64,000 nucleotides of DNA from Ferroplasma acidiphilum (GTDB taxonomy: Archaea; Thermoplasmatota; Thermoplasmata; Thermoplasmatales; Thermoplasmataceae): assembly GCF_002078355.1 (NCBI RefSeq), contig NZ_CP015363.1, forward strand, positions 248,001-312,000, read 5' to 3'. Of the stretch, positions 1 to 64,000 are shown piece after piece. A program made the position numbers and the translations under genes. A model generated the notes under the pieces. That model was given only the letters and a program-made list of their open reading frames with translations, was not told the DNA's origin and did no database searches. Numbering within the stretch: the first letter of the stretch is position 1; every line of letters begins with the position of its first letter.

Positions 1-369
1 CCCGGAGTTTAAATCTTTCTGTTTGAACGATAAACTTCAATAACTGTACAGGCAACTTCCGGGATTCCCGGTTTTTCTTATGCCTTATTGTTGATGTTAA
101 ATGGTATAGGGCACATAATTATACAGAAATTGAAGTTATGTGCTGTATTACTTTACGTTTTCCCTTGATGCCAGTTTAAGTGCCGGTGAACAATAAGAAA
201 TCTACTGTCTCATAGCAGAAAACCCCGGTTTAGAGAGATGCCACAGAACGAACAGTTTTTTTGCAGCAGCAAATCTCACCGTTATAATTTGTATGAAATC
301 CCTATATGCATTTAATAGCTGGTTCAAAGTTGCCAGCAAATATGTGGAGCTACTACTAAAATATAAAAC
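1..369. other. Gene-free left edge with hairpins
   Basis: I see no convincing coding sequence or structured RNA gene here. It holds three inverted repeats. Bases 1-9 pair with 54-63 with one bulged base. Bases 59-71 form CCGGG-ATT-CCCGG, followed by a T-rich run. Bases 111-118 pair with 136-143 (GCACATAA / TTATGTGC). The stretch lies downstream of the egsA stop on the minus strand, so the hairpins could help end that transcript or one entering from the left. They could also be remains of a mobile-element end; nothing here decides. Confidence 0.4.
59..78 (+). terminator. Possible hairpin plus T-run terminator
   Basis: A 5-bp GC-only stem (CCGGG/CCCGG) with a 3-nt loop is followed directly by TTTTTCTT. 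The shape is like an intrinsic terminator for a plus-strand transcript entering from the left. Archaeal termination depends mainly on the T-run, so the stem may be incidental. Confidence 0.3.
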
Positions 370-1422
370 TTATATTACTCCAGTCAGCTTTAATGCATTT
401 CTGGAAACTTCCTCATTCAGGTCTGTTTCCCCAAGTATGGTATATCTCTGGGGCCTCAGCCGGTGGGCAATAGATAATGCCTTAATGGCGATTTCGTCCG
501 GTATCCCATAATCCTTTGCCTTTGTTGATACACCTATTTTTTTGTATGTATCGTAAAGCATTTTCCAGTCTCCCCCGTGGAGATACATTGACACAAGAGA
601 CCCCATTGCAACCTGTTCACCATGCATCGCATTTCCGCTTCCAAGAATTTCAAGTGCATGTGCAAATAAATGCTCGCTGCCACTGGCGGGTCTGGAAGAA
701 CCGGCTATTGCCATTGCTGTACCCGATGCGAGTATCTGTTTTGTTATCATCCATATACTGGCTTCAAGCCCTGGCTGGATCATATTTGCATTTTCTATAA
801 GCTCTCTGGATGAATATTCAGATATAACTGCGGCAGTAGTACTGAATATTTCGCCCTTTATACGGTTGGCCATTTTCCAGTCCATTACTGCGGTAATATT
901 GGCTATTACGTCGGAAGCACCTGCAGCAGCAAAACGATATGGTGCCTTTGCCATGATTTCTGTATCTGCCACAATTGCAGTTGGCATTGCAGCTTCGATT
1001 GATAGGAACGATTTCCCATCATATATTGAAGCCCTGGGAGAAGCGATCCCATCATGGCTCGGAGCAGTAGGAAAACTTATAAAAGGAACATTTAAATCAA
1101 AGGCAATCTTTTTCCCCATGTCTATTTTAGATCCACCCCCAACACCAATAACGAGGCCTACTTTAATATCAGCTATTTCTTCTCTGGCACTTTTTATTGC
1201 ATCCATAGTTGCGTTGCCAGAAAATAAAACATAGTGCTTAAGTCCTTCCAGTTTATTCACCACAGCCTCACCGGCTATCCTGTATGTTTTTTGCCCTGTA
1301 ATTACCAAAATTGTTCCGGATTTCAAATTTTTCTCAGCCACTATGCGCATGCTATCTATGGCGTTGTGGCCTATGTAAACATCATTCGGGAAATGCATAG
1401 CCTTTGTTTTATTGAATTCCAT
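370..1422 (-). CDS. egsA: sn-glycerol-1-phosphate dehydrogenase
   Basis: Reduces dihydroxyacetone phosphate to sn-glycerol-1-phosphate in the cytosol, the step that gives archaeal membrane lipids their stereochemistry. The 350-aa length is normal for the family. The nucleotide-binding GGGSKID lies at residues 95-101, followed by the FPTAPSHDG segment (117-125). Probable zinc ligands are D171 (in GASDVIAN), H251 (SEHLFAH) and H267 (MHGEQ). It is an iron-containing-ADH-like fold. The ATG start is the only reasonable one. It stands alone, divergent from the membrane-protein gene at 1647. The window also has GGPP synthase and Tes, which act in the same lipid pathway. Confidence 0.95.
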   Translation of the reverse strand: MEFNKTKAMHFPNDVYIGHNAIDSMRIVAEKNLKSGTILVITGQKTYRIAGEAVVNKLEGLKHYVLFSGNATMDAIKSAREEIADIKVGLVIGVGGGSKIDMGKKIAFDLNVPFISFPTAPSHDGIASPRASIYDGKSFLSIEAAMPTAIVADTEIMAKAPYRFAAAGASDVIANITAVMDWKMANRIKGEIFSTTAAVISEYSSRELIENANMIQPGLEASIWMITKQILASGTAMAIAGSSRPASGSEHLFAHALEILGSGNAMHGEQVAMGSLVSMYLHGGDWKMLYDTYKKIGVSTKAKDYGIPDEIAIKALSIAHRLRPQRYTILGETDLNEEVSRNALKLTGVI

Positions 1423-1511
1423 TGACTTATGATATTCAATTAGAATATAAATTTACGTATTACCGGCTTTTTTGAAGTTTTTCAATATACTTTCACCGGT
1501 TTTTATAAAAC

Positions 1512-1531
1512 ATTGAATTTTTTTATTCAAT
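1512..1531. repeat. Perfect inverted repeat in divergent spacer
   Basis: ATTGAAT-TTTTTT-ATTCAAT is a 7-bp-arm inverted repeat midway between egsA and the divergent gene at 1647. Three ACCGG pentamers surround it (near 1460, 1493 and 1534). It could be an operator for one or both promoters, or a chance product of AT-rich sequence. Confidence 0.3.
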
Positions 1532-1646
1532 ATACCGGAAATAAGAAATTTTGGAAGTATAAATTGTATGAAACTATTTTTATTATATGTTTATATATTA
1601 TCATGCAATTCGTAATGTTTAAATATGTCAGACAATTAATATTAAT

Positions 1647-2075
1647 ATGAACAGGTACAATACATTTTTTTCTGCTGGCCTTGCTATAGTGGTGCTGACA
1701 TACCTGTTTATTTTCCTTCTTCCTGGCAATAGCCTTTCAAAATATTTTCAATCCGGATACTATTACGGCATAATACCAAGAATATTTCCTATATTTTTAA
1801 TATTCGGTGATGTATTTGTTGTTGCCGGACTTCTATTCCCTCTCAGAAATTTCAATAAACATAAAGATTATCTTGTGACAGCAGCGGCAATTTTCATAGT
1901 TGCAGGAGTTTTATTTGCCCTGGTGCTTCATGTATCTCCCCTGGACGGAAGCCAGGATAATGGGCTTAAAGCGGGATACCTGATTGTTGAAGGTGTTATA
2001 CTCCTATTTTTCACTTTGATTATATCATATTATATTTCTGCAGATTCACTTGGCAGTGATAATCTACTGGCATAG
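1647..2075 (+). CDS. Four-helix membrane protein, unknown function
   Basis: I do not recognise a family. The 142-aa protein is very hydrophobic, with about four membrane helices near residues 8-26, 44-66, 76-97 and 108-131. Short charged loops lie between them, such as the RNFNKHKD stretch near 67-74 and SPLDGSQDN near 97-105. There is no cleavable signal sequence or recognisable motif. It sits between egsA (divergent) and xerA (same strand, about 50 bp downstream). The xerA gene may be read from the same transcript, but no functional link is evident. Confidence 0.65.
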   Translation: MNRYNTFFSAGLAIVVLTYLFIFLLPGNSLSKYFQSGYYYGIIPRIFPIFLIFGDVFVVAGLLFPLRNFNKHKDYLVTAAAIFIVAGVLFALVLHVSPLDGSQDNGLKAGYLIVEGVILLFFTLIISYYISADSLGSDNLLA

Positions 2076-2126
2076 GGTGGAGTAGAAAAAAAGATAAAAA
2101 TAATAGGTGATAATATATACACAATA

Positions 2127-2969
2127 ATGGATATTAACCGTGAATTGAAATCATTTGAACGGTTCATGATTACCGAAAGAAAAAGCTACTATACAATAAA
2201 GGAATATAAATTCCTTATATCCGGTTTCCTCTCATATTGCAATAAAGACCTTTCTTCTATTGATTTTGACGATGTAGAAAATTACAAGAATTTTATTGTA
2301 ACCGAGAAGCAATATTCAAAAGCTTCACAGTATTTAGCAATGAAAGCGTTGAGATTGTATTATAAATTTAAAAATAAAGATACACCCCCAAATCTTATCC
2401 CTCCCAGGCGATCGCAAAAAATGCCTGTTTACCTGAATCAGAAAGATGCGGGGGTGCTCATAAACGGAGCCAAATCCATCCGGGATATAGCCGTAATATC
2501 AGTATTCCTGTATACGGGTATCAGGGTAAGCGAATTAACAAATTTGCAGATAGGCGATGTAGATTTTGATGAGAATATCATTTATATTCATGCAGGAAAG
2601 GGCGATAAAGACAGAATTGTAGTTATGCCGGACATTTGCCGTGAGCATATAAAATCGTATATGAAAGAACGCATCAGGATAAAATCCAGCAACAATTACC
2701 TGTTTATATCAAATAAAAAAACAAAATTTGATACAAGTACAGTTGAAAGAATGGTGAAAAGGGTGGCAAAGAACGCAGGGATAACAAAGAATGTTACACC
2801 CCATGTATTAAGGCACACATTTGCAACTTCCATATTGCGCAATGGCGGCGATATAAGATTTATCCAGCAAATACTGGGGCATTCAAGCCTTGCAACCACG
2901 CAGATTTATACCCATATAGATGATAATACATTAAAAGAAATGTATTCCAGGCATATGCCAAAATATTAA
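2127..2969 (+). CDS. xerA: Tyrosine recombinase XerA
   Basis: Archaeal XerC/D-type site-specific recombinase, expected to resolve chromosome dimers at a dif site. An N-terminal SAM-like core-binding domain (about 1-85) precedes the catalytic domain. The catalytic set is complete: R133 (TGIRVSEL), K158 (GKGDKDR), H226 and R229 (HVLRHTF), H252 (LGHSS) and the nucleophile Y261 (QIYTHID). At 280 aa it has the normal length of archaeal XerA and no phage-integrase extensions. I saw no dif-like site nearby. Its stop overlaps the stop of the convergent GGPP synthase gene by 4 bp. Confidence 0.93.
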   Translation: MDINRELKSFERFMITERKSYYTIKEYKFLISGFLSYCNKDLSSIDFDDVENYKNFIVTEKQYSKASQYLAMKALRLYYKFKNKDTPPNLIPPRRSQKMPVYLNQKDAGVLINGAKSIRDIAVISVFLYTGIRVSELTNLQIGDVDFDENIIYIHAGKGDKDRIVVMPDICREHIKSYMKERIRIKSSNNYLFISNKKTKFDTSTVERMVKRVAKNAGITKNVTPHVLRHTFATSILRNGGDIRFIQQILGHSSLATTQIYTHIDDNTLKEMYSRHMPKY

Positions 2970-4021
2970 TTTTCTCTTTTTATAAGGTATTCCAGAAGGA
3001 AATCAAGCATTTTTATTACTTCCTTATCCCCATCAATTTTTTCAAGTGCAGATCTTGCTATATTATTGTATTCATCTATTTTCTGTTTTGTGTAATCATA
3101 TGAACCTGTTGATTTTATGAGTTCCCGGAGCCTGTTAAAATCAGAATCGCTTACATCCCCGCATTTAAGGCAGCTTTCTATGAACTCTCTGTCCTCTTTC
3201 CCTGAGTTCTCATAAGCTTTTATAATTAACAGGGTTTTTTTGCCTTCGTTAACATCACCTTTAACCGGCTTTCCTGTTTTCTCTTCTACCCCAAATATGC
3301 CCAGCATATCATCGTAAAGCTGGAAGGCTATTCCCGCATATTTTCCAAAATCCTTTATTTCCTGGATATATTTTTTATTCCCTGAAAGATAAGCACCCAT
3401 TAGCAGTGGCCCCTGCACCGTATACCGTGCAGTTTTAAGGAAATGCAACTTTGTAAGCCTCTCCTCGCTATATAAATTCTCTATTGAAGAATATATATCC
3501 AGTATCTGCCCCTTTCCAGTATCCTCTATTATCCTGGAAAATTCAAAATCGGCATCCAGCAAATTTTCAAGTTCGAAACCGGAACGTAAAAGTGCTTCAT
3601 GGGAAAATGTGTCAATAAGGTCGCCGGCGCTGATAGCAAGGTTTTCCGCAATTCTTGTAGCATCATTTCCATCCAGGCTTCCTTCTACTGCCTTATGGAA
3701 GCTTGGCTTTCCCCTGCGCATATCGCTCTGATCCATTATGTCATCATGTATAAGAAGGAAGGATTGGGCCAGTTCTATGGAAATTGAAGCCTTGATTATC
3801 CTTTCATCCTGCCCGGAGAACATATTATACCCCATGATCATTAATATTGGTCTCAAACGTTTCCCGCCATTCAATGTGAAATCACGCAATTTGATTATTA
3901 TATCTTTTATTCTGGCATCATCACACTCATTTAATTTAAAATTAAAATATTCCTCAAGCTGCGCATTGATTTTATCCTTAAGCCCATCGAGGGTTTTTTT
4001 ATAATCTTCTATATTATTCAC
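2966..4021 (-). CDS. Geranylgeranyl diphosphate synthase
   Basis: Short-chain trans-prenyl transferase that extends allylic diphosphates with IPP to build the C20 chains of archaeal lipids. Family motifs are present: GGKRLRP (52-58), the first Asp-rich motif DDIMD (93-97) and a second, QLYDDMLG, in the C-terminal half. F88 sits five residues before the first Asp-rich motif. A Phe there limits chain length in the Sulfolobus enzyme, which supports a C20 product. At 351 aa it is slightly long for the family. It is divergent from the TPR gene and overlaps xerA tail-to-tail. Confidence 0.9.
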   Translation of the reverse strand: MNNIEDYKKTLDGLKDKINAQLEEYFNFKLNECDDARIKDIIIKLRDFTLNGGKRLRPILMIMGYNMFSGQDERIIKASISIELAQSFLLIHDDIMDQSDMRRGKPSFHKAVEGSLDGNDATRIAENLAISAGDLIDTFSHEALLRSGFELENLLDADFEFSRIIEDTGKGQILDIYSSIENLYSEERLTKLHFLKTARYTVQGPLLMGAYLSGNKKYIQEIKDFGKYAGIAFQLYDDMLGIFGVEEKTGKPVKGDVNEGKKTLLIIKAYENSGKEDREFIESCLKCGDVSDSDFNRLRELIKSTGSYDYTKQKIDEYNNIARSALEKIDGDKEVIKMLDFLLEYLIKREN

Positions 4022-4090
4022 TTTAGAAGGTAATAGGTTAAATTATTATTAACTTTTTTCATGATTCTCTGGACTTAATGTTAATATATA

Positions 4091-4101
4091 AAATATAAAT
4101 A
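4091..4101 (+). promoter_or_regulatory. Probable TATA element of the TPR gene
   Basis: AAATATAAATA lies 10-20 bases before the ATG at 4111, within a longer TATA-rich run from 4086. No Shine-Dalgarno sequence is visible between it and the start. A very short or absent leader is therefore likely, as is common in Thermoplasmatales. The same 11-mer precedes the SQR-like gene at 58164. Confidence 0.4.
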
Positions 4102-4110
4102 CCATATACT

Positions 4111-4797
4111 ATGGCCGGAAATTATGTATATAATAAAGATGATGAAGCTGATGACTATAATGAGCGGGGAATATCGTACTTTAATGTTACGCAGTATCCC
4201 GATGCAGTTAAGGAATTTACAAAGGCAATTAACCTGATTAAAACAGACCCTGATTATTATATAAACAGGGCACTTGCTTACTATTCCATGCACATGTATA
4301 ATGAAGCTATAAAAGATTGCAAGAGCGCAATAGCACTTAGTGCTGACAGGGGGGATTACCACAACACCCTCGGGTCTATTTATGATGATATGAACAGGTT
4401 CGATGATGCACTGGCAGAATTTGATGCTGCAATAAAAATCGAAGATGATGTGCCTGATTACTATTATAACAGGGGCAATGTTTACTGGAGAAAGGGGGAC
4501 AAAGACCTCGCACTTGAGGATTATAACAAGGCTGTTTATTTAAACAGCGCCGATCCGGTGTTTCTGTATAAAAGGTCCCAGATATACACGGAAATGGAGA
4601 AATACGAAGACGCGCTCGGAGATCTGGATGATTGCATTAAACTGGCAAGGAATCCTGAATATTACAAGGACGAGGCAAATATATACATTAAAATGGGGAA
4701 TAAGGAAAAAGCACTTCAGGCAGTGGACAATGCCCTGAAAAATTCTCCTGAAAATATCTCTTTGAAGGAATTAAAATCCAGAATCGAGAAAATGTAA
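4111..4797 (+). CDS. Tetratricopeptide repeat protein
   Basis: A 228-aa protein built almost wholly of about six 34-residue TPR units, from residue 12 to the C terminus. The consensus positions are clear (for example YNERGISYF, YINRALAYY, YNRGNVYWR, LAEFDAAI). There is no signal peptide or membrane helix, so it is a cytosolic scaffold. TPR solenoids bind partner proteins, but nothing shows which. It is followed about 100 bp later by the MDR reductase gene on the same strand. It is divergent from GGPP synthase. Confidence 0.85.
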   Translation: MAGNYVYNKDDEADDYNERGISYFNVTQYPDAVKEFTKAINLIKTDPDYYINRALAYYSMHMYNEAIKDCKSAIALSADRGDYHNTLGSIYDDMNRFDDALAEFDAAIKIEDDVPDYYYNRGNVYWRKGDKDLALEDYNKAVYLNSADPVFLYKRSQIYTEMEKYEDALGDLDDCIKLARNPEYYKDEANIYIKMGNKEKALQAVDNALKNSPENISLKELKSRIEKM

Positions 4798-4895
4798 TAA
4801 TTTTTTTATGAAGAAGGAAAATAAAAATTTTATATAAAATTATTTTAGGTATTTTCCATTAAATAAATTTAATAATGCGATGCCCATATTAATAT

Positions 4896-5849
4896 ATGAA
4901 AGCAATTGAGTTCGCAAAACCAGGCATAGAAAATGTAAATATTGTGGATAAAGACCTCTCAGGAGAAGGCATAAAGGTAAAAATAGTAAAGGCAGGGTTA
5001 AATCCACTGGATTACAATCTTATAGCTGGAAACATTGTATATAATGTATACCCTATGCCACATATTCCTGGTTCAGAGGTAATGGGAATTGCCATGGAAG
5101 ATGGAAAACGGATACGCAAGGGGGATCGTGTAATAGTATACAATCGCGTTTTTGACAATGGCTGTGATATGTGCTACTCTGGAAATGAACATTTATGCTA
5201 CAATGGTGGGATATGGGGTGTTATAACCAACGGTGGCTATTCTGAGTATATAAAAATAGGGGAGCAAAATCTTTTCAGGGTTCCTGAGTCCATTGATGAC
5301 AACACGGCTGTCAGCATCGGCATTGGGGCATTGACATCCTACAGATCGCTGAAACGTGCCAGGGCAGGGATAAACGATAAGATACTGGTATATGGTGCGG
5401 GAAATACAGGCATATTTACTGTGCAGATAGCACGCCAGATGGGTATGGATGTTTATGTATACTCCAGAAACAGGGAACTTGAAAGCCTTGGCATTAAGGT
5501 GCTGGATTCTGTCCCTGACGACTTCAAAGCTGATATTATTGTTAACCCGCTTGGAGGAAAACTTTTCGGAGATTCAATAAAGCATTTGAAGAGAAGAGGG
5601 AAAATAGTAACTTACGGGGTTTTAACCGGAAGAAACGCAGACCTTGACATAGCAAACGTTTACACTAATGAACTGGAAATAATAGGGTCAACCGGCGGGA
5701 CAAGGAAAGATTTAACAGAACTTATGCAGATACTGGAAAAAAGTAATTTTCGCCTGCCCGTATACAAGGAATACAGTTTATGGGATATAAAAGATGCACT
5801 GCATGCATTTAAGGATAGGGTAAATGGGAGAATAGTTTTTAATTTATAA
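4896..5849 (+). CDS. MDR-family oxidoreductase lacking catalytic zinc site
   Basis: Zinc-ADH-like medium-chain dehydrogenase/reductase of 317 aa with a GroES-like N-terminal half and a Rossmann domain (VYGAGNTGIF, about 164-173). The structural-zinc lobe is kept as D87, C90, C93 and C101. An acidic first ligand is also known in the Sulfolobus alcohol dehydrogenase (Glu98). The catalytic-zinc Cys of GICxxD is replaced by N36-P37, and the His of GHE by S60. It is therefore unlikely to work as a classical zinc alcohol dehydrogenase. A zinc-independent NAD(P)H-linked carbonyl, quinone or enoyl reductase is more likely. The substrate is unknown. It overlaps rpe tail-to-tail. Confidence 0.8.
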   Translation: MKAIEFAKPGIENVNIVDKDLSGEGIKVKIVKAGLNPLDYNLIAGNIVYNVYPMPHIPGSEVMGIAMEDGKRIRKGDRVIVYNRVFDNGCDMCYSGNEHLCYNGGIWGVITNGGYSEYIKIGEQNLFRVPESIDDNTAVSIGIGALTSYRSLKRARAGINDKILVYGAGNTGIFTVQIARQMGMDVYVYSRNRELESLGIKVLDSVPDDFKADIIVNPLGGKLFGDSIKHLKRRGKIVTYGVLTGRNADLDIANVYTNELEIIGSTGGTRKDLTELMQILEKSNFRLPVYKEYSLWDIKDALHAFKDRVNGRIVFNL

Positions 5850-6494
5850 AGATTTTAATTTTTTAATGCTTTCATTAATGCCATTTTTAAATATGTATGA
5901 AGCGGATACCAGTATATCTGCGCCAGCCTCAACAGCCAGTTTTCCCGTTTCATTATTTATTCCACCATCTATTTCTATTCTGGTACTGTAATTATTTTCA
6001 TCAATAAACTCTCTCAGTGCTTTAACCTTCTCAAGTGATTTTTCTATAAATTTCTGGCCTGAAAATCCTGGAAACACAGACATTACAAGAACAATTTCAC
6101 TACCCGGGATTAACTTATAAATTTTTTTTACATCAGTGTCCGGGTTTATGACAATGCCGTACCTTATGTTCTCGTCCTGAAACTTTTTTATTAAATTAAT
6201 GACCTCAATAGGCGTTTCATAATGTATTAAAAGAACATCCGCTCCAGCATTTATGAACGATTTATAATAGCGGTCCGGGCGTTCTATCATAAGATGGCAA
6301 TCAAGCCTGAGATTCGTGCCCTTTCTTATTGCAGCAACAAGGTCAGGCCCCATAGTTATATTGTCTACAAAATGGCCATCCATAATGTCAAGATGAAAAG
6401 ACCCTGCACCAGCATCCTGGCATTCCTTAATCTGGGTTCCGAGTTCCAGAAGGTTACTGGAGATTATTGATGGAGAAATTTCCATGTTATTCAC
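5844..6494 (-). CDS. rpe: Ribulose-phosphate 3-epimerase
   Basis: Interconverts ribulose-5-phosphate and xylulose-5-phosphate in the pentose phosphate network. The 216-aa TIM barrel shows the family marks: SSNLLELG at the N terminus, the metal site HLDIMDGHFV (34-43), LIHYE, the PGFSGQKF phosphate loop segment and EIDGGIN near 174-180. The length is normal. The start at 6494 gives MNNMEISPS; the second Met three codons later is also possible. It overlaps the reductase gene by 6 bp at the stops and is divergent from the MMPL exporter. Confidence 0.92.
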   Translation of the reverse strand: MNNMEISPSIISSNLLELGTQIKECQDAGAGSFHLDIMDGHFVDNITMGPDLVAAIRKGTNLRLDCHLMIERPDRYYKSFINAGADVLLIHYETPIEVINLIKKFQDENIRYGIVINPDTDVKKIYKLIPGSEIVLVMSVFPGFSGQKFIEKSLEKVKALREFIDENNYSTRIEIDGGINNETGKLAVEAGADILVSASYIFKNGINESIKKLKSL

Positions 6495-6656
6495 AACATA
6501 GAATTATATGGTATGATTTATTCTTTTTTATTGTTCCTGGGTTGACATCAGGTTAAAATTGTACCTGTTATATATTCAGTAATATCAAAGGAGCAAGGGG
6601 CAATTTTTAAAAATTTTTTTGATGAGTTTCTATTTATAACCAGAACATTCCATATT

Positions 6657-9251
6657 ATGTCCCTGACTCAAAAAATAAGGAAGAAGCGGATACTGGTGGT
6701 AATAATATGGGTGGTTATACTGCTGCTTATGATCCCGGCAGTTCTCGGCTATTCTGGCTTTTTAACATATTCAACCACAACAAATGTGAGTTCACATGCA
6801 GAATCAACAATAGCAAATAAAATTGTATCTGAAAAGTACCAGCAAAATTCCACGTTGATTGTAGTTATAAACAGCACATACTATCAAAATTTAAGTTCTT
6901 CCGATACGGCAAAATCAATTCTCGCTTTCCAGAGCAGTTTAAATTCCTCAAGTCTCAAATATTTTAGCGGTTCCCAATCCATTTACAGTGCATATATGAC
7001 CGCTATAAACAAAGAATTCAATAAATCTAATATCGAAAATATTAGAGATGCCTATTCCGGTATAAATGCCACGTCACATGATATTTTCAGTTTCCCATCA
7101 AATTTTTATGCCCACTGGGAAATTAACTCATTTGCAAACAGCTCTATTTATACAGCGGCTGAATCCTCAGGTTACAATAATTCCAACTCCTACGAACATG
7201 ACTTCATATCTTCTATTAATAATACTACAGGGTCTCCATTTGGGAGGGTTAGCTCGGCTATACAGAATTCATATCAGGCAATAAAAACTCCATATACTAA
7301 TATCGTTTACAGTACATTTACAATAAATAACTACAGCAATTCTGGTAGTCTTGTTAATGCAACAGCATTCTATCTGTCAGAAAATGGAATTTACATTAAC
7401 AACTATATGGCCTCAGCAGCAATACATAGCAATGATCCTGGAAAATACTACCTTTACCATTATGGATTGTTGAATGTTCCTTCTTACCTGAAGAAAGAAT
7501 ATATGGCCGGTGATATAGGCATAATAAATGTTATTTTCACTGTTAAAAGTGGAACTGATATAGTCGGTGGCAAAACTGCAGGTGAATTGGCAACACCTGC
7601 AGTTGAAAATGTTGCTGGCAAGGATCTAAACCATGCACTTATAACAGGAAATGGCGCCATTTCATATGAAACATCAAAGGAAACTGCAAAGGCTGGTTTT
7701 GCTTTCGGCTTAATCTTTATATTTCTTGCTATAGCCATATTTATAACACTTGTATCATGGAAATCTGCTATCCTGGTATTTATGATATCAGGCATTGCAC
7801 TCCTACTTGGATACACTTCTGAATACCTCTCAGGGCTTCTATTCCACCATGTCAGTTTTATTGTAAACTATACATTGACTGCTGTTATTTTAGGTGTATC
7901 TGCGGATTACTTTGTATTCATAGTTTCAAGGTACCGCGAAAGTTTACGGGCCGGGAAAACTGAGGATGAGGCTTTCGGTGAAGCGGTTAGCAAATCTGGA
8001 AAATCTGTAACCATAAGCGGTTTAACTGTGGCATTTAGCCTCTTTACATTCTACTTTATTCCGGGTTTCAGGTCATGGGGGACATCACTACTATTTGCTG
8101 TAATATTCACAATCATACTGGAAACAACATTATTGCCGGCAGCAATGTCGTTCTTTGGAAAGAAATTATTCATGGCTTACGGGATGAAAAAAATAGGAAA
8201 AGACGATGTTAAGAACTCCATCTTCTACAAAATTGCTGGCAGGTCCGTAAGGCATAAAATACTGGTTATAGCAATAATAGGAATTCTAGGTGCATCAGGC
8301 ATATACGGCTTTCTGGCTGTCCCAACATCCTATAATTTCAACACAGGCCTCCCTCAGAGCCTTTCTTCTGTTCATGCAGAAACTGAAATAAACAATAACT
8401 TCGGCGATTCCCATCTATATCCTGTATACGACGTTGTGAACCTCAGCAAAACAACAAATGCCAATTCAACCCTGTTAAGTGATGCAAAGTACCTGTTCAA
8501 TACCAGCGGTGTCACATCAGTTTACGGGCCATTTGCCGCAGGCAAGAATGTTACAGACAATAATATTACTTCCTATATAATCAATGGGAAATATGCTGTA
8601 TTTACAGTATATCTGAAGTATAACCCCTATAGTAAAAATGCCATTAACACAGTTACTGAGATGAGGAGCAGCAATAATTTCATAGTTGGCGGGTTGACAT
8701 CCACCATTATAGACGAAAAAAATGCCAATTCAAGGATATATACTGAACTGGAAGTTCTTATTGTTGCCGTGATCGGATTAATTATAGGAATATCGTTTAA
8801 ATCATGGAAATATCCATTTATATCACTCATTGGCGTATTCTTCAGTGTCGCATGGACAACTTCTATACTATACTTTATTTCAACTTATCTATTGCATGAG
8901 GCATTGATCTATTTAATACCAATAATACTGTTCATCATATTATTCTCGCTCGGCAATGATTACACCGTCTTTATAATATCGAGAATCAGGGAGGAACAGA
9001 AAGAAAAGAAAAACGATGAAGCAATAAAACACGGAATCGGGTATTCAGGAAAGGTTGTTACATCCCTAGGCCTTATTCTTGCAGTTTCACTCGGTTCATT
9101 AAGCATTATACCTGTGGCTTTTCTTGAAGAACTGGGCATAGCATTTATAATATCACTGCTCATAGACACATTTATTATAAGGAATATTTACTTCCCGGCA
9201 ATGATATCTATACTTTTCAGGGATAAAAATCATAATCATAAACAACCATAA
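6657..9251 (+). CDS. MMPL/RND-family membrane exporter
   Basis: An 864-aa membrane protein with the duplicated RND layout. One helix (about 12-32) is followed by a large Ser/Asn-rich outer loop (to about 340) and a block of five helices with a sterol-sensing-like core (SADYFVFIVSRYRE). A second helix (about 535-555), a second outer loop and a final helix block follow, with the matching LGNDYTVFIISRIREE. The Asp in each DYFVF/DYTVF segment is the expected proton-relay position. Cargo is unknown; MMPL proteins move lipids or hydrophobic molecules. Its 3' end overlaps the convergent Lrp gene by 35 bp. Confidence 0.85.
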   Translation: MSLTQKIRKKRILVVIIWVVILLLMIPAVLGYSGFLTYSTTTNVSSHAESTIANKIVSEKYQQNSTLIVVINSTYYQNLSSSDTAKSILAFQSSLNSSSLKYFSGSQSIYSAYMTAINKEFNKSNIENIRDAYSGINATSHDIFSFPSNFYAHWEINSFANSSIYTAAESSGYNNSNSYEHDFISSINNTTGSPFGRVSSAIQNSYQAIKTPYTNIVYSTFTINNYSNSGSLVNATAFYLSENGIYINNYMASAAIHSNDPGKYYLYHYGLLNVPSYLKKEYMAGDIGIINVIFTVKSGTDIVGGKTAGELATPAVENVAGKDLNHALITGNGAISYETSKETAKAGFAFGLIFIFLAIAIFITLVSWKSAILVFMISGIALLLGYTSEYLSGLLFHHVSFIVNYTLTAVILGVSADYFVFIVSRYRESLRAGKTEDEAFGEAVSKSGKSVTISGLTVAFSLFTFYFIPGFRSWGTSLLFAVIFTIILETTLLPAAMSFFGKKLFMAYGMKKIGKDDVKNSIFYKIAGRSVRHKILVIAIIGILGASGIYGFLAVPTSYNFNTGLPQSLSSVHAETEINNNFGDSHLYPVYDVVNLSKTTNANSTLLSDAKYLFNTSGVTSVYGPFAAGKNVTDNNITSYIINGKYAVFTVYLKYNPYSKNAINTVTEMRSSNNFIVGGLTSTIIDEKNANSRIYTELEVLIVAVIGLIIGISFKSWKYPFISLIGVFFSVAWTTSILYFISTYLLHEALIYLIPIILFIILFSLGNDYTVFIISRIREEQKEKKNDEAIKHGIGYSGKVVTSLGLILAVSLGSLSIIPVAFLEELGIAFIISLLIDTFIIRNIYFPAMISILFRDKNHNHKQP

Positions 9252-9993
9252 CCTCTGCATTTTTATCTTTTTTTCTTATATTATCGATTAATTTTTTGGC
9301 GCTTTCCAGTGAATCTGTGATTGTAATTGCAAACCCTGAACCGGGGCTATAGGCTATAAGCAGCCTGCTATCTATAATAGAGCTAAATTCTTCTATTGTT
9401 GATGAGAATATGGCAATTAAAACTATATTCACCATCCTTAAATTTATCTTCGGAATGATAGATATTATTCCGTTTTCAAGCATATAATCTATCCTTCTCT
9501 TGACTGTGCTACTTTTTCTTTCAAGCCTGTCTGCTATATTAACTGCACTTGCAAGCGGATCCTTTGACAATTCATCTAAAATTTCTTTATCCAGTGCTGA
9601 CAGCTCAAATTTTTTACCTGAAACAGGGGCTTCATACCTCATAAACGGTTTTCCCAGGTAAGAGCACAGGTTTTCTATCCTATCATTCAGTTCTTCTTCT
9701 TTGCCAGAAAGCCCATATACTGTAATTTTTTCAAGGCACATTATTTTAGCGTTTACCGGTTCTGGATACGGCGCATCATTTTCAAATGCCAGATATACGG
9801 ATTTCATTCCAAGTTTTTCATAATTAATACGCAGAAAGTATTTTTCTATAATGCTTTTAAATTTCATATTTTTAAGCCTGTAATATATTACCTGCTCACT
9901 CAATTCCAGCTTTGACCCCAGTTCTGTTAATGTTTGCCTCGGATTCTTAATAATATTTACTAGTATGCTGCTATCCATTTCATCCATATGCAT
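9217..9993 (-). CDS. Lrp/AsnC-type regulator with two HTH units
   Basis: A 258-aa DNA-binding protein with two AsnC-type winged HTH segments. One is near residues 4-48 (LTELGSKLELSEQVIYYRL). The other is near 132-178 (ASAVNIADRLERKSSTVKRR). Each is followed by a short effector-like domain, so it looks like two half-units in tandem, not one classic 150-aa Lrp. The start could be either of two Met codons (9993 or 9987). A perfect inverted repeat 41-58 bp upstream is a candidate self-control site. It shares a divergent spacer with the AarF kinase gene and overlaps the exporter tail-to-tail. Confidence 0.8.
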   Translation of the reverse strand: MHMDEMDSSILVNIIKNPRQTLTELGSKLELSEQVIYYRLKNMKFKSIIEKYFLRINYEKLGMKSVYLAFENDAPYPEPVNAKIMCLEKITVYGLSGKEEELNDRIENLCSYLGKPFMRYEAPVSGKKFELSALDKEILDELSKDPLASAVNIADRLERKSSTVKRRIDYMLENGIISIIPKINLRMVNIVLIAIFSSTIEEFSSIIDSRLLIAYSPGSGFAITITDSLESAKKLIDNIRKKDKNAEVMVVYDYDFYP

Positions 9994-10033
9994 GTCTTAA
10001 TACCAGGATGTATTATATTATTTCTATTGATAA

Positions 10034-10051
10034 ATATCCAGAGTTGGATAT
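10034..10051. promoter_or_regulatory. Candidate operator of the Lrp-type regulator
   Basis: ATATCCA-GAGT-TGGATAT is a perfect inverted repeat with 7-bp arms and a 4-bp spacer. A third ATATCCA copy lies at 10093-10099. A second inverted repeat, GGCAT-N10-ATGCC, lies just beyond at 10052-10071. All are in the 256-bp divergent spacer between the regulator start (9993) and the kinase start (10250). Lrp-family proteins commonly bind such sites and repress their own gene. Binding here is inferred. Confidence 0.5.
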
Positions 10052-10249
10052 GGCATTCCATTTTCCATGCCCTGACACTAAAAAATTAACACATATCCAA
10101 TGCTGATACAATAGTTTTTATCCATTAAAATAGAAGCAATACCCTATTTAGAATAAATATTCAGGTTTATTTCCAGTTGATATGATCAGTTTCCTGCCTG
10201 TAATTAAGCATTGTCGTAAATATTAAAAGGATGTTTAAAATAGGCTCTG

Positions 10250-11776
10250 GTGAATACCGGGCTTAAAGGCATGAACAGGATTGAAATGCGTTATCTGGCA
10301 AAGCTGCTTCCTGTATTTTTAAGATTCAGCTCAGATCGTAAGAAATCTAAAAAGCAGGAAGAATATGATTATAAAATAGAAAACCATGGCCGTGCTGCAG
10401 TAAATGCTTTTATAGAACTTGGCCCTACATTTATAAAACTGGGGCAGGTACTTTCTGCAAGGCCGGATCTTTTGCCCAAGGAATATTTAAAAGCATTTTC
10501 AGACCTCCAGGATAAGGTTCCTCCGGACAATTTTGTTTACGCTAAACAGATTATAGAGGAAAATGTTGGGAAAATGGAAACTGTTTTTGAAAGTTTCGAT
10601 GAAAATGCCATATCCGGGGCATCACTGGGGCAGGTATACCGTGCAAAATACAAGGGAAGGGATGCAGCTGTAAAAGTTAACCGGCACAATATAGATAATG
10701 TCTTAAAAAGGGATCTTATTATAATAAAGAAACTGCTTAATATGTTCAAGCGTTTCATCGATAATTACCTTTACATAAGCATATCTAATGTGCTCTCAGA
10801 TTTTTCTGCCAGAATATACGATGAAACAAATTACCTTGTAGAGGCAGAGAATATAAAGCGTATAGGGAATAATATAAAGAAATATGATATCATAATCCCT
10901 GAAGTTCTATTCGCGTCCCGGCAGGTTATAATACTTACATATATTGGTGGCATAAAAGTTACAGATGTAAAAAAACTGAAGGAGAAAGGAATAGACCTGC
11001 CAAAACTGGCCCATAATCTTGATCTCACATTTATCCGGATGTTATTGAGAAACGATATTTTCCATGCTGACCCCCATCCAGGAAATATAGCTATTTCTGA
11101 TGATGGAAAGATAATACTCTATGATTTCGGCATGGTTGGAAAGCTGGACGATGATACAAGGTTCAAGCTTTTAAAACTATACGATGGCCTCATAAATAAA
11201 GACCCGGACACCATAATGGACTCACTTTTGCAATTAAACGCCCTATCCCCAGCTGCAAACAGGGGCATAATAAGGAAAGGGATAGAACTCTCAATAGCTA
11301 ACCTGTCAGGTGCAAACGTTAATGAAATGGATATCAGGGAATTGCTTGAAATCGCAAACAATGTGATATTCGAATTCCCATTCCACCTTCCAAGGGAACT
11401 TGTACTCTATATGCGGATGTCATCACTTCTAGAGGGAATATGCAAAACACTTGACCCGAATTTCAAGTTTGTGCTAGTATTGCGTGATATACTTTACAAT
11501 GAGGGGATGCTTCAGGAATTATATCTTAAAGAAATGAACGAATTCGCCCAGAAGTCAATAATATCAATAGAAAAGGGGCTTGATGTACTGCCACTGCTCA
11601 AACGGGCGCTTGAGGAGAGAAATGGCGAAACAAATGAAAATAAAAAACTTCCATCAACTGTATTTCTTTCTGCTATTCTTATTGCTATGGTATTATTTTC
11701 CAGGAGTCATCCTGTAATATCATATATTGTTATAATAATAGACATTATCCTTTTTGCATATATTATAAAAAAATAA
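10250..11776 (+). CDS. AarF/ABC1/UbiB-family atypical kinase
   Basis: A 508-aa protein-kinase-like ATPase of the family that supports quinone biosynthesis in bacteria and mitochondria. It shows the KxGQ motif (63-66, KLGQ), the Ala-rich loop and lysine region (GASLGQVYRAKYKGRDAAVKV is spread over about 122-142), the catalytic HADPHPGN (about 271-278) and YDFGMVG (about 290-296). Two C-terminal membrane helices (about 468-505) would anchor it. The start given is GTG; an ATG at 10271 fits equally well. It abuts hsp20 tail-to-tail with no spacer. The substrate is unknown, probably an isoprenoid quinone or lipid. Confidence 0.87.
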   Translation: MNTGLKGMNRIEMRYLAKLLPVFLRFSSDRKKSKKQEEYDYKIENHGRAAVNAFIELGPTFIKLGQVLSARPDLLPKEYLKAFSDLQDKVPPDNFVYAKQIIEENVGKMETVFESFDENAISGASLGQVYRAKYKGRDAAVKVNRHNIDNVLKRDLIIIKKLLNMFKRFIDNYLYISISNVLSDFSARIYDETNYLVEAENIKRIGNNIKKYDIIIPEVLFASRQVIILTYIGGIKVTDVKKLKEKGIDLPKLAHNLDLTFIRMLLRNDIFHADPHPGNIAISDDGKIILYDFGMVGKLDDDTRFKLLKLYDGLINKDPDTIMDSLLQLNALSPAANRGIIRKGIELSIANLSGANVNEMDIRELLEIANNVIFEFPFHLPRELVLYMRMSSLLEGICKTLDPNFKFVLVLRDILYNEGMLQELYLKEMNEFAQKSIISIEKGLDVLPLLKRALEERNGETNENKKLPSTVFLSAILIAMVLFSRSHPVISYIVIIIDIILFAYIIKK

Positions 11777-12157
11777 TTATTCTATTTTAACTGTTTTGAC
11801 ATTTTTTACAGGTATTTTTAACGATAAAACGCCATCGTTGTATTTTGCTGAAAATTCCTGTTCAGTATCTACTTCCATTGGAAGGGACATCCTTTTGAAG
11901 ACTTTTTCCGGCCTCTGGTTCTCAAATACTGTGCCTTCAGGCTTTATTTCTCTCTCTGCTCTGATGACTATAGCATTCTTTTCCAGTGTTACCTTTATAT
12001 CTTCTCTACTGAAACCAGGAAGGTCTGCTTCTATTCCTATATATCCATTATCTTCATACATGGTTACTGGCGGATACATAAATGTCATTATTTCCTTGGC
12101 CCTGTTGTTTATATTTTTCATAAACTCATCTGAGTAATATTTTAACGGTCTGTACAT
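11777..12157 (-). CDS. hsp20: Hsp20 small heat-shock protein
   Basis: A 126-aa alpha-crystallin-domain chaperone that holds unfolding proteins. The core includes IGIEADLPGFSREDIKV (about 39-55), the central VIRAERE strand, and the closing GVLSLKIPV near the C terminus. The N-terminal arm is about 35 residues, and the end KTVKIE has an IxI-like anchor only in weak form. Archaeal Hsp20 proteins are usually 120-160 aa, so it is full length. Its stop is directly next to the stop of the AarF-kinase gene. Confidence 0.92.
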   Translation of the reverse strand: MYRPLKYYSDEFMKNINNRAKEIMTFMYPPVTMYEDNGYIGIEADLPGFSREDIKVTLEKNAIVIRAEREIKPEGTVFENQRPEKVFKRMSLPMEVDTEQEFSAKYNDGVLSLKIPVKNVKTVKIE

Positions 12158-12581
12158 ATTTCAAATATAAATTAAGAGTACTAAAAGTTTGTGTTAACCA
12201 AATTTATTCAATTAACATTATCTATTCGATTTAACAAATAAATTTTTTCCCAAACCAGTTTTCAGCACTTAAATATTAGACATGGGCACGTCATATTTAT
12301 CCTATAATTTAATTTATAATCCAGATCAAGTACATCATAAAATGTCTGAATAGTATTAACATCTGGTTCAGACTATTATACCACGGGCATATTAGAAAAT
12401 TAAAGGGAAATCATATCCATTTTGTTCAAGCATAAAGAAGAGCATTGTTTATACATTAATGTTGGAATAAGCATTTTAAAATACTTCTCGCGTAGAATCA
12501 AGAAAACAATAAGAAAATCTATGTCTTCCATGAAAACTTTACTGCGGTATAATATATCCCTGTGTTTCAGCCCATAAGGTT
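12158..12581. other. Gene-free spacer, AT-rich
   Basis: No supported gene or structured RNA is seen in these 424 bp. The 5' region of hsp20 is at the left. The right side lies beyond the stop of meaB. One inverted repeat is visible: GTCTGAA (about 12342) with TTCAGAC (about 12365) separated by about 16 bases. Such a hairpin could affect transcript ends, but this is speculative. Confidence 0.4.
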
Positions 12582-13526
12582 CTATTTACCTGTTTCGCCG
12601 GAATTTTCAGTGTTTCTTATTTCAGGCCTTTCACCACCTGCTGGCCTACTTTTCAATATATCTTCTGCCATGGTATATGGATCCTCATCAGGCACATTTT
12701 TATCATCTTCAATACTGTCTATGTACTTTGAATAATCGCTATATATCGTTTCCATAACTGTCATTTTCAACTTTCTGTAATATTTTTCCTTTACATTTTT
12801 CTTATCCATTCTAAGTATGTTATCTATCAGTTCCCCGTAATTTTCACCTGTAATAGAGTTCAGGCCTATGACCGGTGTTGACAGTTTATTGCTCATATTC
12901 AATGATTCCCTGATATCTTTTATTGCCATATATGACCCTTCCCTGTCAATTTTATTTATGATAAAAATATCCCCAATTTCCATTATGCCTGATTTAATTG
13001 CCTGTATTTCATCCCCGAGCCCTGGAGCAAGTACCACACATGTTATATCCGCAATATTCATCACATCCACATCTGACTGCCCGGAACCCACAGTTTCCAG
13101 TATAATAAATTTATTTCCTGCTGCTTCAAGGATTTTGATTATATCCCAGGTATATTCTGAAAGCCCGCCATTAAAAAGCCTGTTGGATGTGCTTCTCATA
13201 TAGATATTTTTTTTGCTCAGAGCTGTCTGCATCCTTATTCTATTCCCCAGTATAGATCCTCCTGAGAACGGGCTTGCGGGGTCAATAGCAAGCACTGCAA
13301 CCTTTCCATGCTCCGAAAGTTTCGGGGCAAGATTTCCTATCAGTGTGCTTTTTCCAACTCCTGGTGGCCCTGTTATGCCTATTATTTTTGCATTCCCATG
13401 CCTGTATATCCTGCTAATGATCTCTTTCCTTAATTCATATCCAGAATTTTCTATAAGTGATATTGATCTTGCAATGCTCCTGTAATCTCCATGGAGTATG
13501 CCATCAGTTAGCCTTTCAATATTCAT
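12582..13526 (-). CDS. meaB: MeaB/ArgK-type GTPase chaperone of the B12 mutase
   Basis: G3E-family GTPase that gates cofactor loading into, and protects, adenosylcobalamin-dependent acyl-CoA mutases. The 314-aa protein has Walker A GPPGVGKS (53-60), the DPASPFSGGSILGNRIRM segment split across about 84-101, a Walker B-like ETVGSGQSDVD and the guanine-specificity motif NKID. It is the last gene of the mutase operon: its ATG overlaps the end of the small-subunit gene by 11 bp, which suggests translational coupling. The C-terminal 30 residues are polar and probably disordered. Confidence 0.93.
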   Translation of the reverse strand: MNIERLTDGILHGDYRSIARSISLIENSGYELRKEIISRIYRHGNAKIIGITGPPGVGKSTLIGNLAPKLSEHGKVAVLAIDPASPFSGGSILGNRIRMQTALSKKNIYMRSTSNRLFNGGLSEYTWDIIKILEAAGNKFIILETVGSGQSDVDVMNIADITCVVLAPGLGDEIQAIKSGIMEIGDIFIINKIDREGSYMAIKDIRESLNMSNKLSTPVIGLNSITGENYGELIDNILRMDKKNVKEKYYRKLKMTVMETIYSDYSKYIDSIEDDKNVPDEDPYTMAEDILKSRPAGGERPEIRNTENSGETGK

Positions 13527-13965
13527 TTTCCCTCAATTTCCTGATTTCCCTTGCACGTTTTTTTATGTGGCTGATGATCTCGCTAAGTGGTGTCCCAGGA
13601 CCGAAATTTCCGGTTATGCCCATTTTTTCAAGGGCTGGCTTGTCCTCATCTGGTATTATTCCGCCCCCAACCACTGCTATATCACTCACCCCACGCTTCT
13701 TCAAGCTCTCCATAACATTCCTGAAGGCTGTCATATGGGCACCATTTAACAGGCTCAATGCAATTACATCTACATCCTCATTAATTGCGGTATCAACTAC
13801 CTCTTCTGGCGTTGGCAATAATCCAGCATATATGACATCCATTCCCGCATCCCTGAATGCTTTGGCAAGGACAAATATACCCCTATCATGCCCATCTATA
13901 GCAGGTTTAGCCAGCAAAATCTTTATTGGCGCTTCAGTATATTTTCGGTTCTTTCCATTCTCCAA
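13516..13965 (-). CDS. Acyl-CoA mutase small (B12-binding) subunit
   Basis: Cobalamin-binding subunit of an alpha/beta acyl-CoA mutase. DGHDRG supplies the lower-ligand His of the DxHxxG motif, and the later GGGIIPDED and FGPGT segments complete the Rossmann-like B12 fold. I place the start at a TTG (13965), because a clear GGGAGG lies 7 bases before it. This gives 149 aa beginning at ENGKNRKYTE and cuts the overlap with the large-subunit gene to 32 bp. An ATG at 13998 would add 11 residues but has no comparable ribosome-binding site. It lies between the large subunit and meaB in one operon. Confidence 0.9.
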   Translation of the reverse strand: MENGKNRKYTEAPIKILLAKPAIDGHDRGIFVLAKAFRDAGMDVIYAGLLPTPEEVVDTAINEDVDVIALSLLNGAHMTAFRNVMESLKKRGVSDIAVVGGGIIPDEDKPALEKMGITGNFGPGTPLSEIISHIKKRAREIRKLRENEY

Positions 13966-15637
13966 ATATATCCCTCCCGATATTTGATATTTCCTCAAGT
14001 GTGCAGTAGTTCCGTACGCAATCCATGATATATGGCATTAGATTTACGCTTTCATCTTCCATGGCATTTTTCAGCTTTTCAAGGGATTCTGCAACCTTTG
14101 ATTCATCCCTTTTTGATTTTATATTCTTAAGGCTATTGATCTGCCCGTTTTCAGCTATATCTGTAATTTTTAATGTGTTTATTGGCTTTTCATCCTTATC
14201 AACGTACCTGTTCACGCCAACTATTATGTCATCTTCATTTTCAATTTTCAACTGCTTTTTATATGAAGTGTCAGCGATTTCCTTCTGTATGTATCCTGAT
14301 TTGACAGCATCGAGTATGCCGCCCATTTTTTCTATCTCGGAGAAATATTTGTATGCTTCTATCTCCATCTCACAGGTTAACCTTTCAAGATAATATGAGC
14401 CGCCAAGCGGGTCAATCACATCTGCTATTCCTGTTTCCTCTGCAATTATCTGCTGTGTTCTCAATGCAACCTTTACCGCATCGTCTGTAGGCAAAGCCCA
14501 TGCCTCGTCATAGGAATTTGTATGCAGGCTCTGTGTTCCACCAAGTACTGCAGCCATTGCCTCTATTGTTGTCCTCACTATATTGTTAAGCGGTTGTTGC
14601 CAGGTAAGTGTATAGCCAGATGTCTGTGTATGGAATTTCAATTCCATGCTTCTGGGATTTTTGGCATGGTATTTTTCTTTCAATACTGTTGCCCAGATTC
14701 TTCTGGCTGCCCTGAATTTTGCTATTTCCTCAAAGAAATTTATCGATGAATTGAAGAAAAATGACATCCTGGGTGCAAAATCATCGACGTTCAGTCCAGC
14801 ATTCATGCCCATCTCTATGTAATAAAATCCATCGGCTAGGGTGAACGCAAGTTCCTGGACAGCACTGGACCCTGCTTCCCTTATATGGTACCCGGAGACA
14901 CTTATGTAATTCCATTTTGGCACATGCTCTGTTGAATATGTAAGCATATCCCTTATAAGCCTTAAATGGGCTTCCGGTGGATACATCCACTCTTTCTGGG
15001 CTATGTACTCCTTCAATATATCTGCCTGTACAGTTCCGGCTATCTTCTCCAGCGGAATGCCTTTTTCCTCTGCAAGGACGAAGTACATGGCAGTAAGTAT
15101 GGCAGCAGGGGCATTGATGGTCATTGATGTGCTGACCTTGCTGAGGTCTATGCCATCAAAAATTCGTTCCATGTCATGCAGTGAAGATACATTTACACCG
15201 CATTTTCCAACCTCACCTTCAGCCCTTTTATTATCACAGTCAAATCCATAAAGTGTTGGCATATCAAAGGCAATGCTGAGCCCTGTTTCTCCATTTTCTA
15301 TAAGATATTTCAATCGTTTGTTTGTATCGTCCGGTGTTCCGAAGCCTGAAAACATTCTCATTGTCCAGTTCCTTCCACGGTACATATTCGGATATACGCC
15401 TCTTGTAAATGGATATTCGCCGGGGTTTCCAAGGATACTGTCAATATTGTCCGGGAGGTCGCCACGTGTATATAGCTCTTTTACCGGCATTGATGATGAA
15501 TTTGTCCTGATTTTATCCCTATACCCCGTTTTTTTATTCCACGGTTCCAGTATAGTCTTTTTCCACTCTTCATAGTTTTTATCTTCCTTAAAAGATCCTT
15601 TTATTTCTTTAATTTTAAGGTCCCAGAAATTTTCCAT
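13934..15637 (-). CDS. B12-dependent acyl-CoA mutase large subunit (isobutyryl-CoA mutase-like)
   Basis: Catalytic TIM-barrel subunit (567 aa) of the methylmalonyl-CoA mutase family, with the family segments RGVYPNMYRGR, SGYHIREAGSS and GGTQSLHTNSYDEA. The two residues that set substrate choice are unusual. F96 (TMRMFSGF) replaces the Tyr89 of Propionibacterium methylmalonyl-CoA mutase, and Q214 (EYIAQKEW) replaces Arg207. Phe/Gln is the pair reported for isobutyryl-CoA mutase. The likely reaction is thus isobutyryl-CoA to n-butyryl-CoA, not methylmalonyl-CoA to succinyl-CoA, though automatic annotation would probably say the latter. First gene of the operon with the B12 subunit and MeaB. Confidence 0.9.
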   Translation of the reverse strand: MENFWDLKIKEIKGSFKEDKNYEEWKKTILEPWNKKTGYRDKIRTNSSSMPVKELYTRGDLPDNIDSILGNPGEYPFTRGVYPNMYRGRNWTMRMFSGFGTPDDTNKRLKYLIENGETGLSIAFDMPTLYGFDCDNKRAEGEVGKCGVNVSSLHDMERIFDGIDLSKVSTSMTINAPAAILTAMYFVLAEEKGIPLEKIAGTVQADILKEYIAQKEWMYPPEAHLRLIRDMLTYSTEHVPKWNYISVSGYHIREAGSSAVQELAFTLADGFYYIEMGMNAGLNVDDFAPRMSFFFNSSINFFEEIAKFRAARRIWATVLKEKYHAKNPRSMELKFHTQTSGYTLTWQQPLNNIVRTTIEAMAAVLGGTQSLHTNSYDEAWALPTDDAVKVALRTQQIIAEETGIADVIDPLGGSYYLERLTCEMEIEAYKYFSEIEKMGGILDAVKSGYIQKEIADTSYKKQLKIENEDDIIVGVNRYVDKDEKPINTLKITDIAENGQINSLKNIKSKRDESKVAESLEKLKNAMEDESVNLMPYIMDCVRNYCTLEEISNIGRDIFGEWKEPKIY

Positions 15638-15639
15638 AA

Positions 15640-15653
15640 TAGCCTAATGGCTA
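15640..15653. repeat. Inverted repeat just before the mutase start
   Basis: TAGCC-TAAT-GGCTA ends two bases before the ATG of the mutase large subunit (minus strand). In the transcript it could form a small hairpin over the start, or serve as an operator. No Shine-Dalgarno sequence is seen between it and the ATG. With 5-bp arms it may be chance. Confidence 0.3.
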
Positions 15654-15714
15654 AAAGCATTAATATTTTTCTTATGGGATTTATCCCAACTATTTTAAAT
15701 ATTTTGCCTGGCAA

Positions 15715-16455
15715 TTAGCGGGAGAGCTTGGACATTCTATCTACCATATTTGTTATATATCCATTTAAACCCGAATTAGCGATAAACACACCATCCTCTT
15801 CCCTGTCAACTGTCCACGGAACTACAAAATATCCATCATCCTGTATTTCCTTAAATTTTTTCATATATTCTTTTTTGTATTCCGGTAAGAATAATGAAAC
15901 GCCCATTGATTTCAAATCCTTGCAATCTATTTTTCCAATGTATTTTTCAGAATGCTGGTCATAATCAAAACCCAGCATGATAGTCCTGCTTAGCTCGCCC
16001 GCCCTCCTCAAGGCATAAGGGTCAAATGATATAATGCACACATGGTCTTCCATGCCCATGGATTCGACAACCTGCAGTGTATACTTAGTTAATTCATTTT
16101 TTACAAGGTAACCATCATCATGCACAGTTTTAAGCTCAACGAGAAAATATTTATCCCTGAATAATTTAAACAAATCACGCAATTTTGGTATATTCTGCCC
16201 CCTTACCATAATTCTGTCGATTTCAGCGGATTCAATGTTTTCTATATCCTTATCAATTGAGGCAAGCCTGTTAAGGTTAAAATCATGAATAATATATACT
16301 TCATTGTCGCTGCTGAGGTGAACATCAAGTTCCACAATATCTGTAAATTTGAAAGCGTTTTCAAATGATTCTATGGTATTTTCGACATATTCGGAAGGCA
16401 AACCTCTATGGCCCACAACCACAAAATTTGATTTAATGTAATCTCTTATATTCAT
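15715..16455 (-). CDS. Glycerophosphodiester phosphodiesterase
   Basis: Hydrolyses glycerophosphodiesters to an alcohol and glycerol phosphate, probably in lipid turnover. The 246-aa TIM barrel has the signature residues H16-R17 (VGHRG), E26, E43 and D45 (VELDVHL) and H58 (IIHDFN). A lysine-containing LVELK segment follows, and PWTVD near the C terminus is typical. There is no signal peptide, so it is cytosolic. It stands as a single gene about 80 bp from the mutase operon on the same strand. Confidence 0.9.
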   Translation of the reverse strand: MNIRDYIKSNFVVVGHRGLPSEYVENTIESFENAFKFTDIVELDVHLSSDNEVYIIHDFNLNRLASIDKDIENIESAEIDRIMVRGQNIPKLRDLFKLFRDKYFLVELKTVHDDGYLVKNELTKYTLQVVESMGMEDHVCIISFDPYALRRAGELSRTIMLGFDYDQHSEKYIGKIDCKDLKSMGVSLFLPEYKKEYMKKFKEIQDDGYFVVPWTVDREEDGVFIANSGLNGYITNMVDRMSKLSR

Positions 16456-16514
16456 GGCGTGTAATATAACCCGGGCTTAAAATAATTTCTAATGCAAAGT
16501 TATAAAAATAAAAT

Positions 16515-16835
16515 TTAGAAATCGAACTTTTTAATTATTTTTTCGTTATAATAACTTGGATATGTATATTTTCTGAGCAATGGATAGTAAGTAAGATTAA
16601 ATTTTCTAAGAATTTCACGTACTTCCTTGGATGAATACGTTACATTAAACTCCTCTTCTATGTATTCTTGAATTTCGTGGACTGTGCATACCTTTTTATT
16701 TTCTACACAGTTCTTCAAGGCTATCATCTGGTTTTCATGTAATTTTGAAGGCCGACCCATGTATGTCCTGACCAAAACTCTCTTTTCTTTTCCATTTTCA
16801 ACTGATATTACAGTTTCTAATTGATTCTGTCCCAT
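16515..16835 (-). CDS. Small winged-helix protein like IS630 transposase N terminus
   Basis: A 106-aa protein whose residues 27-95 match the winged helix-turn-helix that begins IS630/Tc1-type transposases: a GRPSKL lead-in, a VHEIQEYIEEEF helix and a YSSKEVREILRKFNL recognition helix. The DDE catalytic half is missing; the next coding sequence downstream is the unrelated phosphodiesterase. It may still be a working gene: GGGTGA lies five bases before the ATG, and a TATA-like element sits inside a perfect palindrome at 16866-16881. Either a transposase remnant or a DNA-binding domain recruited as a regulator is possible. Confidence 0.65.
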   Translation of the reverse strand: MGQNQLETVISVENGKEKRVLVRTYMGRPSKLHENQMIALKNCVENKKVCTVHEIQEYIEEEFNVTYSSKEVREILRKFNLTYYPLLRKYTYPSYYNEKIIKKFDF

Positions 16836-17334
16836 ACTTTCACCCTACATTTCCATCATACGTATAACGTATAAATACGTTATTATTATGTGAAAATTAA
16901 TCAAAAAAAAACGAAAACATATATATTTTGTCTGATTTCATTATTTTAACATTTATATTCAATATTATAACATGAAACTATTAGTATCTATATTTTTAAA
17001 TCGAAAAGTAACATTAAATATTTAAAAGATGAACTTTTAATTCTTACTTCGATTTATTCCTATTTTCTAAATATAATTGAGAATAATATCCACCAATATA
17101 ATTCAATAATCTGTAGAAAAATACAATAGATGTAAAACGGTCAACATAATATTTTGTGATACCGTATACATAGCTACAGGATAGGGGCACCGGGCAAATA
17201 TTCTATTCCAAAATAAATAAACTATAAATTTTAGATATTCACATTTTTTGAGATGAAAACCAATCACAATAAACAATTAAAATCTTGCAACTTTTCAATA
17301 ATATAGATTATATAATTCTATTAAATTACTCATA
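16836..17334. other. Very AT-rich gene-free spacer
   Basis: About 500 bp with no supported gene. The left end holds the promoter palindrome of the small winged-helix gene. Bases 17022-17040 form TTAAAAG-ATGAA-CTTTTAA, a hairpin followed by a T-rich stretch. A short GC-richer patch (about 17180-17200, AGGATAGGGGCACCGGGC) stands out from the rest but has no recognisable RNA fold. The composition and the orphan genes on both sides suggest an acquired or eroding region. Confidence 0.45.
16866..16881 (-). promoter_or_regulatory. Palindrome over the TATA element of the winged-helix gene
   Basis: AACGTAT-AA-ATACGTT is an inverted repeat with perfect 7-bp arms, preceded by another ACGTATA copy (16860-16866). 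On the minus strand it contains TATTTATACG, a plausible TATA box 31-46 bases before the ATG at 16835. A site in this place would let a dimeric DNA-binding protein block the promoter, so the encoded winged-helix protein may control itself. Confidence 0.5.
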
Positions 17335-18072
17335 ATGAAATTTGCAGTACCCGGATTTGATGTTGTTTCAGATTTTTATGGTTCTATCAGCGGGGTTAAA
17401 TTAACTGTTCCTGGAAGCCAGTGGTTCATTATTCCCTCTATTATATCATATTTTACTTCACAAGGAGTTAAAACTTACTTTGAAACATTGCCTGAAGTAT
17501 ATATTAGAAAGAGGGCTAATGGATCGCCCATAACCATAGGGAATCTTGTAATTGAAAATAGGCCTGAAATTATATGTCAGAGCAACAGGCTGATACATGA
17601 CATGAAAGCGATGGAGAGAAAGGAGGCATTTGAAGACGCCCTCTGTGTCGCTTATACAGGCAAGAAGAAGCAGGTGAGCATATCGGAACTTAAAAATTTC
17701 CGATTTGCTATTCCGAATCCGAGAACCAGTGCTACCGGAATTGCCTTTAAAAATTATTATGAGGAAAAGTGTGGTTATTATGGGGAATTAAAGGAAAATA
17801 CAGCGATCTGTGACGTTCCTAACAGGGAAATTCCAAAAAAGCTCATCAATGGGGATGTGGACTATGGAATAATGTTAAAAAGCGAAGCGAACTACTGGAA
17901 ATTCCGGCATTATTTTCCCGATGTTGTAAAGGAAAAATTTTCATGGCTTCTTCTGGAAAATGCCAGCCCAGCTGCAATAGATGTTTTCCACACAATAGAA
18001 TCGGGGACTTTTAACGAATATTATGCCAGATATGGTTATATTACAGCTGACCGTGCAAAATCACCTGTATAG
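17335..18072 (+). CDS. Solute-binding-protein-like fold without signal peptide
   Basis: A 245-aa protein related to the type II periplasmic-binding (ModA-like) fold. The segment FAIPNPRTSATGIAF (about 124-138) matches the NP-x-T-x-x-x-G hinge of molybdate/tungstate-binding proteins, and INGDVDYGIML (about 173-183) is the usual second-lobe signature. The N terminus MKFAVPGFDVV is not a secretion signal or lipobox, and no membrane helix is present, so it should stay in the cytosol. No ABC permease or ATPase lies beside it. It may be an intracellular ligand sensor or an enzyme of the same fold. The ligand is unknown. Confidence 0.55.
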   Translation: MKFAVPGFDVVSDFYGSISGVKLTVPGSQWFIIPSIISYFTSQGVKTYFETLPEVYIRKRANGSPITIGNLVIENRPEIICQSNRLIHDMKAMERKEAFEDALCVAYTGKKKQVSISELKNFRFAIPNPRTSATGIAFKNYYEEKCGYYGELKENTAICDVPNREIPKKLINGDVDYGIMLKSEANYWKFRHYFPDVVKEKFSWLLLENASPAAIDVFHTIESGTFNEYYARYGYITADRAKSPV

Positions 18073-18132
18073 TTTTTCAGTAAAAATATTTTTATATTAG
18101 TTTAGGCTTAATCTAATGTATCGTGGTCTAAT

Positions 18133-18951
18133 ATGAAAGACAAAATGGAATTGCTCTGGAATAGCATTGTTAATTATTCTAAGAAAAATGGCTTTTCTCT
18201 ATATTACTCCACTGATGTGGATATAGTTATAAGCTTTGAATGGGACAAACATATGGGTGGTGCATCTAAATTCCTGAAAAATGCGAAGGATAGTGGGATA
18301 AAATCTCTTGTGCTTTCTGTTAAACGCTTTGAGGATGAGGATATGGATTGCTCCACCATAGATTGCAATAAATACAGGAACAAAATAGCTGAAATTGATA
18401 TTATGTACATATTTAACGATGTTGGCTATAAATATCATGATGAAGCTGACTGGTTCTCAGAACTTAACACATTCAACATAGACGACCTGCTGGAAGAGAA
18501 TGAAGAAAAGAAGGTACTGCCGCTTACCCGGGAAGTTAATGAGAAATCCATCGATTCCCTGGTGCAGGACATGATTCAATATTTCAACAATGAATTTCCA
18601 GATAGCTCAAATTATGACATGGAAGAAAATATGAGGACTTTCTGGCTGTACAAGGGAATAAATTTTGATTTCCCCGTGGAAAACGATTTAAAATTAAAAA
18701 TTGACAAGGTAAACCATGAGGCCCGCAGGAAGATAGAAAACAATAAAAAGTCTGAGGAAAGAGTGAAATTATTAAAATTAATACCTGCAGTTATAACCGA
18801 AACAAATGGGAATGAAAATGGAATTATAACACGTGAACAGCTTAAAAATTACTTATCTGACAAAGGCATAAAGGTACAGAACTCTAAAAATATAGATTAT
18901 ATGTATGAGCAGCTTCTAAAGCAACTCCGTATCCAAAATAAAAAATATTAA
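18133..18951 (+). CDS. Uncharacterised soluble protein
   Basis: I do not recognise this 272-aa protein. The N-terminal 120 residues look like a compact alpha/beta domain (VDIVISFEWD, SLVLSVKRF, IDIMYIFNDVG). A very acidic linker follows (about 118-130, DDLLEENEEKK). The remainder is charged and helical, ending in a stretch (ITREQLKNYLSDKGIK) that may be a small helical DNA- or protein-binding unit. There is no signal peptide or membrane helix. It follows the solute-binding-like gene after 60 bp on the same strand and may be co-transcribed. Its upstream bases include a TATA-like TTTTTATATTAG at about 18089. Confidence 0.5.
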   Translation: MKDKMELLWNSIVNYSKKNGFSLYYSTDVDIVISFEWDKHMGGASKFLKNAKDSGIKSLVLSVKRFEDEDMDCSTIDCNKYRNKIAEIDIMYIFNDVGYKYHDEADWFSELNTFNIDDLLEENEEKKVLPLTREVNEKSIDSLVQDMIQYFNNEFPDSSNYDMEENMRTFWLYKGINFDFPVENDLKLKIDKVNHEARRKIENNKKSEERVKLLKLIPAVITETNGNENGIITREQLKNYLSDKGIKVQNSKNIDYMYEQLLKQLRIQNKKY

Positions 18952-19323
18952 TTTATGTATTGTCTGTTAGAATACTTTAATCTGGATTTTCTACTGTATG
19001 TATCAAATTATATATAATTTCATTTTCAAATTGCAAATTTTTCTGAAAGAATTATACATAAAAGTATTAACACCGCAGAGTTTTGGATTGGAAAATATAT
19101 CGTAATATTAACCGGTTTAATATGTATATTATACTCCCTCAAATTTGCCATTTAATTAGCCTTTAACAAGAAATTGCAAACATCTACCATTTTTCTTTAT
19201 ATATAAAGGTATAATTTGTAATTATCATGACTAATTAGTCCTTTAAGCAATTAGCAAGAATAAAGACAAAACATATATATTATTCTATTTGCTTAACATA
19301 ATTAGTTAATTAGGTGAATTAAA
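18952..19323 (+). promoter_or_regulatory. Long upstream region of tes with TAATTAG repeats
   Basis: A 372-bp spacer without a gene. TAATTAG occurs four times: 19153-19159, 19232-19238, 19299-19305 and 19307-19313. The first two are part of a longer similar unit (TAATTAG, then CCTTTAA, then CAAG). Two TATA candidates are visible: the palindrome CTTTATATATAAAG at 19195-19208 and ACATATATATTAT at 19271-19283. The second would give a leader of about 20 bases containing the ribosome-binding site AGGTGA (19312-19317), six bases before the ATG. The repeats look like regulator sites controlling membrane-lipid synthesis, but no regulator is identified. Confidence 0.5.
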
Positions 19324-21150
19324 ATGGTATTGACAGAAGAAAGAAATAAGTCGGAAGTCAGATTGGCTAATGACTTTGAAATAAGTAGAAATGCACCATT
19401 CAAAACTGTAGATGAGTTTTTGAAGGGAATGGGCCATTTAATTACAGACGATATGCTTGTTTTAAGAGTAACAGAAAGCTTATGCCCCCTGTGTGCAGAT
19501 GAAGAGAAATTCGATCAGATGAGAATCCCCGCAATAGTATATGAAGAAGGCGGAGAAGTAGACCTTATAAAGGAATGCGCAGAACACGGAATAACAAAAG
19601 AAAAATACTGGGAAGACTATGATATGTACGAGGAGGCTAAGAAATACCAGGACAAAGAGGGAACAAAAATACTTAACCCCAACGTAGCAATATATGCTGA
19701 TAAAATTATATGCCCCACGCACTGTGGACTCTGTGTAAAGCATAAATCCCATACAGGATTGGGAAACGTAGTTATAACAAACCGCTGTGATTTATCATGC
19801 TGGTACTGTTTCTTCTACGCAAAAGAAAACGAGCCCATATACGAGCCATCACTTGACCAGATCAGGTTAATGCTCAGAAGAATGAGAAACGAGAAACCTG
19901 TTGGTGCAAATGCAGTTCAGATAACTGGCGGAGAGCCAACATTAAGGGATGATATAATAGATGTAATCAGAATAGCCAGGGAAGAAGGATATGAACATGT
20001 GCAGATGAACACAAACAGTGTCAGGGCCGCATACGATCCAGACTTTGTTAAAAGAGCCAGGGACGCAGGTTCAAACGTTGTTTACACAAGTTTTGACGGT
20101 CCAACCCCGAGATCAAACCCGAAGAATTTCTGGGAAATCCCTATGGCATTGGAACACTACAAACAGGCACCCATGGGTGTAGTTCTTGTACCTACAGTTA
20201 TTGGTGGAATAAATGACCAGTATCTTGGAGATATGATCAAGTTCGCAAAGTCAAACATGGACGTTGTAAGAGGAGTTAACTTCCAGCCAGTAAGTCTTGT
20301 TGGAAGAATGTCAGATCGTGCCAGAGCAAGACAGAGGATAACAATACCTGGTGCAATAAAGAAAATCGAGCAGCAGCTTGATGGAGCAGTTGGAAGGGAA
20401 GACTTCTTCACAGTTCCGGCAACAACTGATGTATCTAACTTTGTTGCAGCTCTGAAAGGACATCCAACATACAAACTGTCCATACACTTTGCATGTGGAA
20501 TGGGAACATACCTGTTCATTGACAACGACAAGATAATACCTGTAACAAGGTTTGTTGATGTTAAGGGAATGTTTGAATACCTATCAGAATTAGGAGATGA
20601 CATAAAATATGCAAAATGGCAGGCACCAAAGAAAGTGGAATCTGTAACCAAATTATTGCTTCACCTGAAGAAATTCGTTGATTACAGCAAAGCCCCGGAA
20701 GGATTCAAGCTGAAAGATATGGTATATAACGCCTTTACAGAAGGTGATTACCATGGTCTGAAAGCTTTCCATTATAAATCACTATTCGTAGGATTTATGC
20801 ACTTCCAGGACCCATACACATATGATGTTGACCGTGTGGAAAGATGTGATATCCATTATGCAATGCCTGATGGAAGAGTTATACCTTTCTGTGCATTCAA
20901 TGTTATACCTGAGCTGTACAGGGATTCAACACAGAGAAAGTACTCTATACCTGCAAATGTGTATGAACAGAAGACTGGATTTGACCTGAAGAAGGACAAA
21001 TACTTCAGAAAATACACAGTTGAAGAGAAGAAGAGGATCATAAGCTTCTATGAAAGAAGCCTTGGAAGAAACCTCACTTCAAAGGAAATAGGACTTGATC
21101 TGGACAAGGATGAAATACCAATGATTTCATCTGTAAACCCTGACCAATAA
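19324..21150 (+). CDS. tes: Tetraether lipid synthase (radical SAM)
   Basis: Radical SAM enzyme that joins the ends of two C20 chains, turning archaeol-type diethers into macrocyclic or tetraether (GDGT) lipids. The cluster-binding CDLSCWYC gives C155, C159 and C162; GGEPT follows at 202-206. Extra Cys sets fit the additional metal centres of the family: CPLC (54-57), C85, CPTHCGLC (130-137) and a C-terminal group with CDIHY and FCAFN. At 608 aa it has the size of Tes homologues in Methanocaldococcus and Methanosarcina. Codon use is skewed to AGA and GGA compared with neighbours, which suggests high expression. It is a single gene with its own regulatory region and terminator. Confidence 0.87.
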   Translation: MVLTEERNKSEVRLANDFEISRNAPFKTVDEFLKGMGHLITDDMLVLRVTESLCPLCADEEKFDQMRIPAIVYEEGGEVDLIKECAEHGITKEKYWEDYDMYEEAKKYQDKEGTKILNPNVAIYADKIICPTHCGLCVKHKSHTGLGNVVITNRCDLSCWYCFFYAKENEPIYEPSLDQIRLMLRRMRNEKPVGANAVQITGGEPTLRDDIIDVIRIAREEGYEHVQMNTNSVRAAYDPDFVKRARDAGSNVVYTSFDGPTPRSNPKNFWEIPMALEHYKQAPMGVVLVPTVIGGINDQYLGDMIKFAKSNMDVVRGVNFQPVSLVGRMSDRARARQRITIPGAIKKIEQQLDGAVGREDFFTVPATTDVSNFVAALKGHPTYKLSIHFACGMGTYLFIDNDKIIPVTRFVDVKGMFEYLSELGDDIKYAKWQAPKKVESVTKLLLHLKKFVDYSKAPEGFKLKDMVYNAFTEGDYHGLKAFHYKSLFVGFMHFQDPYTYDVDRVERCDIHYAMPDGRVIPFCAFNVIPELYRDSTQRKYSIPANVYEQKTGFDLKKDKYFRKYTVEEKKRIISFYERSLGRNLTSKEIGLDLDKDEIPMISSVNPDQ

Positions 21151-21156
21151 TTTTTT

Positions 21157-21182
21157 TGTTATTTTAATAACAGATTTTTTAA
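21157..21182 (+). terminator. Hairpin and T-runs after tes
   Basis: TGTTATT-TT-AATAACA (21157-21172) starts 7 bases after the tes stop, with a seven-T run just before it and ATTTTTTAATT after it. T-runs are the main archaeal termination signal. The stem may be an added aid. Confidence 0.5.
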
Positions 21183-21312
21183 TTAAATTTAAGTTCATTT
21201 TGTATTCAATCTAAATGTTCAGATTTTAAAGTTAATTTTATATGTGTACGCTAAACACAATAATATAAAAATTCGATCAACATATTTATATTCAAACACA
21301 TTACCATATTAT

Positions 21313-21714
21313 ATGAAATATGATATTCTTGACCATACAGCCGACCTTAAAATAAAAGTATACGGCAATTCTTTAAACTCAATCTTTGAAAACTCTGTTG
21401 CTGCCATATCTGATTTAATCACCGGTTCCAGCAGTATGGAGAATACCATTAAGAGAAAAGTAGAAATTACAAAACAATCGGTTGATGATATGCTTATCCA
21501 GCTTCTAAATGACGTAATATTTTACCTTGAAACTGAAAATGTATTGTTCCAGAGGGCAGAGATAAATATTTCAGGCAACAGGCTTAATGGAATACTATCC
21601 GGAACAAAGCTGCCTGATAACCTCTGTTACAGCAATGCAATAAAGGCAGTAACATATTATAATCTTGAAATAAGCCCCGAGGAAGGGTTTGCTATCCTTG
21701 TCCTCGATGTTTGA
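21313..21714 (+). CDS. Archease
   Basis: Small cofactor of the RtcB tRNA-splicing ligase; it speeds guanylation and metal handling. The 133-aa form beginning MKYDILDHTADLKIKVYG matches the usual archease start, with DHTAD carrying metal-binding Asp/His residues. The C terminus GFAILVLDV is also typical. A GTG at 21244 is in frame but would add 23 residues with no similarity to the family, so I choose the ATG at 21313. No RtcB gene is in the window. Its stop abuts that of leuS tail-to-tail. Confidence 0.88.
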   Translation: MKYDILDHTADLKIKVYGNSLNSIFENSVAAISDLITGSSSMENTIKRKVEITKQSVDDMLIQLLNDVIFYLETENVLFQRAEINISGNRLNGILSGTKLPDNLCYSNAIKAVTYYNLEISPEEGFAILVLDV

Positions 21715-24423
21715 TTATTGAATTTCTATTAAAGGCCTCCCTGGCCAGGGGTTTTTCTTCAGTATTTCACTGGACTTCACCACTGCAATTTCTATCTTTA
21801 ATACGGATTCTATGTATTCTTTGTTTTTTGATATTATGCTATATTCATCCACGGGTTCAGGGTCTATCCTGTTTTTGTTTTTCATGTAATCAGGTATCAT
21901 CGACTTATACTCCCTTTCCAGGCTGTTTGCCATATAACCTTTAATAAAATCCTCCTGCTTTGTTCCATAAACAGTAATAACTGCCTTCTCCGGCTTAATG
22001 CGTATAATTTTTATTATTTCCCTGATATCAGATATAACCCTGTTAAGGTAAGTTTCTGATTTAATAATTCCAGAGTCTATCCTACTTTCAATATTGGTAT
22101 CTATAGGCTGTACGCTGACAAATGTTTTATTGTCTATGTGGCGGTGCCAGTATTCCTCGCAGGAAAATGGTATTACCGGGGAAAGTGCTTTGAGCCAGTC
22201 AGCCAGGATAGGTTTCAGTGCACTGTTTATATTACCACCATGGTTTTCCACGTTTTTTAAATCATTCATCACATTATAGAAAATAGAAATACACGCATCT
22301 CGAATATTCATAGATTCCATGTACCCGAGATAATTTTTCAGGTTTTTATAGAACGACGACCTGAACCAGTCATATATGTAACCATCTCCTGGGTTATCAC
22401 CTGAATATCCATCAAGAAGCCCTATAAAATAGGAATAACGTTTGATTACCGATGATATATCCTTTTCATTCCAGTCCAGGAGCGATGAAATATCTGCTCC
22501 TGCAGCCATAAATAATCTGTATATATCCGCTGAATACCTGTTTATAATTTCCAGAAGGGAAATAACATTGCCCTTGCTCTTTGAAATTTTTGCACCATTT
22601 GATATAACAAGCCCGGATATCATAAGGCCTCCAGGAAGCTTACTGCCGGAAAATATGGCTGCATGGTTCATAATAAAAAATGCCAGGTGATTTGAAATAT
22701 GTGGCGGTGCAGTAATCCTAAGGTCATTGCCATACCAGTAATCAAATTCTTTCTTTGCTGATCTGGCATTTTCCATTATATAATCATCATACCTGTTACG
22801 GATCTCCTTTCCAAGCAGGACATAATCCAGTATATCGCCGGGTATGCTGTGGAGCCTGTCATAAATATTTTTAAGTTCCTTTTTATTGGTATAGGCAAGC
22901 ATATATATTGTAGAATCTGATAGTGATTCTATAACCCAGTTTTCATCAAATGGGAGACGGGTGCCTATTCCTCTCTTTCTGGCACATGGGCGCTCTTTAA
23001 GCCAATCAATGGCATCCATCATCAATTTCCGGTACAGTTCAGGGTAGAAACGCATGGAATTTATGACCTCATGGGCTTTATTCTTGAGCCACTCAGGCGA
23101 ATAATCAATGAACCACTGGTCTTTTAATACTGCCACTATAACCCTGGAGCCAGACCTTGTAACAGCTTTCCTTGTTGTCTCATAAAAAATTACAGCCATA
23201 TTTTTTGATATCAGGTCATTTTTAATTGCTTCCCTGCCGGCTGCAACATTCATTCCGCTGTATGGGCCGGAATTTATGAGTACTCCATTATAAAATTCTT
23301 CCTTATAGAGCTCCTGTGTAGCTTCCTTTAGCTTGCTTTCATTGTGTTCAAGCCCGTATTTTTTAACAAGTGATTCAACAGACATTTTGCTTTTTACTTC
23401 AACAACTTTCTTTATGCTATTTTTTATGTTGTTTCTGCCATAATATAAGTAATCAAATATGGAATGGCCCGGTACAGAGTAAACAACTCCAGTACCATTG
23501 TCCGGATCAACAAAATCAGCTCCTATCACATCGACAGGAGTATCCTGGAAAGGAACATTGAATTTTTCACCTATAATTTCTTCAGGATTTACTGAACCAA
23601 TGTATTCAATTCCATCATGCTGGAGGGAAAATTTAGTATACCCATCCGCAGACATAACTACATCCATGTTATTGTAGCGGACCATAGCATACTGGGCATC
23701 AGAATTTATCCAGAGATTTGTCACACCGAATAGTGTTTCAGGCCTTAAGGAAGCAGCTATGAGATAATATTTATCCCCCTTAAAAAGGACGCCTGTAAAC
23801 TCTTCTATTGTTACCTTGTCAGTATCTCCATCCTTTATATCATCTTCCCCTACAGCATTTTCATCATTTATGCTATAAAGTATAGGGTATTTGCCCTTTT
23901 TTATAAGCCCTTTTGATTCCAGCTGCATAAATTGCCATTTAACGATTTCCTGATAAAACGGGTCTGCTGAAGTAAACTTTCTGGTCCAGTCAATTGAGTA
24001 TCCGAGATCCATGAAATCTTTGACTATCACCCTTGAAAAATAATCTGCAATATTCTGGGGATTTTTGAAGGATTCTATAATCCCATCAATATCGGAAGGG
24101 TTTTCATATTCCATAAGGTAATTTCTGTAAAGTTTTATGGTACCGGGGTCACCGTTTCTGATCCTCTCCGAGAAAGCCAGGATGGGTGTTCCACTTTCAT
24201 GGAATCCCATAGGAAAAAGCACATTAAACCCTGTAAGCCTTTTGTACCGGGCGATTATATCCCCTAGTGTGTATGTCCTTCCATGGCCAACATGCAATGA
24301 CCCATTGCTGTAGGGCCAGGGGACAGTTACAAAAAACTTCGGTTTTGTATCATCAATTGATGGTTCAAATATATGGCTCTTCGCCCATTCATCACGCCAC
24401 TTTTCTTCTATTTCACGGTCCAT
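21715..24423 (-). CDS. leuS: Leucyl-tRNA synthetase, archaeal type
   Basis: Class I synthetase charging tRNA-Leu. The 902-aa protein begins its catalytic fold with FVTVPWPYSNGSLHVGH; HVGH is at 44-47, and GFHESGTPIL is the archaeal-type leucine-site segment. The KMSKS loop appears as KISKS near residue 611. An editing CP1 domain (about 170-440) and an anticodon-binding helix bundle follow, and the C-terminal extension is of archaeal kind. Its ATG follows the pdaD stop directly, so the two genes are very likely one transcript. Confidence 0.95.
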   Translation of the reverse strand: MDREIEEKWRDEWAKSHIFEPSIDDTKPKFFVTVPWPYSNGSLHVGHGRTYTLGDIIARYKRLTGFNVLFPMGFHESGTPILAFSERIRNGDPGTIKLYRNYLMEYENPSDIDGIIESFKNPQNIADYFSRVIVKDFMDLGYSIDWTRKFTSADPFYQEIVKWQFMQLESKGLIKKGKYPILYSINDENAVGEDDIKDGDTDKVTIEEFTGVLFKGDKYYLIAASLRPETLFGVTNLWINSDAQYAMVRYNNMDVVMSADGYTKFSLQHDGIEYIGSVNPEEIIGEKFNVPFQDTPVDVIGADFVDPDNGTGVVYSVPGHSIFDYLYYGRNNIKNSIKKVVEVKSKMSVESLVKKYGLEHNESKLKEATQELYKEEFYNGVLINSGPYSGMNVAAGREAIKNDLISKNMAVIFYETTRKAVTRSGSRVIVAVLKDQWFIDYSPEWLKNKAHEVINSMRFYPELYRKLMMDAIDWLKERPCARKRGIGTRLPFDENWVIESLSDSTIYMLAYTNKKELKNIYDRLHSIPGDILDYVLLGKEIRNRYDDYIMENARSAKKEFDYWYGNDLRITAPPHISNHLAFFIMNHAAIFSGSKLPGGLMISGLVISNGAKISKSKGNVISLLEIINRYSADIYRLFMAAGADISSLLDWNEKDISSVIKRYSYFIGLLDGYSGDNPGDGYIYDWFRSSFYKNLKNYLGYMESMNIRDACISIFYNVMNDLKNVENHGGNINSALKPILADWLKALSPVIPFSCEEYWHRHIDNKTFVSVQPIDTNIESRIDSGIIKSETYLNRVISDIREIIKIIRIKPEKAVITVYGTKQEDFIKGYMANSLEREYKSMIPDYMKNKNRIDPEPVDEYSIISKNKEYIESVLKIEIAVVKSSEILKKNPWPGRPLIEIQ

Positions 24424-24963
24424 TTACACCACTAGTACAGCTGCGGCTATGACCGTTGCCCATTCATCCGGTTTGAGGACAACGGTGGTAGCTGCAATAT
24501 TTTTTGTAGTCAGGATTTTATCATCAAGCACATATTCATTTTTTTTGTCTTCCCACTTCAGGTGGTCATCCAGGCCCATTGTGCTGGCCAGCATTTCTGC
24601 CGCAAGTTTTTCAGCAAAATGGCCAGAATCATTTTCAGTTTGCCCGAATGTATGGTGCTCGCTCAGATAGCCCCATTTGCTCCTGTCGGACGGCACCGCA
24701 ACGCCAATCGCAGAGGATATCATCCTGTTCAGTTCATTGGACGAATTTCTTGCCAGTACTGTAAATAAGATCTGCCCGTAGGATAATAACTTAATACCTT
24801 CTGATTTATCTACAATTTCTGCGTATGGCGGAAGTATGGAACTGACGCTTACGAGGTTGTAAGCTGCAATATCCGCATCCCTCAATGCATTTTCAAACGA
24901 TTGAAGCTGTGTCTCTCCGCGCCCTATTCCCCTTGTGAAAAAAATTTTCTTTGGAAGCAACAT
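24424..24963 (-). CDS. pdaD: Pyruvoyl-dependent arginine decarboxylase
   Basis: Makes agmatine from arginine, for polyamines and for the agmatidine of tRNA-Ile in archaea. The proenzyme cuts itself between two serines to create the pyruvoyl group. Here VSVSSILPP places them at S41 and S42. GIGRGE near the N terminus and the acidic segment [11 protein letters not shown] also fit the family. The 179 aa are near the usual 160-180. It is immediately upstream of leuS with no spacer. Confidence 0.9.
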
Positions 24964-25068
24964 AGGGGTGTATTATTAATTATTTAAAATATTTATTGAA
25001 TATTGCTTGGAACTCTCCGGTACAGGTTTATAATATTTTATATAACATACCGCTATTTATAAGGAACA

Positions 25069-27774
25069 ATGTCCATGCAACAGGGAAATGTATTTGATAT
25101 GCTTGATCCGGCACTAAAGGAAAGCCTGGCAAGAAACGGTATTTTAAATCCAACAGAAGCACAGAAAATGGCAATTCCTGAGATATTGTCAGGAGAGAAT
25201 ACCCTTCTTATATCACCTACCGGATCTGGAAAAACAGAGGCGGCACTGGTTCCACTGCTAAATAAAATATATCTTGAAAAACCACAATCCATAGCCCTTC
25301 TTTACATAACTCCACTGAGGGCATTGAACCGTGATATGCTTTCAAGGGTATTTGATTACTGCAGAACCCTTGATATACGGGTGCAGGTAAGGCATAGTGA
25401 TATATCCCAGGCAGAGAGAAATGAAATATCCAGAAACCCTGCACAGATACTTATTACAACACCGGAATCATTGCAGTTGCTCATGATGGGCAAAAGGCTC
25501 CGCGAGCACATAAAAAATATAAAGTATGTAATAGTTGACGAAGTCCACGAAATGGCTCAGAATGAAAGGGGCTCACAGTTTGCCATAGCTATGGAGCGGT
25601 TAAAGGTGCTTGCAGGAAATTTTCAGGTTATAGGGCTCTCTGCCACTGCAAAGAATGAAGATGAACTTTCACTTTTCATCTCTCCTTCATCCCCCTGCAA
25701 AATATTAAAACCTGTGATAGACAAGAAAATGGATATAAAGGTTATTTTGCCTCCTCCCAGCAATGATGATATTGCTAACATTATGGCATGTGATAACCAG
25801 TACGCAGGGTCTATAGAGAAAATACATTCTATAGTGGAGGAAAATAAGGGCACTATTGTATTTGTCAATAGAAGATACGTTGCTGAAGATATCTCATTCA
25901 GGCTAAGGCTATGGCTTAAAGATCCGGATATTGAAGTACATCACGGATCACTATCCCGCGAAACCAGGGAAACAGCCGAAATGGATTTTAAGGAAAACCG
26001 GGTAAAGGCACTTATTTGTACTTCATCTCTGGAACTTGGAATAGATGTGGGTTCAGCGGACATGGTAGTCCAGTTTAATTCTCCCAGGCAGATAAATAAA
26101 ATGGTACAGAGAATTGGCAGGGCAGGTCATTCTTTGCAGAAAGTTTCCCGCGGGATTGTAATATGCAATGATGTTATCGAACTTGAAGAAGCAAAGGCTA
26201 TAGTTGGCAATATTAAATTAGGGGAACTGGAAAATGTAATGATAAAGAAAAATTCCCTTTCAACCGTTGCAAACCAGATAATGCTCGAGCTTAATTACTC
26301 GAAGAAAGTGGATTATAATTATCTGTATAGAATAATTACCGGTGCATATCCATTTAAGACTCTAGAATTTGAAGAATATTATGCTGTGCTGGAACTTCTT
26401 TCAAGAACACATAAAATCATCATAGATGGCAATTTTATTATAAAGCGGTATCCGGTTCTTAAATACTTTATAGAAAATATATCAATGATAGCAGGTGAAA
26501 AAAATTACAGGGTAATTGATGTAATTAATAAAAAATTTATAGGAACCCTGGATGAAAAGTATGTTGTGAATGAGATTTCTCCAGGTTCATATTTTGTCAT
26601 TAAGGGTTCAACATGGAGGACAATAAGGATAGATGATGATAAAATATATGTTGAGCCCTTCAGCACGGCAGCCATTGCACCACACTGGACAGGCGAAGAG
26701 ATACCGGTTCTCTACGAAGCCGCATCCAGAGTATCACAGGACAGGAAAGAAAAATATGTTCCGGAATTCCTGAACGATCGGGGCAAAAAAGCCCTTGAAG
26801 AATGGTATAAAAATGACATGGCTACACTGGATAAAATCATAATAGAAGCCCATAATTCAGAAATTATTATACAGATCCTTCTGGGAAGCCTTGGCAACTT
26901 TACCCTGGCACAGATACTATCCGGGCTGCTAACATCAATCACAGGAGAAAGCGTGGAAATGGATTATTCACCATACCACATATATATGAGGGTTTCAAGG
27001 AACATTTCAGCAGAAGATGTAAAGAATTTAATTATGAATATAGATATAAACAACCTTGATGGCTATGTCAAATCATCTGCCCGGAGATCAAGATTCTTCA
27101 ATAATGTATTTTTATATGAAGCCAGAAAATTTGGCATCATAACGAATGAAGCGGACATAACCAGGATCCGTTTTGAAAAAATAGTGGACTCATACTATAA
27201 TACAGTTGTATACGAAGATTCCATAAGAAAGCTCATATTTGATTACATGGATATTAACGTTCTGCATGATTACCTTGAAAACCTTGATGATTCAAATTTT
27301 ATACTCAAAAACAAAATCTCAGATTCTTCAAATATATTCCTGTCTCATTATTCTGAAAGGGTCATGCCACTCAAGCCTACAAAAACAATACTTGAATCAA
27401 TTCGCAAGCGGCTTATGAATGAGGAAGTTATACTTTACTGCACATCCTGCGGTAATAAAAGAACCAGGAAAATAAAAGATATTACGGAAATAAGATGTCC
27501 TGTCTGCCATTCACGGCTTGTGGCTTCAATCTCAAAATTTGATGAGGAGTCAATTTCAAAAAAAATAGATGAAAAAACCAGAAAAAGGATGATAAAAAAT
27601 GCCCATCTGGTGAGAGAACACGGGATTACTGCTGTTATGGTGATGGCTGCCCGCGGTGTTGGCCCGGAGATCGCTTCAAGGATACTTGAAGTTTCATATC
27701 TTAACGAAGATGACCTTATAAGGCGGCTTCTCAATGCAGAAACAGATTTTGCAAAAAATCGCCAGTACTGGTAA
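25069..27774 (+). CDS. lhr: Lhr-type superfamily 2 helicase
   Basis: ATP-driven 3'-5' DNA (or RNA/DNA hybrid) translocase implicated in repair. Motif I is SPTGSGKTEAA (49-59), motif II DEVH (157-160), and motif III SAT (191-193). The second RecA domain has VHHGSLSRETRE, SSLELGIDVG and the motif VI segment QRIGRAGH. The winged-helix and Lhr-core regions follow. Near the C terminus, CTSCGNKR and CPVCHSR form a four-Cys zinc ribbon, then a helix-hairpin-helix-like GVGPEIASRIL. At 901 aa it is a normal archaeal Lhr. It is divergent from pdaD-leuS. Confidence 0.88.
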   Translation: MSMQQGNVFDMLDPALKESLARNGILNPTEAQKMAIPEILSGENTLLISPTGSGKTEAALVPLLNKIYLEKPQSIALLYITPLRALNRDMLSRVFDYCRTLDIRVQVRHSDISQAERNEISRNPAQILITTPESLQLLMMGKRLREHIKNIKYVIVDEVHEMAQNERGSQFAIAMERLKVLAGNFQVIGLSATAKNEDELSLFISPSSPCKILKPVIDKKMDIKVILPPPSNDDIANIMACDNQYAGSIEKIHSIVEENKGTIVFVNRRYVAEDISFRLRLWLKDPDIEVHHGSLSRETRETAEMDFKENRVKALICTSSLELGIDVGSADMVVQFNSPRQINKMVQRIGRAGHSLQKVSRGIVICNDVIELEEAKAIVGNIKLGELENVMIKKNSLSTVANQIMLELNYSKKVDYNYLYRIITGAYPFKTLEFEEYYAVLELLSRTHKIIIDGNFIIKRYPVLKYFIENISMIAGEKNYRVIDVINKKFIGTLDEKYVVNEISPGSYFVIKGSTWRTIRIDDDKIYVEPFSTAAIAPHWTGEEIPVLYEAASRVSQDRKEKYVPEFLNDRGKKALEEWYKNDMATLDKIIIEAHNSEIIIQILLGSLGNFTLAQILSGLLTSITGESVEMDYSPYHIYMRVSRNISAEDVKNLIMNIDINNLDGYVKSSARRSRFFNNVFLYEARKFGIITNEADITRIRFEKIVDSYYNTVVYEDSIRKLIFDYMDINVLHDYLENLDDSNFILKNKISDSSNIFLSHYSERVMPLKPTKTILESIRKRLMNEEVILYCTSCGNKRTRKIKDITEIRCPVCHSRLVASISKFDEESISKKIDEKTRKRMIKNAHLVREHGITAVMVMAARGVGPEIASRILEVSYLNEDDLIRRLLNAETDFAKNRQYW

Positions 27775-28046
27775 TAATTTACTAAAATCGATTTATATTT
27801 TAGGCATGATAATCAAAAGAAACATTATTGCCATTGTTCAATCATCTCCGTGACATTAGTACGTTTTTAATATTCTGTTATTAAACAAATACGCAGATTA
27901 AGGCATTAAAAACATGAAAAATATTACTCATAATTTATTTTGCACGAAGCAACAAGGTAAATTAATTATACCTGTTCCTTAGATGTTAGATACATAGATT
28001 TGCTACATCAAAAATTTATTATAGTGACTGAAAATGCACTTATTAG

Positions 28047-29873
28047 ATGAATGAGGAGGTAATAGTAAGTAAAAGAGAAGATGGGCGTATTACCGTTTCA
28101 GTGCCATACAATCCAGAATATATCGCAAAATTAAAGAAAATTAAAGGTTATCGCTGGCATCCAGAAAGCAAACTTTGGAGTTTTCCCTCTGACAATAGTA
28201 CTTTGAATGAGATATTAGAGTTGTTTGACAAAAAGGATGTGAATGTGCCATGGCCATTAGAACATGGAAACAGTCTTGAAACCATTCCAGATTCGACTAT
28301 TGTATTTTTAACTATTAAAGAGGCGGCCGTGTGGGCGTCAAACTATGTAGGAAAAAATGTCACATCTTCTAATATCTCTTACCTTGTTCAATACGGTAGA
28401 ATTAAAAAAATAAGCCACAATGGAACAACATTTGTAAGAAAGGATGACTTGATAAAGTATTACCAATCATTTAGAGGTAAACGTGAACTTGAGTGGAAAG
28501 AACAACTCGGAGATGACCTGAATTGGGCTCTTTCATTTGATTATTTAAGAGAAGCAGACACCACTAAACACGTTCACAGATTACATCCTTATAAAGGGAA
28601 ATTCATTCCCCAGTTGGTCGAGTATTTTTTGGATGATCATATAGATGATTTCAAGAAGGAGGTGTATTTTAAGAAGGGGGATATTGTATTAGACCCTTTT
28701 TGTGGTAGTGGTACAACATTAGTGCAGGCCAATGAATTGGGTATAAATGCAATTGGGATTGATGTTTCTATATTTAACTCGCTGATAAGCAATGTTAAAA
28801 TTTCCAAATACGACTTTGGTATTTTGAAACTTGAGATAAGCCGAATAACTGAAACGTTGAGGAATTTTATTTCGAAATCCAATGAAATTCAATTTGAACA
28901 GAAACTTTCGGAGGCAATGACTAAATTCAATAATCTCTACTTTCCCTCTCCAGAATATAAATATAAATTGCATCGGAATGAGATAAATGAATCAGTTTAT
29001 GGAAGTGAAAAGGAGGCAGAGTTCTTGCCTGTTTTTAATAGCCTTGTTCGAGAATTTAGAATTCAACTAAAACAGGGAAACAACGGCACATTCCTTGATA
29101 AGTGGTATTTACAACCAGTTAGAAGAGAGATAGATTTTACATACGAACTTATAAATAACATTCAGAATAATACAATTAAAGATGTGCTAATGGTTATTTT
29201 AAGCAGAACAATTCGTTCTTGCAGAGCAACTACACATGAAGATTTAGCTACCTTAATTGACCCCATAAGTTCGCCATATTATTGCGCTAAACATAAGAAG
29301 ATTTGTAAGCCCCTGTTTTCTATACTTAGTTGGTGGGAGCGTTACAGTACGGATACTATTGAGAGGTTAGAGCAGTTTAATAAAGTACGTACAAATACGT
29401 TTCAATTTTGTCTGACTGGTGATTCTAGAACTTTGGATATTCCCAATAGCTTAAATAGGGATGCACCCGAGTTGGCTGAATTAGTTCAAAACCAGAAAAT
29501 TAAGGGAATTTTTTCCAGCCCCCCTTATATTGGTTTAATAAATTATCATGAGCAGCATTCCTATGCTTATGAATTATTTGATTTGCCAGAAAATACAGCA
29601 TCTGAAATAGGAAATATGTCCTTGGGTCAGGGAAGAGAAGCTAGAAACAAGTATGTCATTGATATTTCTAATGTGTTAATAAATTGTAAACAATATCTTG
29701 TAGATGACTATGATGTATTTTTGGTGGCGAATGATAAATTTAACTTATACCCTTCAATTGCAAATAAAGCAGATATGAATATAGTAGAACAATTTAAGCG
29801 CCCTGTGTTGAATAGAACAGAAAAAGACAAAGGTGCGTATTCAGAGGTTATATTTCATTTGAAGAAGGGATAA
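28047..29873 (+). CDS. DNA methyltransferase with HARP-like and HTH N-terminal domains
   Basis: Modification enzyme of a type II system, probably N4-cytosine or N6-adenine. SAM-binding motif I is DPFCGSGTT (216-224) and the catalytic motif IV is SPPY (about 490-493). Motif X-like HPYKGKF is at 180-186. The long stretch between motifs I and IV (about 240-480) probably recognises the target. The first 60 residues resemble a HARP-type module (VSVPYNPEYIAKLKKI, then WHPESKLW). Residues 90-140 look like an excisionase-type HTH. TATA-like TTTATTATAG about 30 bases upstream suggests a leaderless transcript. Two bases separate it from the endonuclease gene. Probably acquired horizontally. Confidence 0.85.
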   Translation: MNEEVIVSKREDGRITVSVPYNPEYIAKLKKIKGYRWHPESKLWSFPSDNSTLNEILELFDKKDVNVPWPLEHGNSLETIPDSTIVFLTIKEAAVWASNYVGKNVTSSNISYLVQYGRIKKISHNGTTFVRKDDLIKYYQSFRGKRELEWKEQLGDDLNWALSFDYLREADTTKHVHRLHPYKGKFIPQLVEYFLDDHIDDFKKEVYFKKGDIVLDPFCGSGTTLVQANELGINAIGIDVSIFNSLISNVKISKYDFGILKLEISRITETLRNFISKSNEIQFEQKLSEAMTKFNNLYFPSPEYKYKLHRNEINESVYGSEKEAEFLPVFNSLVREFRIQLKQGNNGTFLDKWYLQPVRREIDFTYELINNIQNNTIKDVLMVILSRTIRSCRATTHEDLATLIDPISSPYYCAKHKKICKPLFSILSWWERYSTDTIERLEQFNKVRTNTFQFCLTGDSRTLDIPNSLNRDAPELAELVQNQKIKGIFSSPPYIGLINYHEQHSYAYELFDLPENTASEIGNMSLGQGREARNKYVIDISNVLINCKQYLVDDYDVFLVANDKFNLYPSIANKADMNIVEQFKRPVLNRTEKDKGAYSEVIFHLKKG

Positions 29874-29875
29874 AA

Positions 29876-30655
29876 ATGAGTCTAACGGAAATTCAAATAA
29901 AAAACGTGGAAAACGTTTTAAGAAATGCTTTACGAAACAAATTTCAGACCTATAAACCAGAAACATCATCTATGCCTTTTCATGTCAGATTGTTGGGAAA
30001 AGATCGGTTAGCGTTATATTCTTTTATACATTCACTCAGCACGAATTTTGGAACAAGTATTTTTGAGCCTGTTGCCGTCACTCTGGCAAAGGGTCGTTTT
30101 AAAAATGTAAAGTCACACACATCTGTTGGAGATTACATAAGTACACAATCTCAGAATGAGATACAAAGAATTATAGATAATCTGATTACTGCATCTTCAT
30201 CTCCTAATAAAATAAAAGAGATCGAAGCAATTCGCAAAGTCTGTAAAAGTGGTGATATGGTTAGAGTGAAGCCCACATTAGTGGATTTGTTTCTTGAAGA
30301 CAAAAATGGAGTTTTTTACTTGTTTGATCTAAAAACAGCAAAGCCAAATATTGGGAATTTCAAAGAATTTAAGAGGACTTTGCTGGAATGGGCTGCAGTA
30401 ATTCTTGCATCCAATCCCGATTCATATGTAAACACTCTGATAGCCATTCCATATAATCCCTATGAACCAGCCCCTTATAATAGGTGGACTATGAGGGGAA
30501 TGCTAGACCTGAGTACTGAGTTGAAGGTTGCAGGAGAATTTTGGGATTTTCTGGGAGGTGAAGGTACGTATAAAGAACTGTTAGAATGTTTTGAAAGGGT
30601 TGGGATAGAACTAAGATCGGAAGTTGATTCATATTTTGCAAGTTTCAATAAATAA
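29876..30655 (+). CDS. TdeIII-family type II restriction endonuclease
   Basis: Cuts unmodified DNA at the site protected by the adjacent methyltransferase. The 259-aa protein resembles the TdeIII family: MVRVKPTLVDLFLED followed by LFDLKTAKPNIG. The nuclease core reads D137 ... D151-x-K153, a PD-(D/E)xK variant with DxK in place of ExK. RTLLEWAAVI and AIPYNPYEPAPYNRWTMRG are also family-like. I recall GGNCC-type sites for relatives, but the site here is not known. The gene starts 2 bases after the methyltransferase stop, so enzyme synthesis is coupled to that of its protector. Confidence 0.83.
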   Translation: MSLTEIQIKNVENVLRNALRNKFQTYKPETSSMPFHVRLLGKDRLALYSFIHSLSTNFGTSIFEPVAVTLAKGRFKNVKSHTSVGDYISTQSQNEIQRIIDNLITASSSPNKIKEIEAIRKVCKSGDMVRVKPTLVDLFLEDKNGVFYLFDLKTAKPNIGNFKEFKRTLLEWAAVILASNPDSYVNTLIAIPYNPYEPAPYNRWTMRGMLDLSTELKVAGEFWDFLGGEGTYKELLECFERVGIELRSEVDSYFASFNK

Positions 30656-30833
30656 AAGAGCCAATAAAAACTAGTACGATATGGTAGCTCAATAACATAC
30701 CACAGCGATAATTTTGGTGTATAATAAATGATGAAAATTCTTCTTATACATCTGTACCATTATACCAGTACTTCCCATCAAAAAATAAACATGTTTACAA
30801 ATAGCTTTATAAAGAACTGCGAATTTTACCTTT

Positions 30834-31724
30834 ATGGAAATTAATAAGCGAAGAATACAAAAAATGAAGGATTTAATTTCACAGAATTTAATGGAAAGCT
30901 TCCTGCCCTTTCCACTGGATACAAAACTTTACTCTTCATGGGCTTCAGGGCTCCCGCATGATGGTGAAACCATAATATATACTTCATATATGTACCAGAT
31001 TTCAGGCATACTTAAACGCTATGAAGAATTGTTTCCCAAAATTTACCGTTTAAATCTACCTAAAAGGTTAATGACCGCATCAAAATTTTTGATAAAGCCA
31101 AACAGGGATGAACTTGACAGGTCTTTTAATATACTGAAAAATATAACCTCAATGTTAACAGCACAGGGCTTAAATTTCGGATACTTATACGATGAAGAGC
31201 CATATTCAGGAGCCCTGTTGCTGGAATCTGGATTCATTAACGAATATAAAGAGTATGGAAAGAAACTATATAATTTCTTCAAGGAAAGAGGAGTAAAGCA
31301 GATTATAACTGTTGACCCGCATACAACAAATGCCTTAAAACGCTATAAAGATTTCATAGACTTTGACATTGATATAAAAAACTACCTGGAGCTGGTTAAT
31401 TTTAAAGGATCCGGGAATTATGTCATACACGATTCCTGCCTCTATTCACGTGCCATGGGGATGTATGATAATATAAGGGCAAAAATTAAGGATTCTGGAA
31501 TATCTGCAAGTGAAAACTATCTCGTAACAGGAAAGGACATGGGGAGCTGTTGCGGTGGTCCACTGGCCCTTGTCTCAACTAAAGACAGCGAGGATATATC
31601 AAAATCACGTGCTGAGAAATTATTATCTGTCAATGAAAACGTTCTTGTTATGTGCCCGCTATGTTACCAGAATCTATCTCCCTATGTAAATAATATAAAG
31701 GACATTGCAGAGGTGGTCTCATGA
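30834..31724 (+). CDS. CCG-domain Fe-S protein (LutA/LldE-like)
   Basis: A 296-aa protein of the heterodisulfide-reductase-subunit-B type. The C-terminal half has one complete CCG set: HDSCLYSR (about 200-207), GSCCGGP (about 237-243) and CPLCYQN near 274-280. The N-terminal half lacks a matching Cys set, so only one Fe-S site is likely, against two CCG repeats in LutA. It overlaps the next gene by ATGA (31721-31724), showing tight coupling. In bacteria, related pairs oxidise lactate or glycolate together with a flavin subunit; none is adjacent here, so the substrate is open. Confidence 0.8.
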   Translation: MEINKRRIQKMKDLISQNLMESFLPFPLDTKLYSSWASGLPHDGETIIYTSYMYQISGILKRYEELFPKIYRLNLPKRLMTASKFLIKPNRDELDRSFNILKNITSMLTAQGLNFGYLYDEEPYSGALLLESGFINEYKEYGKKLYNFFKERGVKQIITVDPHTTNALKRYKDFIDFDIDIKNYLELVNFKGSGNYVIHDSCLYSRAMGMYDNIRAKIKDSGISASENYLVTGKDMGSCCGGPLALVSTKDSEDISKSRAEKLLSVNENVLVMCPLCYQNLSPYVNNIKDIAEVVS

Positions 31725-32857
31725 ATTATGAATGGGATGTTGCGGTAAATAAGGCAATTGTAAATAATGCTCCAAGGGTACAGCAAATTCTCGATGATAA
31801 TCCATACATAAAGGATGTTGCATCAGAATTAAGGAAAACAAAAAACACTGTTCTCGATAATATCGAATCATATATATCAAAAACAGAGGAAAGTGTGAAA
31901 CGCACAGGCGGGCATTTCCATTATGCAAAGGATAGCAGTGAGGCCATGGATATTGTCCGGGAAATTTTAGGGGAGAAATCAAAAATAGTGCTTTCAAAGT
32001 CTAATGTACTTTATGAAATTAAATTGAGAGAAGAGCTTGAAAAGGAAGGAAAGGATATCTGGGAAACTGACCTGGGTGAATACCTTGTCCAGATTAACAA
32101 CGATATGCCTTCACATCTGGTTGCTCCTGCAATCCATCTTACAAAGGACAAAATAGGCAAATTGCTGCATGAAAACCTTGATAGCACAATAAATGAAAAT
32201 ACATCTCCGGAGGAAATGGTCAGCAGGGTAAGAAAATTTCTCATGGAAAAATATCTCGGCGCTGAAGTAGGGATTACAGGTGCCAATGCTATTGCAGCTG
32301 ATACCGGTTCTGTCCTGCTCATAGAGAATGAAGGCAACATTAGAATGGATACTGTGCTTCCACAGGTACATATAGCTATAACAGGAATTGATAAAATAGT
32401 CCCAACATTGAAGGATGCATTTAATGAAGTGATAGTACAGGCATCCTATGCAGGGTTTTATCCGCCAGCATACATCAATGTTACTTCGGGACCCAGTGCC
32501 ACAGGCGATATAGAACTTAAACATGTGTCGCCTGCGACCGGACCTAAAGAATTCCATTTAATCGTCCTTGATAACGGGAGGAAGGAGGCTATAGACTCTG
32601 ATATAAGAGAATCACTCCTGTGCATAAGATGTGGCAGGTGCTATTTTTCATGCCCTTCATACAAGCTTTATGGGAAGGACTTTGGCGATAGCCCATATAC
32701 GGGACCTACAGGGATTATGTGGTCGGCCATAACAATGAAAAAATATGACAAATCAATGTTATGCATGCATTCTGGAGGCTGTCGTGAAGTATGCCCCATG
32801 GATATAAATATCCCGCAGGTCATCGAAAAAATTAAATTCAGGTATATTGAATCCTGA
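31721..32857 (+). CDS. LUD-domain plus ferredoxin protein (LutB-like)
   Basis: A 378-aa partner of the preceding gene. Residues about 60-290 form a LUD domain (TGANAIAADTGSVLL, then ITGIDKIVPT). The C terminus carries two cluster-binding sets: CIRCGRCYFSCP (about 303-314) and CMHSGGCREVCP (about 350-361); the second has unusual spacing. LutB proteins pass electrons in lactate oxidation. Here it forms a two-gene operon with the CCG protein and lacks the third (LutC) member. It may work with a distant glycolate-oxidase-type flavoprotein, which is inference. Confidence 0.82.
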   Translation: MNYEWDVAVNKAIVNNAPRVQQILDDNPYIKDVASELRKTKNTVLDNIESYISKTEESVKRTGGHFHYAKDSSEAMDIVREILGEKSKIVLSKSNVLYEIKLREELEKEGKDIWETDLGEYLVQINNDMPSHLVAPAIHLTKDKIGKLLHENLDSTINENTSPEEMVSRVRKFLMEKYLGAEVGITGANAIAADTGSVLLIENEGNIRMDTVLPQVHIAITGIDKIVPTLKDAFNEVIVQASYAGFYPPAYINVTSGPSATGDIELKHVSPATGPKEFHLIVLDNGRKEAIDSDIRESLLCIRCGRCYFSCPSYKLYGKDFGDSPYTGPTGIMWSAITMKKYDKSMLCMHSGGCREVCPMDINIPQVIEKIKFRYIES

Positions 32858-32904
32858 ATAATTTTTGCCAGCAAATAATAAATGCAATTCTGCAATATAT
32901 CCAC

Positions 32905-34155
32905 ATGATAAACCATAAACTGGAATACCGCTATAAATCTGATGCACATTTTGTGTACCCGGATTATGATGGATATAATTTCTCAAACATAAATAGTACA
33001 ATATTATCATTATTCAACATAAAGCACGACGGAAAAGACCTGGATAAGAAGCTGTACAGCAATATATGCGGCACAAAAAAGGTGGTATTTATCTACATCG
33101 ATGGCCTCGGTTATGATAGCTGGATCAACTATCTGGGAAAATACAGGGCATTTAAGGAAATAAATGAATCAGGCATTGTGTCTCCAATTACCTCCATATT
33201 CCCTTCTACCACCGCTGCTGCGAGCAACACAATAAATACCGGGCTTACACCTGCAGAACACGGTTTATTTGAATGGCGCCTGTATATTGACCAGTATGAT
33301 ATGGTTATGAAAAGCCTGCCATTTATTCCCGTGTATAAACAGGACAGGGAAAAATTTATTGAAGCCAATCCGAACCCATCTGTTCTATTTCACGGAAAAA
33401 CATTTTATGAAACCCTGAAAGAAAACGGTATAAAGTCATATGTAGTTTCACGCTCAGAATTATTAAAGAGCAGCTATAGCCGGATAATGTATTCCGGTGC
33501 GAAGGAGAAAAAAAGGTACGATTTTCTTTTTGAAGGGTTTCTCATATTGAAAAAATTGCTGGAAAAGATAAAAGACAATTCATATGTATTTTTTTATATA
33601 GAAGAACCTGACAAAATGGAGCATAGATACGGCCCGGGAAGTCCAGAGCACCTGGAATCACTCCATTATATGGCAGGCTTATTTAACAGCCTGTTCGAGA
33701 ACCTATCCGGGCAGGATATTTCAATAATAATTTCATCCGACCACGGATTTACGCCGGTTAATCATAAAACCTATGTTTCAGGTGTAGAAAACTTAATGTC
33801 CACAAAGAATGGAAAAAGAATGCCGGAAACATGGAGTCCACGTGATATGGCAATGTATAGCGAAAATCCGGAAAAACTTAAATTATTTCTTGAAAACCAG
33901 CTGAATGGGAAAGCAGATGTGATAACAAAACTAGAACTCCTGGAATCCGGTATACTGGGCAGCAGGAAGGTTGATGAAAAATATGCATCCAGGCTCGGTG
34001 ATGTTATAGTGCTTCCATATTCCGGAAATACTGTATGGTACAAATATTATGAAGATGATATAATAAAAGATCGTGGGATGCACGGTGGGCTTAGCAGGGA
34101 AGAAATGATTATACCATTGGCAACAATAAATTTAAAAGATATAAAAAATTATTAA
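32905..34155 (+). CDS. Type I phosphodiesterase/nucleotide pyrophosphatase family protein
   Basis: Alkaline-phosphatase-superfamily hydrolase of 416 aa. The metal-binding IYIDGLGYDSW (about 56-66) is followed by the nucleophile region FPSTTAAASNTINTG (about 97-111), and the second metal set appears as SSDHGFTP and HGGLSREE. There is no signal peptide or anchor, so it is cytosolic. Relatives split phosphodiesters or pyrophosphates; the substrate is unknown. It follows the LUD gene by about 47 bp and could share its transcript. One base separates its stop from that of the convergent aminopeptidase gene. Confidence 0.82.
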   Translation: MINHKLEYRYKSDAHFVYPDYDGYNFSNINSTILSLFNIKHDGKDLDKKLYSNICGTKKVVFIYIDGLGYDSWINYLGKYRAFKEINESGIVSPITSIFPSTTAAASNTINTGLTPAEHGLFEWRLYIDQYDMVMKSLPFIPVYKQDREKFIEANPNPSVLFHGKTFYETLKENGIKSYVVSRSELLKSSYSRIMYSGAKEKKRYDFLFEGFLILKKLLEKIKDNSYVFFYIEEPDKMEHRYGPGSPEHLESLHYMAGLFNSLFENLSGQDISIIISSDHGFTPVNHKTYVSGVENLMSTKNGKRMPETWSPRDMAMYSENPEKLKLFLENQLNGKADVITKLELLESGILGSRKVDEKYASRLGDVIVLPYSGNTVWYKYYEDDIIKDRGMHGGLSREEMIIPLATINLKDIKNY

Positions 34156-34156
34156 T

Positions 34157-36520
34157 TTATTTTGTGTTTTTGATTAAATTTTCATAGACTTCAAGGAATT
34201 CAAGCCCTTTGTTTATCCCACCAAATAATTCGTCCCTTTTTATGCTGTCTGTGTTTTTCCTCATCTTTTCCGGTTCTTTTACACCGGCATTTCCAATCAT
34301 GGACTGGACGCACCTGTTGATTCTCAGGGGGCTAAGCTCAAATTTGTACAACATGTCTACTATATCCTTGAGATTGTCTATTATAAACTGCCTTGATGGA
34401 GCATTTGAAGCCATTGCAACAAAGAACGAATCCATATCCTGCTTCTTTGCTTTTCCGGATTTGACAAATTCCATAATTGCACGGTGGTTTTTATTGCCTT
34501 CAAGTGCGCCAGATGCCGTTATGGCTTTTGTTTTGTCCTCATCATTTTTCGTGTTTGTTATAATATCCGCAAAGTAGCTGAAATCCTGGTTTATCTTTGC
34601 CTCAGCAACCAGATATCCAAGCCTGAAATCAGGGTCAACATTTTCGTAGCTGCTGTATTTTTTTAATAATGATTTGCAGAAATCATTATTTATATATGCA
34701 AGCTTTGTGTAAAGCCCGGAAAGGGTAATTTTGAAATTAAAATCATCTTTCCTGTTTGCCTCTACATACTCCATTTTGTCCTTTATATAGAAATTGGCCA
34801 GGTCCCTGAAATAATTGTTGTCTGTTATTGTATAAAGGTTGAAAAGTTCCTTTGATATCTCATCTATTACTATGTTCTCATTTATTCCATAAAGCTTTTC
34901 CAGCCTTCTGACATAGGTTGTTATATTTATTTTTCCTGAAAGCAGGAAGGCATAAAGGTCATTTGCAAGCCCCCATTTCTCCTCTGCTGTAATCTGGGAA
35001 AGGTTTCTTGATATATTTTCAAACATGGAATCATCGTATAAAACCCTGTAAAATCCATTATGGTTGAAATTAAGGGATAATATATCGCCATCCAGCTTCA
35101 TTTCATTTCCTTCCATCAATAACTTTTCCTCACTGGAGAACCGGTTTATAAATAATGGTATTTTCCATGATGAATTTTTATCACCTTCAAGGAAATAGAA
35201 CTGTTTCTGGGATATTTTAAGTGAATCCCCATCCTTTGCAGTTTCAAGGTATGGATACCCCTTCTGGGAAATCCACTGTTCCATAATGGTTGATATACCC
35301 TTGCCAGACTCCTTTTCTATGGCATTCCACAGGTCAGATCCGGATGCATTGCTGTATGAGAATTCTTTTAAATAATTTCTCATGGCCTTCATAAACACAT
35401 CTTTGCCAACATATGCCTCTATCATTCTCAGGACATTTGATCCTTTGCCATACCTTATTTCATAGGATAATTGTGATATGCTCCTTGGGTCTGTAACATC
35501 AGCATTTATTGGATGGGAATTTTTTAGTGCATCCATGGTATAGGCACCATCTGTCTGATCCAGAAGAAAATCTCCGAAGAATTTCCAATCGGGATTTGTG
35601 CTATCTACTGTCTTGAAGGCAAAGAATGTAGCAAAGCTCTCATTAAGCCAGAGGTCATTCCACCACTTCATTGTTACCAGGTCACCGAACCACATATGGA
35701 CAAGTTCGTGTGTGATGACTTCTGCAGTCCTTTTGTAGCTTCTGCTAGTTGTTGATTTATCTATGTTCAACAAAATTTCCCTGAATGTTATCGCTCCCCA
35801 GTTTTCCATTGCACCTGCGGCAAATTCAGGCACCGATATGAGGTTCAACTTTGGAAGCATGTAATCTATGCCTGTGTAGTTTTCAAGATACTCAAGGGAC
35901 TTTTTGGCACAATCAATCGGATACCTTGACTCTGTCAAGTGCCCTTTCATTGCCGTTAAAGCCAATCTTTTTCCCCTGTATTTATCCTCCATCTCATCGA
36001 AGTGGCCCACACCCAAATAAACAAGATATGTAGCCATTACCGGTGTTTGTTCGAACTGCACAACCTTTTTGCTGTTTTCAAGTGTTTCGAACTTTACCGG
36101 CATATTTGATATTGCCTGGAGATCTTTGTCTATTGCCATTGTTATATCAAACGTCGCCTTATAATTTGGATTATCTATGCATGGAAATGCCCTTCTGGCA
36201 TCAGATTCCTCGAACTGTGTGGACAGTATGTATTCCTTTTCAGTGCCTGCAACATAAAATCCCTTCAACCCTCTGTCATTATCAGATGAAAACTGCACTT
36301 CTGCAACTATATCTCCACCATCTGTGGGGAATGTAACTCCATCTTCTCCAGCTTCAAATTTAACATCCGATCCGTTAACTTTTATTTTATGTATATCTAT
36401 TTTATTTAAATCAAGTGTTATCTTTTTCTCTGCATCTGTAATTTTTATTTTCTCAATGCCACTATACTTCTTCCCGGAAAAATCAATATCCAGTTTTATG
36501 TTATAATTAACAACTCTCAT
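34157..36520 (-). CDS. Tricorn interacting factor F-type aminopeptidase (M1)
   Basis: Zinc aminopeptidase of 787 aa that trims peptides released by the proteasome and tricorn protease. The exopeptidase motif GAMENW precedes the zinc site HELVH (271-275), with the third ligand E294 in WLNESFA. The total length matches Thermoplasma factors F2 and F3 (about 780 aa), and which of the two it is cannot be told from sequence alone. No signal peptide. Tricorn-type peptide breakdown fits a protein-eating Thermoplasmatales archaeon. It is divergent from the membrane protein at 36595. Confidence 0.9.
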   Translation of the reverse strand: MRVVNYNIKLDIDFSGKKYSGIEKIKITDAEKKITLDLNKIDIHKIKVNGSDVKFEAGEDGVTFPTDGGDIVAEVQFSSDNDRGLKGFYVAGTEKEYILSTQFEESDARRAFPCIDNPNYKATFDITMAIDKDLQAISNMPVKFETLENSKKVVQFEQTPVMATYLVYLGVGHFDEMEDKYRGKRLALTAMKGHLTESRYPIDCAKKSLEYLENYTGIDYMLPKLNLISVPEFAAGAMENWGAITFREILLNIDKSTTSRSYKRTAEVITHELVHMWFGDLVTMKWWNDLWLNESFATFFAFKTVDSTNPDWKFFGDFLLDQTDGAYTMDALKNSHPINADVTDPRSISQLSYEIRYGKGSNVLRMIEAYVGKDVFMKAMRNYLKEFSYSNASGSDLWNAIEKESGKGISTIMEQWISQKGYPYLETAKDGDSLKISQKQFYFLEGDKNSSWKIPLFINRFSSEEKLLMEGNEMKLDGDILSLNFNHNGFYRVLYDDSMFENISRNLSQITAEEKWGLANDLYAFLLSGKINITTYVRRLEKLYGINENIVIDEISKELFNLYTITDNNYFRDLANFYIKDKMEYVEANRKDDFNFKITLSGLYTKLAYINNDFCKSLLKKYSSYENVDPDFRLGYLVAEAKINQDFSYFADIITNTKNDEDKTKAITASGALEGNKNHRAIMEFVKSGKAKKQDMDSFFVAMASNAPSRQFIIDNLKDIVDMLYKFELSPLRINRCVQSMIGNAGVKEPEKMRKNTDSIKRDELFGGINKGLEFLEVYENLIKNTK

Positions 36521-36594
36521 ACTACTTTATATGCTAAGGTTTAATAAATTTTTTTAGCCGAACATTCTAAATAATAAAAATTGATTACTGAATA

Positions 36595-37020
36595 ATGGAT
36601 CAAAAATATAGCTTCGCCTATCTGGGCATAACAGCTATCATGGCTTTACTGTTCATACAGTTTATACTTGGAATGTATGTTAACCTGTATGTTTCATTCC
36701 CGCCTTTAAATAACGTGTCGCACCTCGCTGGCAACAGCTTTCCCTCTAATTATATAGTAGTAATGGTACATATGATGTTCGGGTTCCTTATACTTATAGT
36801 TGCCTTTATACTCCTGCTGTTAAGTGTTAAAATAAGGAATTCAAAGCTTGTTTTATCCAGCGCAATTTCTTTAGTATTTGTAATAGTGGCTGGCATATCA
36901 GGTTTATTATTCCTGTTCAACGAAGCTAATTTATATTCCCTGATTATGGCTGTTTCATTTATAATAATAGTATTGTCAGAATTTTATTATCTATATGTTA
37001 TAAAAGTCTCACAAAATTAA
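36595..37020 (+). CDS. Four-helix membrane protein, unknown function
   Basis: A 141-aa protein with about four membrane helices (near 8-32, 54-78, 85-107 and 113-135). H59 in VHMMFGF sits at the start of the second helix and could bind a cofactor or protons, but this is a guess. The outer loop between helices 1 and 2 (PPLNNVSHLAGNSFPSN) is uncharged apart from a His. I do not recognise a family. Its stop overlaps that of the 154-aa gene by 4 bp. Confidence 0.6.
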   Translation: MDQKYSFAYLGITAIMALLFIQFILGMYVNLYVSFPPLNNVSHLAGNSFPSNYIVVMVHMMFGFLILIVAFILLLLSVKIRNSKLVLSSAISLVFVIVAGISGLLFLFNEANLYSLIMAVSFIIIVLSEFYYLYVIKVSQN

Positions 37021-37481
37021 TTTTTTAAAAGATCGGAAGACCTTTTATATAATATGTCACGCATCAAAAGGAGAGCACGGAAATTTTCAGGATTAAACCT
37101 TCCGGAAAAGCCCTCTTTTCTGGATACAAGCCTGTAATAATACATTACTTCTATTGTTTTTCTGCAGGCCCTGAAAGCAACGTGGGCTGCCCTGTTTTCA
37201 GATGACAGTATCTTATAATCATTTGCCCATCCCCTTTCACCTTCGATTTTTTCAAGAAAACTGAAATCGGCTGCTTTTTCACCTGTTATTATATAATTTT
37301 CAAGTGATTTTATAAGTTCAACCATTTTTTTATATTCTTCCATATGTGGTTCATCAACCTTCATTAGCCTGTCCAGCAACTCAGCAAGGTCATATTCTTT
37401 CATAAAATACATCTGTATGCCTGAATCGTAGTCTTCTTCTTTCTTGCTTACCATGCACTGAAATTTAGGAAATTCTGTCAT
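37017..37481 (-). CDS. Uncharacterised helical protein
   Basis: I do not recognise this 154-aa protein. It appears almost wholly alpha-helical, with a charged N-terminal half (YDLAELLDRLMKVDE, EEYKKMVELIKSLE) and an Arg-rich second half (ENRAAHVAFRACRKTIEVMYYYRLVSR). Two Cys are present but no zinc motif. It lies 75 bp downstream of lipB on the same strand and may be co-transcribed. No role can be assigned. Confidence 0.6.
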   Translation of the reverse strand: MTEFPKFQCMVSKKEEDYDSGIQMYFMKEYDLAELLDRLMKVDEPHMEEYKKMVELIKSLENYIITGEKAADFSFLEKIEGERGWANDYKILSSENRAAHVAFRACRKTIEVMYYYRLVSRKEGFSGRFNPENFRALLLMRDILYKRSSDLLKN

Positions 37482-37556
37482 AATTTATTATGAAGGCAAT
37501 CAATATATATTTTGCTCAAAATGATAAAATATAAATTTCATTACGGTACCATTATT

Positions 37557-38231
37557 TTACTCCGTAACCGTATCTCCTATAGATGTATAACGTTCACAAT
37601 CTTCAATTTCAAAATTCTTTTTTGTTATATCTATAAATTTTTCCTTTACAGAGTTGAAATCATTTTTGATTCCGGAAATATTATCCATTGAAGTCATAAT
37701 ATCCGGGGAAAAATTGCAGGGGTTTATTACATTGAATTTTTTCAGGTCAGTAGATATATTCAAACCCATTCCATGCATCGTTGTAAACCTGTCTATTCCT
37801 ATGCCTATGGAACAGATTTTTTTATCGCCTACCCATACACCGGTTTTTTCATTTAACATGGGTTTCCCATCTATGCCATAAGCTTCCAGCAGGCTTATTA
37901 TAGAATCCTGTATAATTTTAATTAGCCCCAGGGCGTTAATATTCCTTCTTTTCATGTTAACTATATAATACGCTACAAGCTGTCCGGGGCCATGATATGT
38001 CATATATCCTCCCCTGTTAACCTTTATCGCGTTTGAGAGGTCCCCACTGTAATGGGACCCTGCAGTGTACACATCCGGGTGCTGGAGGAAGATAAAAACA
38101 TCACCGCTTATCCCTTCATTAACCAGTGCATGCATTTTTTTCTGGAAATTCAATGCCTCAATATAACCAACAATTCCCGGGTCGTATATTCTTTCTACTG
38201 GCTTCTTTTCCTCCATTACACTCGAATTCAT
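37557..38231 (-). CDS. lipB: Lipoyl(octanoyl) transferase
   Basis: Moves octanoyl from carrier protein to lipoyl domains, ahead of sulfur insertion by LipA. The 224-aa protein has the LipB signatures FLQHPDVYTAG (about 49-59), MTYHGPGQLVAYY (about 77-89), KICSIGIG (about 134-141) and MGLNIS, with the thioester-forming Cys in NPCNFSP. The lipA and 2-oxoacid dehydrogenase genes are not in the window. The start at MNSSVMEEK is normal. It is divergent from pirin. Confidence 0.9.
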   Translation of the reverse strand: MNSSVMEEKKPVERIYDPGIVGYIEALNFQKKMHALVNEGISGDVFIFLQHPDVYTAGSHYSGDLSNAIKVNRGGYMTYHGPGQLVAYYIVNMKRRNINALGLIKIIQDSIISLLEAYGIDGKPMLNEKTGVWVGDKKICSIGIGIDRFTTMHGMGLNISTDLKKFNVINPCNFSPDIMTSMDNISGIKNDFNSVKEKFIDITKKNFEIEDCERYTSIGDTVTE

Positions 38232-38367
38232 TCTTTAAAGTTATACATTTCTATGTTTTCAATCCGGCAAATATCTGAAAAACAGTAAAAAATTGTGTAA
38301 TTTCAGGGTATATAAAAGTATAGCAAAAGAATTTAAATCACTGTGTATTAGTTATATGGTGAAACAA

Positions 38368-39279
38368 ATGGAACATGATTTTAAAATTATTGATTACATA
38401 ATAAAGGGGAATGAAACACATGACGGTGCAGGTGTGAAGCTAAAACGTATTTTTGGTGGTCCGAATACCGTTCAATTGACAGACCCATTTCTGCTTCTTG
38501 ACCACTTCGGGTCAGATCGCATAGAAGATTATATTGCAGGATTTCCATGGCATCCACACAGGGGAATAGAGACAATAACTTACCTGCTTTCTGGAAAAGT
38601 AGAACACAGGGACAGCACAGACCACCGTGGAACAATATACCCTGATGAACTTCAGTGGATGACCGCAGGTAGCGGCATATTCCATGAAGAAATGCCAAAA
38701 CCACTTGATGAAAAAAACCCTGAGGAACTGATAAAGGCATACGGAATGCCCACTCTTGTTTCAGGATTCCAGCTGTGGCTTAATTTACCTGCTAAGTATA
38801 AAATGTCTACTCCCGCTTACCGCAGCATCAAGGGCAGTGAAGTTCCTAAAATTGAAATTGACGGTGCAACATTAAAAATTATAGCAGGAGAATATAACAA
38901 AGTATCTGGCATGTACAATTCACAGTACGGCATCGACCCGCTATACCTCGATATTACAATGGATGAGGACTCAGATTTTGTTTATAGGGTTAAAGATGGA
39001 TACACATCACTGATATTTTCTATAACAGGAGAAGGAATATCTAACGGCCAGAAACTTGAACCTGATACTGCCGCAATAATGTCCAGAAATGGTAATTTCA
39101 TAAAAATTCATACAGGAAATTCAAAATACCGCTTTATCCTTCTATCCGGAAAACCATTGAATGAACCTATTAAGTGGTATGGGCCAATAGTAATGAATAC
39201 AGATGAACAGATACGTGAGGCTATAAGCGACCTGAATAACAATAATTTTGTCCGTGAAAAGAATCCCATAGTAGAATAA
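38368..39279 (+). CDS. Pirin family protein
   Basis: A cupin-fold metal protein, 303 aa from the ATG at 38368. I chose that start because GGTGA lies five bases before it; in-frame Met codons at 38293 and 38356 would add 25 or 4 residues. The iron site is in the N-terminal cupin: FPWHPHRGIET gives two His, then VEHRDSTDH and GIFHEE give the third His and Glu. The C-terminal cupin lacks them, as usual. Some pirins have quercetinase activity and others modulate transcription; the role here is unknown. Single gene, divergent from lipB. Confidence 0.87.
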   Translation: MEHDFKIIDYIIKGNETHDGAGVKLKRIFGGPNTVQLTDPFLLLDHFGSDRIEDYIAGFPWHPHRGIETITYLLSGKVEHRDSTDHRGTIYPDELQWMTAGSGIFHEEMPKPLDEKNPEELIKAYGMPTLVSGFQLWLNLPAKYKMSTPAYRSIKGSEVPKIEIDGATLKIIAGEYNKVSGMYNSQYGIDPLYLDITMDEDSDFVYRVKDGYTSLIFSITGEGISNGQKLEPDTAAIMSRNGNFIKIHTGNSKYRFILLSGKPLNEPIKWYGPIVMNTDEQIREAISDLNNNNFVREKNPIVE

Positions 39280-39351
39280 GTTATTCTGTAAGAATTATAT
39301 ATCTATTCTATTTTTAGATAAGAATTAAATATCCTGTTGCAATGGTATGAC

Positions 39352-40188
39352 ATGGAAAATGATAGCGATGCCAATCAGTATATGATATCACTGAAATATC
39401 AGTTTAAATCATACCTGCGGACAAAAAGATTCCTGGGGTTGATTTTATTTACAACAATAATATCCATAGGTATTACTGCTTTAATGCTTCATGATGAATA
39501 CTCAATGCTCAAAGCCGGAACTCCTTTATTATACTTTTATAAGTACCTTTCAGGATTTTCGGCTGATCTGGTTGTAATTATAGGTGCATTCTTCGGTGGG
39601 GATATTATTTCCACAGATACCGGCACAAATGCCGCATACTACACACTTGTGCAGCCTGTAAGGAGATCCATATTATTTGTAGGTAGATTTACTGCTGCCT
39701 TAATATCTTCATTTATAATAGTGCTGGTTTACTTCGTAGTTGGCGTTGGCAGTTCCCTTTACCTTTATGGAAAGGTAACACCGGTTATATTTGAAAGCCT
39801 TGGAATACTCGTATTATTCCTGGCAGCTGCAATTGCATTTGCATCACTGTTCTCAGGTATATTTAAAGGGCAATCAAGCGGGATTATTGTTTCAGTATTA
39901 TTGCTCTTTATAGGATTCCCTATAATAGATGAATTTGTAGGCAGTATCGGTGGCATAGACCCGCTATTTTCACTTAACTTTGCCGGTGAAATCATGTACC
40001 TTATCTTTGAAAAACCATACCCTGCGGTTAAGGCATCAGGCAGTGGTTTTGGCCCTGGTGCTGGTGCAGGTGCATTTTACACCTTCAGCCCGACAGTGAT
40101 GCAGGGGCTTGGCGTGCTTATTGCATACATAATAATATGCGGGATAATTGCGATAATATTGTACTCAAGGAGGCAAATAGAGGGATAA
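39352..40188 (+). CDS. ABC-2 type transporter permease
   Basis: Membrane half of an ABC exporter, 278 aa from the ATG at 39352 (a TTG at 39337 would add five residues). About six membrane helices are seen, the first near residues 28-48 (FLGLILFTTIISIGITAL). The segment DIISTDTGTNAAYYTLVQPVRRS is typical of the ABC-2 family coupling loop and is here given in outline. A glycine-rich outer loop (GSGFGPGAGAGAF) precedes the last helix. It is followed 2 bp later by the ATPase gene. Cargo is unknown; a drug, lipid or peptide exporter is possible. Confidence 0.83.
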   Translation: MENDSDANQYMISLKYQFKSYLRTKRFLGLILFTTIISIGITALMLHDEYSMLKAGTPLLYFYKYLSGFSADLVVIIGAFFGGDIISTDTGTNAAYYTLVQPVRRSILFVGRFTAALISSFIIVLVYFVVGVGSSLYLYGKVTPVIFESLGILVLFLAAAIAFASLFSGIFKGQSSGIIVSVLLLFIGFPIIDEFVGSIGGIDPLFSLNFAGEIMYLIFEKPYPAVKASGSGFGPGAGAGAFYTFSPTVMQGLGVLIAYIIICGIIAIILYSRRQIEG

Positions 40189-40190
40189 AT

Positions 40191-41105
40191 ATGGAAATAA
40201 CATTCAATAAAGTTACAAAGAAATACCATAAATTTATGGCACTCGATGATGTTTCATTCAATTACCGTGACCATGGGGCTATTGGATATCTCGGGCCAAA
40301 CGGCGCTGGAAAGACCACAACCCTTAAGGTTATGACAAATCTCCTCCGCCCGTCTGAAGGGCATGCGGAATTAAATGGCATAGACGTAAATAAATATCCA
40401 AAGAAAGCACTGGCAAATGTTGGCTCTATGATAGAAACGCCAACTCCATATCCATTTCTTACTGTGAAAGAATCAATGCAATTTGTTGGTGAATTAAGAG
40501 GAATAGATAAAAAAACAATCAATTCAAAGATAGATGAATTCTATGATGCATTGAAATTGCCACCATTGACATCGAAAATGGGCCAGCTATCCAAAGGTCA
40601 GAGGCAAAGGGCAGTGTTTGCATCTGTATTAATATCTGATCCAGATGTAGTTATACTTGATGAACCCACCAGCGGGCTTGATCCATTTGAAAGAAAGATA
40701 TTCCGGGATTTTATACTGGAATTGAAAAAAACCAAACTGGTCTTCTTTTCATCACATATACTTTCAGAGGTTTCAGAAACCTGTGACGATGTGATTTTTA
40801 TTAATCATGGCAAGATACTGAAACAGGGTAAAATTGATGAGATAGCCCAGGAGTTTAACACCAATGCCGTCTCTATAGAATTCCTCAAACCCTTAGATAA
40901 CAATATGATAAAAAACATTCGGTCACTGGGAAGCGGTGTATTAAAGACAGATGGGAAATACGCCGTAATTAAATTTTCAGGGAAGGAAGATGAAAGGGCA
41001 CAGATACTGGAGAATGCAATAAAACTTGCACCAATTATTTCATATACTTCGTATGGTTCTGACCTGGAATCAGCATACCTGTCAATTCTGGGTGAGAAAT
41101 CCTAA
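40191..41105 (+). CDS. ABC transporter ATP-binding protein
   Basis: Drives the adjacent permease. The 304-aa protein has Walker A GPNGAGKT, the signature LSKGQRQR, Walker B VVILDEPTSGLD and the switch His in FFSSHILS. An ABC-2-type C-terminal extension of about 90 residues follows the nucleotide-binding domain. I start it at the ATG at 40191, since GAGGGAT lies just before it. An in-frame start at 40137 would run 52 bp into the permease gene and break the family N terminus MEITFNKVTKKY. Permease then ATPase form one operon, possibly continuing into the glycosidase. Confidence 0.93.
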   Translation: MEITFNKVTKKYHKFMALDDVSFNYRDHGAIGYLGPNGAGKTTTLKVMTNLLRPSEGHAELNGIDVNKYPKKALANVGSMIETPTPYPFLTVKESMQFVGELRGIDKKTINSKIDEFYDALKLPPLTSKMGQLSKGQRQRAVFASVLISDPDVVILDEPTSGLDPFERKIFRDFILELKKTKLVFFSSHILSEVSETCDDVIFINHGKILKQGKIDEIAQEFNTNAVSIEFLKPLDNNMIKNIRSLGSGVLKTDGKYAVIKFSGKEDERAQILENAIKLAPIISYTSYGSDLESAYLSILGEKS

Positions 41106-41122
41106 CTTTAGTGGTGGAGTCA

Positions 41123-42574
41123 ATGCTCAGGAAATTTCCGGATAATTTCATGTTCGGTACCGCGACAAGCCCATTTCAGGTGGAAATGGGCAGATCAGAT
41201 AATTCTATATCTTCAGAGAGCGACTGGTATAAATGGTCACATGATAGTAATATAATACAGAAAACCTATGTAAGCGGAGATTTCCCGGACGATGGCCCGG
41301 ATTTCTGGAATAATTATAAAAGATTCATCGATGCTTCTATTGATATGGGAAATAATTCCATAAGAATTGGCATAGATTGGGCCAGAATATTCAAAACATC
41401 AACTGAAAGTGTGGATGCAGTTGCAAGCAAAAACGAAAAGGGTGATGTTTATGCAATGTCATTCCCTGATAACTTTATCCAGAGAATGGATTCCATTGCG
41501 GATAATGATGCTGTAAAACATTATGCTGAAATAATGGAATACATAAAGGCAAGAAATTTAAAGCTTATTTTAACAGCATACCACTGGCCTTTGCCAATAT
41601 GGTTGCATGACCCTGTAAAATGCAACCAGGATTTTGCAAATTGCAGGGAAAAAGGATGGGCAGACAAAGCCACAGTAGAGGAATTCGGCAAATACACTTA
41701 TTATCTTTATAATAAATTTCACAGATATGTGGATATTTGGAATACACTGAATGAACCGAACATAATAGCTATTAATGGCTATGTTTATGGCAATCTGGAG
41801 GGATTTCCTCCTGGATTGTCTAACTTTTCAATAGCTGTATCCGTTATGAGGAACCTCGCCTACGCACATAATATAGCGTATAAAATTATCAAGGCACTTG
41901 ATCATTCCTCACAGGTCGGGATCAATGTAGCTGTCCCATATTTCCAGCCTGAAATGGATACACCGGAAAACAGGTTCATTGTAAATTATGTTAAACACAT
42001 TTTTTATGACCTGTACCTCAATTCTGCCCTGTACGGAAACTTTGACAATTCCCTATCTGGAATTTTTAATGAATCACGGCCCTCTGAATTTGCAGGTACA
42101 GATTTTATAGGAATAGATTATTACAGCAGGATAAGGGTAAGATATGTGGACAACGACAATGTTGACCTGAGGTATAGATTTGCCTTTTTGCCCTGCAGCA
42201 AGTGCTCGGATAATTACTGGGATATATTTCCTGAAGGCATACGCAATGTTTCGAGGTCAGTATTCAACCATTACAGAAAACCTGTTATGATACTGGAAAA
42301 TGGGGTTGCGGATGCAGAAGGATCATTGCGCAAAGAATTCATAGAAAAACATCTTATAGAGCTACATAAGGCCATTAAGGAAGATTATATACCTGTAAAA
42401 GGATATTTCCACTGGTCTATAGTGGATAACTATGAATGGGCCAGGGGTTATAAGGACAAATTCGGGCTTTATAAAATCAATAATGGAGAATTCGTGAAAA
42501 CGGAAGCCTCTGAATTTTATAGCAAAATATGCCACGATCATGGTGTGGAAGATAGCGATTTTAAAACTTATTAG
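41123..42574 (+). CDS. Glycoside hydrolase family 1 beta-glycosidase
   Basis: Retaining beta-galactosidase/beta-glucosidase of 483 aa, close in outline to the Sulfolobus LacS enzyme (FMFGTATSPFQVEMG start, YHWPLPIWLHDP). The acid/base is E211 in TLNEPN and the nucleophile E392 in ILENG. I chose the ATG at 41123 because GGTGGAG stands four bases before it; a GTG at 41111 would include that site in the coding region. There is no signal peptide, so it is intracellular and acts on imported or internal beta-glycosides. It follows the ABC ATPase by 17 bp. Confidence 0.92.
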   Translation: MLRKFPDNFMFGTATSPFQVEMGRSDNSISSESDWYKWSHDSNIIQKTYVSGDFPDDGPDFWNNYKRFIDASIDMGNNSIRIGIDWARIFKTSTESVDAVASKNEKGDVYAMSFPDNFIQRMDSIADNDAVKHYAEIMEYIKARNLKLILTAYHWPLPIWLHDPVKCNQDFANCREKGWADKATVEEFGKYTYYLYNKFHRYVDIWNTLNEPNIIAINGYVYGNLEGFPPGLSNFSIAVSVMRNLAYAHNIAYKIIKALDHSSQVGINVAVPYFQPEMDTPENRFIVNYVKHIFYDLYLNSALYGNFDNSLSGIFNESRPSEFAGTDFIGIDYYSRIRVRYVDNDNVDLRYRFAFLPCSKCSDNYWDIFPEGIRNVSRSVFNHYRKPVMILENGVADAEGSLRKEFIEKHLIELHKAIKEDYIPVKGYFHWSIVDNYEWARGYKDKFGLYKINNGEFVKTEASEFYSKICHDHGVEDSDFKTY

Positions 42575-42638
42575 CTAAATGAAATCCAGAGAGAATGCAT
42601 AAAGGTTAAAAATATATAATAAAGCTATATACTATTAT

Positions 42639-43253
42639 ATGTATCTACGAAGCTATTTAAATTCACCGGAAGTAATGGAATTAATAGATCATATAGTGCA
42701 TTCTGATTTTGTAAAATCCATGAAAGATGGAACTATAGAGGATGAACGATTCAGGTATTACTTAAAGCAGGATCATATATATCTAAAATATTATAAAGCA
42801 GCAGGAGACGTTATAGGGAAAAATACCGGTGATGATAATATCAGGGAACTCTACAATGAAATTGGCAGCGAAGAGCCAGAATTTCACAGGAACATGTTAA
42901 AGCAATTTGGAATAGATGAGGCCGGAATAAAAGAATCTGAAATAAACTATACAACATATTCTTACATAAATCACCTTTTACGGTGGTCAAAAGACTCTTC
43001 TATTAACGGGATGCTATCCATGTTCCCATGCCAGTGGTCTTACGGTTATATTGCGGAAGCAACTGCAGCACCCTCAGAAAAATATCTATTCTGGTTTGAT
43101 TTTTACCGGTCAAAAGATTACAGGTCAATAACTGATAAATATCTTGAAATATTGCAAAAAGAACCTTTAAGCACATATCAGGAACAGATTATCAAATTTG
43201 GCCTGGAGTATGAATTAAATTACTGGAAAGAATGCTATATCGAAATAAAATAA
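42639..43253 (+). CDS. tenA: TenA-family thiaminase II/aminopyrimidine hydrolase
   Basis: Salvages degraded thiamine pyrimidines. The 204-aa all-helical fold shows YYLKQDHIYLKYY (40-52) and the active-site Cys C131 in MFPCQWSYGYIAEA, as in TenA proteins of the Cys class. The C-terminal LEYELNYWKECY supplies the expected Glu. The gene stands between the glycosidase and folC on one strand, with folC only a few bases downstream. No other thiamine genes are near. An oxidase-like member of the fold is possible but the Cys argues for hydrolase. Confidence 0.88.
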   Translation: MYLRSYLNSPEVMELIDHIVHSDFVKSMKDGTIEDERFRYYLKQDHIYLKYYKAAGDVIGKNTGDDNIRELYNEIGSEEPEFHRNMLKQFGIDEAGIKESEINYTTYSYINHLLRWSKDSSINGMLSMFPCQWSYGYIAEATAAPSEKYLFWFDFYRSKDYRSITDKYLEILQKEPLSTYQEQIIKFGLEYELNYWKECYIEIK

Positions 43254-43277
43254 ATAGTGGTTTACCATTCACATCTA

Positions 43278-44564
43278 ATGATAAACGGGGCACTGGATTA
43301 CCTGTATAACCTCAAACGGGAAGGCATTAAACTGGACCTGACTGCAACTCAGGATTTCGCCAGCCATGTGGGCAATCCACAGTCTAAATTTAAGACGATA
43401 CACATAGCAGGAACAAATGGTAAAGGTTCCATAGCATCATATGTGTATAATATACTCCGGCAAAAGTATAAAACAGGAATGTACACATCCCCGCATTTGC
43501 TTGATTTCAACGAAAGAATAATACTTGATTTAAATATGATTCCCGATAGTTATATTATTGATTTTATGAACTCAAACCGCGATTATATAGAAAATCTTGC
43601 AACCGTATATAGAAATCCCACATTTTTTGAAACCACAACAGTAATGGCATTCAAATATTTTGCTGACAATAATGCTGACTACGCGGCGATTGAAGTCGGA
43701 CTAGGTGGGAGGCTGGATTCTACCAATATAATTAACCCGGAAGTAAGCGTCATTGCACAGATAGGGTATGAACATTATCAGAGGCTGGGCTGTTCACTAA
43801 CTTCAATAGCCCACGAAAAGGGTGGAATAATCAAAAATGGAAAACCGGTTGTACTGCTGGATAATAAACCCGAAGTTGTGGCAGAGATTACTAAAATTGC
43901 CAGTGTAAGGAATTCAAAGCTTGTAAAAATTTCAGATTATTGCTCTATAACGGATCTTAAATTCAATCTTGACGGCATGTCTTTTAAGCTCCAGACACCC
44001 GTAGAGGAATATCATATCACCACATCAAACCTCGGATTATTCCAGCTCGGCAATATCAGCACAGCAGTAGCAAGCATGGAACTTCTGCCGGAAGGGTCCC
44101 CCGGTAAAAAATCCATAGAAAAAGGTATAAGGGAAAGTAGATGGCCATCCAGGTTTGAGGTAATAAGCAGGGAACCACTGGTAATAATGGACTCATCACA
44201 TAACCCTCCCGCAGCACACGCACTAGTAGAGACCTTCTCAAACTTTGTAACGCAAAAGCCGGTACTGTTGATAGGAATGCTTGATGACAAGGATTATTTC
44301 TCCTATATGTCAATATTAAGAAAACTTTCAGACAGTGTAATTTTAACCACACCGGATGAACCATCCCGTTCACTGGATCCGGATGCCCTGGCAGCTGGCA
44401 TAGGACATATGTTTCCTTCTATCAGAATAATTAAGGACCCAGTTGAGGCGTATAATTTTGCAATTCAGAATTATAGCTGTGTTCTGGTAACAGGTTCAAT
44501 GTATCTTGTAGGCATGTTAAAAAAGTATCTGGGTTCGTCTGTCAGACCGTTTAACATGGATTAA
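43278..44564 (+). CDS. folC: Folylpolyglutamate/dihydrofolate synthase family ligase
   Basis: Mur-ligase-type ATP-dependent enzyme adding glutamate to a pteridine-type cofactor. The P-loop HIAGTNGKGS is near residues 44-53, and the TSPHLLDFNERI and ETTTVMAFKYFA segments are typical. GHDHxNP appears as MDSSHNPPAAH. The ATG at 43278 gives 428 aa and a family-like start (INGALDYLYNLKREGI); a GTG at 43257 gives seven more. It lies just after tenA, probably co-transcribed. Whether the true substrate is folate or another archaeal pterin is not shown. Confidence 0.85.
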   Translation: MINGALDYLYNLKREGIKLDLTATQDFASHVGNPQSKFKTIHIAGTNGKGSIASYVYNILRQKYKTGMYTSPHLLDFNERIILDLNMIPDSYIIDFMNSNRDYIENLATVYRNPTFFETTTVMAFKYFADNNADYAAIEVGLGGRLDSTNIINPEVSVIAQIGYEHYQRLGCSLTSIAHEKGGIIKNGKPVVLLDNKPEVVAEITKIASVRNSKLVKISDYCSITDLKFNLDGMSFKLQTPVEEYHITTSNLGLFQLGNISTAVASMELLPEGSPGKKSIEKGIRESRWPSRFEVISREPLVIMDSSHNPPAAHALVETFSNFVTQKPVLLIGMLDDKDYFSYMSILRKLSDSVILTTPDEPSRSLDPDALAAGIGHMFPSIRIIKDPVEAYNFAIQNYSCVLVTGSMYLVGMLKKYLGSSVRPFNMD

Positions 44565-44647
44565 TCTATCGGTAAAATAGTAGGTAACAAACCAGGTTAA
44601 AAAACCTATTTGTATGTAGAATATATATGATGTAATTACTGGTATCT

Positions 44648-45916
44648 ATGGACAATCCTTTTATCAAATACAACAAATCAAACGATTACGTGGTGGGCGA
44701 CCTGAAGAAACTCAGCAGTTCATACATACCCGATAACTTCCCACACAGGGAAAAGCAGATAGATAGCATTGCAAGGGTTCTGAGCTCCATCGTTACAGGC
44801 GGGCTGTCATCAAATCTGCTGCTTTATGGCAAATCAGGCTCTGGCAAGACCTCTTCAGTTATTTATGTTACAGGCATGCTTAAGGAAACACTCAAAGGAA
44901 ATATTAATATTATTTACATTAACTGTGAAATTTATGATTCGCAGTATTCCATCCTGGTATACCTTACCAATGCCATAAATTCTGGAGATGCCCCCATTCC
45001 CATACTTGGCCTTCCCCAGGACAAAATATATTTTGAACTGGTTAAAAGATTAAACAAATCAGGGCGTTATACAGTAATAATACTGGATGAGATAGATAAG
45101 TTGATTCAGAAGAGCGGCAGTGACGCTCTTTACGTGCTTTTAAAGATAATGGCGGATAGCAACACATCATTGATAGGAATAACAAATGATGCATCATTTG
45201 TAAATGCACTGGATGCCCGTGTGCAGAGCAGGTTGAACCAGGAAAGCATCATATTTCCCCCATACAATGCTATGGAACTCAGGGATATACTGAATTTCAG
45301 GGTTTCAGGAATAATTAAAGATGGATTTATCACAGAAGCATCCATAAACCTCTGCGCTGCTTTGGGTGCCCAGGAACACGGTGATGCGAGGAAGTCTATA
45401 GACCTCCTGAGAATAGCCATAGATTCTGCCCTGAAGGACGGTAAAGATTGTGTTACTATAGATGATGTATACCTTGCCCGTGACAGGTTTGAGATGAACG
45501 TTCTGAAGGAGTCAATAAGGACGCTTCCCATCCATTCGAAGATGGTGCTGCTTAGCGCATGCCTCACACAGGAAACAGACGCAGATCTTTCAGTGACCGG
45601 TGAAATATATGAAAATTATGGGAACATATGCACCGAGCTGGGATTCCAGCCTCTTACAATGAGGCGGATATCAGATCTGCTGTCTGATCTGGAAGATACA
45701 GGCCTGCTTACCACAAATACAAGATCACTGGGAAGATATGGAAGAATGAAATTTATCAGGGTAATGGGTTCTATACAGAACGTAAAGGGATACACCCTTG
45801 AAGATCCTGCATTCGTAAATTTTCAGGGTTCAAAAATAGTCCGCCAGTCCAAATTAAGAACCAATTTTGATGCGTATGTGGAAACTTATAAAAACGGCGA
45901 TTTTGACAATAAATGA
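44648..45916 (+). CDS. cdc6: Orc1/Cdc6 replication initiator
   Basis: AAA+ protein that marks replication origins and helps load MCM helicase. The 422-aa protein has Walker A GKSGSGKT (61-68), Walker B VIILDEID (143-150), sensor 1 SLIGITND and the sensor 2 region HGDARKSIDLL, then a C-terminal winged helix (about 310-400). Archaeal orc1 genes often lie beside an origin, but I found no convincing origin-box repeats in the short flanks (44565-44647 and 45917-46001). Downstream, a 96-aa gene and a UPF0200 gene follow on the same strand. Confidence 0.93.
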   Translation: MDNPFIKYNKSNDYVVGDLKKLSSSYIPDNFPHREKQIDSIARVLSSIVTGGLSSNLLLYGKSGSGKTSSVIYVTGMLKETLKGNINIIYINCEIYDSQYSILVYLTNAINSGDAPIPILGLPQDKIYFELVKRLNKSGRYTVIILDEIDKLIQKSGSDALYVLLKIMADSNTSLIGITNDASFVNALDARVQSRLNQESIIFPPYNAMELRDILNFRVSGIIKDGFITEASINLCAALGAQEHGDARKSIDLLRIAIDSALKDGKDCVTIDDVYLARDRFEMNVLKESIRTLPIHSKMVLLSACLTQETDADLSVTGEIYENYGNICTELGFQPLTMRRISDLLSDLEDTGLLTTNTRSLGRYGRMKFIRVMGSIQNVKGYTLEDPAFVNFQGSKIVRQSKLRTNFDAYVETYKNGDFDNK

Positions 45917-46001
45917 GTTTTACAATCACCGGAGTGAAAGTTTCCAGTGTTGCGCATATGCCTGTCACAAAAATTTAATAAGGTTTTTACAATAATGGAA
46001 T

Positions 46002-46292
46002 ATGTTTAAATTATACAAACTGCCAAAGGAAGATAGGGGAATTATAGACGCCCTCCTTGCCGATGATGTTGTCGGGAGGCAGACAATTACCTATAAAGAT
46101 GGAGTCAATTATGGCTATGATTCATCATATATTGTTCTTATAGAAGGTCCTGAAGATATTTTTAAAAACGTTGAAACTATTGCATCAGGAAAACTTGAAC
46201 CGCTGGGCAAATCAAAACAGGAAGATATATACAAAAAGATCAAAGATGAGGAAAACAACTCCCAGAATGGGCTGGGCTTTATTTTTGGATGA
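46002..46292 (+). CDS. Small uncharacterised protein
   Basis: A 96-aa acidic protein with no family I recognise. It reads as an alpha/beta fold (FKLYKLPKEDRGIIDALLAD, then SSYIVLIEGPEDIFKNV) with a polar tail (KIKDEENNSQNG). It overlaps the UPF0200 gene by four bases (ATGA at 46289-46292), which strongly supports that it is translated. It lies 85 bp after orc1/cdc6. The tight coupling suggests it acts with the kinase-like protein, but no experiment or motif supports a specific role. Confidence 0.65.
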   Translation: MFKLYKLPKEDRGIIDALLADDVVGRQTITYKDGVNYGYDSSYIVLIEGPEDIFKNVETIASGKLEPLGKSKQEDIYKKIKDEENNSQNGLGFIFG

Positions 46293-46858
46293 ATATGCTT
46301 ATCATAACAGGCATGCCGGGTTCTGGCAAAGATGAATTTGTAAAGGTTGCAAAATCTATGGGCTTTATAGATGCCCATATGGGGAACACAGTAAAGAAAA
46401 ATGCCTTGGAAAAGAAAATTCCCTTAGATGATGGAAGTATAGGTGCATATGCAACTGAAGAGCGCAAGAAATACGGTATGGATATCTGGGCAAAGAGAAC
46501 CGCAGAATTGATTACTGAACCTGATATAACTATAGTGGATGGTTTAAGAAATGAGGAAGAGCTTGATTATTTTAAGGGCAATTTCCAGAATATTATAGTA
46601 ATAGCAGTATTTGCAAATGAAAATGACCGCCTTGAAAGAATACTTGCAAGGGATAGGGAAGACGATTCACATAATTATAATGGCATGCACCAGCGCGATA
46701 ATCGTGAACTTTCATGGGGTATCGGAAAAGTAATATCACTCGCAGATTACATGATAGTAAACGACTCAAGCCTGGATGAATACCATAAAAATGTAAAAAT
46801 TCTACTTAACCATATTATTTCAAGGCATCCTGAGATAAATATAAAATCAGGCGCCTAA
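46289..46858 (+). CDS. UPF0200 P-loop nucleoside kinase-like protein
   Basis: A 189-aa archaeal P-loop protein related in fold to dephospho-CoA and nucleotide kinases. Walker A is GMPGSGKDEF (about 8-17). A lid region with ARDREDDSHNYNGMHQRDNRE and the late LADYMIVND strand are family-like. A second Met two codons in could be the true start. The substrate has not been established for the family as far as I know. It overlaps the 96-aa gene by ATGA and overlaps purQ tail-to-tail by 12 bp. Confidence 0.82.
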   Translation: MNMLIITGMPGSGKDEFVKVAKSMGFIDAHMGNTVKKNALEKKIPLDDGSIGAYATEERKKYGMDIWAKRTAELITEPDITIVDGLRNEEELDYFKGNFQNIIVIAVFANENDRLERILARDREDDSHNYNGMHQRDNRELSWGIGKVISLADYMIVNDSSLDEYHKNVKILLNHIISRHPEINIKSGA

Positions 46859-47629
46859 TTTTTTTGTATACTCATAAAGGGAATTAAAGAAGACCTCTCC
46901 TGTTCCATTCTTATGCTTGTTGCCATCATTCATCATCTGAAAGCCGTAATAAACCCTTTCAGGATGTGGCATAAGACCTATTACATTTCCTTCCCTGTTT
47001 GTCAATCCAGCTATGTCCATAACAGACCCATTGGGATTCCATGGGTATGAAGAATCGGTGCCGTTAATATCTGTATATTGAAAGATCATCTGATCATTTT
47101 CTATAACAGAATCCAGTGTTTTCTTGCTGTCAAATATTACTTTCCCTTCCATGTGGGCAACAGGAACCTGTAATATCTTGCCCTCAAAATGCCGCCTAAA
47201 AATTTTGTTTTTTGATGTATACTTTATGTATGTATACCTGCATTCAAACCTATCAGAATCATTTGTTCCCAGAACCATGGTTCTTTTTCTTTCTGTACCT
47301 GTATCTGGAATCATGCCCAGTTCGCTCAGAACCTGGAAGCCGTTGCATACACCTATCAGTATTTTTCCTGAATCTACAAATTTATTAAGCTCATTTATGT
47401 GCGGTGCTAAACGGGAAGCAAATATTGCTCCTGCCCTTACATAATCGCCGGCTGAAAAGCCTCCTGGTATAAACAATAAATCATAATCTTCAAACTTCTT
47501 CTTTCCTATTTCCGATACATGTACATATTCAGATTCAAAACCGGATCTTCTAAGGGAAAGGAAAGCCTCTTCTTCATTATTGGTGCCTTCCATTCTTAAA
47601 ATTCCAGCCTTTAATTCATTACTTTGCAC
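46847..47629 (-). CDS. purQ: Phosphoribosylformylglycinamidine synthase, glutaminase subunit
   Basis: Supplies ammonia from glutamine for the fourth step of purine synthesis, together with PurL and PurS. The 260-aa class I amidotransferase has the oxyanion segment [14 protein letters not shown], the nucleophile Cys in [14 protein letters not shown], and the His-Glu pair in MPHPERV. The start is a GTG at 47629, lying inside the end of the L40e gene (11-bp overlap). The next Met is 12 residues in and would remove the first strand [10 protein letters not shown]. Neither purL nor purS is in the window. Confidence 0.92.
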
Positions 47630-47768
47630 TCTTTCTCTCCTTTGATTTGACTCTTAATCCAGTATAACCGCATTTTCTGCATTTTGTTGCGTTTATTGAA
47701 TTTCTTGCATAACATTTCATACATATTTTGCGTGTCAATCTTCTTTCTATTGCTTCTGCGAACGGCAT
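47619..47768 (-). CDS. rpl40e: Large-subunit ribosomal protein L40e
   Basis: A 49-aa ribosomal protein, easily missed because it is so short. The translation begins [15 protein letters not shown] and ends [10 protein letters not shown]. The zinc ribbon is CMKC (16-19) with CRKC (30-33), as in archaeal L40e, which corresponds to the ribosomal part of the eukaryotic ubiquitin-L40 fusion; no ubiquitin part is present here. A strong ribosome-binding site, GGAGTGAGTGAT, stands four bases before the ATG. It overlaps the GTG of purQ by 11 bp, so the two are translationally coupled. Confidence 0.93.
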
Positions 47769-47853
47769 AAAATCACTCACTCCTTATCTTTTAAGAATAT
47801 TTTAACTTTGTTGTAAAATGGTAAAAATTATAATTAAATAAAAATATTAAATA

Positions 47854-48999
47854 TTATTGCCCGCCCTTCATCTCAGAATTAGCGCCCTTATCTTCTATTT
47901 TCTTAAAGTCCTGTGCACGTTTTTCGAGGATTTTCGGGAGTGCAGTGTATTCCATATCTTCATCAGGAAGCCTGTGTGGCTCAAATACACCCATTCTTCT
48001 CATGTAGTTGGCCATATTCAGTGCCTCATTTCTTGCATAATCAAAGGCTACATCCCTGAACATATCAACAGGACCTGCCAGTTTTCCCTCTTTCATGACA
48101 AAGCCAAGAGCCATAACTCTTGGTGGGCCATCAAATCTGGTCATCTGTGCATTATCCATTCCAACCGGCATCATAGGCCCATTAAACGATCCTCTCATCC
48201 AGCCTGATACAAGATAAGAATTGGCAAATGGCTCCAGTGCTTCACCTGAGGCAGGCAATCCTGATTGTATTCTAACTATGCCTGCAGGGTCATCTTTGCC
48301 TACATATTCTCCGGCTATGAATGATAATTTATCCGTAGTTATTACTGCAACATTTTCATCCGGTAGTTTTGTGTGAGTATTCTTTGTGTATACCCTCTTA
48401 ATTACGTATTTGGACTTTGAACCGATAAATGCGAGCAAATCATATGTATCTTCAGGCAGTGATAGATAAATCTTTTTTCCGTTGTATATATCCCATACCT
48501 CAAATTTGAATCCCATATGCATATTCGGGTCAATTACAAGACCTGGTGTGTTGAACGGGTCTCCGAACATTTTATATATCGGATAATTAAATGCCCCTGG
48601 CTCGGTTTTGTCCATCATGTATACAATGAATGGTTCAGCCTTCCGTGGAGTTATTTCAAGTTCAGCAACTCCTGGCCCCATACCCTTTATATTCCCTGAA
48701 AATGCATCCTTTAATAAATCCTGCCCGGCACCATATAACCCTATTTTTTTTGCAACTTCAGTGCCTGCTTTAAATGCGTCCCAAGCAAGCTTGTGTATTT
48801 CCGGATTGTCAGCACCTCTTGTGTGCACCATGGTAATCTGTATGTCATCACCTATGTGTGATATATGGAAATCTGAAATCAATCCCTCTGAATTGTTTTT
48901 TACATAATTTTCTACTTCGTCAACTACTGGCTGGTATACAACAGTATGCCCGGGCAGGCTTCCAATATCTGCCTTAATATGTGAAATTGTTGTTTTCAT
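47854..48999 (-). CDS. Bifunctional fructose-1,6-bisphosphate aldolase/phosphatase
   Basis: The ancestral-type gluconeogenic enzyme of archaea (381 aa) that condenses triose phosphates to FBP and removes a phosphate to give fructose-6-phosphate. The N terminus TTISHIKADIGSLPGH contains metal-binding His and Asp, and KADIG is a hallmark. GAGQDLLKDAFSGN, DPNMHMGFKFEVWD and the late SYLVSGWMRGSFNGPMMP segment are also characteristic. It is a single-gene unit with 85 bp to rpl40e. It supports sugar synthesis from peptides or acids. Confidence 0.94.
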   Translation of the reverse strand: MKTTISHIKADIGSLPGHTVVYQPVVDEVENYVKNNSEGLISDFHISHIGDDIQITMVHTRGADNPEIHKLAWDAFKAGTEVAKKIGLYGAGQDLLKDAFSGNIKGMGPGVAELEITPRKAEPFIVYMMDKTEPGAFNYPIYKMFGDPFNTPGLVIDPNMHMGFKFEVWDIYNGKKIYLSLPEDTYDLLAFIGSKSKYVIKRVYTKNTHTKLPDENVAVITTDKLSFIAGEYVGKDDPAGIVRIQSGLPASGEALEPFANSYLVSGWMRGSFNGPMMPVGMDNAQMTRFDGPPRVMALGFVMKEGKLAGPVDMFRDVAFDYARNEALNMANYMRRMGVFEPHRLPDEDMEYTALPKILEKRAQDFKKIEDKGANSEMKGGQ

Positions 49000-49166
49000 A
49001 CATTTCTATATCAATAATAACTATTAAATTTTATGTTAAATTTCTGTACGAATTTATCTTATTTCTATGTTTCCATATAGTTTTTAACAATGTGTCCGGA
49101 TTGCTAGTAGAAACTGACAGTTATGTAAGAATATTTAAATACTATAATGTAAACTCATGATAATTT

Positions 49167-50159
49167 CTATACTTCCCGCGCATGGTTTATGGAAAGTGCA
49201 ACCGCCGCTTCTTTTATTATGTGCGCTATGCTTCCGTGAACAAAAATATTGCCAATAGTCCCGAAATACTGGTCCCCCACCCTGATAATATTTGCAAAAT
49301 TATTCGGTACAAAGGGTTTTGTCCCTCCCATTGCGTTTTCCATTGCTGTAATTCCGGATGACCTGGCAATTATAGCCGACATAGGAATAAATCCGCCATT
49401 ATCCACCAGCATTGAATCACCTGCGGCATATACATCGGGATAATCCACAGATTGCAAAAATGAATTTACAACAATCCTGGAGTTCTTTGTCTTTAATTCC
49501 TGTTTCATTTCCGGGAGATTCCCTGTAAATCCTCCGGCGAATAATGTGATATCTGAATTAAACTTTTTTGTGCCGGATACCACACAATCCTTCTTAACCT
49601 CGTCAACAGGGTTTCCAAGTTCTATATTTACCCCATTCTTCTCGAGCAATTGTGTGGCATAATCTGAAAACTTTAGTGGCAAACCAGCGAGTATTCGGTT
49701 CCCAGCTTCCAGTATGGTTATACTGGCGTTCTGCATTGCTCCAGCGACCTCTACTCCCAGGTATCCTCCTCCGATTATTACTATTTTCTTTCTATTTACC
49801 AGTTGATTGCGCAGGTAAAGTGCATCCTCAAGACCGGAAAATCCATGGATATACTTGCTCCCATTTATGAAATCATATTTCTGGGAATGGCCAGTAGCTA
49901 TGACAAGTTTTTCATAGGCTATATTTTTTCCATTTATATTAACAGTCTTTTCTTCCAGGTCTATCCCTGTGGCTTTTCCAGTATAATCTAGATTTCTCTT
50001 TATTCTTGGAAAATCCACGCTTTTTCCGCGCAGCGTATCTATGATTCTCGGAGCCATGATCATAAAAGGATTCTCATCCATAAGTTTTGATTTTCTGTTT
50101 CTCAACTTCGCAGAAATGCCTGCAATACCGCCGCCTATAACAATAATTTTGCCAGCCAT
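49167..50159 (-). CDS. NDH-2-like FAD-dependent oxidoreductase
   Basis: A two-dinucleotide-fold flavoprotein, 330 aa from the ATG at 50159. I choose that start because KIIVIGGGIAGISA, the FAD-binding strand, begins right after it; the in-frame start at 50231 adds 24 unrelated residues. The NAD(P)H site is VIIGGGYLGVEVAGA and the second FAD motif VYAAGDSMLV. Only about 15 residues follow the first GxGxxG before the next strand, so the N terminus is compact compared with typical type II NADH dehydrogenases. It may pass electrons from NADH to a quinone. No anchor helix is evident. Confidence 0.8.
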   Translation of the reverse strand: MAGKIIVIGGGIAGISAKLRNRKSKLMDENPFMIMAPRIIDTLRGKSVDFPRIKRNLDYTGKATGIDLEEKTVNINGKNIAYEKLVIATGHSQKYDFINGSKYIHGFSGLEDALYLRNQLVNRKKIVIIGGGYLGVEVAGAMQNASITILEAGNRILAGLPLKFSDYATQLLEKNGVNIELGNPVDEVKKDCVVSGTKKFNSDITLFAGGFTGNLPEMKQELKTKNSRIVVNSFLQSVDYPDVYAAGDSMLVDNGGFIPMSAIIARSSGITAMENAMGGTKPFVPNNFANIIRVGDQYFGTIGNIFVHGSIAHIIKEAAVALSINHAREV

Positions 50160-50438
50160 GAATTCCAGTATGTTATCTCCAATAATATTATTAATTTTTG
50201 CAGTTAGAACGGAATTGAATTTTAGATGCAATTTCAGAGATACATGCCAGAATTCAGAACAGGGTAAATATTATGATACCGTACATTATTTAATTCCATT
50301 TTATTGCATCTCATATTATTCTGTTACCGGGTCATTACGGGGTTCTGGCAAAATAACCAGAGGCAATGAACACTATAAAGACAGACCGTGCTAATGAATC
50401 ATAGATGATTTTTAAATATTAGAAAATGATTAGTGAAT

Positions 50439-51515
50439 ATGGATGAAAACGATTTAAACGAACTTAAATACATTTTTTCTTACCTTGTGGATTCGTTTTC
50501 ATATGAGGTTGAAAGGGATAAAAAATCAGGCGAAATAGAAAATATGACCAGAATGCTTGAGAATGACAAAAAAGCTATAGATAAAATGAAGAAAGGCATG
50601 AGAGAAAACATGGATGAATTTGTTGTAATCTACAATGATTTTAAAGTAAATGAAGAAAAAATTATGGATTATATCAGTTCAGTCACTGATCAGTATTATA
50701 CAAAACATTCCCAGGACATACTTTCAACAATTTCACAATTACAGCATGAAACTGAGAATTACATTGAAAATGGCGTAAAGGCAATGAACCAGTTTTTTTC
50801 ACTGAATCCACTGACTATACTGAACTCATCCATAGAAATATCGGCAGGCAAAGATGCATTTGATATAAGGCAATCTATACAGTCCAGTTATGGGATAAGC
50901 TATATATTTAGCCTGGAACCGGCACTCAGCCAGTTTATGAAAAACCCATATTTTTCATCACTCTATACAGGAATCAAAATTCCAGTATTAATTGCTGGCG
51001 ATGGCAGTGTAAATTATGAAAACCTGGATAGCTATAAACTTTCAGGTGCAAAATTATCCGAGAATATTCTTGACTGCAGTTTTTATAATGAAACCTCAGG
51101 GAATTTTATCGACTTCAAATACAAAATCAGTGGCCCCGATATAGAAATTGTTTTTGCCAACAATGGCGAGAAGGTTAAAATAACGGATAACCCTGATTTT
51201 ATGTCCCATATGGATGTAAAGATCATGGATGATGCACTTGGCAAGCTCGCAAATGAAATTACCGGATTAACTGGGAAAGATAGGCATCTTGTATCCCTGA
51301 AGATTGATGGGGAAGAAATACTTACCACCATGTCATTTGAAAAAATATTTTTTAGAATAATTAAATCAGATTACATTAAATCACTTGTAAAGGAATTGCC
51401 CGAAAACTGTGAAAACTGTGAAAATCCCGATAGCATTTCAAAGGAACTTATAAGGCACAGGATACACATAATAGGGAAAGATGAAGATTATATACTTTCA
51501 ACTCTTTTTGGATGA
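50439..51515 (+). CDS. Coiled-coil protein of unknown function
   Basis: I do not recognise this 358-aa protein (a GTG at 50433 would add two residues). Residues about 20-110 are rich in heptad-like charged helix (EIENMTRMLENDKKAIDKMK), predicting a coiled coil. The remainder looks like an alpha/beta domain with no signal peptide or membrane helix. A CENCEN pair of Cys near residue 335 (NCENCENPD) could bind metal. It is divergent from the flavoprotein gene and overlaps cbiF tail-to-tail by 18 bp. Confidence 0.6.
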   Translation: MDENDLNELKYIFSYLVDSFSYEVERDKKSGEIENMTRMLENDKKAIDKMKKGMRENMDEFVVIYNDFKVNEEKIMDYISSVTDQYYTKHSQDILSTISQLQHETENYIENGVKAMNQFFSLNPLTILNSSIEISAGKDAFDIRQSIQSSYGISYIFSLEPALSQFMKNPYFSSLYTGIKIPVLIAGDGSVNYENLDSYKLSGAKLSENILDCSFYNETSGNFIDFKYKISGPDIEIVFANNGEKVKITDNPDFMSHMDVKIMDDALGKLANEITGLTGKDRHLVSLKIDGEEILTTMSFEKIFFRIIKSDYIKSLVKELPENCENCENPDSISKELIRHRIHIIGKDEDYILSTLFG

Positions 51516-52256
51516 TTTTCTGAATAGATGTGTAAAATCAGGGTTGTAAAGATATGATTTCTTATCGGAGTTATATGATATATTACCACCTACCATTATA
51601 AGCGCCTGCCTGTTTATCCTGTTTTCAAATAATGAATGCTCAAGCCCGTTAATCGTTGTTTCTATTATCTTCTGGTCAGGCCATGATACCCTGTATGCTA
51701 TTACTGCCCTATCATCACCTTTGTAGCCTCCCTTAATTAGCTTCTCCGTTACTGCCCTAGCATTGGATGCACTGAGAAAAATTGCCAGTGCAGTTTTGTG
51801 TGAAGCAAGAATATCAAGTTCCTCATTTTCAAAATGTTCTGTTCTCCTGGGCACCCTTGTTAGAATTACCGACTGGGTGGTACCCGGCGATGTTAATTCC
51901 ATGCCCATGCTTGCCGCAGCCGCGAATACAGAACTTATGCCCGGAATAATTTCATATTCCATTCCATTGCTGTTAAAAAACTGAATCTCATCATTAATTG
52001 CACCGTATATTGAAGGGTCCCCGCTGTGTAACCTTGTTATATCAAGGCCCTCGTCGTAATATTTTTTAACAAGCATGTTTATCTGTTCTATGTTGAGCGT
52101 AGACGTCTTTACAATTTCCTTTGCCCTGCTCTCACTGAAAGTTTCAGGGCTTACAAGGGAGTCAGCATAAATTATTACATCGGTCGAATCTATAATTTTC
52201 TTTGCCTTTACCGTTAAAAGCTCGGGGTCTCCGGGCCCTGCACCAACTATGTGTAT
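51498..52256 (-). CDS. cbiF: Cobalt-precorrin-4 C11-methyltransferase with apparent AUA start
   Basis: SAM-dependent corrin ring methylase. The frame stays open upstream of its first ATG (52076) and encodes the family N terminus HIVGAGPGDPELLT, up to a stop at 52295. No ATG, GTG or TTG lies in that interval. GGTGAT (52268-52263) stands six bases before an ATA at 52256, so AUA is the best start. This gives 252 aa, the normal CbiF length, while the ATG form of 192 aa would lack the SAM loop. Other marks are RLHSGDPSIYGA and PGISSVFAAAA. It overlaps the end of cbiL by 10 bp. One base change would make an ATG, so a sequence error is possible. Confidence 0.83.
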   Translation of the reverse strand: MHIVGAGPGDPELLTVKAKKIIDSTDVIIYADSLVSPETFSESRAKEIVKTSTLNIEQINMLVKKYYDEGLDITRLHSGDPSIYGAINDEIQFFNSNGMEYEIIPGISSVFAAAASMGMELTSPGTTQSVILTRVPRRTEHFENEELDILASHKTALAIFLSASNARAVTEKLIKGGYKGDDRAVIAYRVSWPDQKIIETTINGLEHSLFENRINRQALIMVGGNISYNSDKKSYLYNPDFTHLFRKSSKKS

Positions 52257-52906
52257 CGTTTTATCACCACTATTGTCATATAATCCTTTATATCATCAAT
52301 GTTATTATAAATTATTTCCTTTTCAGTTGAAACATAGCTCATAATATAATAATTGGTGAGCTGATTTTTTTTAATGATTTCCTTTATAATTTCTCTTGCC
52401 CTTATTGCCTTAAATATTACTACATTTCCATAGGACATAATTTTTTCTTCCATATAGCTATAATCCTTTACTGCCGGGAGCACCAGGAGCGGTTCATCCT
52501 TGGTAGCTAAAATAATCTTCATTGCAGCTGATATGCCATTCATGGAGCTGATTCCTGGAATGACATCAAATTCAATATCAATATATGGCATTATGTCAAG
52601 GAATGTGCTATAAAGCATCGGTTCTCCCTCAACAGCGTATACAGATTTAAGATTATCCCTGCTTGCTTTCATTATCATACCTGCGTATTCCCTGCTCAAT
52701 GCGGATATTTTTTCGCTTCCAATTGGAAATTCTAATTCCCTCATGCGATTACTATTGACGCCCAGGGACTTCAGGATATTCTCTGCAGAGTTTAACGATG
52801 TTTTCGGATAAAATACAATATCTGCGTCCATTATGGCTTTATAGCCCTTCATGGTTATAAGTTCAGGGTCACCTGGCCCGAGCCCTACAACCTTAAACAA
52901 ACTCAT
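52247..52906 (-). CDS. cbiL: (Cobalt-)precorrin-2 C20-methyltransferase
   Basis: Second SAM methylation of the corrin route. The 219-aa protein begins VVGLGPGDPELITMKGYKA, the classic CbiL/CobI signature. YAVEGEPMLYSTF (about 89-101) and DVIPGISSMNGISAA (about 114-128) complete the SAM pocket. The length is slightly short for the family (about 230-240). It overlaps cbiET by 4 bp (ATGA-type) and cbiF by 10 bp, so all four genes are one operon. Confidence 0.9.
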   Translation of the reverse strand: MSLFKVVGLGPGDPELITMKGYKAIMDADIVFYPKTSLNSAENILKSLGVNSNRMRELEFPIGSEKISALSREYAGMIMKASRDNLKSVYAVEGEPMLYSTFLDIMPYIDIEFDVIPGISSMNGISAAMKIILATKDEPLLVLPAVKDYSYMEEKIMSYGNVVIFKAIRAREIIKEIIKKNQLTNYYIMSYVSTEKEIIYNNIDDIKDYMTIVVIKRYT

Positions 52907-54093
52907 TTTTTCACCACCTTTACAATGTAAATTTGATCAAGAGGCTCAAACCTTGTGTACACTGATACTGGCTTGAGCCTGGAGATATTTACCTGTTTCA
53001 CATCAAATTGCAAGTTATTTTCTTTTATATAATTCATCATGGCATAGAAATTTTCCATTGTGGTTATATTCGCAACCATTCTGCCTCCATCTTTAAGCCG
53101 GACATAACAATACTTAACAATATTTTTAATATTTCCTGAGGAACCACCGATAAATACAGCTTCCGGGTCTGGAATTCCATCCAGTGCTTCCGGTGCCTCT
53201 CCATTTATTATGTTAATATCAGTAGAAAATTTCCTCATATTTTCATCTATGAAATTGCAGAGAGCCTTATCTTTTTCTATTGCAAAAATATTTCCATCGG
53301 GGTTTATCAGGGATGCATATATGGCAACAGATCCTGATCCGGAGCCCACATCCCACATCGTGTCTCCGTTATTTAAATCAAGTTCAGAAACAGAGATTTC
53401 ACGTATCTCTTTTTTTGTAATATTATTGTTTTTTCTTAAAAGCACTCCATCATCTAGTAGTGAAATTTTGACATTGCCATCTTTAATTAAAATCATAATA
53501 TTCAAATCATTGAATTCTTTGCCTATTAATTCTTTAATTTTATATTTAGAAATAGACTCATCTTTATATCCAAGCCTTTCCAGAACATATGACGAGTAAT
53601 CCACCAGCCCGAAACTGGTCATGTATTCAGCTATCCTTGATGGTGTGTTATTTCCATCAGTGAATATTGCAATTTTCCTTTTATTCCTTATTTTCTGTGC
53701 GAGACCTTTTATTTCCCGCCCGTGCAAACTTATTGCCACCATATGGCTTGCATCCATCCCCAGCCTGGAAAGGGCCACCTGCAGTGAGCTTACTTCCGGG
53801 ACGATATAGATATCACCGGAATCATAATGTTCCGTTATATACTTCCCGATGCCAAAAAATAAAGGGTCTCCGGATGCTACAACTGTAACTGTCTTATTGT
53901 CTGCCAGTGTATTTGCCAGATCTCCTGTAAACTGTTTCATAGAACCTATATTAAAAATCTGTGCTGGAGTTTGTGGGATTAATTCCAGATTGCGCCTGCC
54001 TGAAAATATTACCTGGCTTTCCATAATGCACTTCTCCGCCTCTGGATTTATTGGCCTTCCAGGAAAAACACCGACTATATTAATTCTTTTCAT
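52903..54093 (-). CDS. CbiE-CbiT fusion: precorrin-6Y/7 methyltransferase-decarboxylase
   Basis: A 396-aa two-domain protein like CobL. The N-terminal CbiE domain (about 1-195) has INIVGVFPGRPI and SGDPLFFGIGKY for C5 methylation. The C-terminal CbiT domain (about 215-396) has the Rossmann motif WDVGSGSGSVAIYAS for C15 methylation and decarboxylation. I chose the ATG at 54093: GGTGA lies just upstream and MKRINIVG is a family-like start. The in-frame ATG at 54150 would add 19 residues and a longer overlap. Overlaps the preceding methylase by 14 bp. Confidence 0.88.
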   Translation of the reverse strand: MKRINIVGVFPGRPINPEAEKCIMESQVIFSGRRNLELIPQTPAQIFNIGSMKQFTGDLANTLADNKTVTVVASGDPLFFGIGKYITEHYDSGDIYIVPEVSSLQVALSRLGMDASHMVAISLHGREIKGLAQKIRNKRKIAIFTDGNNTPSRIAEYMTSFGLVDYSSYVLERLGYKDESISKYKIKELIGKEFNDLNIMILIKDGNVKISLLDDGVLLRKNNNITKKEIREISVSELDLNNGDTMWDVGSGSGSVAIYASLINPDGNIFAIEKDKALCNFIDENMRKFSTDINIINGEAPEALDGIPDPEAVFIGGSSGNIKNIVKYCYVRLKDGGRMVANITTMENFYAMMNYIKENNLQFDVKQVNISRLKPVSVYTRFEPLDQIYIVKVVKK

Positions 54094-55369
54094 CCCCGTC
54101 ACCAAAATACGACATAACTTTGCTGTACAACCCTTCATATGGATATTCAATCCTTATTACTCCAGCTCCATCCTTTACCTCTATTCCTTCCGGCAAAGTA
54201 TCTGATTGCCCACCTATTATTACAAGATCAGATTTTTTAACATAATCATCTATATAGCTTCCCATTTCCAGAGGCTTTACCTTCACAGCCTGCAATTCCT
54301 TTTCTTTCCCGGAACCTATCCATATATAATCATTTCCAGATTCTGAAATATCAGTGGTATCAAATATTCCGTAACTTTGAAGCAATGCTTTCCCGGTTGA
54401 ATCTGTTGCAATTTTTCCCAGCCATCTCAAATCAAATCCACTGGAGCGGAGTATATCCATTAACATATCCGTGTAACAGCCATAAAATGCAATATTTTTC
54501 CTATAAAGCTGCGCAGTTTGCATATTGCCCGGAAATACATCTGCGCAGCGTATCTTGAATACAGTAATCCCTTCATTTTCCAGATCATCTGTATCCGGGG
54601 CATACAGATCATAGAAGAGTGTTACAATTTTCCCTGAATAAATTCTATGCTCTGATCTGGAGAACTCTTTATGGTATTGTACAACATCACCTATAACTAT
54701 GAGCGAGGGTGAATCATCATATGAATAGTCTATGTCTCCAAGTTTTCCTGTATATGTCTTCTGGTAATTGTATGTTCCATTTTCTATCAGGGCTATAGGC
54801 AGGGCAGGGTCATAGCCCGATGACAGGAGCCTTGATACTATATCTCTCAGATTGTGGGCACCCATGAATATAACAAGTGTATACATTCTGCAGTTAAAGG
54901 TGCGGCAATCAGGTATATTTAAATTTTCCACACTGTTGCCCGTTGTTACAAGTACTCCATGATTTACATTTCTATGGGTCAGTGGAATTCCCGCAGATTC
55001 CGGAACCCCTGTCAGGGATGAAATGCCCGGTATAATCTCATATTCTATATTATTTCTAATCAATTCCTCTATTTCTTCTCCCCCGCGCCCGAAAACAAAT
55101 GGATCGCCTCCCTTTAGCCTGGCCACGGTCCGGTATTTTAATGCTTCATTTACAATAATTTTATTTATTTCTTCCTGGGATATCCGCTTAACGTATGGTT
55201 TTTTACCCACATAGATTTTTCTGGTGCCAGGAGTGGCATAATCAAGTATTTCAGGATTTACAAGGTGGTCATATATTATGGCATCAGCATTTTTAATAAT
55301 TTTAATTGCCTTAATTGTAAGCAAATCTTTGTTTCCCGGGCCACACCCTACTATATACGCTTTTCCCAT
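54080..55369 (-). CDS. cobA: Uroporphyrinogen-III C-methyltransferase fused to a HemD-like domain
   Basis: First committed enzyme toward corrins: methylates uroporphyrinogen III at C2 and C7 to precorrin-2. Residues 1-240 are a complete CobA/SUMT (YIVGCGPGNKDLLTIKA, VARLKGGDPFVFGRGGEE, PGISSLTGVPE). Residues about 245-429 form a second domain with two alternating alpha/beta halves (KIVTLFYD, IAFYGCYTDMLMDILR, WLGKIATDSTGKAL), consistent with uroporphyrinogen-III synthase, whose primary sequence is always divergent. It is the first gene of the operon. Identity of the second domain is inference. Confidence 0.88.
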   Translation of the reverse strand: MGKAYIVGCGPGNKDLLTIKAIKIIKNADAIIYDHLVNPEILDYATPGTRKIYVGKKPYVKRISQEEINKIIVNEALKYRTVARLKGGDPFVFGRGGEEIEELIRNNIEYEIIPGISSLTGVPESAGIPLTHRNVNHGVLVTTGNSVENLNIPDCRTFNCRMYTLVIFMGAHNLRDIVSRLLSSGYDPALPIALIENGTYNYQKTYTGKLGDIDYSYDDSPSLIVIGDVVQYHKEFSRSEHRIYSGKIVTLFYDLYAPDTDDLENEGITVFKIRCADVFPGNMQTAQLYRKNIAFYGCYTDMLMDILRSSGFDLRWLGKIATDSTGKALLQSYGIFDTTDISESGNDYIWIGSGKEKELQAVKVKPLEMGSYIDDYVKKSDLVIIGGQSDTLPEGIEVKDGAGVIRIEYPYEGLYSKVMSYFGDGDEKN

Positions 55370-55491
55370 CTATCAGATATTTTATTCTAATATATGTTTT
55401 TACTTATATTTTTCCGCCGGGCACAGTCTGTATAGCAATATATATGAATATTCTAATCCCTTATTCCTGCCACATTCCATCGTTCTAGATG

Positions 55492-56094
55492 TTAGAGAGA
55501 CGCATCCATCTTTTTCATTGCTTCCATCCCAAGCTTCATAGCCTTGAGGTTTATATCGAGCATCTTCCCGCTGAACCTATCATTCAATGCCTCAATTATG
55601 CTTTTTTCATCGACTGGAAGTATCCCAAGAGAAAGCACTGCACCTATCATAACTGTATTGGCTGATCTGAATGAGCCTGCCTGGTTGCCAATATCGCCAG
55701 CATCAATTTCATAGATCTTTTTTATGCCGGGGATAAGCAATGCCATGCCGTTGACATCAGGATATTCTGCATCTTTCAGGCTAACAGATATTGGCGTTAT
55801 TTTTTCCTTATTCATAATTACCCTGGCATCACTGTTAATTGTGCTTAAAATCCTCATAGTCTCAATCGGTTCAAATCCAAGCACCAGATCAAATTTTCTT
55901 CTGGGGGAAATAGGGCCGTAGGCATTACCAATCCTTACTTCTACATTAACTGACCCACCACGTTGTGAGAGACCATGTATTTCAGACATTACCACATTAA
56001 GCCCCATTTTAATTGCAGCCTCCGATATCAGTGTGCCGGCAGTGATAATCCCCTGCCCACCCACGCCTGTAATAATAATATTAAACGTCTTCAT
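55492..56094 (-). CDS. iorB: Indolepyruvate:ferredoxin oxidoreductase, beta subunit
   Basis: Gamma-type subunit of the 2-oxoacid:ferredoxin oxidoreductase family, working with IorA. The 200-aa protein begins IIITGVGGQGIITAGTLISE, and SEIHGLSQRGGSV (about 38-50) is the IorB signature. FRSANTVMIGAVL is also typical. Its ATG overlaps the iorA stop by 4 bp, so the subunits are made together. Lies 120 bp upstream of cobA on the same strand. Confidence 0.93.
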   Translation of the reverse strand: MKTFNIIITGVGGQGIITAGTLISEAAIKMGLNVVMSEIHGLSQRGGSVNVEVRIGNAYGPISPRRKFDLVLGFEPIETMRILSTINSDARVIMNKEKITPISVSLKDAEYPDVNGMALLIPGIKKIYEIDAGDIGNQAGSFRSANTVMIGAVLSLGILPVDEKSIIEALNDRFSGKMLDINLKAMKLGMEAMKKMDASL

Positions 56095-57962
56095 TGTGCC
56101 ACCTCTATAGCTTTAAACGGGCAAACATAAGGTTCAGCACATACACCACAACCATCGCATATATTGGAATCTATTTTAATATTTCCACCTTCTATCGATA
56201 TGGCAGGGCATGCAAAATTTTCCACGCAATTCATGCATTTGCCGCATTTGTCCTGGTTAACAGTATATGTGATAACTCTGTGAGTTTTCTGCATTGCTTT
56301 GTCCCTAAGGATTGCACACTCCCTGCGTGCCACAATCACAGAAAGCGTATTTTCTCTCAATGCCTTTGTTACTGCCTTTAATGTTTCCTTTATATCATAG
56401 GGGTCAACTATCTGGACATCAGCAACGCCTATGCTTCTGGCAATATTTTCAATGGATACTGGTGGCAATTCATCACCTGGCGGGCTGAAATTTTCCCCGG
56501 CATTAGGTTGCTGGCCTGTCATTGCAGTAGTTCCATTATCAAGTACCATCACAAGCATATTAAGCTTATTGTGTACAGCGTTTATCAATGGCGGTATTCC
56601 TGAATGGAAAAATGTTGAATCCCCTATAAATGCAATAACTTTCTGTTTAGTAGACATTGCAAACCCGTTAGCCATTCCTATGGAGGAACCCATGGAGATC
56701 ATTGTATCAGCTTCTTCATAGGGGTCATAGAGCCCGAGTGAGTAACATCCTATATCTGACGCATATATTGTATCAGTTTTGTTCATCATCTTAACTGCCC
56801 TCTTGACGGCATAATATGTTGCCCTGTGTGGGCATCCAGGGCAGAGCACGGGTGGCCTTGCAGGGAGCACCAGTTTATTCTCAGGCACATCCTGCACAGC
56901 AAAACCCATAATCCTGGAAAGTGAATGCGCCACTGTATCGGGTGTAAATTCATGGCTTTCACTGAAATATCCATCAAGTTTTCCGAATATTGTGGAATCC
57001 AGTTTATTCATCTGGGCAATAGTCCTGATTTTATATTCAAGATACGGGTCAAGTTCCTCGATGATTATTACTTTTTTATTATCTGATATAAATTTAACAA
57101 TAGCACTCTCCGGCAACGGGTTGGTGAATCCTAGTTTCAGGACGCTTATATCAAGGTCATATTCTGAAATAACATCCATTACAGAATTATACGCAGCTCC
57201 GGATGCAATTATCCCATATTCTCCGGTACCTTTCCTTATAATTCTATTCATAGGTGATATATCTGATTCTTTTTTCAATTCATGCTCTTTTTCAATAAGC
57301 TTCTCTTTGAGTGTGTATGAATTTGAGGGAAGGCAAACAAATTCATGGATGTCCCTGATAAATACGCCTGTATCCGGCTGGCCTTCCCTGATTTTACCCG
57401 GTGTCACAGCACCACGCATATGGCTTACTCTCGTAGTAGTTCTGAACAGTACAGGCAACTTAAACTTTTCAGATAGGTCGAAAGCAAGTACAAGAAAATC
57501 CTTTGCTTCCTGGGGATTTGAAGGTTCAATCATAGGCACATGTGCAAGGTCTGCGTAATGCCTGTTATCCTGTTCGCTCTGGGAGGAATACATAGAAGGG
57601 TCATCTGCTGACATTACTACCATGCCTGCCCTGACGCCCGTGTATGCAATGCTCATGAAAGGGTCAGATGCTACGTTTAAACCAACATGTTTCATAAATA
57701 CCATTGACCTTTGCCCGGAAATAGATGCTGCAAATGCAGTCTCTATAGCAACCTTCTCATTAATAGAAAATTGAAATTTCATTCCAGATTTGCCTGCTAT
57801 ATGTGACAGTGTGTCTCCCACCTCACTGGACGGAGTGCCCGGATACGTTGTTGCAACTCTAACTCCAGCTTCTACAGCCCCTCTGGCTATAGCCTCATTG
57901 CTCAATAAAAAAAGTACCTCATTCTCAGAATTATCCACCATATTAGCATCAAATTTTACCAT
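56091..57962 (-). CDS. iorA: Indolepyruvate:ferredoxin oxidoreductase, alpha subunit
   Basis: Decarboxylates aryl pyruvates from aromatic amino acids to aryl-acetyl-CoA, reducing ferredoxin. The 623-aa protein joins a pyrimidine-binding domain (TYPGTPSSEVGDTL), a middle domain and a thiamine-diphosphate domain (IAFIGDSTFFHSG, then VLDNGTTAMTGQQ). Two 4Fe-4S sets end it: CGKCMNCVENFACP and CDGCGVCAEPYVCP. A second Met seven codons in is an alternative start. The enzyme fits amino-acid fermentation or respiration. The transcript probably begins in the 200-bp spacer to the SQR-like gene. Confidence 0.94.
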   Translation of the reverse strand: MVKFDANMVDNSENEVLFLLSNEAIARGAVEAGVRVATTYPGTPSSEVGDTLSHIAGKSGMKFQFSINEKVAIETAFAASISGQRSMVFMKHVGLNVASDPFMSIAYTGVRAGMVVMSADDPSMYSSQSEQDNRHYADLAHVPMIEPSNPQEAKDFLVLAFDLSEKFKLPVLFRTTTRVSHMRGAVTPGKIREGQPDTGVFIRDIHEFVCLPSNSYTLKEKLIEKEHELKKESDISPMNRIIRKGTGEYGIIASGAAYNSVMDVISEYDLDISVLKLGFTNPLPESAIVKFISDNKKVIIIEELDPYLEYKIRTIAQMNKLDSTIFGKLDGYFSESHEFTPDTVAHSLSRIMGFAVQDVPENKLVLPARPPVLCPGCPHRATYYAVKRAVKMMNKTDTIYASDIGCYSLGLYDPYEEADTMISMGSSIGMANGFAMSTKQKVIAFIGDSTFFHSGIPPLINAVHNKLNMLVMVLDNGTTAMTGQQPNAGENFSPPGDELPPVSIENIARSIGVADVQIVDPYDIKETLKAVTKALRENTLSVIVARRECAILRDKAMQKTHRVITYTVNQDKCGKCMNCVENFACPAISIEGGNIKIDSNICDGCGVCAEPYVCPFKAIEVAQ

Positions 57963-58138
57963 AACATTACCATCCTATAATGATACATAAACTGAGAATA
58001 TATAACTATTTAGAATTATATAAATATATACATAAATTTTAAGTTTTATAATACTGTACAAAGATACCCGGGAAGAAGTGAATGCTTATTGGGAAACAGG
58101 AAATATACACAGGATATCTAATTGCAAGGTTAAAAGTT

Positions 58139-58154
58139 AAATATAAATATATAC
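58139..58154 (+). promoter_or_regulatory. Probable TATA element of the SQR-like gene
   Basis: AAATATAAATATATAC ends ten bases before the ATG at 58164, and no Shine-Dalgarno sequence is seen. This placement suggests a leaderless transcript. The first 11 bases match the element before the TPR gene. Confidence 0.4.
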
Positions 58155-58163
58155 TAATGATGT

Positions 58164-59297
58164 ATGGACACTACTAATGTACTTATTATTGGTGACGCCA
58201 ACGCCGGAATAATAACGGCAAACAAGTTGAGAATGCATACAGGCAAAGATGTAAATATAACCATTATAGGCAATTCGGAAAAAACATATTTTAAACCTGA
58301 AGGTGTACTTATACCTTTCAACGGAATAGATTACAGGGATTCAATCAAGCCTACAGATTTTCTTATAAATTATGGCATTAAAAGAATAAAAGCCATGGCA
58401 ACCAGGATAGATCCGGCAAACCGGTCTGTCGTGCTGGATAACGGGCAGAAACTTACATATGATTATCTTGTAATAGCTACAGGAGATCGACTTGTCCCGG
58501 AAGATGTTCCAGGCTACAACCCTGATGTATACCATTTTTATGATATTGAAAACGTCCTTAGATTAAAGAAAATGTTAAGGGGATTCAAGGGAGGAAAAAT
58601 TGTTGTTGGGCCTGCAAGCACGCCCTTCCAATGTCCGGTAGCACCAGGTGAATTTATGTTCGGGCTTGACCTTCTCCTGAGAAATAAGGGCATAAGGGAA
58701 AATAGTGAATTGTCACTTATTGTGCCCATGAAAGATGTACTGCCATTTAAATCTGTATCAGACTTTGTAAGGAAAGGCTTTGAAGAATATAATATTAATT
58801 TTATACCTGATTTCAAAACAGAATATATTGAACCTGAGAAAAATTCTATTGTTTCTTCAAGTGGAGAATCGCTTCAATACGATAAACTGGTGCTCATACC
58901 ACCGCACAGGGGGCAGAAATTCCTCTCAGATTCGGGCATGGCCGGAGATTCTGGATATGTCGATGTGGATAAATTTACACTGGAATATTCCGATTATGAT
59001 AATGTTTTCGCCGTTGGCGATGCAGCCAATTTCCCCATGAAAGTTGGGGCACTTGGCCATTCAGAAGCCGCATATGTAGCGGAAAGGATAGCATCAGAAT
59101 CAGATGGTGTTATCTCGGACACCAAATTCGATGGCTTCATGGGATGTTCCAGTATATATGCGGAACAGCGTGGTTTTACCCTCTCATTTGATTACAATTC
59201 AAAACCATCAGTGAATTTCGCTTCAGCGCCGGATTATTTTTTGAAATATATATCAGGAGATACATATTTTTCATCAATAATAAGGGGGATGATATAA
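58164..59297 (+). CDS. Sulfide:quinone oxidoreductase-like flavoprotein
   Basis: A 377-aa two-fold flavoprotein. The FAD strand is VLIIGDANAGIITA, the second motif VFAVGDAANFPMKVGALGHSEA. Two redox-type Cys are kept: C157 (PFQCPVAPGE) and one near residue 328 (FMGCSSIYAE), at the positions of the conserved Cys pair of sulfide:quinone reductases; the additional third Cys of some types is not seen. It would oxidise sulfide at the membrane and feed quinone. Start of a two-gene unit with the DUF1641 gene, 0 bp apart. Actual substrate not proven. Confidence 0.8.
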   Translation: MDTTNVLIIGDANAGIITANKLRMHTGKDVNITIIGNSEKTYFKPEGVLIPFNGIDYRDSIKPTDFLINYGIKRIKAMATRIDPANRSVVLDNGQKLTYDYLVIATGDRLVPEDVPGYNPDVYHFYDIENVLRLKKMLRGFKGGKIVVGPASTPFQCPVAPGEFMFGLDLLLRNKGIRENSELSLIVPMKDVLPFKSVSDFVRKGFEEYNINFIPDFKTEYIEPEKNSIVSSSGESLQYDKLVLIPPHRGQKFLSDSGMAGDSGYVDVDKFTLEYSDYDNVFAVGDAANFPMKVGALGHSEAAYVAERIASESDGVISDTKFDGFMGCSSIYAEQRGFTLSFDYNSKPSVNFASAPDYFLKYISGDTYFSSIIRGMI

Positions 59298-59774
59298 ATG
59301 GCAGGGATAGAAAAGAATGAAAGCAGCAATGTGGATATAGCAGATATTGAGAACGCCATAAAAGAAAATGCCGATGTTGTAATGGCATTTATGAAACTGC
59401 TTGAAAAGTTAAAGGGTGCTGGCATCGTGGATGCCCTTAACTCCATAAATGAAAATGTAATACCGGACAATCTTGATTTCTTCGCTAAAGCCTTTACTTC
59501 AAAAGATTCAATGGAAACCTTTGCAAGGTCAGGGAACACACTGTTTGCCCTTCTGTTCATGCTGTCAAATCGCAAAATGGCGGATGTTGTAAAGGCAATA
59601 GCATTCAATTCACAGGGAATCGCAGAATCCATGGAAGAGGGTGCTTCAAAGCCACAGACACTATCAGCACTCAAACTTCTGGCCATGTTAAAAGACCCGG
59701 AGGTATCATCCGGCATTAATGCAGTGATGAATGGTTTGAAGGTGCTTGGAAGTGTACTGCAAAAGTTAGACTGA
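59298..59774 (+). CDS. DUF1641 protein paired with the SQR-like gene
   Basis: A 158-aa helical protein with the DUF1641 pattern (LLEKLKGAGIVDALNSI, then LKLLAMLKDPEVSSGIN, then a hydrophobic C-terminal helix). The ATG follows the flavoprotein stop directly, with GGGG GGATGAT-like purine sequence upstream. DUF1641 genes often neighbour SQR-like or other membrane-linked flavoproteins, so it may help them bind the membrane or oligomerise; no function is proven. Its stop overlaps that of the VWA gene by 9 bp. Confidence 0.75.
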   Translation: MAGIEKNESSNVDIADIENAIKENADVVMAFMKLLEKLKGAGIVDALNSINENVIPDNLDFFAKAFTSKDSMETFARSGNTLFALLFMLSNRKMADVVKAIAFNSQGIAESMEEGASKPQTLSALKLLAMLKDPEVSSGINAVMNGLKVLGSVLQKLD

Positions 59775-61037
59775 ACGGGCAACATCAAGCAATTCAAGGG
59801 CTCCAGACTCATCAAGTTTTGCATTCATATACTCTGTGCTTATCTTCTTTAGCCCTTCATTATATCCATTTATCATAACCGTTATCAATTTTGTTTCATT
59901 TTCTTTTCTGAAATAATCCTGCATGTTTACCTTGTCTTCCCCATCGGTGATTATTATTATTGTATTTGTTTCACTTCTAATTTTTGTATCCTGCAAATCT
60001 CTAAGAGCGGTCTTAAGTGCGCATTCTATGCATGTTCCTTTGTTTGATTCCACGGTAAGAATATTTTCCACAACGTCGAATGGGCTATTCAGCAGGTCAT
60101 GCGGCTTGTTGTCAAAGAATCTGAAATAATACTTTCTACCCCTGCTTCTGGCTATCCTGAACAGTGCAAGGGCTACTGACCTTGACCACAGGGTTTTATC
60201 GCCCTCATACATGCTTCCACTCTTGTCAAGTAGTACGTAATATGATCCAGGGCTCATTAAGCGTTTTTCCTTTCCAGTAAACCCGTTTATAAGTTTGGAG
60301 TAAAAAATTTCATCAGGCATAGCAAGTTCCCTGGAAAGTACATTGGAAATGTGCCTTGTCTTATAATACCCTGCCAGTTCGCCGGTATTGGAAAAAGACC
60401 TCATTTTCTTAGTATAGCGGGGCATAATATCTATAAGCTTATTTGCCAGTGTGAGTATCTTATCTGCATTATCCACCTTCATTGCCTTATCCGTGAGGTC
60501 AATCAGGCTTTCAACCGACATGCCTTCCTTCTTGCCTATATTCCCTCCAGGGTTTTTGTCCTTAACTATTTTCTCTATTTCGTGTGCCATTTCCACTTTC
60601 TTTGATGCACCTTCCATTGATTTTTCAATAGTTTTCTGATCCGGTGCATTGCTTGAATTTCCATTTCTTGGCTGATTTTTTTTGGCATTTTCATTCAGTG
60701 CCTTCATGAAGTTTATGCTGTATAGCATGGAAAGCCTGTCATTCAACTGTGTGTATGCCCTTTCCTGCTTAAAGTCCTTTGTTTCAGTAATATACTCCAT
60801 TCTGAGCCTGACACTTTCCATAAACTCATTCTTATTTTTTTCACTCCTGACTGTAGCCAGGCCAGAATAAAAAAGGAAATACAGGTCAGATGCAGCCGTT
60901 TTTATATTGTCTGCTGAGTTTTTATCAAGGTCAATATTAACACGCCTCACCAACCTTTCCTTTGTTATCTTATAGACAGTGCTGGATTGTGGTATTCCAT
61001 CTATATTGCTTCTGGAGTTCTCCGGCATATAAATCAC
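59766..61037 (-). CDS. VWA-domain protein partnered with a MoxR ATPase
   Basis: A 423-aa protein with a helical N-terminal half and a C-terminal von Willebrand A domain. The metal-ion-dependent site is DKSGSMYEG (about 271-279, D-x-S-x-S), and the later TDGED-type turn is IITDGED. Such proteins work with MoxR-family ATPases as chaperones that insert metals or remodel complexes. It overlaps the MoxR stop by 4 bp and is clearly co-translated. It resembles the ViaA/CoxE group; the client is unknown. Convergent with DUF1641. Confidence 0.83.
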   Translation of the reverse strand: MIYMPENSRSNIDGIPQSSTVYKITKERLVRRVNIDLDKNSADNIKTAASDLYFLFYSGLATVRSEKNKNEFMESVRLRMEYITETKDFKQERAYTQLNDRLSMLYSINFMKALNENAKKNQPRNGNSSNAPDQKTIEKSMEGASKKVEMAHEIEKIVKDKNPGGNIGKKEGMSVESLIDLTDKAMKVDNADKILTLANKLIDIMPRYTKKMRSFSNTGELAGYYKTRHISNVLSRELAMPDEIFYSKLINGFTGKEKRLMSPGSYYVLLDKSGSMYEGDKTLWSRSVALALFRIARSRGRKYYFRFFDNKPHDLLNSPFDVVENILTVESNKGTCIECALKTALRDLQDTKIRSETNTIIIITDGEDKVNMQDYFRKENETKLITVMINGYNEGLKKISTEYMNAKLDESGALELLDVARSV

Positions 61038-62200
61038 CTCCCTTTGAGTTTTTCATACCTTGAACCCGCAAATTCCAGGGATGTATTAATTCTATTAACT
61101 ATATCCTTGTGGTAAGGTGAATTGTCACTTCCAAGTTCAAATTTCATTCTCTCAAGTTTTTTAATGTATATCTCAAGGAGGCTAAGCTGGTCAAGTACAA
61201 CATTGTACGGCGAGTTTCTGTTTATGGCATTTTCAGTGGACTGGATAAGTGATTTTGTTTCCTCCATGGTGGTTTCAGCTTTCTGTACAATATCGGATTT
61301 GTTTTCCAGTTTGGAATCAATAATGGCTGCCTCAATTTTCGGGATGTAATCCTCTGAATCTGCACTGTAACGCATGGCCATTGCAACATCGTTCCCAGTA
61401 ATCGTTTTCGAATCCATAAGCATACTGAATGCTGCAGCTATTTTTAGAAGTTTTATCTTTCTCCTGTCACTGAGTATCACATCGTTTTCCTCCAGCTGGA
61501 ATATGGCTTCCATGTAGCGGTCGATTACATCATTATCGGTGCTCCTCAGCGTATCCATCCTTCTAACTGCTTCGGATTGAAGCATTACAACCTCGCCCGT
61601 ATCCAGCAAAGGCTTTTCCATTGTTTTTCCGGATTCCATGCTTATACCTTTGTCCAGAAGGTCTTTGAGTATAGTGCGTTCAACATACCTATGGAAGATC
61701 TTTATCGGATACCTGTCATAAAGTGCCATATCCTCCTCATCATCCGATATTTCATTGCTCGCAGAATAGATGCCAAGGAGGTCAAGGTTAATCATAGTAC
61801 CACCATTGGGCAACCTGCGATTGAGCATTATGTCAAGAAGCGTATTTCTTATTGCCGAGCTTGATTTGAATATTTCATCCAGAAATACTATATTTGCATC
61901 AGGGAGCTTTCCCTTTGTTATGTTCCTGTATTCACCATTTTTCAATGCCGTTATGTCTATAGGCCCAAGCAACTCCTCAGGTTCCGTAAACTTTGTCAAT
62001 AAATAATAAAAGTAACGGGCATTGATCAGTTTGCTCATTGTATCAATTATAGAAGTTTTTGCCGTACCTGGCGGTCCAACAAGGAGGGTAGGTTCACCTG
62101 AGATAAGCCCTGCAAGTACACCGTTTATCACATCCTCCCTTCCCACGAATGTATCTGTAAGATAATTTTTAACTTCAAAGATTTTGTTGATGTTCTTCAT
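61034..62200 (-). CDS. MoxR-family AAA+ ATPase
   Basis: A 388-aa AAA+ protein, RavA-like in layout. Walker A is GPPGTAKTS (about 42-50), Walker B VFLDEIFKSS (about 98-107), with the insert motif FTEPEELLGPIDI that marks the MoxR branch. A C-terminal helical part (about 300-388) with coiled-coil character probably contacts the VWA partner. It is the first gene of the pair, 52 bp from the MscS gene on the same strand. RavA-ViaA acts on respiratory complexes in E. coli; a similar role beside the SQR-like gene is a guess. Confidence 0.87.
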   Translation of the reverse strand: MKNINKIFEVKNYLTDTFVGREDVINGVLAGLISGEPTLLVGPPGTAKTSIIDTMSKLINARYFYYLLTKFTEPEELLGPIDITALKNGEYRNITKGKLPDANIVFLDEIFKSSSAIRNTLLDIMLNRRLPNGGTMINLDLLGIYSASNEISDDEEDMALYDRYPIKIFHRYVERTILKDLLDKGISMESGKTMEKPLLDTGEVVMLQSEAVRRMDTLRSTDNDVIDRYMEAIFQLEENDVILSDRRKIKLLKIAAAFSMLMDSKTITGNDVAMAMRYSADSEDYIPKIEAAIIDSKLENKSDIVQKAETTMEETKSLIQSTENAINRNSPYNVVLDQLSLLEIYIKKLERMKFELGSDNSPYHKDIVNRINTSLEFAGSRYEKLKGR

Positions 62201-62252
62201 GGCTATAACAAATTAAAACGATGTTTTATAAAGTTTTCCTAGCATTTCAGTA

Positions 62253-63434
62253 TTATTGTTTTTTAGTGTCATCCTTGTGGGTATTATCATTATCTGCCTT
62301 CAACTTATTATATATCCTTTCAAATGAAAGGTTAGTGTCATTTATAACCTTATCCACTTCTTTTCCCGCAATTTTTACCTTTGCAAGGTATACATTTGTT
62401 GAGGCGCCACGTGTTAACAATATAACTTCAGAATTCGGTATCTGTTTAATTGCTTCATCTATTAATTTTTCAGAAGGTACATCAGAGTTCAGTGTAACAG
62501 TTAGTGGATATACATTTTCAGGGCTTTCCCACATTGCATTCGGACCGAGGACATTGAATTTTGATTTTATATTCCAGTATGCTGAATCCAGTGCATTGTT
62601 TGCCCTTGCTATTTTTTCATTGAGTTCTGTAACCTCATTAAATACAATTAAAGCTTCAAAGGTATTGCTCACACCATTTTTCGTTGAAAGGAAGAATTTG
62701 ATATCGCTAAAATCATTGTTTTCTTTTATCTGGCTGAGTATTTGATCTGCTGGAACATCAGCCTGTACTGTTATATTCAATGGATAGGTATAGCTTCCAT
62801 TTTTCGTGCGGAATTCTGTGATTACACTGTTGCCAAGTATCTCTGAATTGGGCAGGTAAATTATATTATTATCCTTTGTAAGCATCTGTGAAAATAGTGT
62901 TTTAACATCAATTATTTTTCCGGTGGTTTCTATGCTCCATACCCATGAATTTACAGATATAACTTCACCGTATTTTATCGTGTTTGTAGATGTGGCGAAT
63001 ATGCTTGATAATAGATTGGAAGCAACCGTCTGTACCGCAAGCCCAAGGACAACACCGCCAATAGCACTACCGGCCAGTATGCCTGTTACACTTATATGAA
63101 AAGCACTCATTACAAGTGCCAGTATAATAATATAAAATACTATTCTTATAATCAATGATACCCCGTATAATGACCTGTTTGTCTTTATCAAAGCTTCTTT
63201 CAGGTATTTCAGGAAAGACCCCACTACCAGAAATCCTATTATAAGTATTATAACTGCATGTACAGCTTCAACGATAAATGGTTGATAACTTTTATACTGT
63301 GGCAGAAATTTGTTAATTACTATATCAATAGCAAAACCTGCGAGAAGGGCAAGTACTATTCCTATTATTACTTCCACAACTATTTTCAGTACCTCATTCC
63401 GCATTTTACCTAGTTTATGTTTGTCTATTGCCAT
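62253..63434 (-). CDS. MscS-family mechanosensitive channel
   Basis: A 393-aa membrane channel that opens under tension to release solutes. Three or four N-terminal helices are seen (about 15-40, 50-72 and 88-115), followed by the Gly/Ala-rich pore helix (GILAGSAIGGVVLGLAVQTV, about 115-134). The beta domain with KYGEVISVNSW and YLPNSEILGNSVI follows. The C-terminal cytosolic region (about 215-375) appears to hold two similar ferredoxin-like units, each starting near a YPLNITVQADVP or YPLTVTLNSDVP segment, which is longer than in small MscS. Its start touches the end of serS. Confidence 0.87.
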   Translation of the reverse strand: MAIDKHKLGKMRNEVLKIVVEVIIGIVLALLAGFAIDIVINKFLPQYKSYQPFIVEAVHAVIILIIGFLVVGSFLKYLKEALIKTNRSLYGVSLIIRIVFYIIILALVMSAFHISVTGILAGSAIGGVVLGLAVQTVASNLLSSIFATSTNTIKYGEVISVNSWVWSIETTGKIIDVKTLFSQMLTKDNNIIYLPNSEILGNSVITEFRTKNGSYTYPLNITVQADVPADQILSQIKENNDFSDIKFFLSTKNGVSNTFEALIVFNEVTELNEKIARANNALDSAYWNIKSKFNVLGPNAMWESPENVYPLTVTLNSDVPSEKLIDEAIKQIPNSEVILLTRGASTNVYLAKVKIAGKEVDKVINDTNLSFERIYNKLKADNDNTHKDDTKKQ

Positions 63435-64000
63435 TATATATCATCCATACCTATTCTGCTGAATCCTGTATAGGGTACAAGTACATCCGGAACCTTAATA
63501 TAATCATCTTCCTGGAAATTTTCCATTATTGCCACAAGTACCCTTTCAGTTGCTATTGCTGTGCTATTTAATGTATGGGCAAATTTATTTCCGTCCTTTG
63601 CCCTGTAACGGATATTTAAAGACCTCGCCTGGTAATCCGTGTCATTTGAAGCCGATACCACCTCCCTGAATTTTCCCTGTGAAGGGTACCATACCTCTAT
63701 GTCATACTTTTTTGCAGCCAAACTCCCGAGGTCGCCGGAGCATATGTTTACTATCCTATATGGCAAGCCAAGACTTTTGTATATATCTTCAGAATTCTTT
63801 ACAAGCTCATCAAAAAAGTCCCATGACTCTTCCGGGCGGCAATAGATAAACTGTTCTATCTTGTTGAACTGGTGTACCCTGAATATTCCCTTTGTGTCAC
63901 GCCCATGGGCTCCTGCCTCCCTTCTGAAGCATGGAGAAACGCCGCTTACCCTCAGTGGCAACTCTGATTCTTCCAGTATCTCTCCTGATAGCATGGAAGC
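63434..64000 (-). CDS. serS: Seryl-tRNA synthetase, 3' part only
   Basis: The C-terminal catalytic portion of a class II synthetase, cut by the right window end; the start lies beyond 64000. At least 188 codons are present. Motif 2 is PCFRREAGAHGRDTKG, then FRVHQFNKIEQF, and motif 3 is NSTAIATERVLVAIME. The serine-binding and dimer regions look ordinary, as in the canonical bacterial-type SerRS, not the rare methanogenic form. Stop at 63434 abuts the mscS gene, sharing one base. Confidence 0.94.
   Translation of the reverse strand, partial: ASMLSGEILEESELPLRVSGVSPCFRREAGAHGRDTKGIFRVHQFNKIEQFIYCRPEESWDFFDELVKNSEDIYKSLGLPYRIVNICSGDLGSLAAKKYDIEVWYPSQGKFREVVSASNDTDYQARSLNIRYRAKDGNKFAHTLNSTAIATERVLVAIMENFQEDDYIKVPDVLVPYTGFSRIGMDDI

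Follow-up and report, generated by a model that had tools for sequence, protein, structure and literature searches.

What sets the expression of tetraether lipid synthase (Tes) in archaea is the question raised by the intergenic spacer studied here. Tes makes membrane-spanning lipids that are connected with the ability of archaea to survive acid and heat; these lipids also underlie some paleotemperature proxies. A paper that identified Tes, in the portion of its text consulted, treats the coordination of the enzymes (geranylgeranyl reductase [GGR] is named) and the regulation of the mechanism as an open question whose answer would bring significant insight (PMC8941075). Open-access word searches listed nothing on a tes promoter, and no TrmB protein was linked to tes in the text that they returned from PMC4870337, PMC7285479, PMC13286277, PMC10138448, and PMC4463584.

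We analyzed a stretch of 64,000 nucleotides of Ferroplasma acidiphilum (contig NZ_CP015363.1, positions 248,001 to 312,000), referred to here as the window, in which tes occupies positions 19324 to 21150 of the forward strand. A preliminary description of this DNA proposed that the spacer ahead of tes, with its TAATTAG motifs, may be the control region through which tetraether content responds to pH and temperature. Our comparisons support this in part: the spacer holds a specific control region of tes, but its conserved unit is a predicted operator for a TrmB-family protein, here named TesR, and not TAATTAG. From sequence comparison we consider it likely that the tes upstream region is the binding site of this dedicated regulator, which would activate tes and repress its own gene.

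The tes gene and the TAATTAG copies of its spacer

The 608-residue radical SAM protein encoded by tes matches NF045702 with an E value of 8.7e-203 and 674.3 bits, against an equivalog cutoff of 450 bits, and carries two domains above cutoff, radical SAM PF04055 and an N-terminal zinc ribbon, PF23545. Tes of Ferroplasma acidarmanus Fer1 is 100% identical to it across 608 residues. The spacer measures 372 bp, a length that had been called unusual; among 274 other spacers in 464 kb of the same genome, taken as gaps between mechanically called open reading frames (ORFs) of at least 70 amino acids, 30 equal or exceed it.

TAATTAG stands on the forward strand at 19153, 19232, 19299, and 19307, as described earlier, and on the reverse strand at 19231, because the copy at 19232 falls in the palindrome ACTAATTAGT. 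These five copies compare with 0.13 expected from the rate in the 274 other spacers, none of which holds more than 2, and the tes spacer is indeed far richer in the motif than other spacers. The whole window contains eight copies, three of them outside the tes spacer, against 19.75 expected from whole-window shuffles, and the arrangement TAATTAG-N{0,3}-TAATTAG occurs once in the genome (1,826,943 bases). A related signal is kept upstream of tes in relatives, but TAATTAG itself is kept only in the nearest of them, and we rejected it as the functional unit.

Only one of the four forward copies, that at 19232, is contained in the conserved operator described below. At 19153, the TAG core alone is retained in an alignment with nine near relatives (alignment A1, 10 rows), and TAATTAGC at 19153 to 19160 on the forward strand is a possible isolated TesR half-site, ranking 180 of 463,517 positions when scored as an operator. 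The copy at 19299 is part of TAATTAGT (19299 to 19306, forward strand), at the predicted transcript start, where TTAGTT is invariant in the 10 rows; positions 19299 to 19321, ranking 67 of 463,517, are a possible weak third operator overlapping the predicted transcript start and the ribosome-binding site. The last copy overlaps the ribosome-binding site GGTGA (19313 to 19317) within 19307 to 19317 of the forward strand and reads TAATTAG in 4 of the 10 rows, all of which keep AGGTGAA there.

A fixed-spacing operator at Thermoplasmata tes promoters

All 61 genomes searched have tes. For the comparison of promoters we took the best 30 loci from these genomes and 80 of the 508 loci in a named collection; after identical upstream sequences were merged and truncated ones dropped, 78 rows remained, 74 of them from the Thermoplasmata. 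Rows were dropped for a truncated Tes match (L087, L093, L094, and L095), for having 29 bases of upstream DNA (L106), and for a truncated match or short upstream DNA (L079, L088, L105, L110, and L111). Four non-Thermoplasmata rows (L104 and L107 to L109), in which the fixed-spacing unit was not seen, are excluded from the 74-promoter counts.

With rows anchored on the best match to ACAAAA-N3-TTTTAATA, all 74 Thermoplasmata promoters show a WTTAGY-like half-site, nine bases, and KACAAA at the same spacing (score of at least 10 of 12), followed within a few bases by a TATA box. Variants of the half-site are AGTAGY, CTTAGY, TTTCGC, and NGTAGC. The anchor itself selects KACAAA, and the independent evidence is the TTAGY or GTAGC half-site, which stands 15 bp further upstream at fixed spacing and matches at 4 to 6 of its 6 positions among the matches listed. 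With one mismatch at most, the unit was found in 58 of 59 tes promoters; out of 283 other promoters from these loci, 2 have it, one of them being the tes spacer of locus L010 itself. ACAAAA in that arrangement was absent from the 283 other promoters tested, and we rejected it as a general transcription factor B recognition element (BRE).

The class consensus of the operator is the palindrome TTTGTAGC-N7-GCTACAAA, which immediately precedes the TATA box of tes. The block is palindromic in families f4, f5, and f6 and cleanest in the last two (for example, TTTGTAGT-TTTAAAA-ACTACAAA), with a weaker right half in some f4 rows; the f6 operator was matched blind at a contig end, and the next 32 residues resemble, by eye, the Tes N terminus. 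In family f1, which includes Ferroplasma, the left half is mostly degenerate, and the operator reads roughly TTATTAGC-N7-RCTACAAA. A number of f1 lineages have a second, distal operator at one fixed upstream offset. It occurs in 29 of the 74 tes promoters, against 13 matches over 378 other offsets combined; counted by clusters of upstream sequence it occurs in 9 of 27. The I-plasma group has an apparent tandem repeat of the unit, with six promoters at one offset and a 30-bp step, where unrelated offsets reach 5.

Predicted operators and core promoter at Ferroplasma tes

The Ferroplasma tes operator is a degenerate and duplicated form of the class palindrome. Alignment A4 (12 chosen rows) places two predicted TesR operators on the forward strand with their centers 33 bp apart: a proximal one, CAATTAGC-AAGAATA-AAGACAAA, at 19248 to 19270, directly upstream of the TATA box, and a distal one, TTTGTAAT-TATCATG-ACTAATTA, at 19215 to 19237, which holds most of the TAATTAG copy at 19232. 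The half-site CAATTAGC at 19248 to 19255, missing from the preliminary description, is better conserved than that copy. The tes site is the only place in the genome that matches WTTAGCN9KACAAA exactly, and the mirror copy of this pattern at tes is among 39 places with one mismatch. We rejected RCTAAT-N14-ATTAGC as a unit, since it is the inner half-site pair of two neighboring operators; genome-wide, with up to two mismatches, it occurs 242 times, against 306 for the reversed control, and is not commoner.

At the BRE position, ACAAAA (19266 to 19271, forward strand) overlaps the right half of the proximal operator and is invariant in alignment A2, whose 43 tes promoters are themselves anchored on ACAAAA. 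With at most one mismatch, ACAAAANNNTTTTAAT was found in 49 of 59 tes promoters and in none of the 283 others. The TATA box of tes, TATATATTA at 19274 to 19282 of the forward strand, occupies the aligned TATA position in both A2 and A1, and its position would put the transcript start near 19300. Of the two TATA candidates proposed earlier, the palindrome CTTTATATATAAAG (19195 to 19208, without assigned strand) is also present, and TAT-N-TAAAG is retained there in 10 of 10 rows of A1, but it lies outside the fixed operator-TATA unit, and the conserved arrangement includes only 19274 to 19282.

TesR, a candidate regulator of the TrmB family

In genome G206 and in Sysuiplasma, the operator adjoins a divergent TrmB-family gene, and the product of this gene, TesR, is the likely binder of the operator, judging by sequence and gene order. 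The gene tesR is head to head with tes in 40 of 40 loci that hold both on the fetched stretch; 34 of the 74 tes loci read among the matches to model R2 (below) have no TesR on that stretch. In the 40 divergent loci, where the operator was chosen as the best match to the consensus, 15 of the 16 half-site positions are 72 to 100% conserved and one is at 50%, with the spacer at 33 to 75%; next to the operator on the tes side stands A-N2-TTTAA, mostly invariant. At its tesR end, the operator reaches past the tesR start by a median of 1 base (range, −22 to +16, with start codons assigned by rule) and is positioned downstream of a TATA-like stretch.

When 61 genomes were searched with a TesR profile built from 26 proteins, 59 of them gave a single clear ortholog. 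E values lay between 1e-103 and 1.5e-59, the weakest belonging to a match divided between two contigs, and other TrmB proteins scored 2.5e-25 or weaker. G037, the sole f2 genome (86% complete), has neither TesR nor, by eye, a recognizable operator before its tes match. G039 (96% complete; tes at C1:53432-54925) has a perfect tes operator and no clear TesR, its best E value being 1.6e-22.

TesR of F. acidiphilum (237 amino acids) is encoded at 1299543 to 1300256 of the genome, outside the window and unlinked to tes, and an operator-like site covers the start codon of the gene. All 17 f1 tesR orthologs read have TAG...CTA around the start codon with the spacing of the operator, as in TTATTAGC-TATGGAA-GCTAAT, with part of the right half of the site being coding; TAGY...RCTA is found in 16, and two f1 genes show a paired change to TTATTAGT/ACTACT. 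No obvious operator was seen by eye at the tesR starts of families f3, f4, and f5 (13 loci).

The TrmB winged-helix domain PF01978 was found in 34 of the 34 TesR members scanned (A7), with an E value of 5.7e-21 and 74.6 bits in F. acidiphilum (gathering score, 25.6). The C-terminal TrmB effector domain PF11495 matches 26 of the 34 at an E value of 0.001 or below, and in F. acidiphilum the match covers profile positions 2 to 62 of 233 only. TesR of loci L430 and L420 scored 28.9 to 58 bits against the NCBIfam TrmB, TrmBL1, and TrmBL2 models, whose equivalog cutoffs are 500 to 650. An AlphaFold2 model of TesR (pLDDT, 91.7; pTM, 0.54) is consistent with a winged helix, a long helix, and an alpha/beta domain; it resembles TrmB (2f5t) over 127 columns. 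The nearest solved structures are TrmBL2 (Foldseek E value, 3.3e-15), TrmB, and then proteins of the phospholipase D fold such as NucT, Zucchini, and a bacterial phosphatidylserine synthase. TM-scores against the TesR query are only 0.28 to 0.45, which we read as two TesR domains loosely placed relative to each other in the model.

TrmBL2 (PDB 5bpd, 5bqt, and 5box) is the closest solved relative by profile as well (E value, 8.4e-20) and is similar in length, but it is 20 to 22% identical to TesR and is a chromatin protein according to its entry title, whereas the predicted TesR sites are few and specific. The consulted part of a 2014 review of the TrmB family (PMC4158304) describes several other systems with which TesR can be compared. 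TrmBL1 of Pyrococcus furiosus and Tgr of Thermococcus kodakarensis have, like TesR, a TrmB-family DNA-binding domain. Their operator is palindromic and, according to the gene, lies either ahead of BRE/TATA or where the transcript starts, an arrangement also predicted for TesR; autoregulation, likewise predicted for TesR, is listed for some family members. TrmBL1 and Tgr differ in acting on sugar metabolism through the TGM motif TATCAC-N5-GTGATA (PMC4158304). The TesR operator departs from that motif in sequence and spacer, its predicted targets are tes, S-adenosylmethionine (SAM) synthetase, and ferredoxin/GGR, and the protein has about 240 residues, compared with 341 in a family model. VNG1451C, the TrmB of Halobacterium salinarum, is a dual activator and repressor by position, as proposed for TesR, and its motif TACT-N7-8-GAGTA has a 7- to 8-base spacer, like the N7 of the predicted TesR operator; its response to glucose and glycerol, its motif, and its regulon are different (PMC4158304). 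Ptr2 of Methanocaldococcus jannaschii and TFB-RF1 of P. furiosus, likened here by description, are reported to activate through TBP or TFB from sites upstream of BRE/TATA and have targets other than those of TesR (PMC4158304). The family as covered in that part of the review acts mostly in sugar metabolism and in some cases in methanogenesis, and a member involved in oxidative stress was reported in 2022 (PMC9426492, likewise consulted in part). If our prediction is true, the family extends to membrane lipids.

Specificity of the operator and other predicted targets

R1, a sequence-only model of 43 family f1 promoters, including that of the window, was searched in 61 genomes and found the tes promoters of families on which it was not trained (8 of 8 in f5, 5 of 5 in f4, and, among the matches listed, 4 of 9 genomes in f3, with E values of 0.0036 to 0.26). 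Weak R1 matches at peroxiredoxin promoters (L245 and L263) and elsewhere were rejected as targets and are read as likeness of core promoters. R2, a model from 20 non-f1 tes operators, was run under strict filters in 200 genomes of the class and gave 99 matches with E values of 0.02 or below in 83 genomes and none in the other 117. By place, tes accounts for 81 of these (2 of them mirror-strand matches to a palindrome), SAM synthetase for 6, the interval from tesR to ferredoxin/GGR for 2, and other places for 10; 88 places were read, and 11 were assigned by coordinates or as mirror strands. Matches in f4, f5, and Sysuiplasma (f14) arise partly by construction, those in other families do not, and L436 is a repeat of L414. 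A good operator-TATA block was also seen at G053:C26:10824-10844 (L386), before a short, highly acidic ORF (MYIPKKKKKDYEEEYRD...).

Exact matches to KTAGYN9TACAAAA in genomes G044, G055, and G059 are found only at tes and SAM synthetase. Over 61 genomes, this pattern occurs 81 times, against 160 for the reversed control, and TTAGCN10ACAAA is no commoner than its own; given this lack of genome-wide enrichment of the unit patterns, either the regulon has few members or its sites are more degenerate elsewhere.

The half-site matrices used to scan the F. acidiphilum genome were trained on 55 f1 promoters together with 12 tesR starts, taken from related species that in some cases belong to the same genus. 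Training excluded five rows whose Tes is at least 98% identical, as well as tesR starts L501, L505, and L496, and retained same-genus rows at about 91%; the scan is a transfer test, not a blind one. It covered the window plus 20 stretches, each of 20 kb, one of them picked for holding tesR (464 kb; 463,517 positions). The best score was at 19248 (19.0 bits), followed by the tesR start (16.6), 19215 (16.0), and the next position at 15.0. A large TesR regulon in this genome was sought and rejected: R1 matches below an E value of 0.4 are at tes alone, and the exact right-hand unit occurs once. R2 gave no match in this genome at an E value of 0.02 or below, the Ferroplasma operators being degenerate, and a perfect-looking match at 573538 was rejected as falling within an ORF.

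The promoter of the SAM synthetase gene (NF003364) is the second recurrent R1 site, in 8 of 8 f5 genomes. Operator-type blocks were found there at L221, L227, L228, L229, L231, L248, L259, and L260 (f5), L414 (f26), and L425 (f9), ending about 24 to 47 bp ahead of the gene. In f5, the GTAGC half shares bases with the stop codon of the preceding gene, and its conservation could partly be coding. This distribution suggests that tes and the supply of SAM are under joint control in some families. In Sysuiplasma (L419 and L420), a tesR homolog is divergent from a ferredoxin-GGR operon, with the operator in between. At the SAM synthetase gene of F. acidiphilum (1336824), GACAAAAGGTTTAAA is present with no TAGY half 15 bp upstream, and at its ferredoxin-GGR pair (L517:16178-17459; ferredoxin start, 16178; GGR start, 16374), there is only the half-site TATGTAGC at 16160. 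We did not count a match that precedes a GGR-like gene of G008 (L375), whose product is only 29 to 31% identical to Sysuiplasma GGR, and no match of that type was found in other genomes among the matches listed. Families f1 and f4 (L293, L271, L273, L277, and L289 to L291) carry a different element ahead of the SAM synthetase gene, an AGTAAT or GTAAT repeat accompanied by ACAAAA and then a TTTAAA-like box; this element may be the site of another regulator. In the Cuniculiplasma proteome, according to the part of that study consulted, SAM synthetase is abundant and 20% higher in the cold (PMC7285479), an observation with no direct bearing on tes.

A model for the control of tes

Sequence comparison establishes the operator, its positions, the linkage of the genes, and the orthology of TesR. 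From these we infer TesR binding, activation or repression by place, leaderless transcript starts, and a signal to which TesR responds. In the proposed mechanism, a TesR dimer would recognize the 8-N7-8 inverted repeat TTTGTAGC-N7-GCTACAAA. The two Ferroplasma operators, with centers about three turns apart, would lie on the same face of the DNA, the proximal one abutting the BRE/TATA of tes, and bound TesR would most likely recruit TBP and TFB and activate the gene. At tesR, the operator would cover the start of a leaderless transcript, and TesR would therefore repress its own synthesis, the predicted outcome being a self-limiting switch of tetraether synthesis, with SAM synthetase and the GGR operon as further targets in some families. 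At tes, in the SAM synthetase promoters read, and at ferredoxin/GGR, the predicted TesR operator is followed by a TATA-like box, whereas at tesR it lies at the start of the gene; in f1, where the two genes are unlinked, both positions occur, upstream of TATA at tes and at the start codon at tesR. For TrmBL1, Tgr, and halobacterial TrmB, the consulted part of the family review states that a site upstream of BRE/TATA activates and one at the transcript start represses (PMC4158304), and by this rule we read TesR as an activator of tes and a repressor of itself.

The overlap of the proximal operator with ACAAAA at the BRE would also fit repression. TesR might sit on the BRE of tes and block TFB until released by a ligand, repressing tes as well as itself, much as TrmB represses sugar-transport promoters (PMC4158304, consulted part) and as the single operator serving both genes in divergent loci might lead one to expect. 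We think this unlikely, if plausible, as the split of positions between the unlinked f1 operators matches the published division between activation and repression. Were the palindrome bound by a different factor, with TesR a neighbor and mere target of it, the perfect operator of G039, which lacks a clear TesR, would be accounted for. That arrangement seems quite improbable given the divergent tesR in 40 of 40 loci, the DNA-binding domain in every TesR scanned, the operator-like site at unlinked f1 tesR genes, and the joint absence of TesR and a recognizable operator in G037.

Nor is it at all probable that the conserved block amounts to no more than a BRE and a TATA box, forming a strong core promoter within AT-rich DNA that has no specific regulator. 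The block does include ACAAAA and a TATA box, and peroxiredoxin promoters give weak R1 matches, but a core promoter would not explain the half-site at fixed spacing further upstream, the near confinement of the unit to tes promoters (58 of 59 against 2 of 283), or an operator at tesR downstream of a TATA-like stretch. The earlier proposal, under which the region senses acidity or temperature through TAATTAG-binding proteins, draws on the enrichment of TAATTAG in the spacer and on the adjustment of lipid ring number to pH and temperature by archaea (PMC10465181, consulted in part). It now appears improbable: TAATTAG is conserved only in the nearest relatives, and the other predicted targets, SAM synthetase and GGR, say nothing of pH. 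Under the preferred reading, pH or temperature is a possible signal upstream of TesR. The model is also compatible with a lipid intermediate or the status of SAM as the signal, and since SAM synthetase and GGR are predicted regulon members in other families, lipid or SAM homeostasis is at least as likely a signal as pH or temperature.

A more tentative extension, which we regard as doubtful as a whole, is that TesR is a homeostat of membrane lipids whose phospholipase D-like C-terminal domain binds a phospholipid intermediate or reports the supply of SAM, with a direction switch built on one operator. TesR would then set the transcription of tes, GGR, and SAM synthetase together. In head-to-head loci, the TATA-like TTTAAA that lies between tes and the operator would serve both genes, and TesR binding would turn the promoter from tesR toward tes; in Ferroplasma and its relatives, the two halves would later have become separated and the tes operator duplicated.

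With a named candidate regulator, an operator defined to the base, and a small predicted regulon in the Thermoplasmata, the regulation of tes becomes a testable question. The recurrence of operator and regulator within one archaeal class offers a handle on how cells set membrane composition.

Neighboring features of the tes locus

Immediately upstream of the spacer, positions 18133 to 18951 of the window encode a 272-residue protein with no Pfam or NCBIfam match, and some near relatives have similar-looking DNA at the position of the 3′ end of this gene. A winged-helix ORF on the reverse strand (16515 to 16835), about 2.5 kb away from tes, has a match to an IS630 transposase under the family cutoff and is perhaps the remnant of an insertion sequence.
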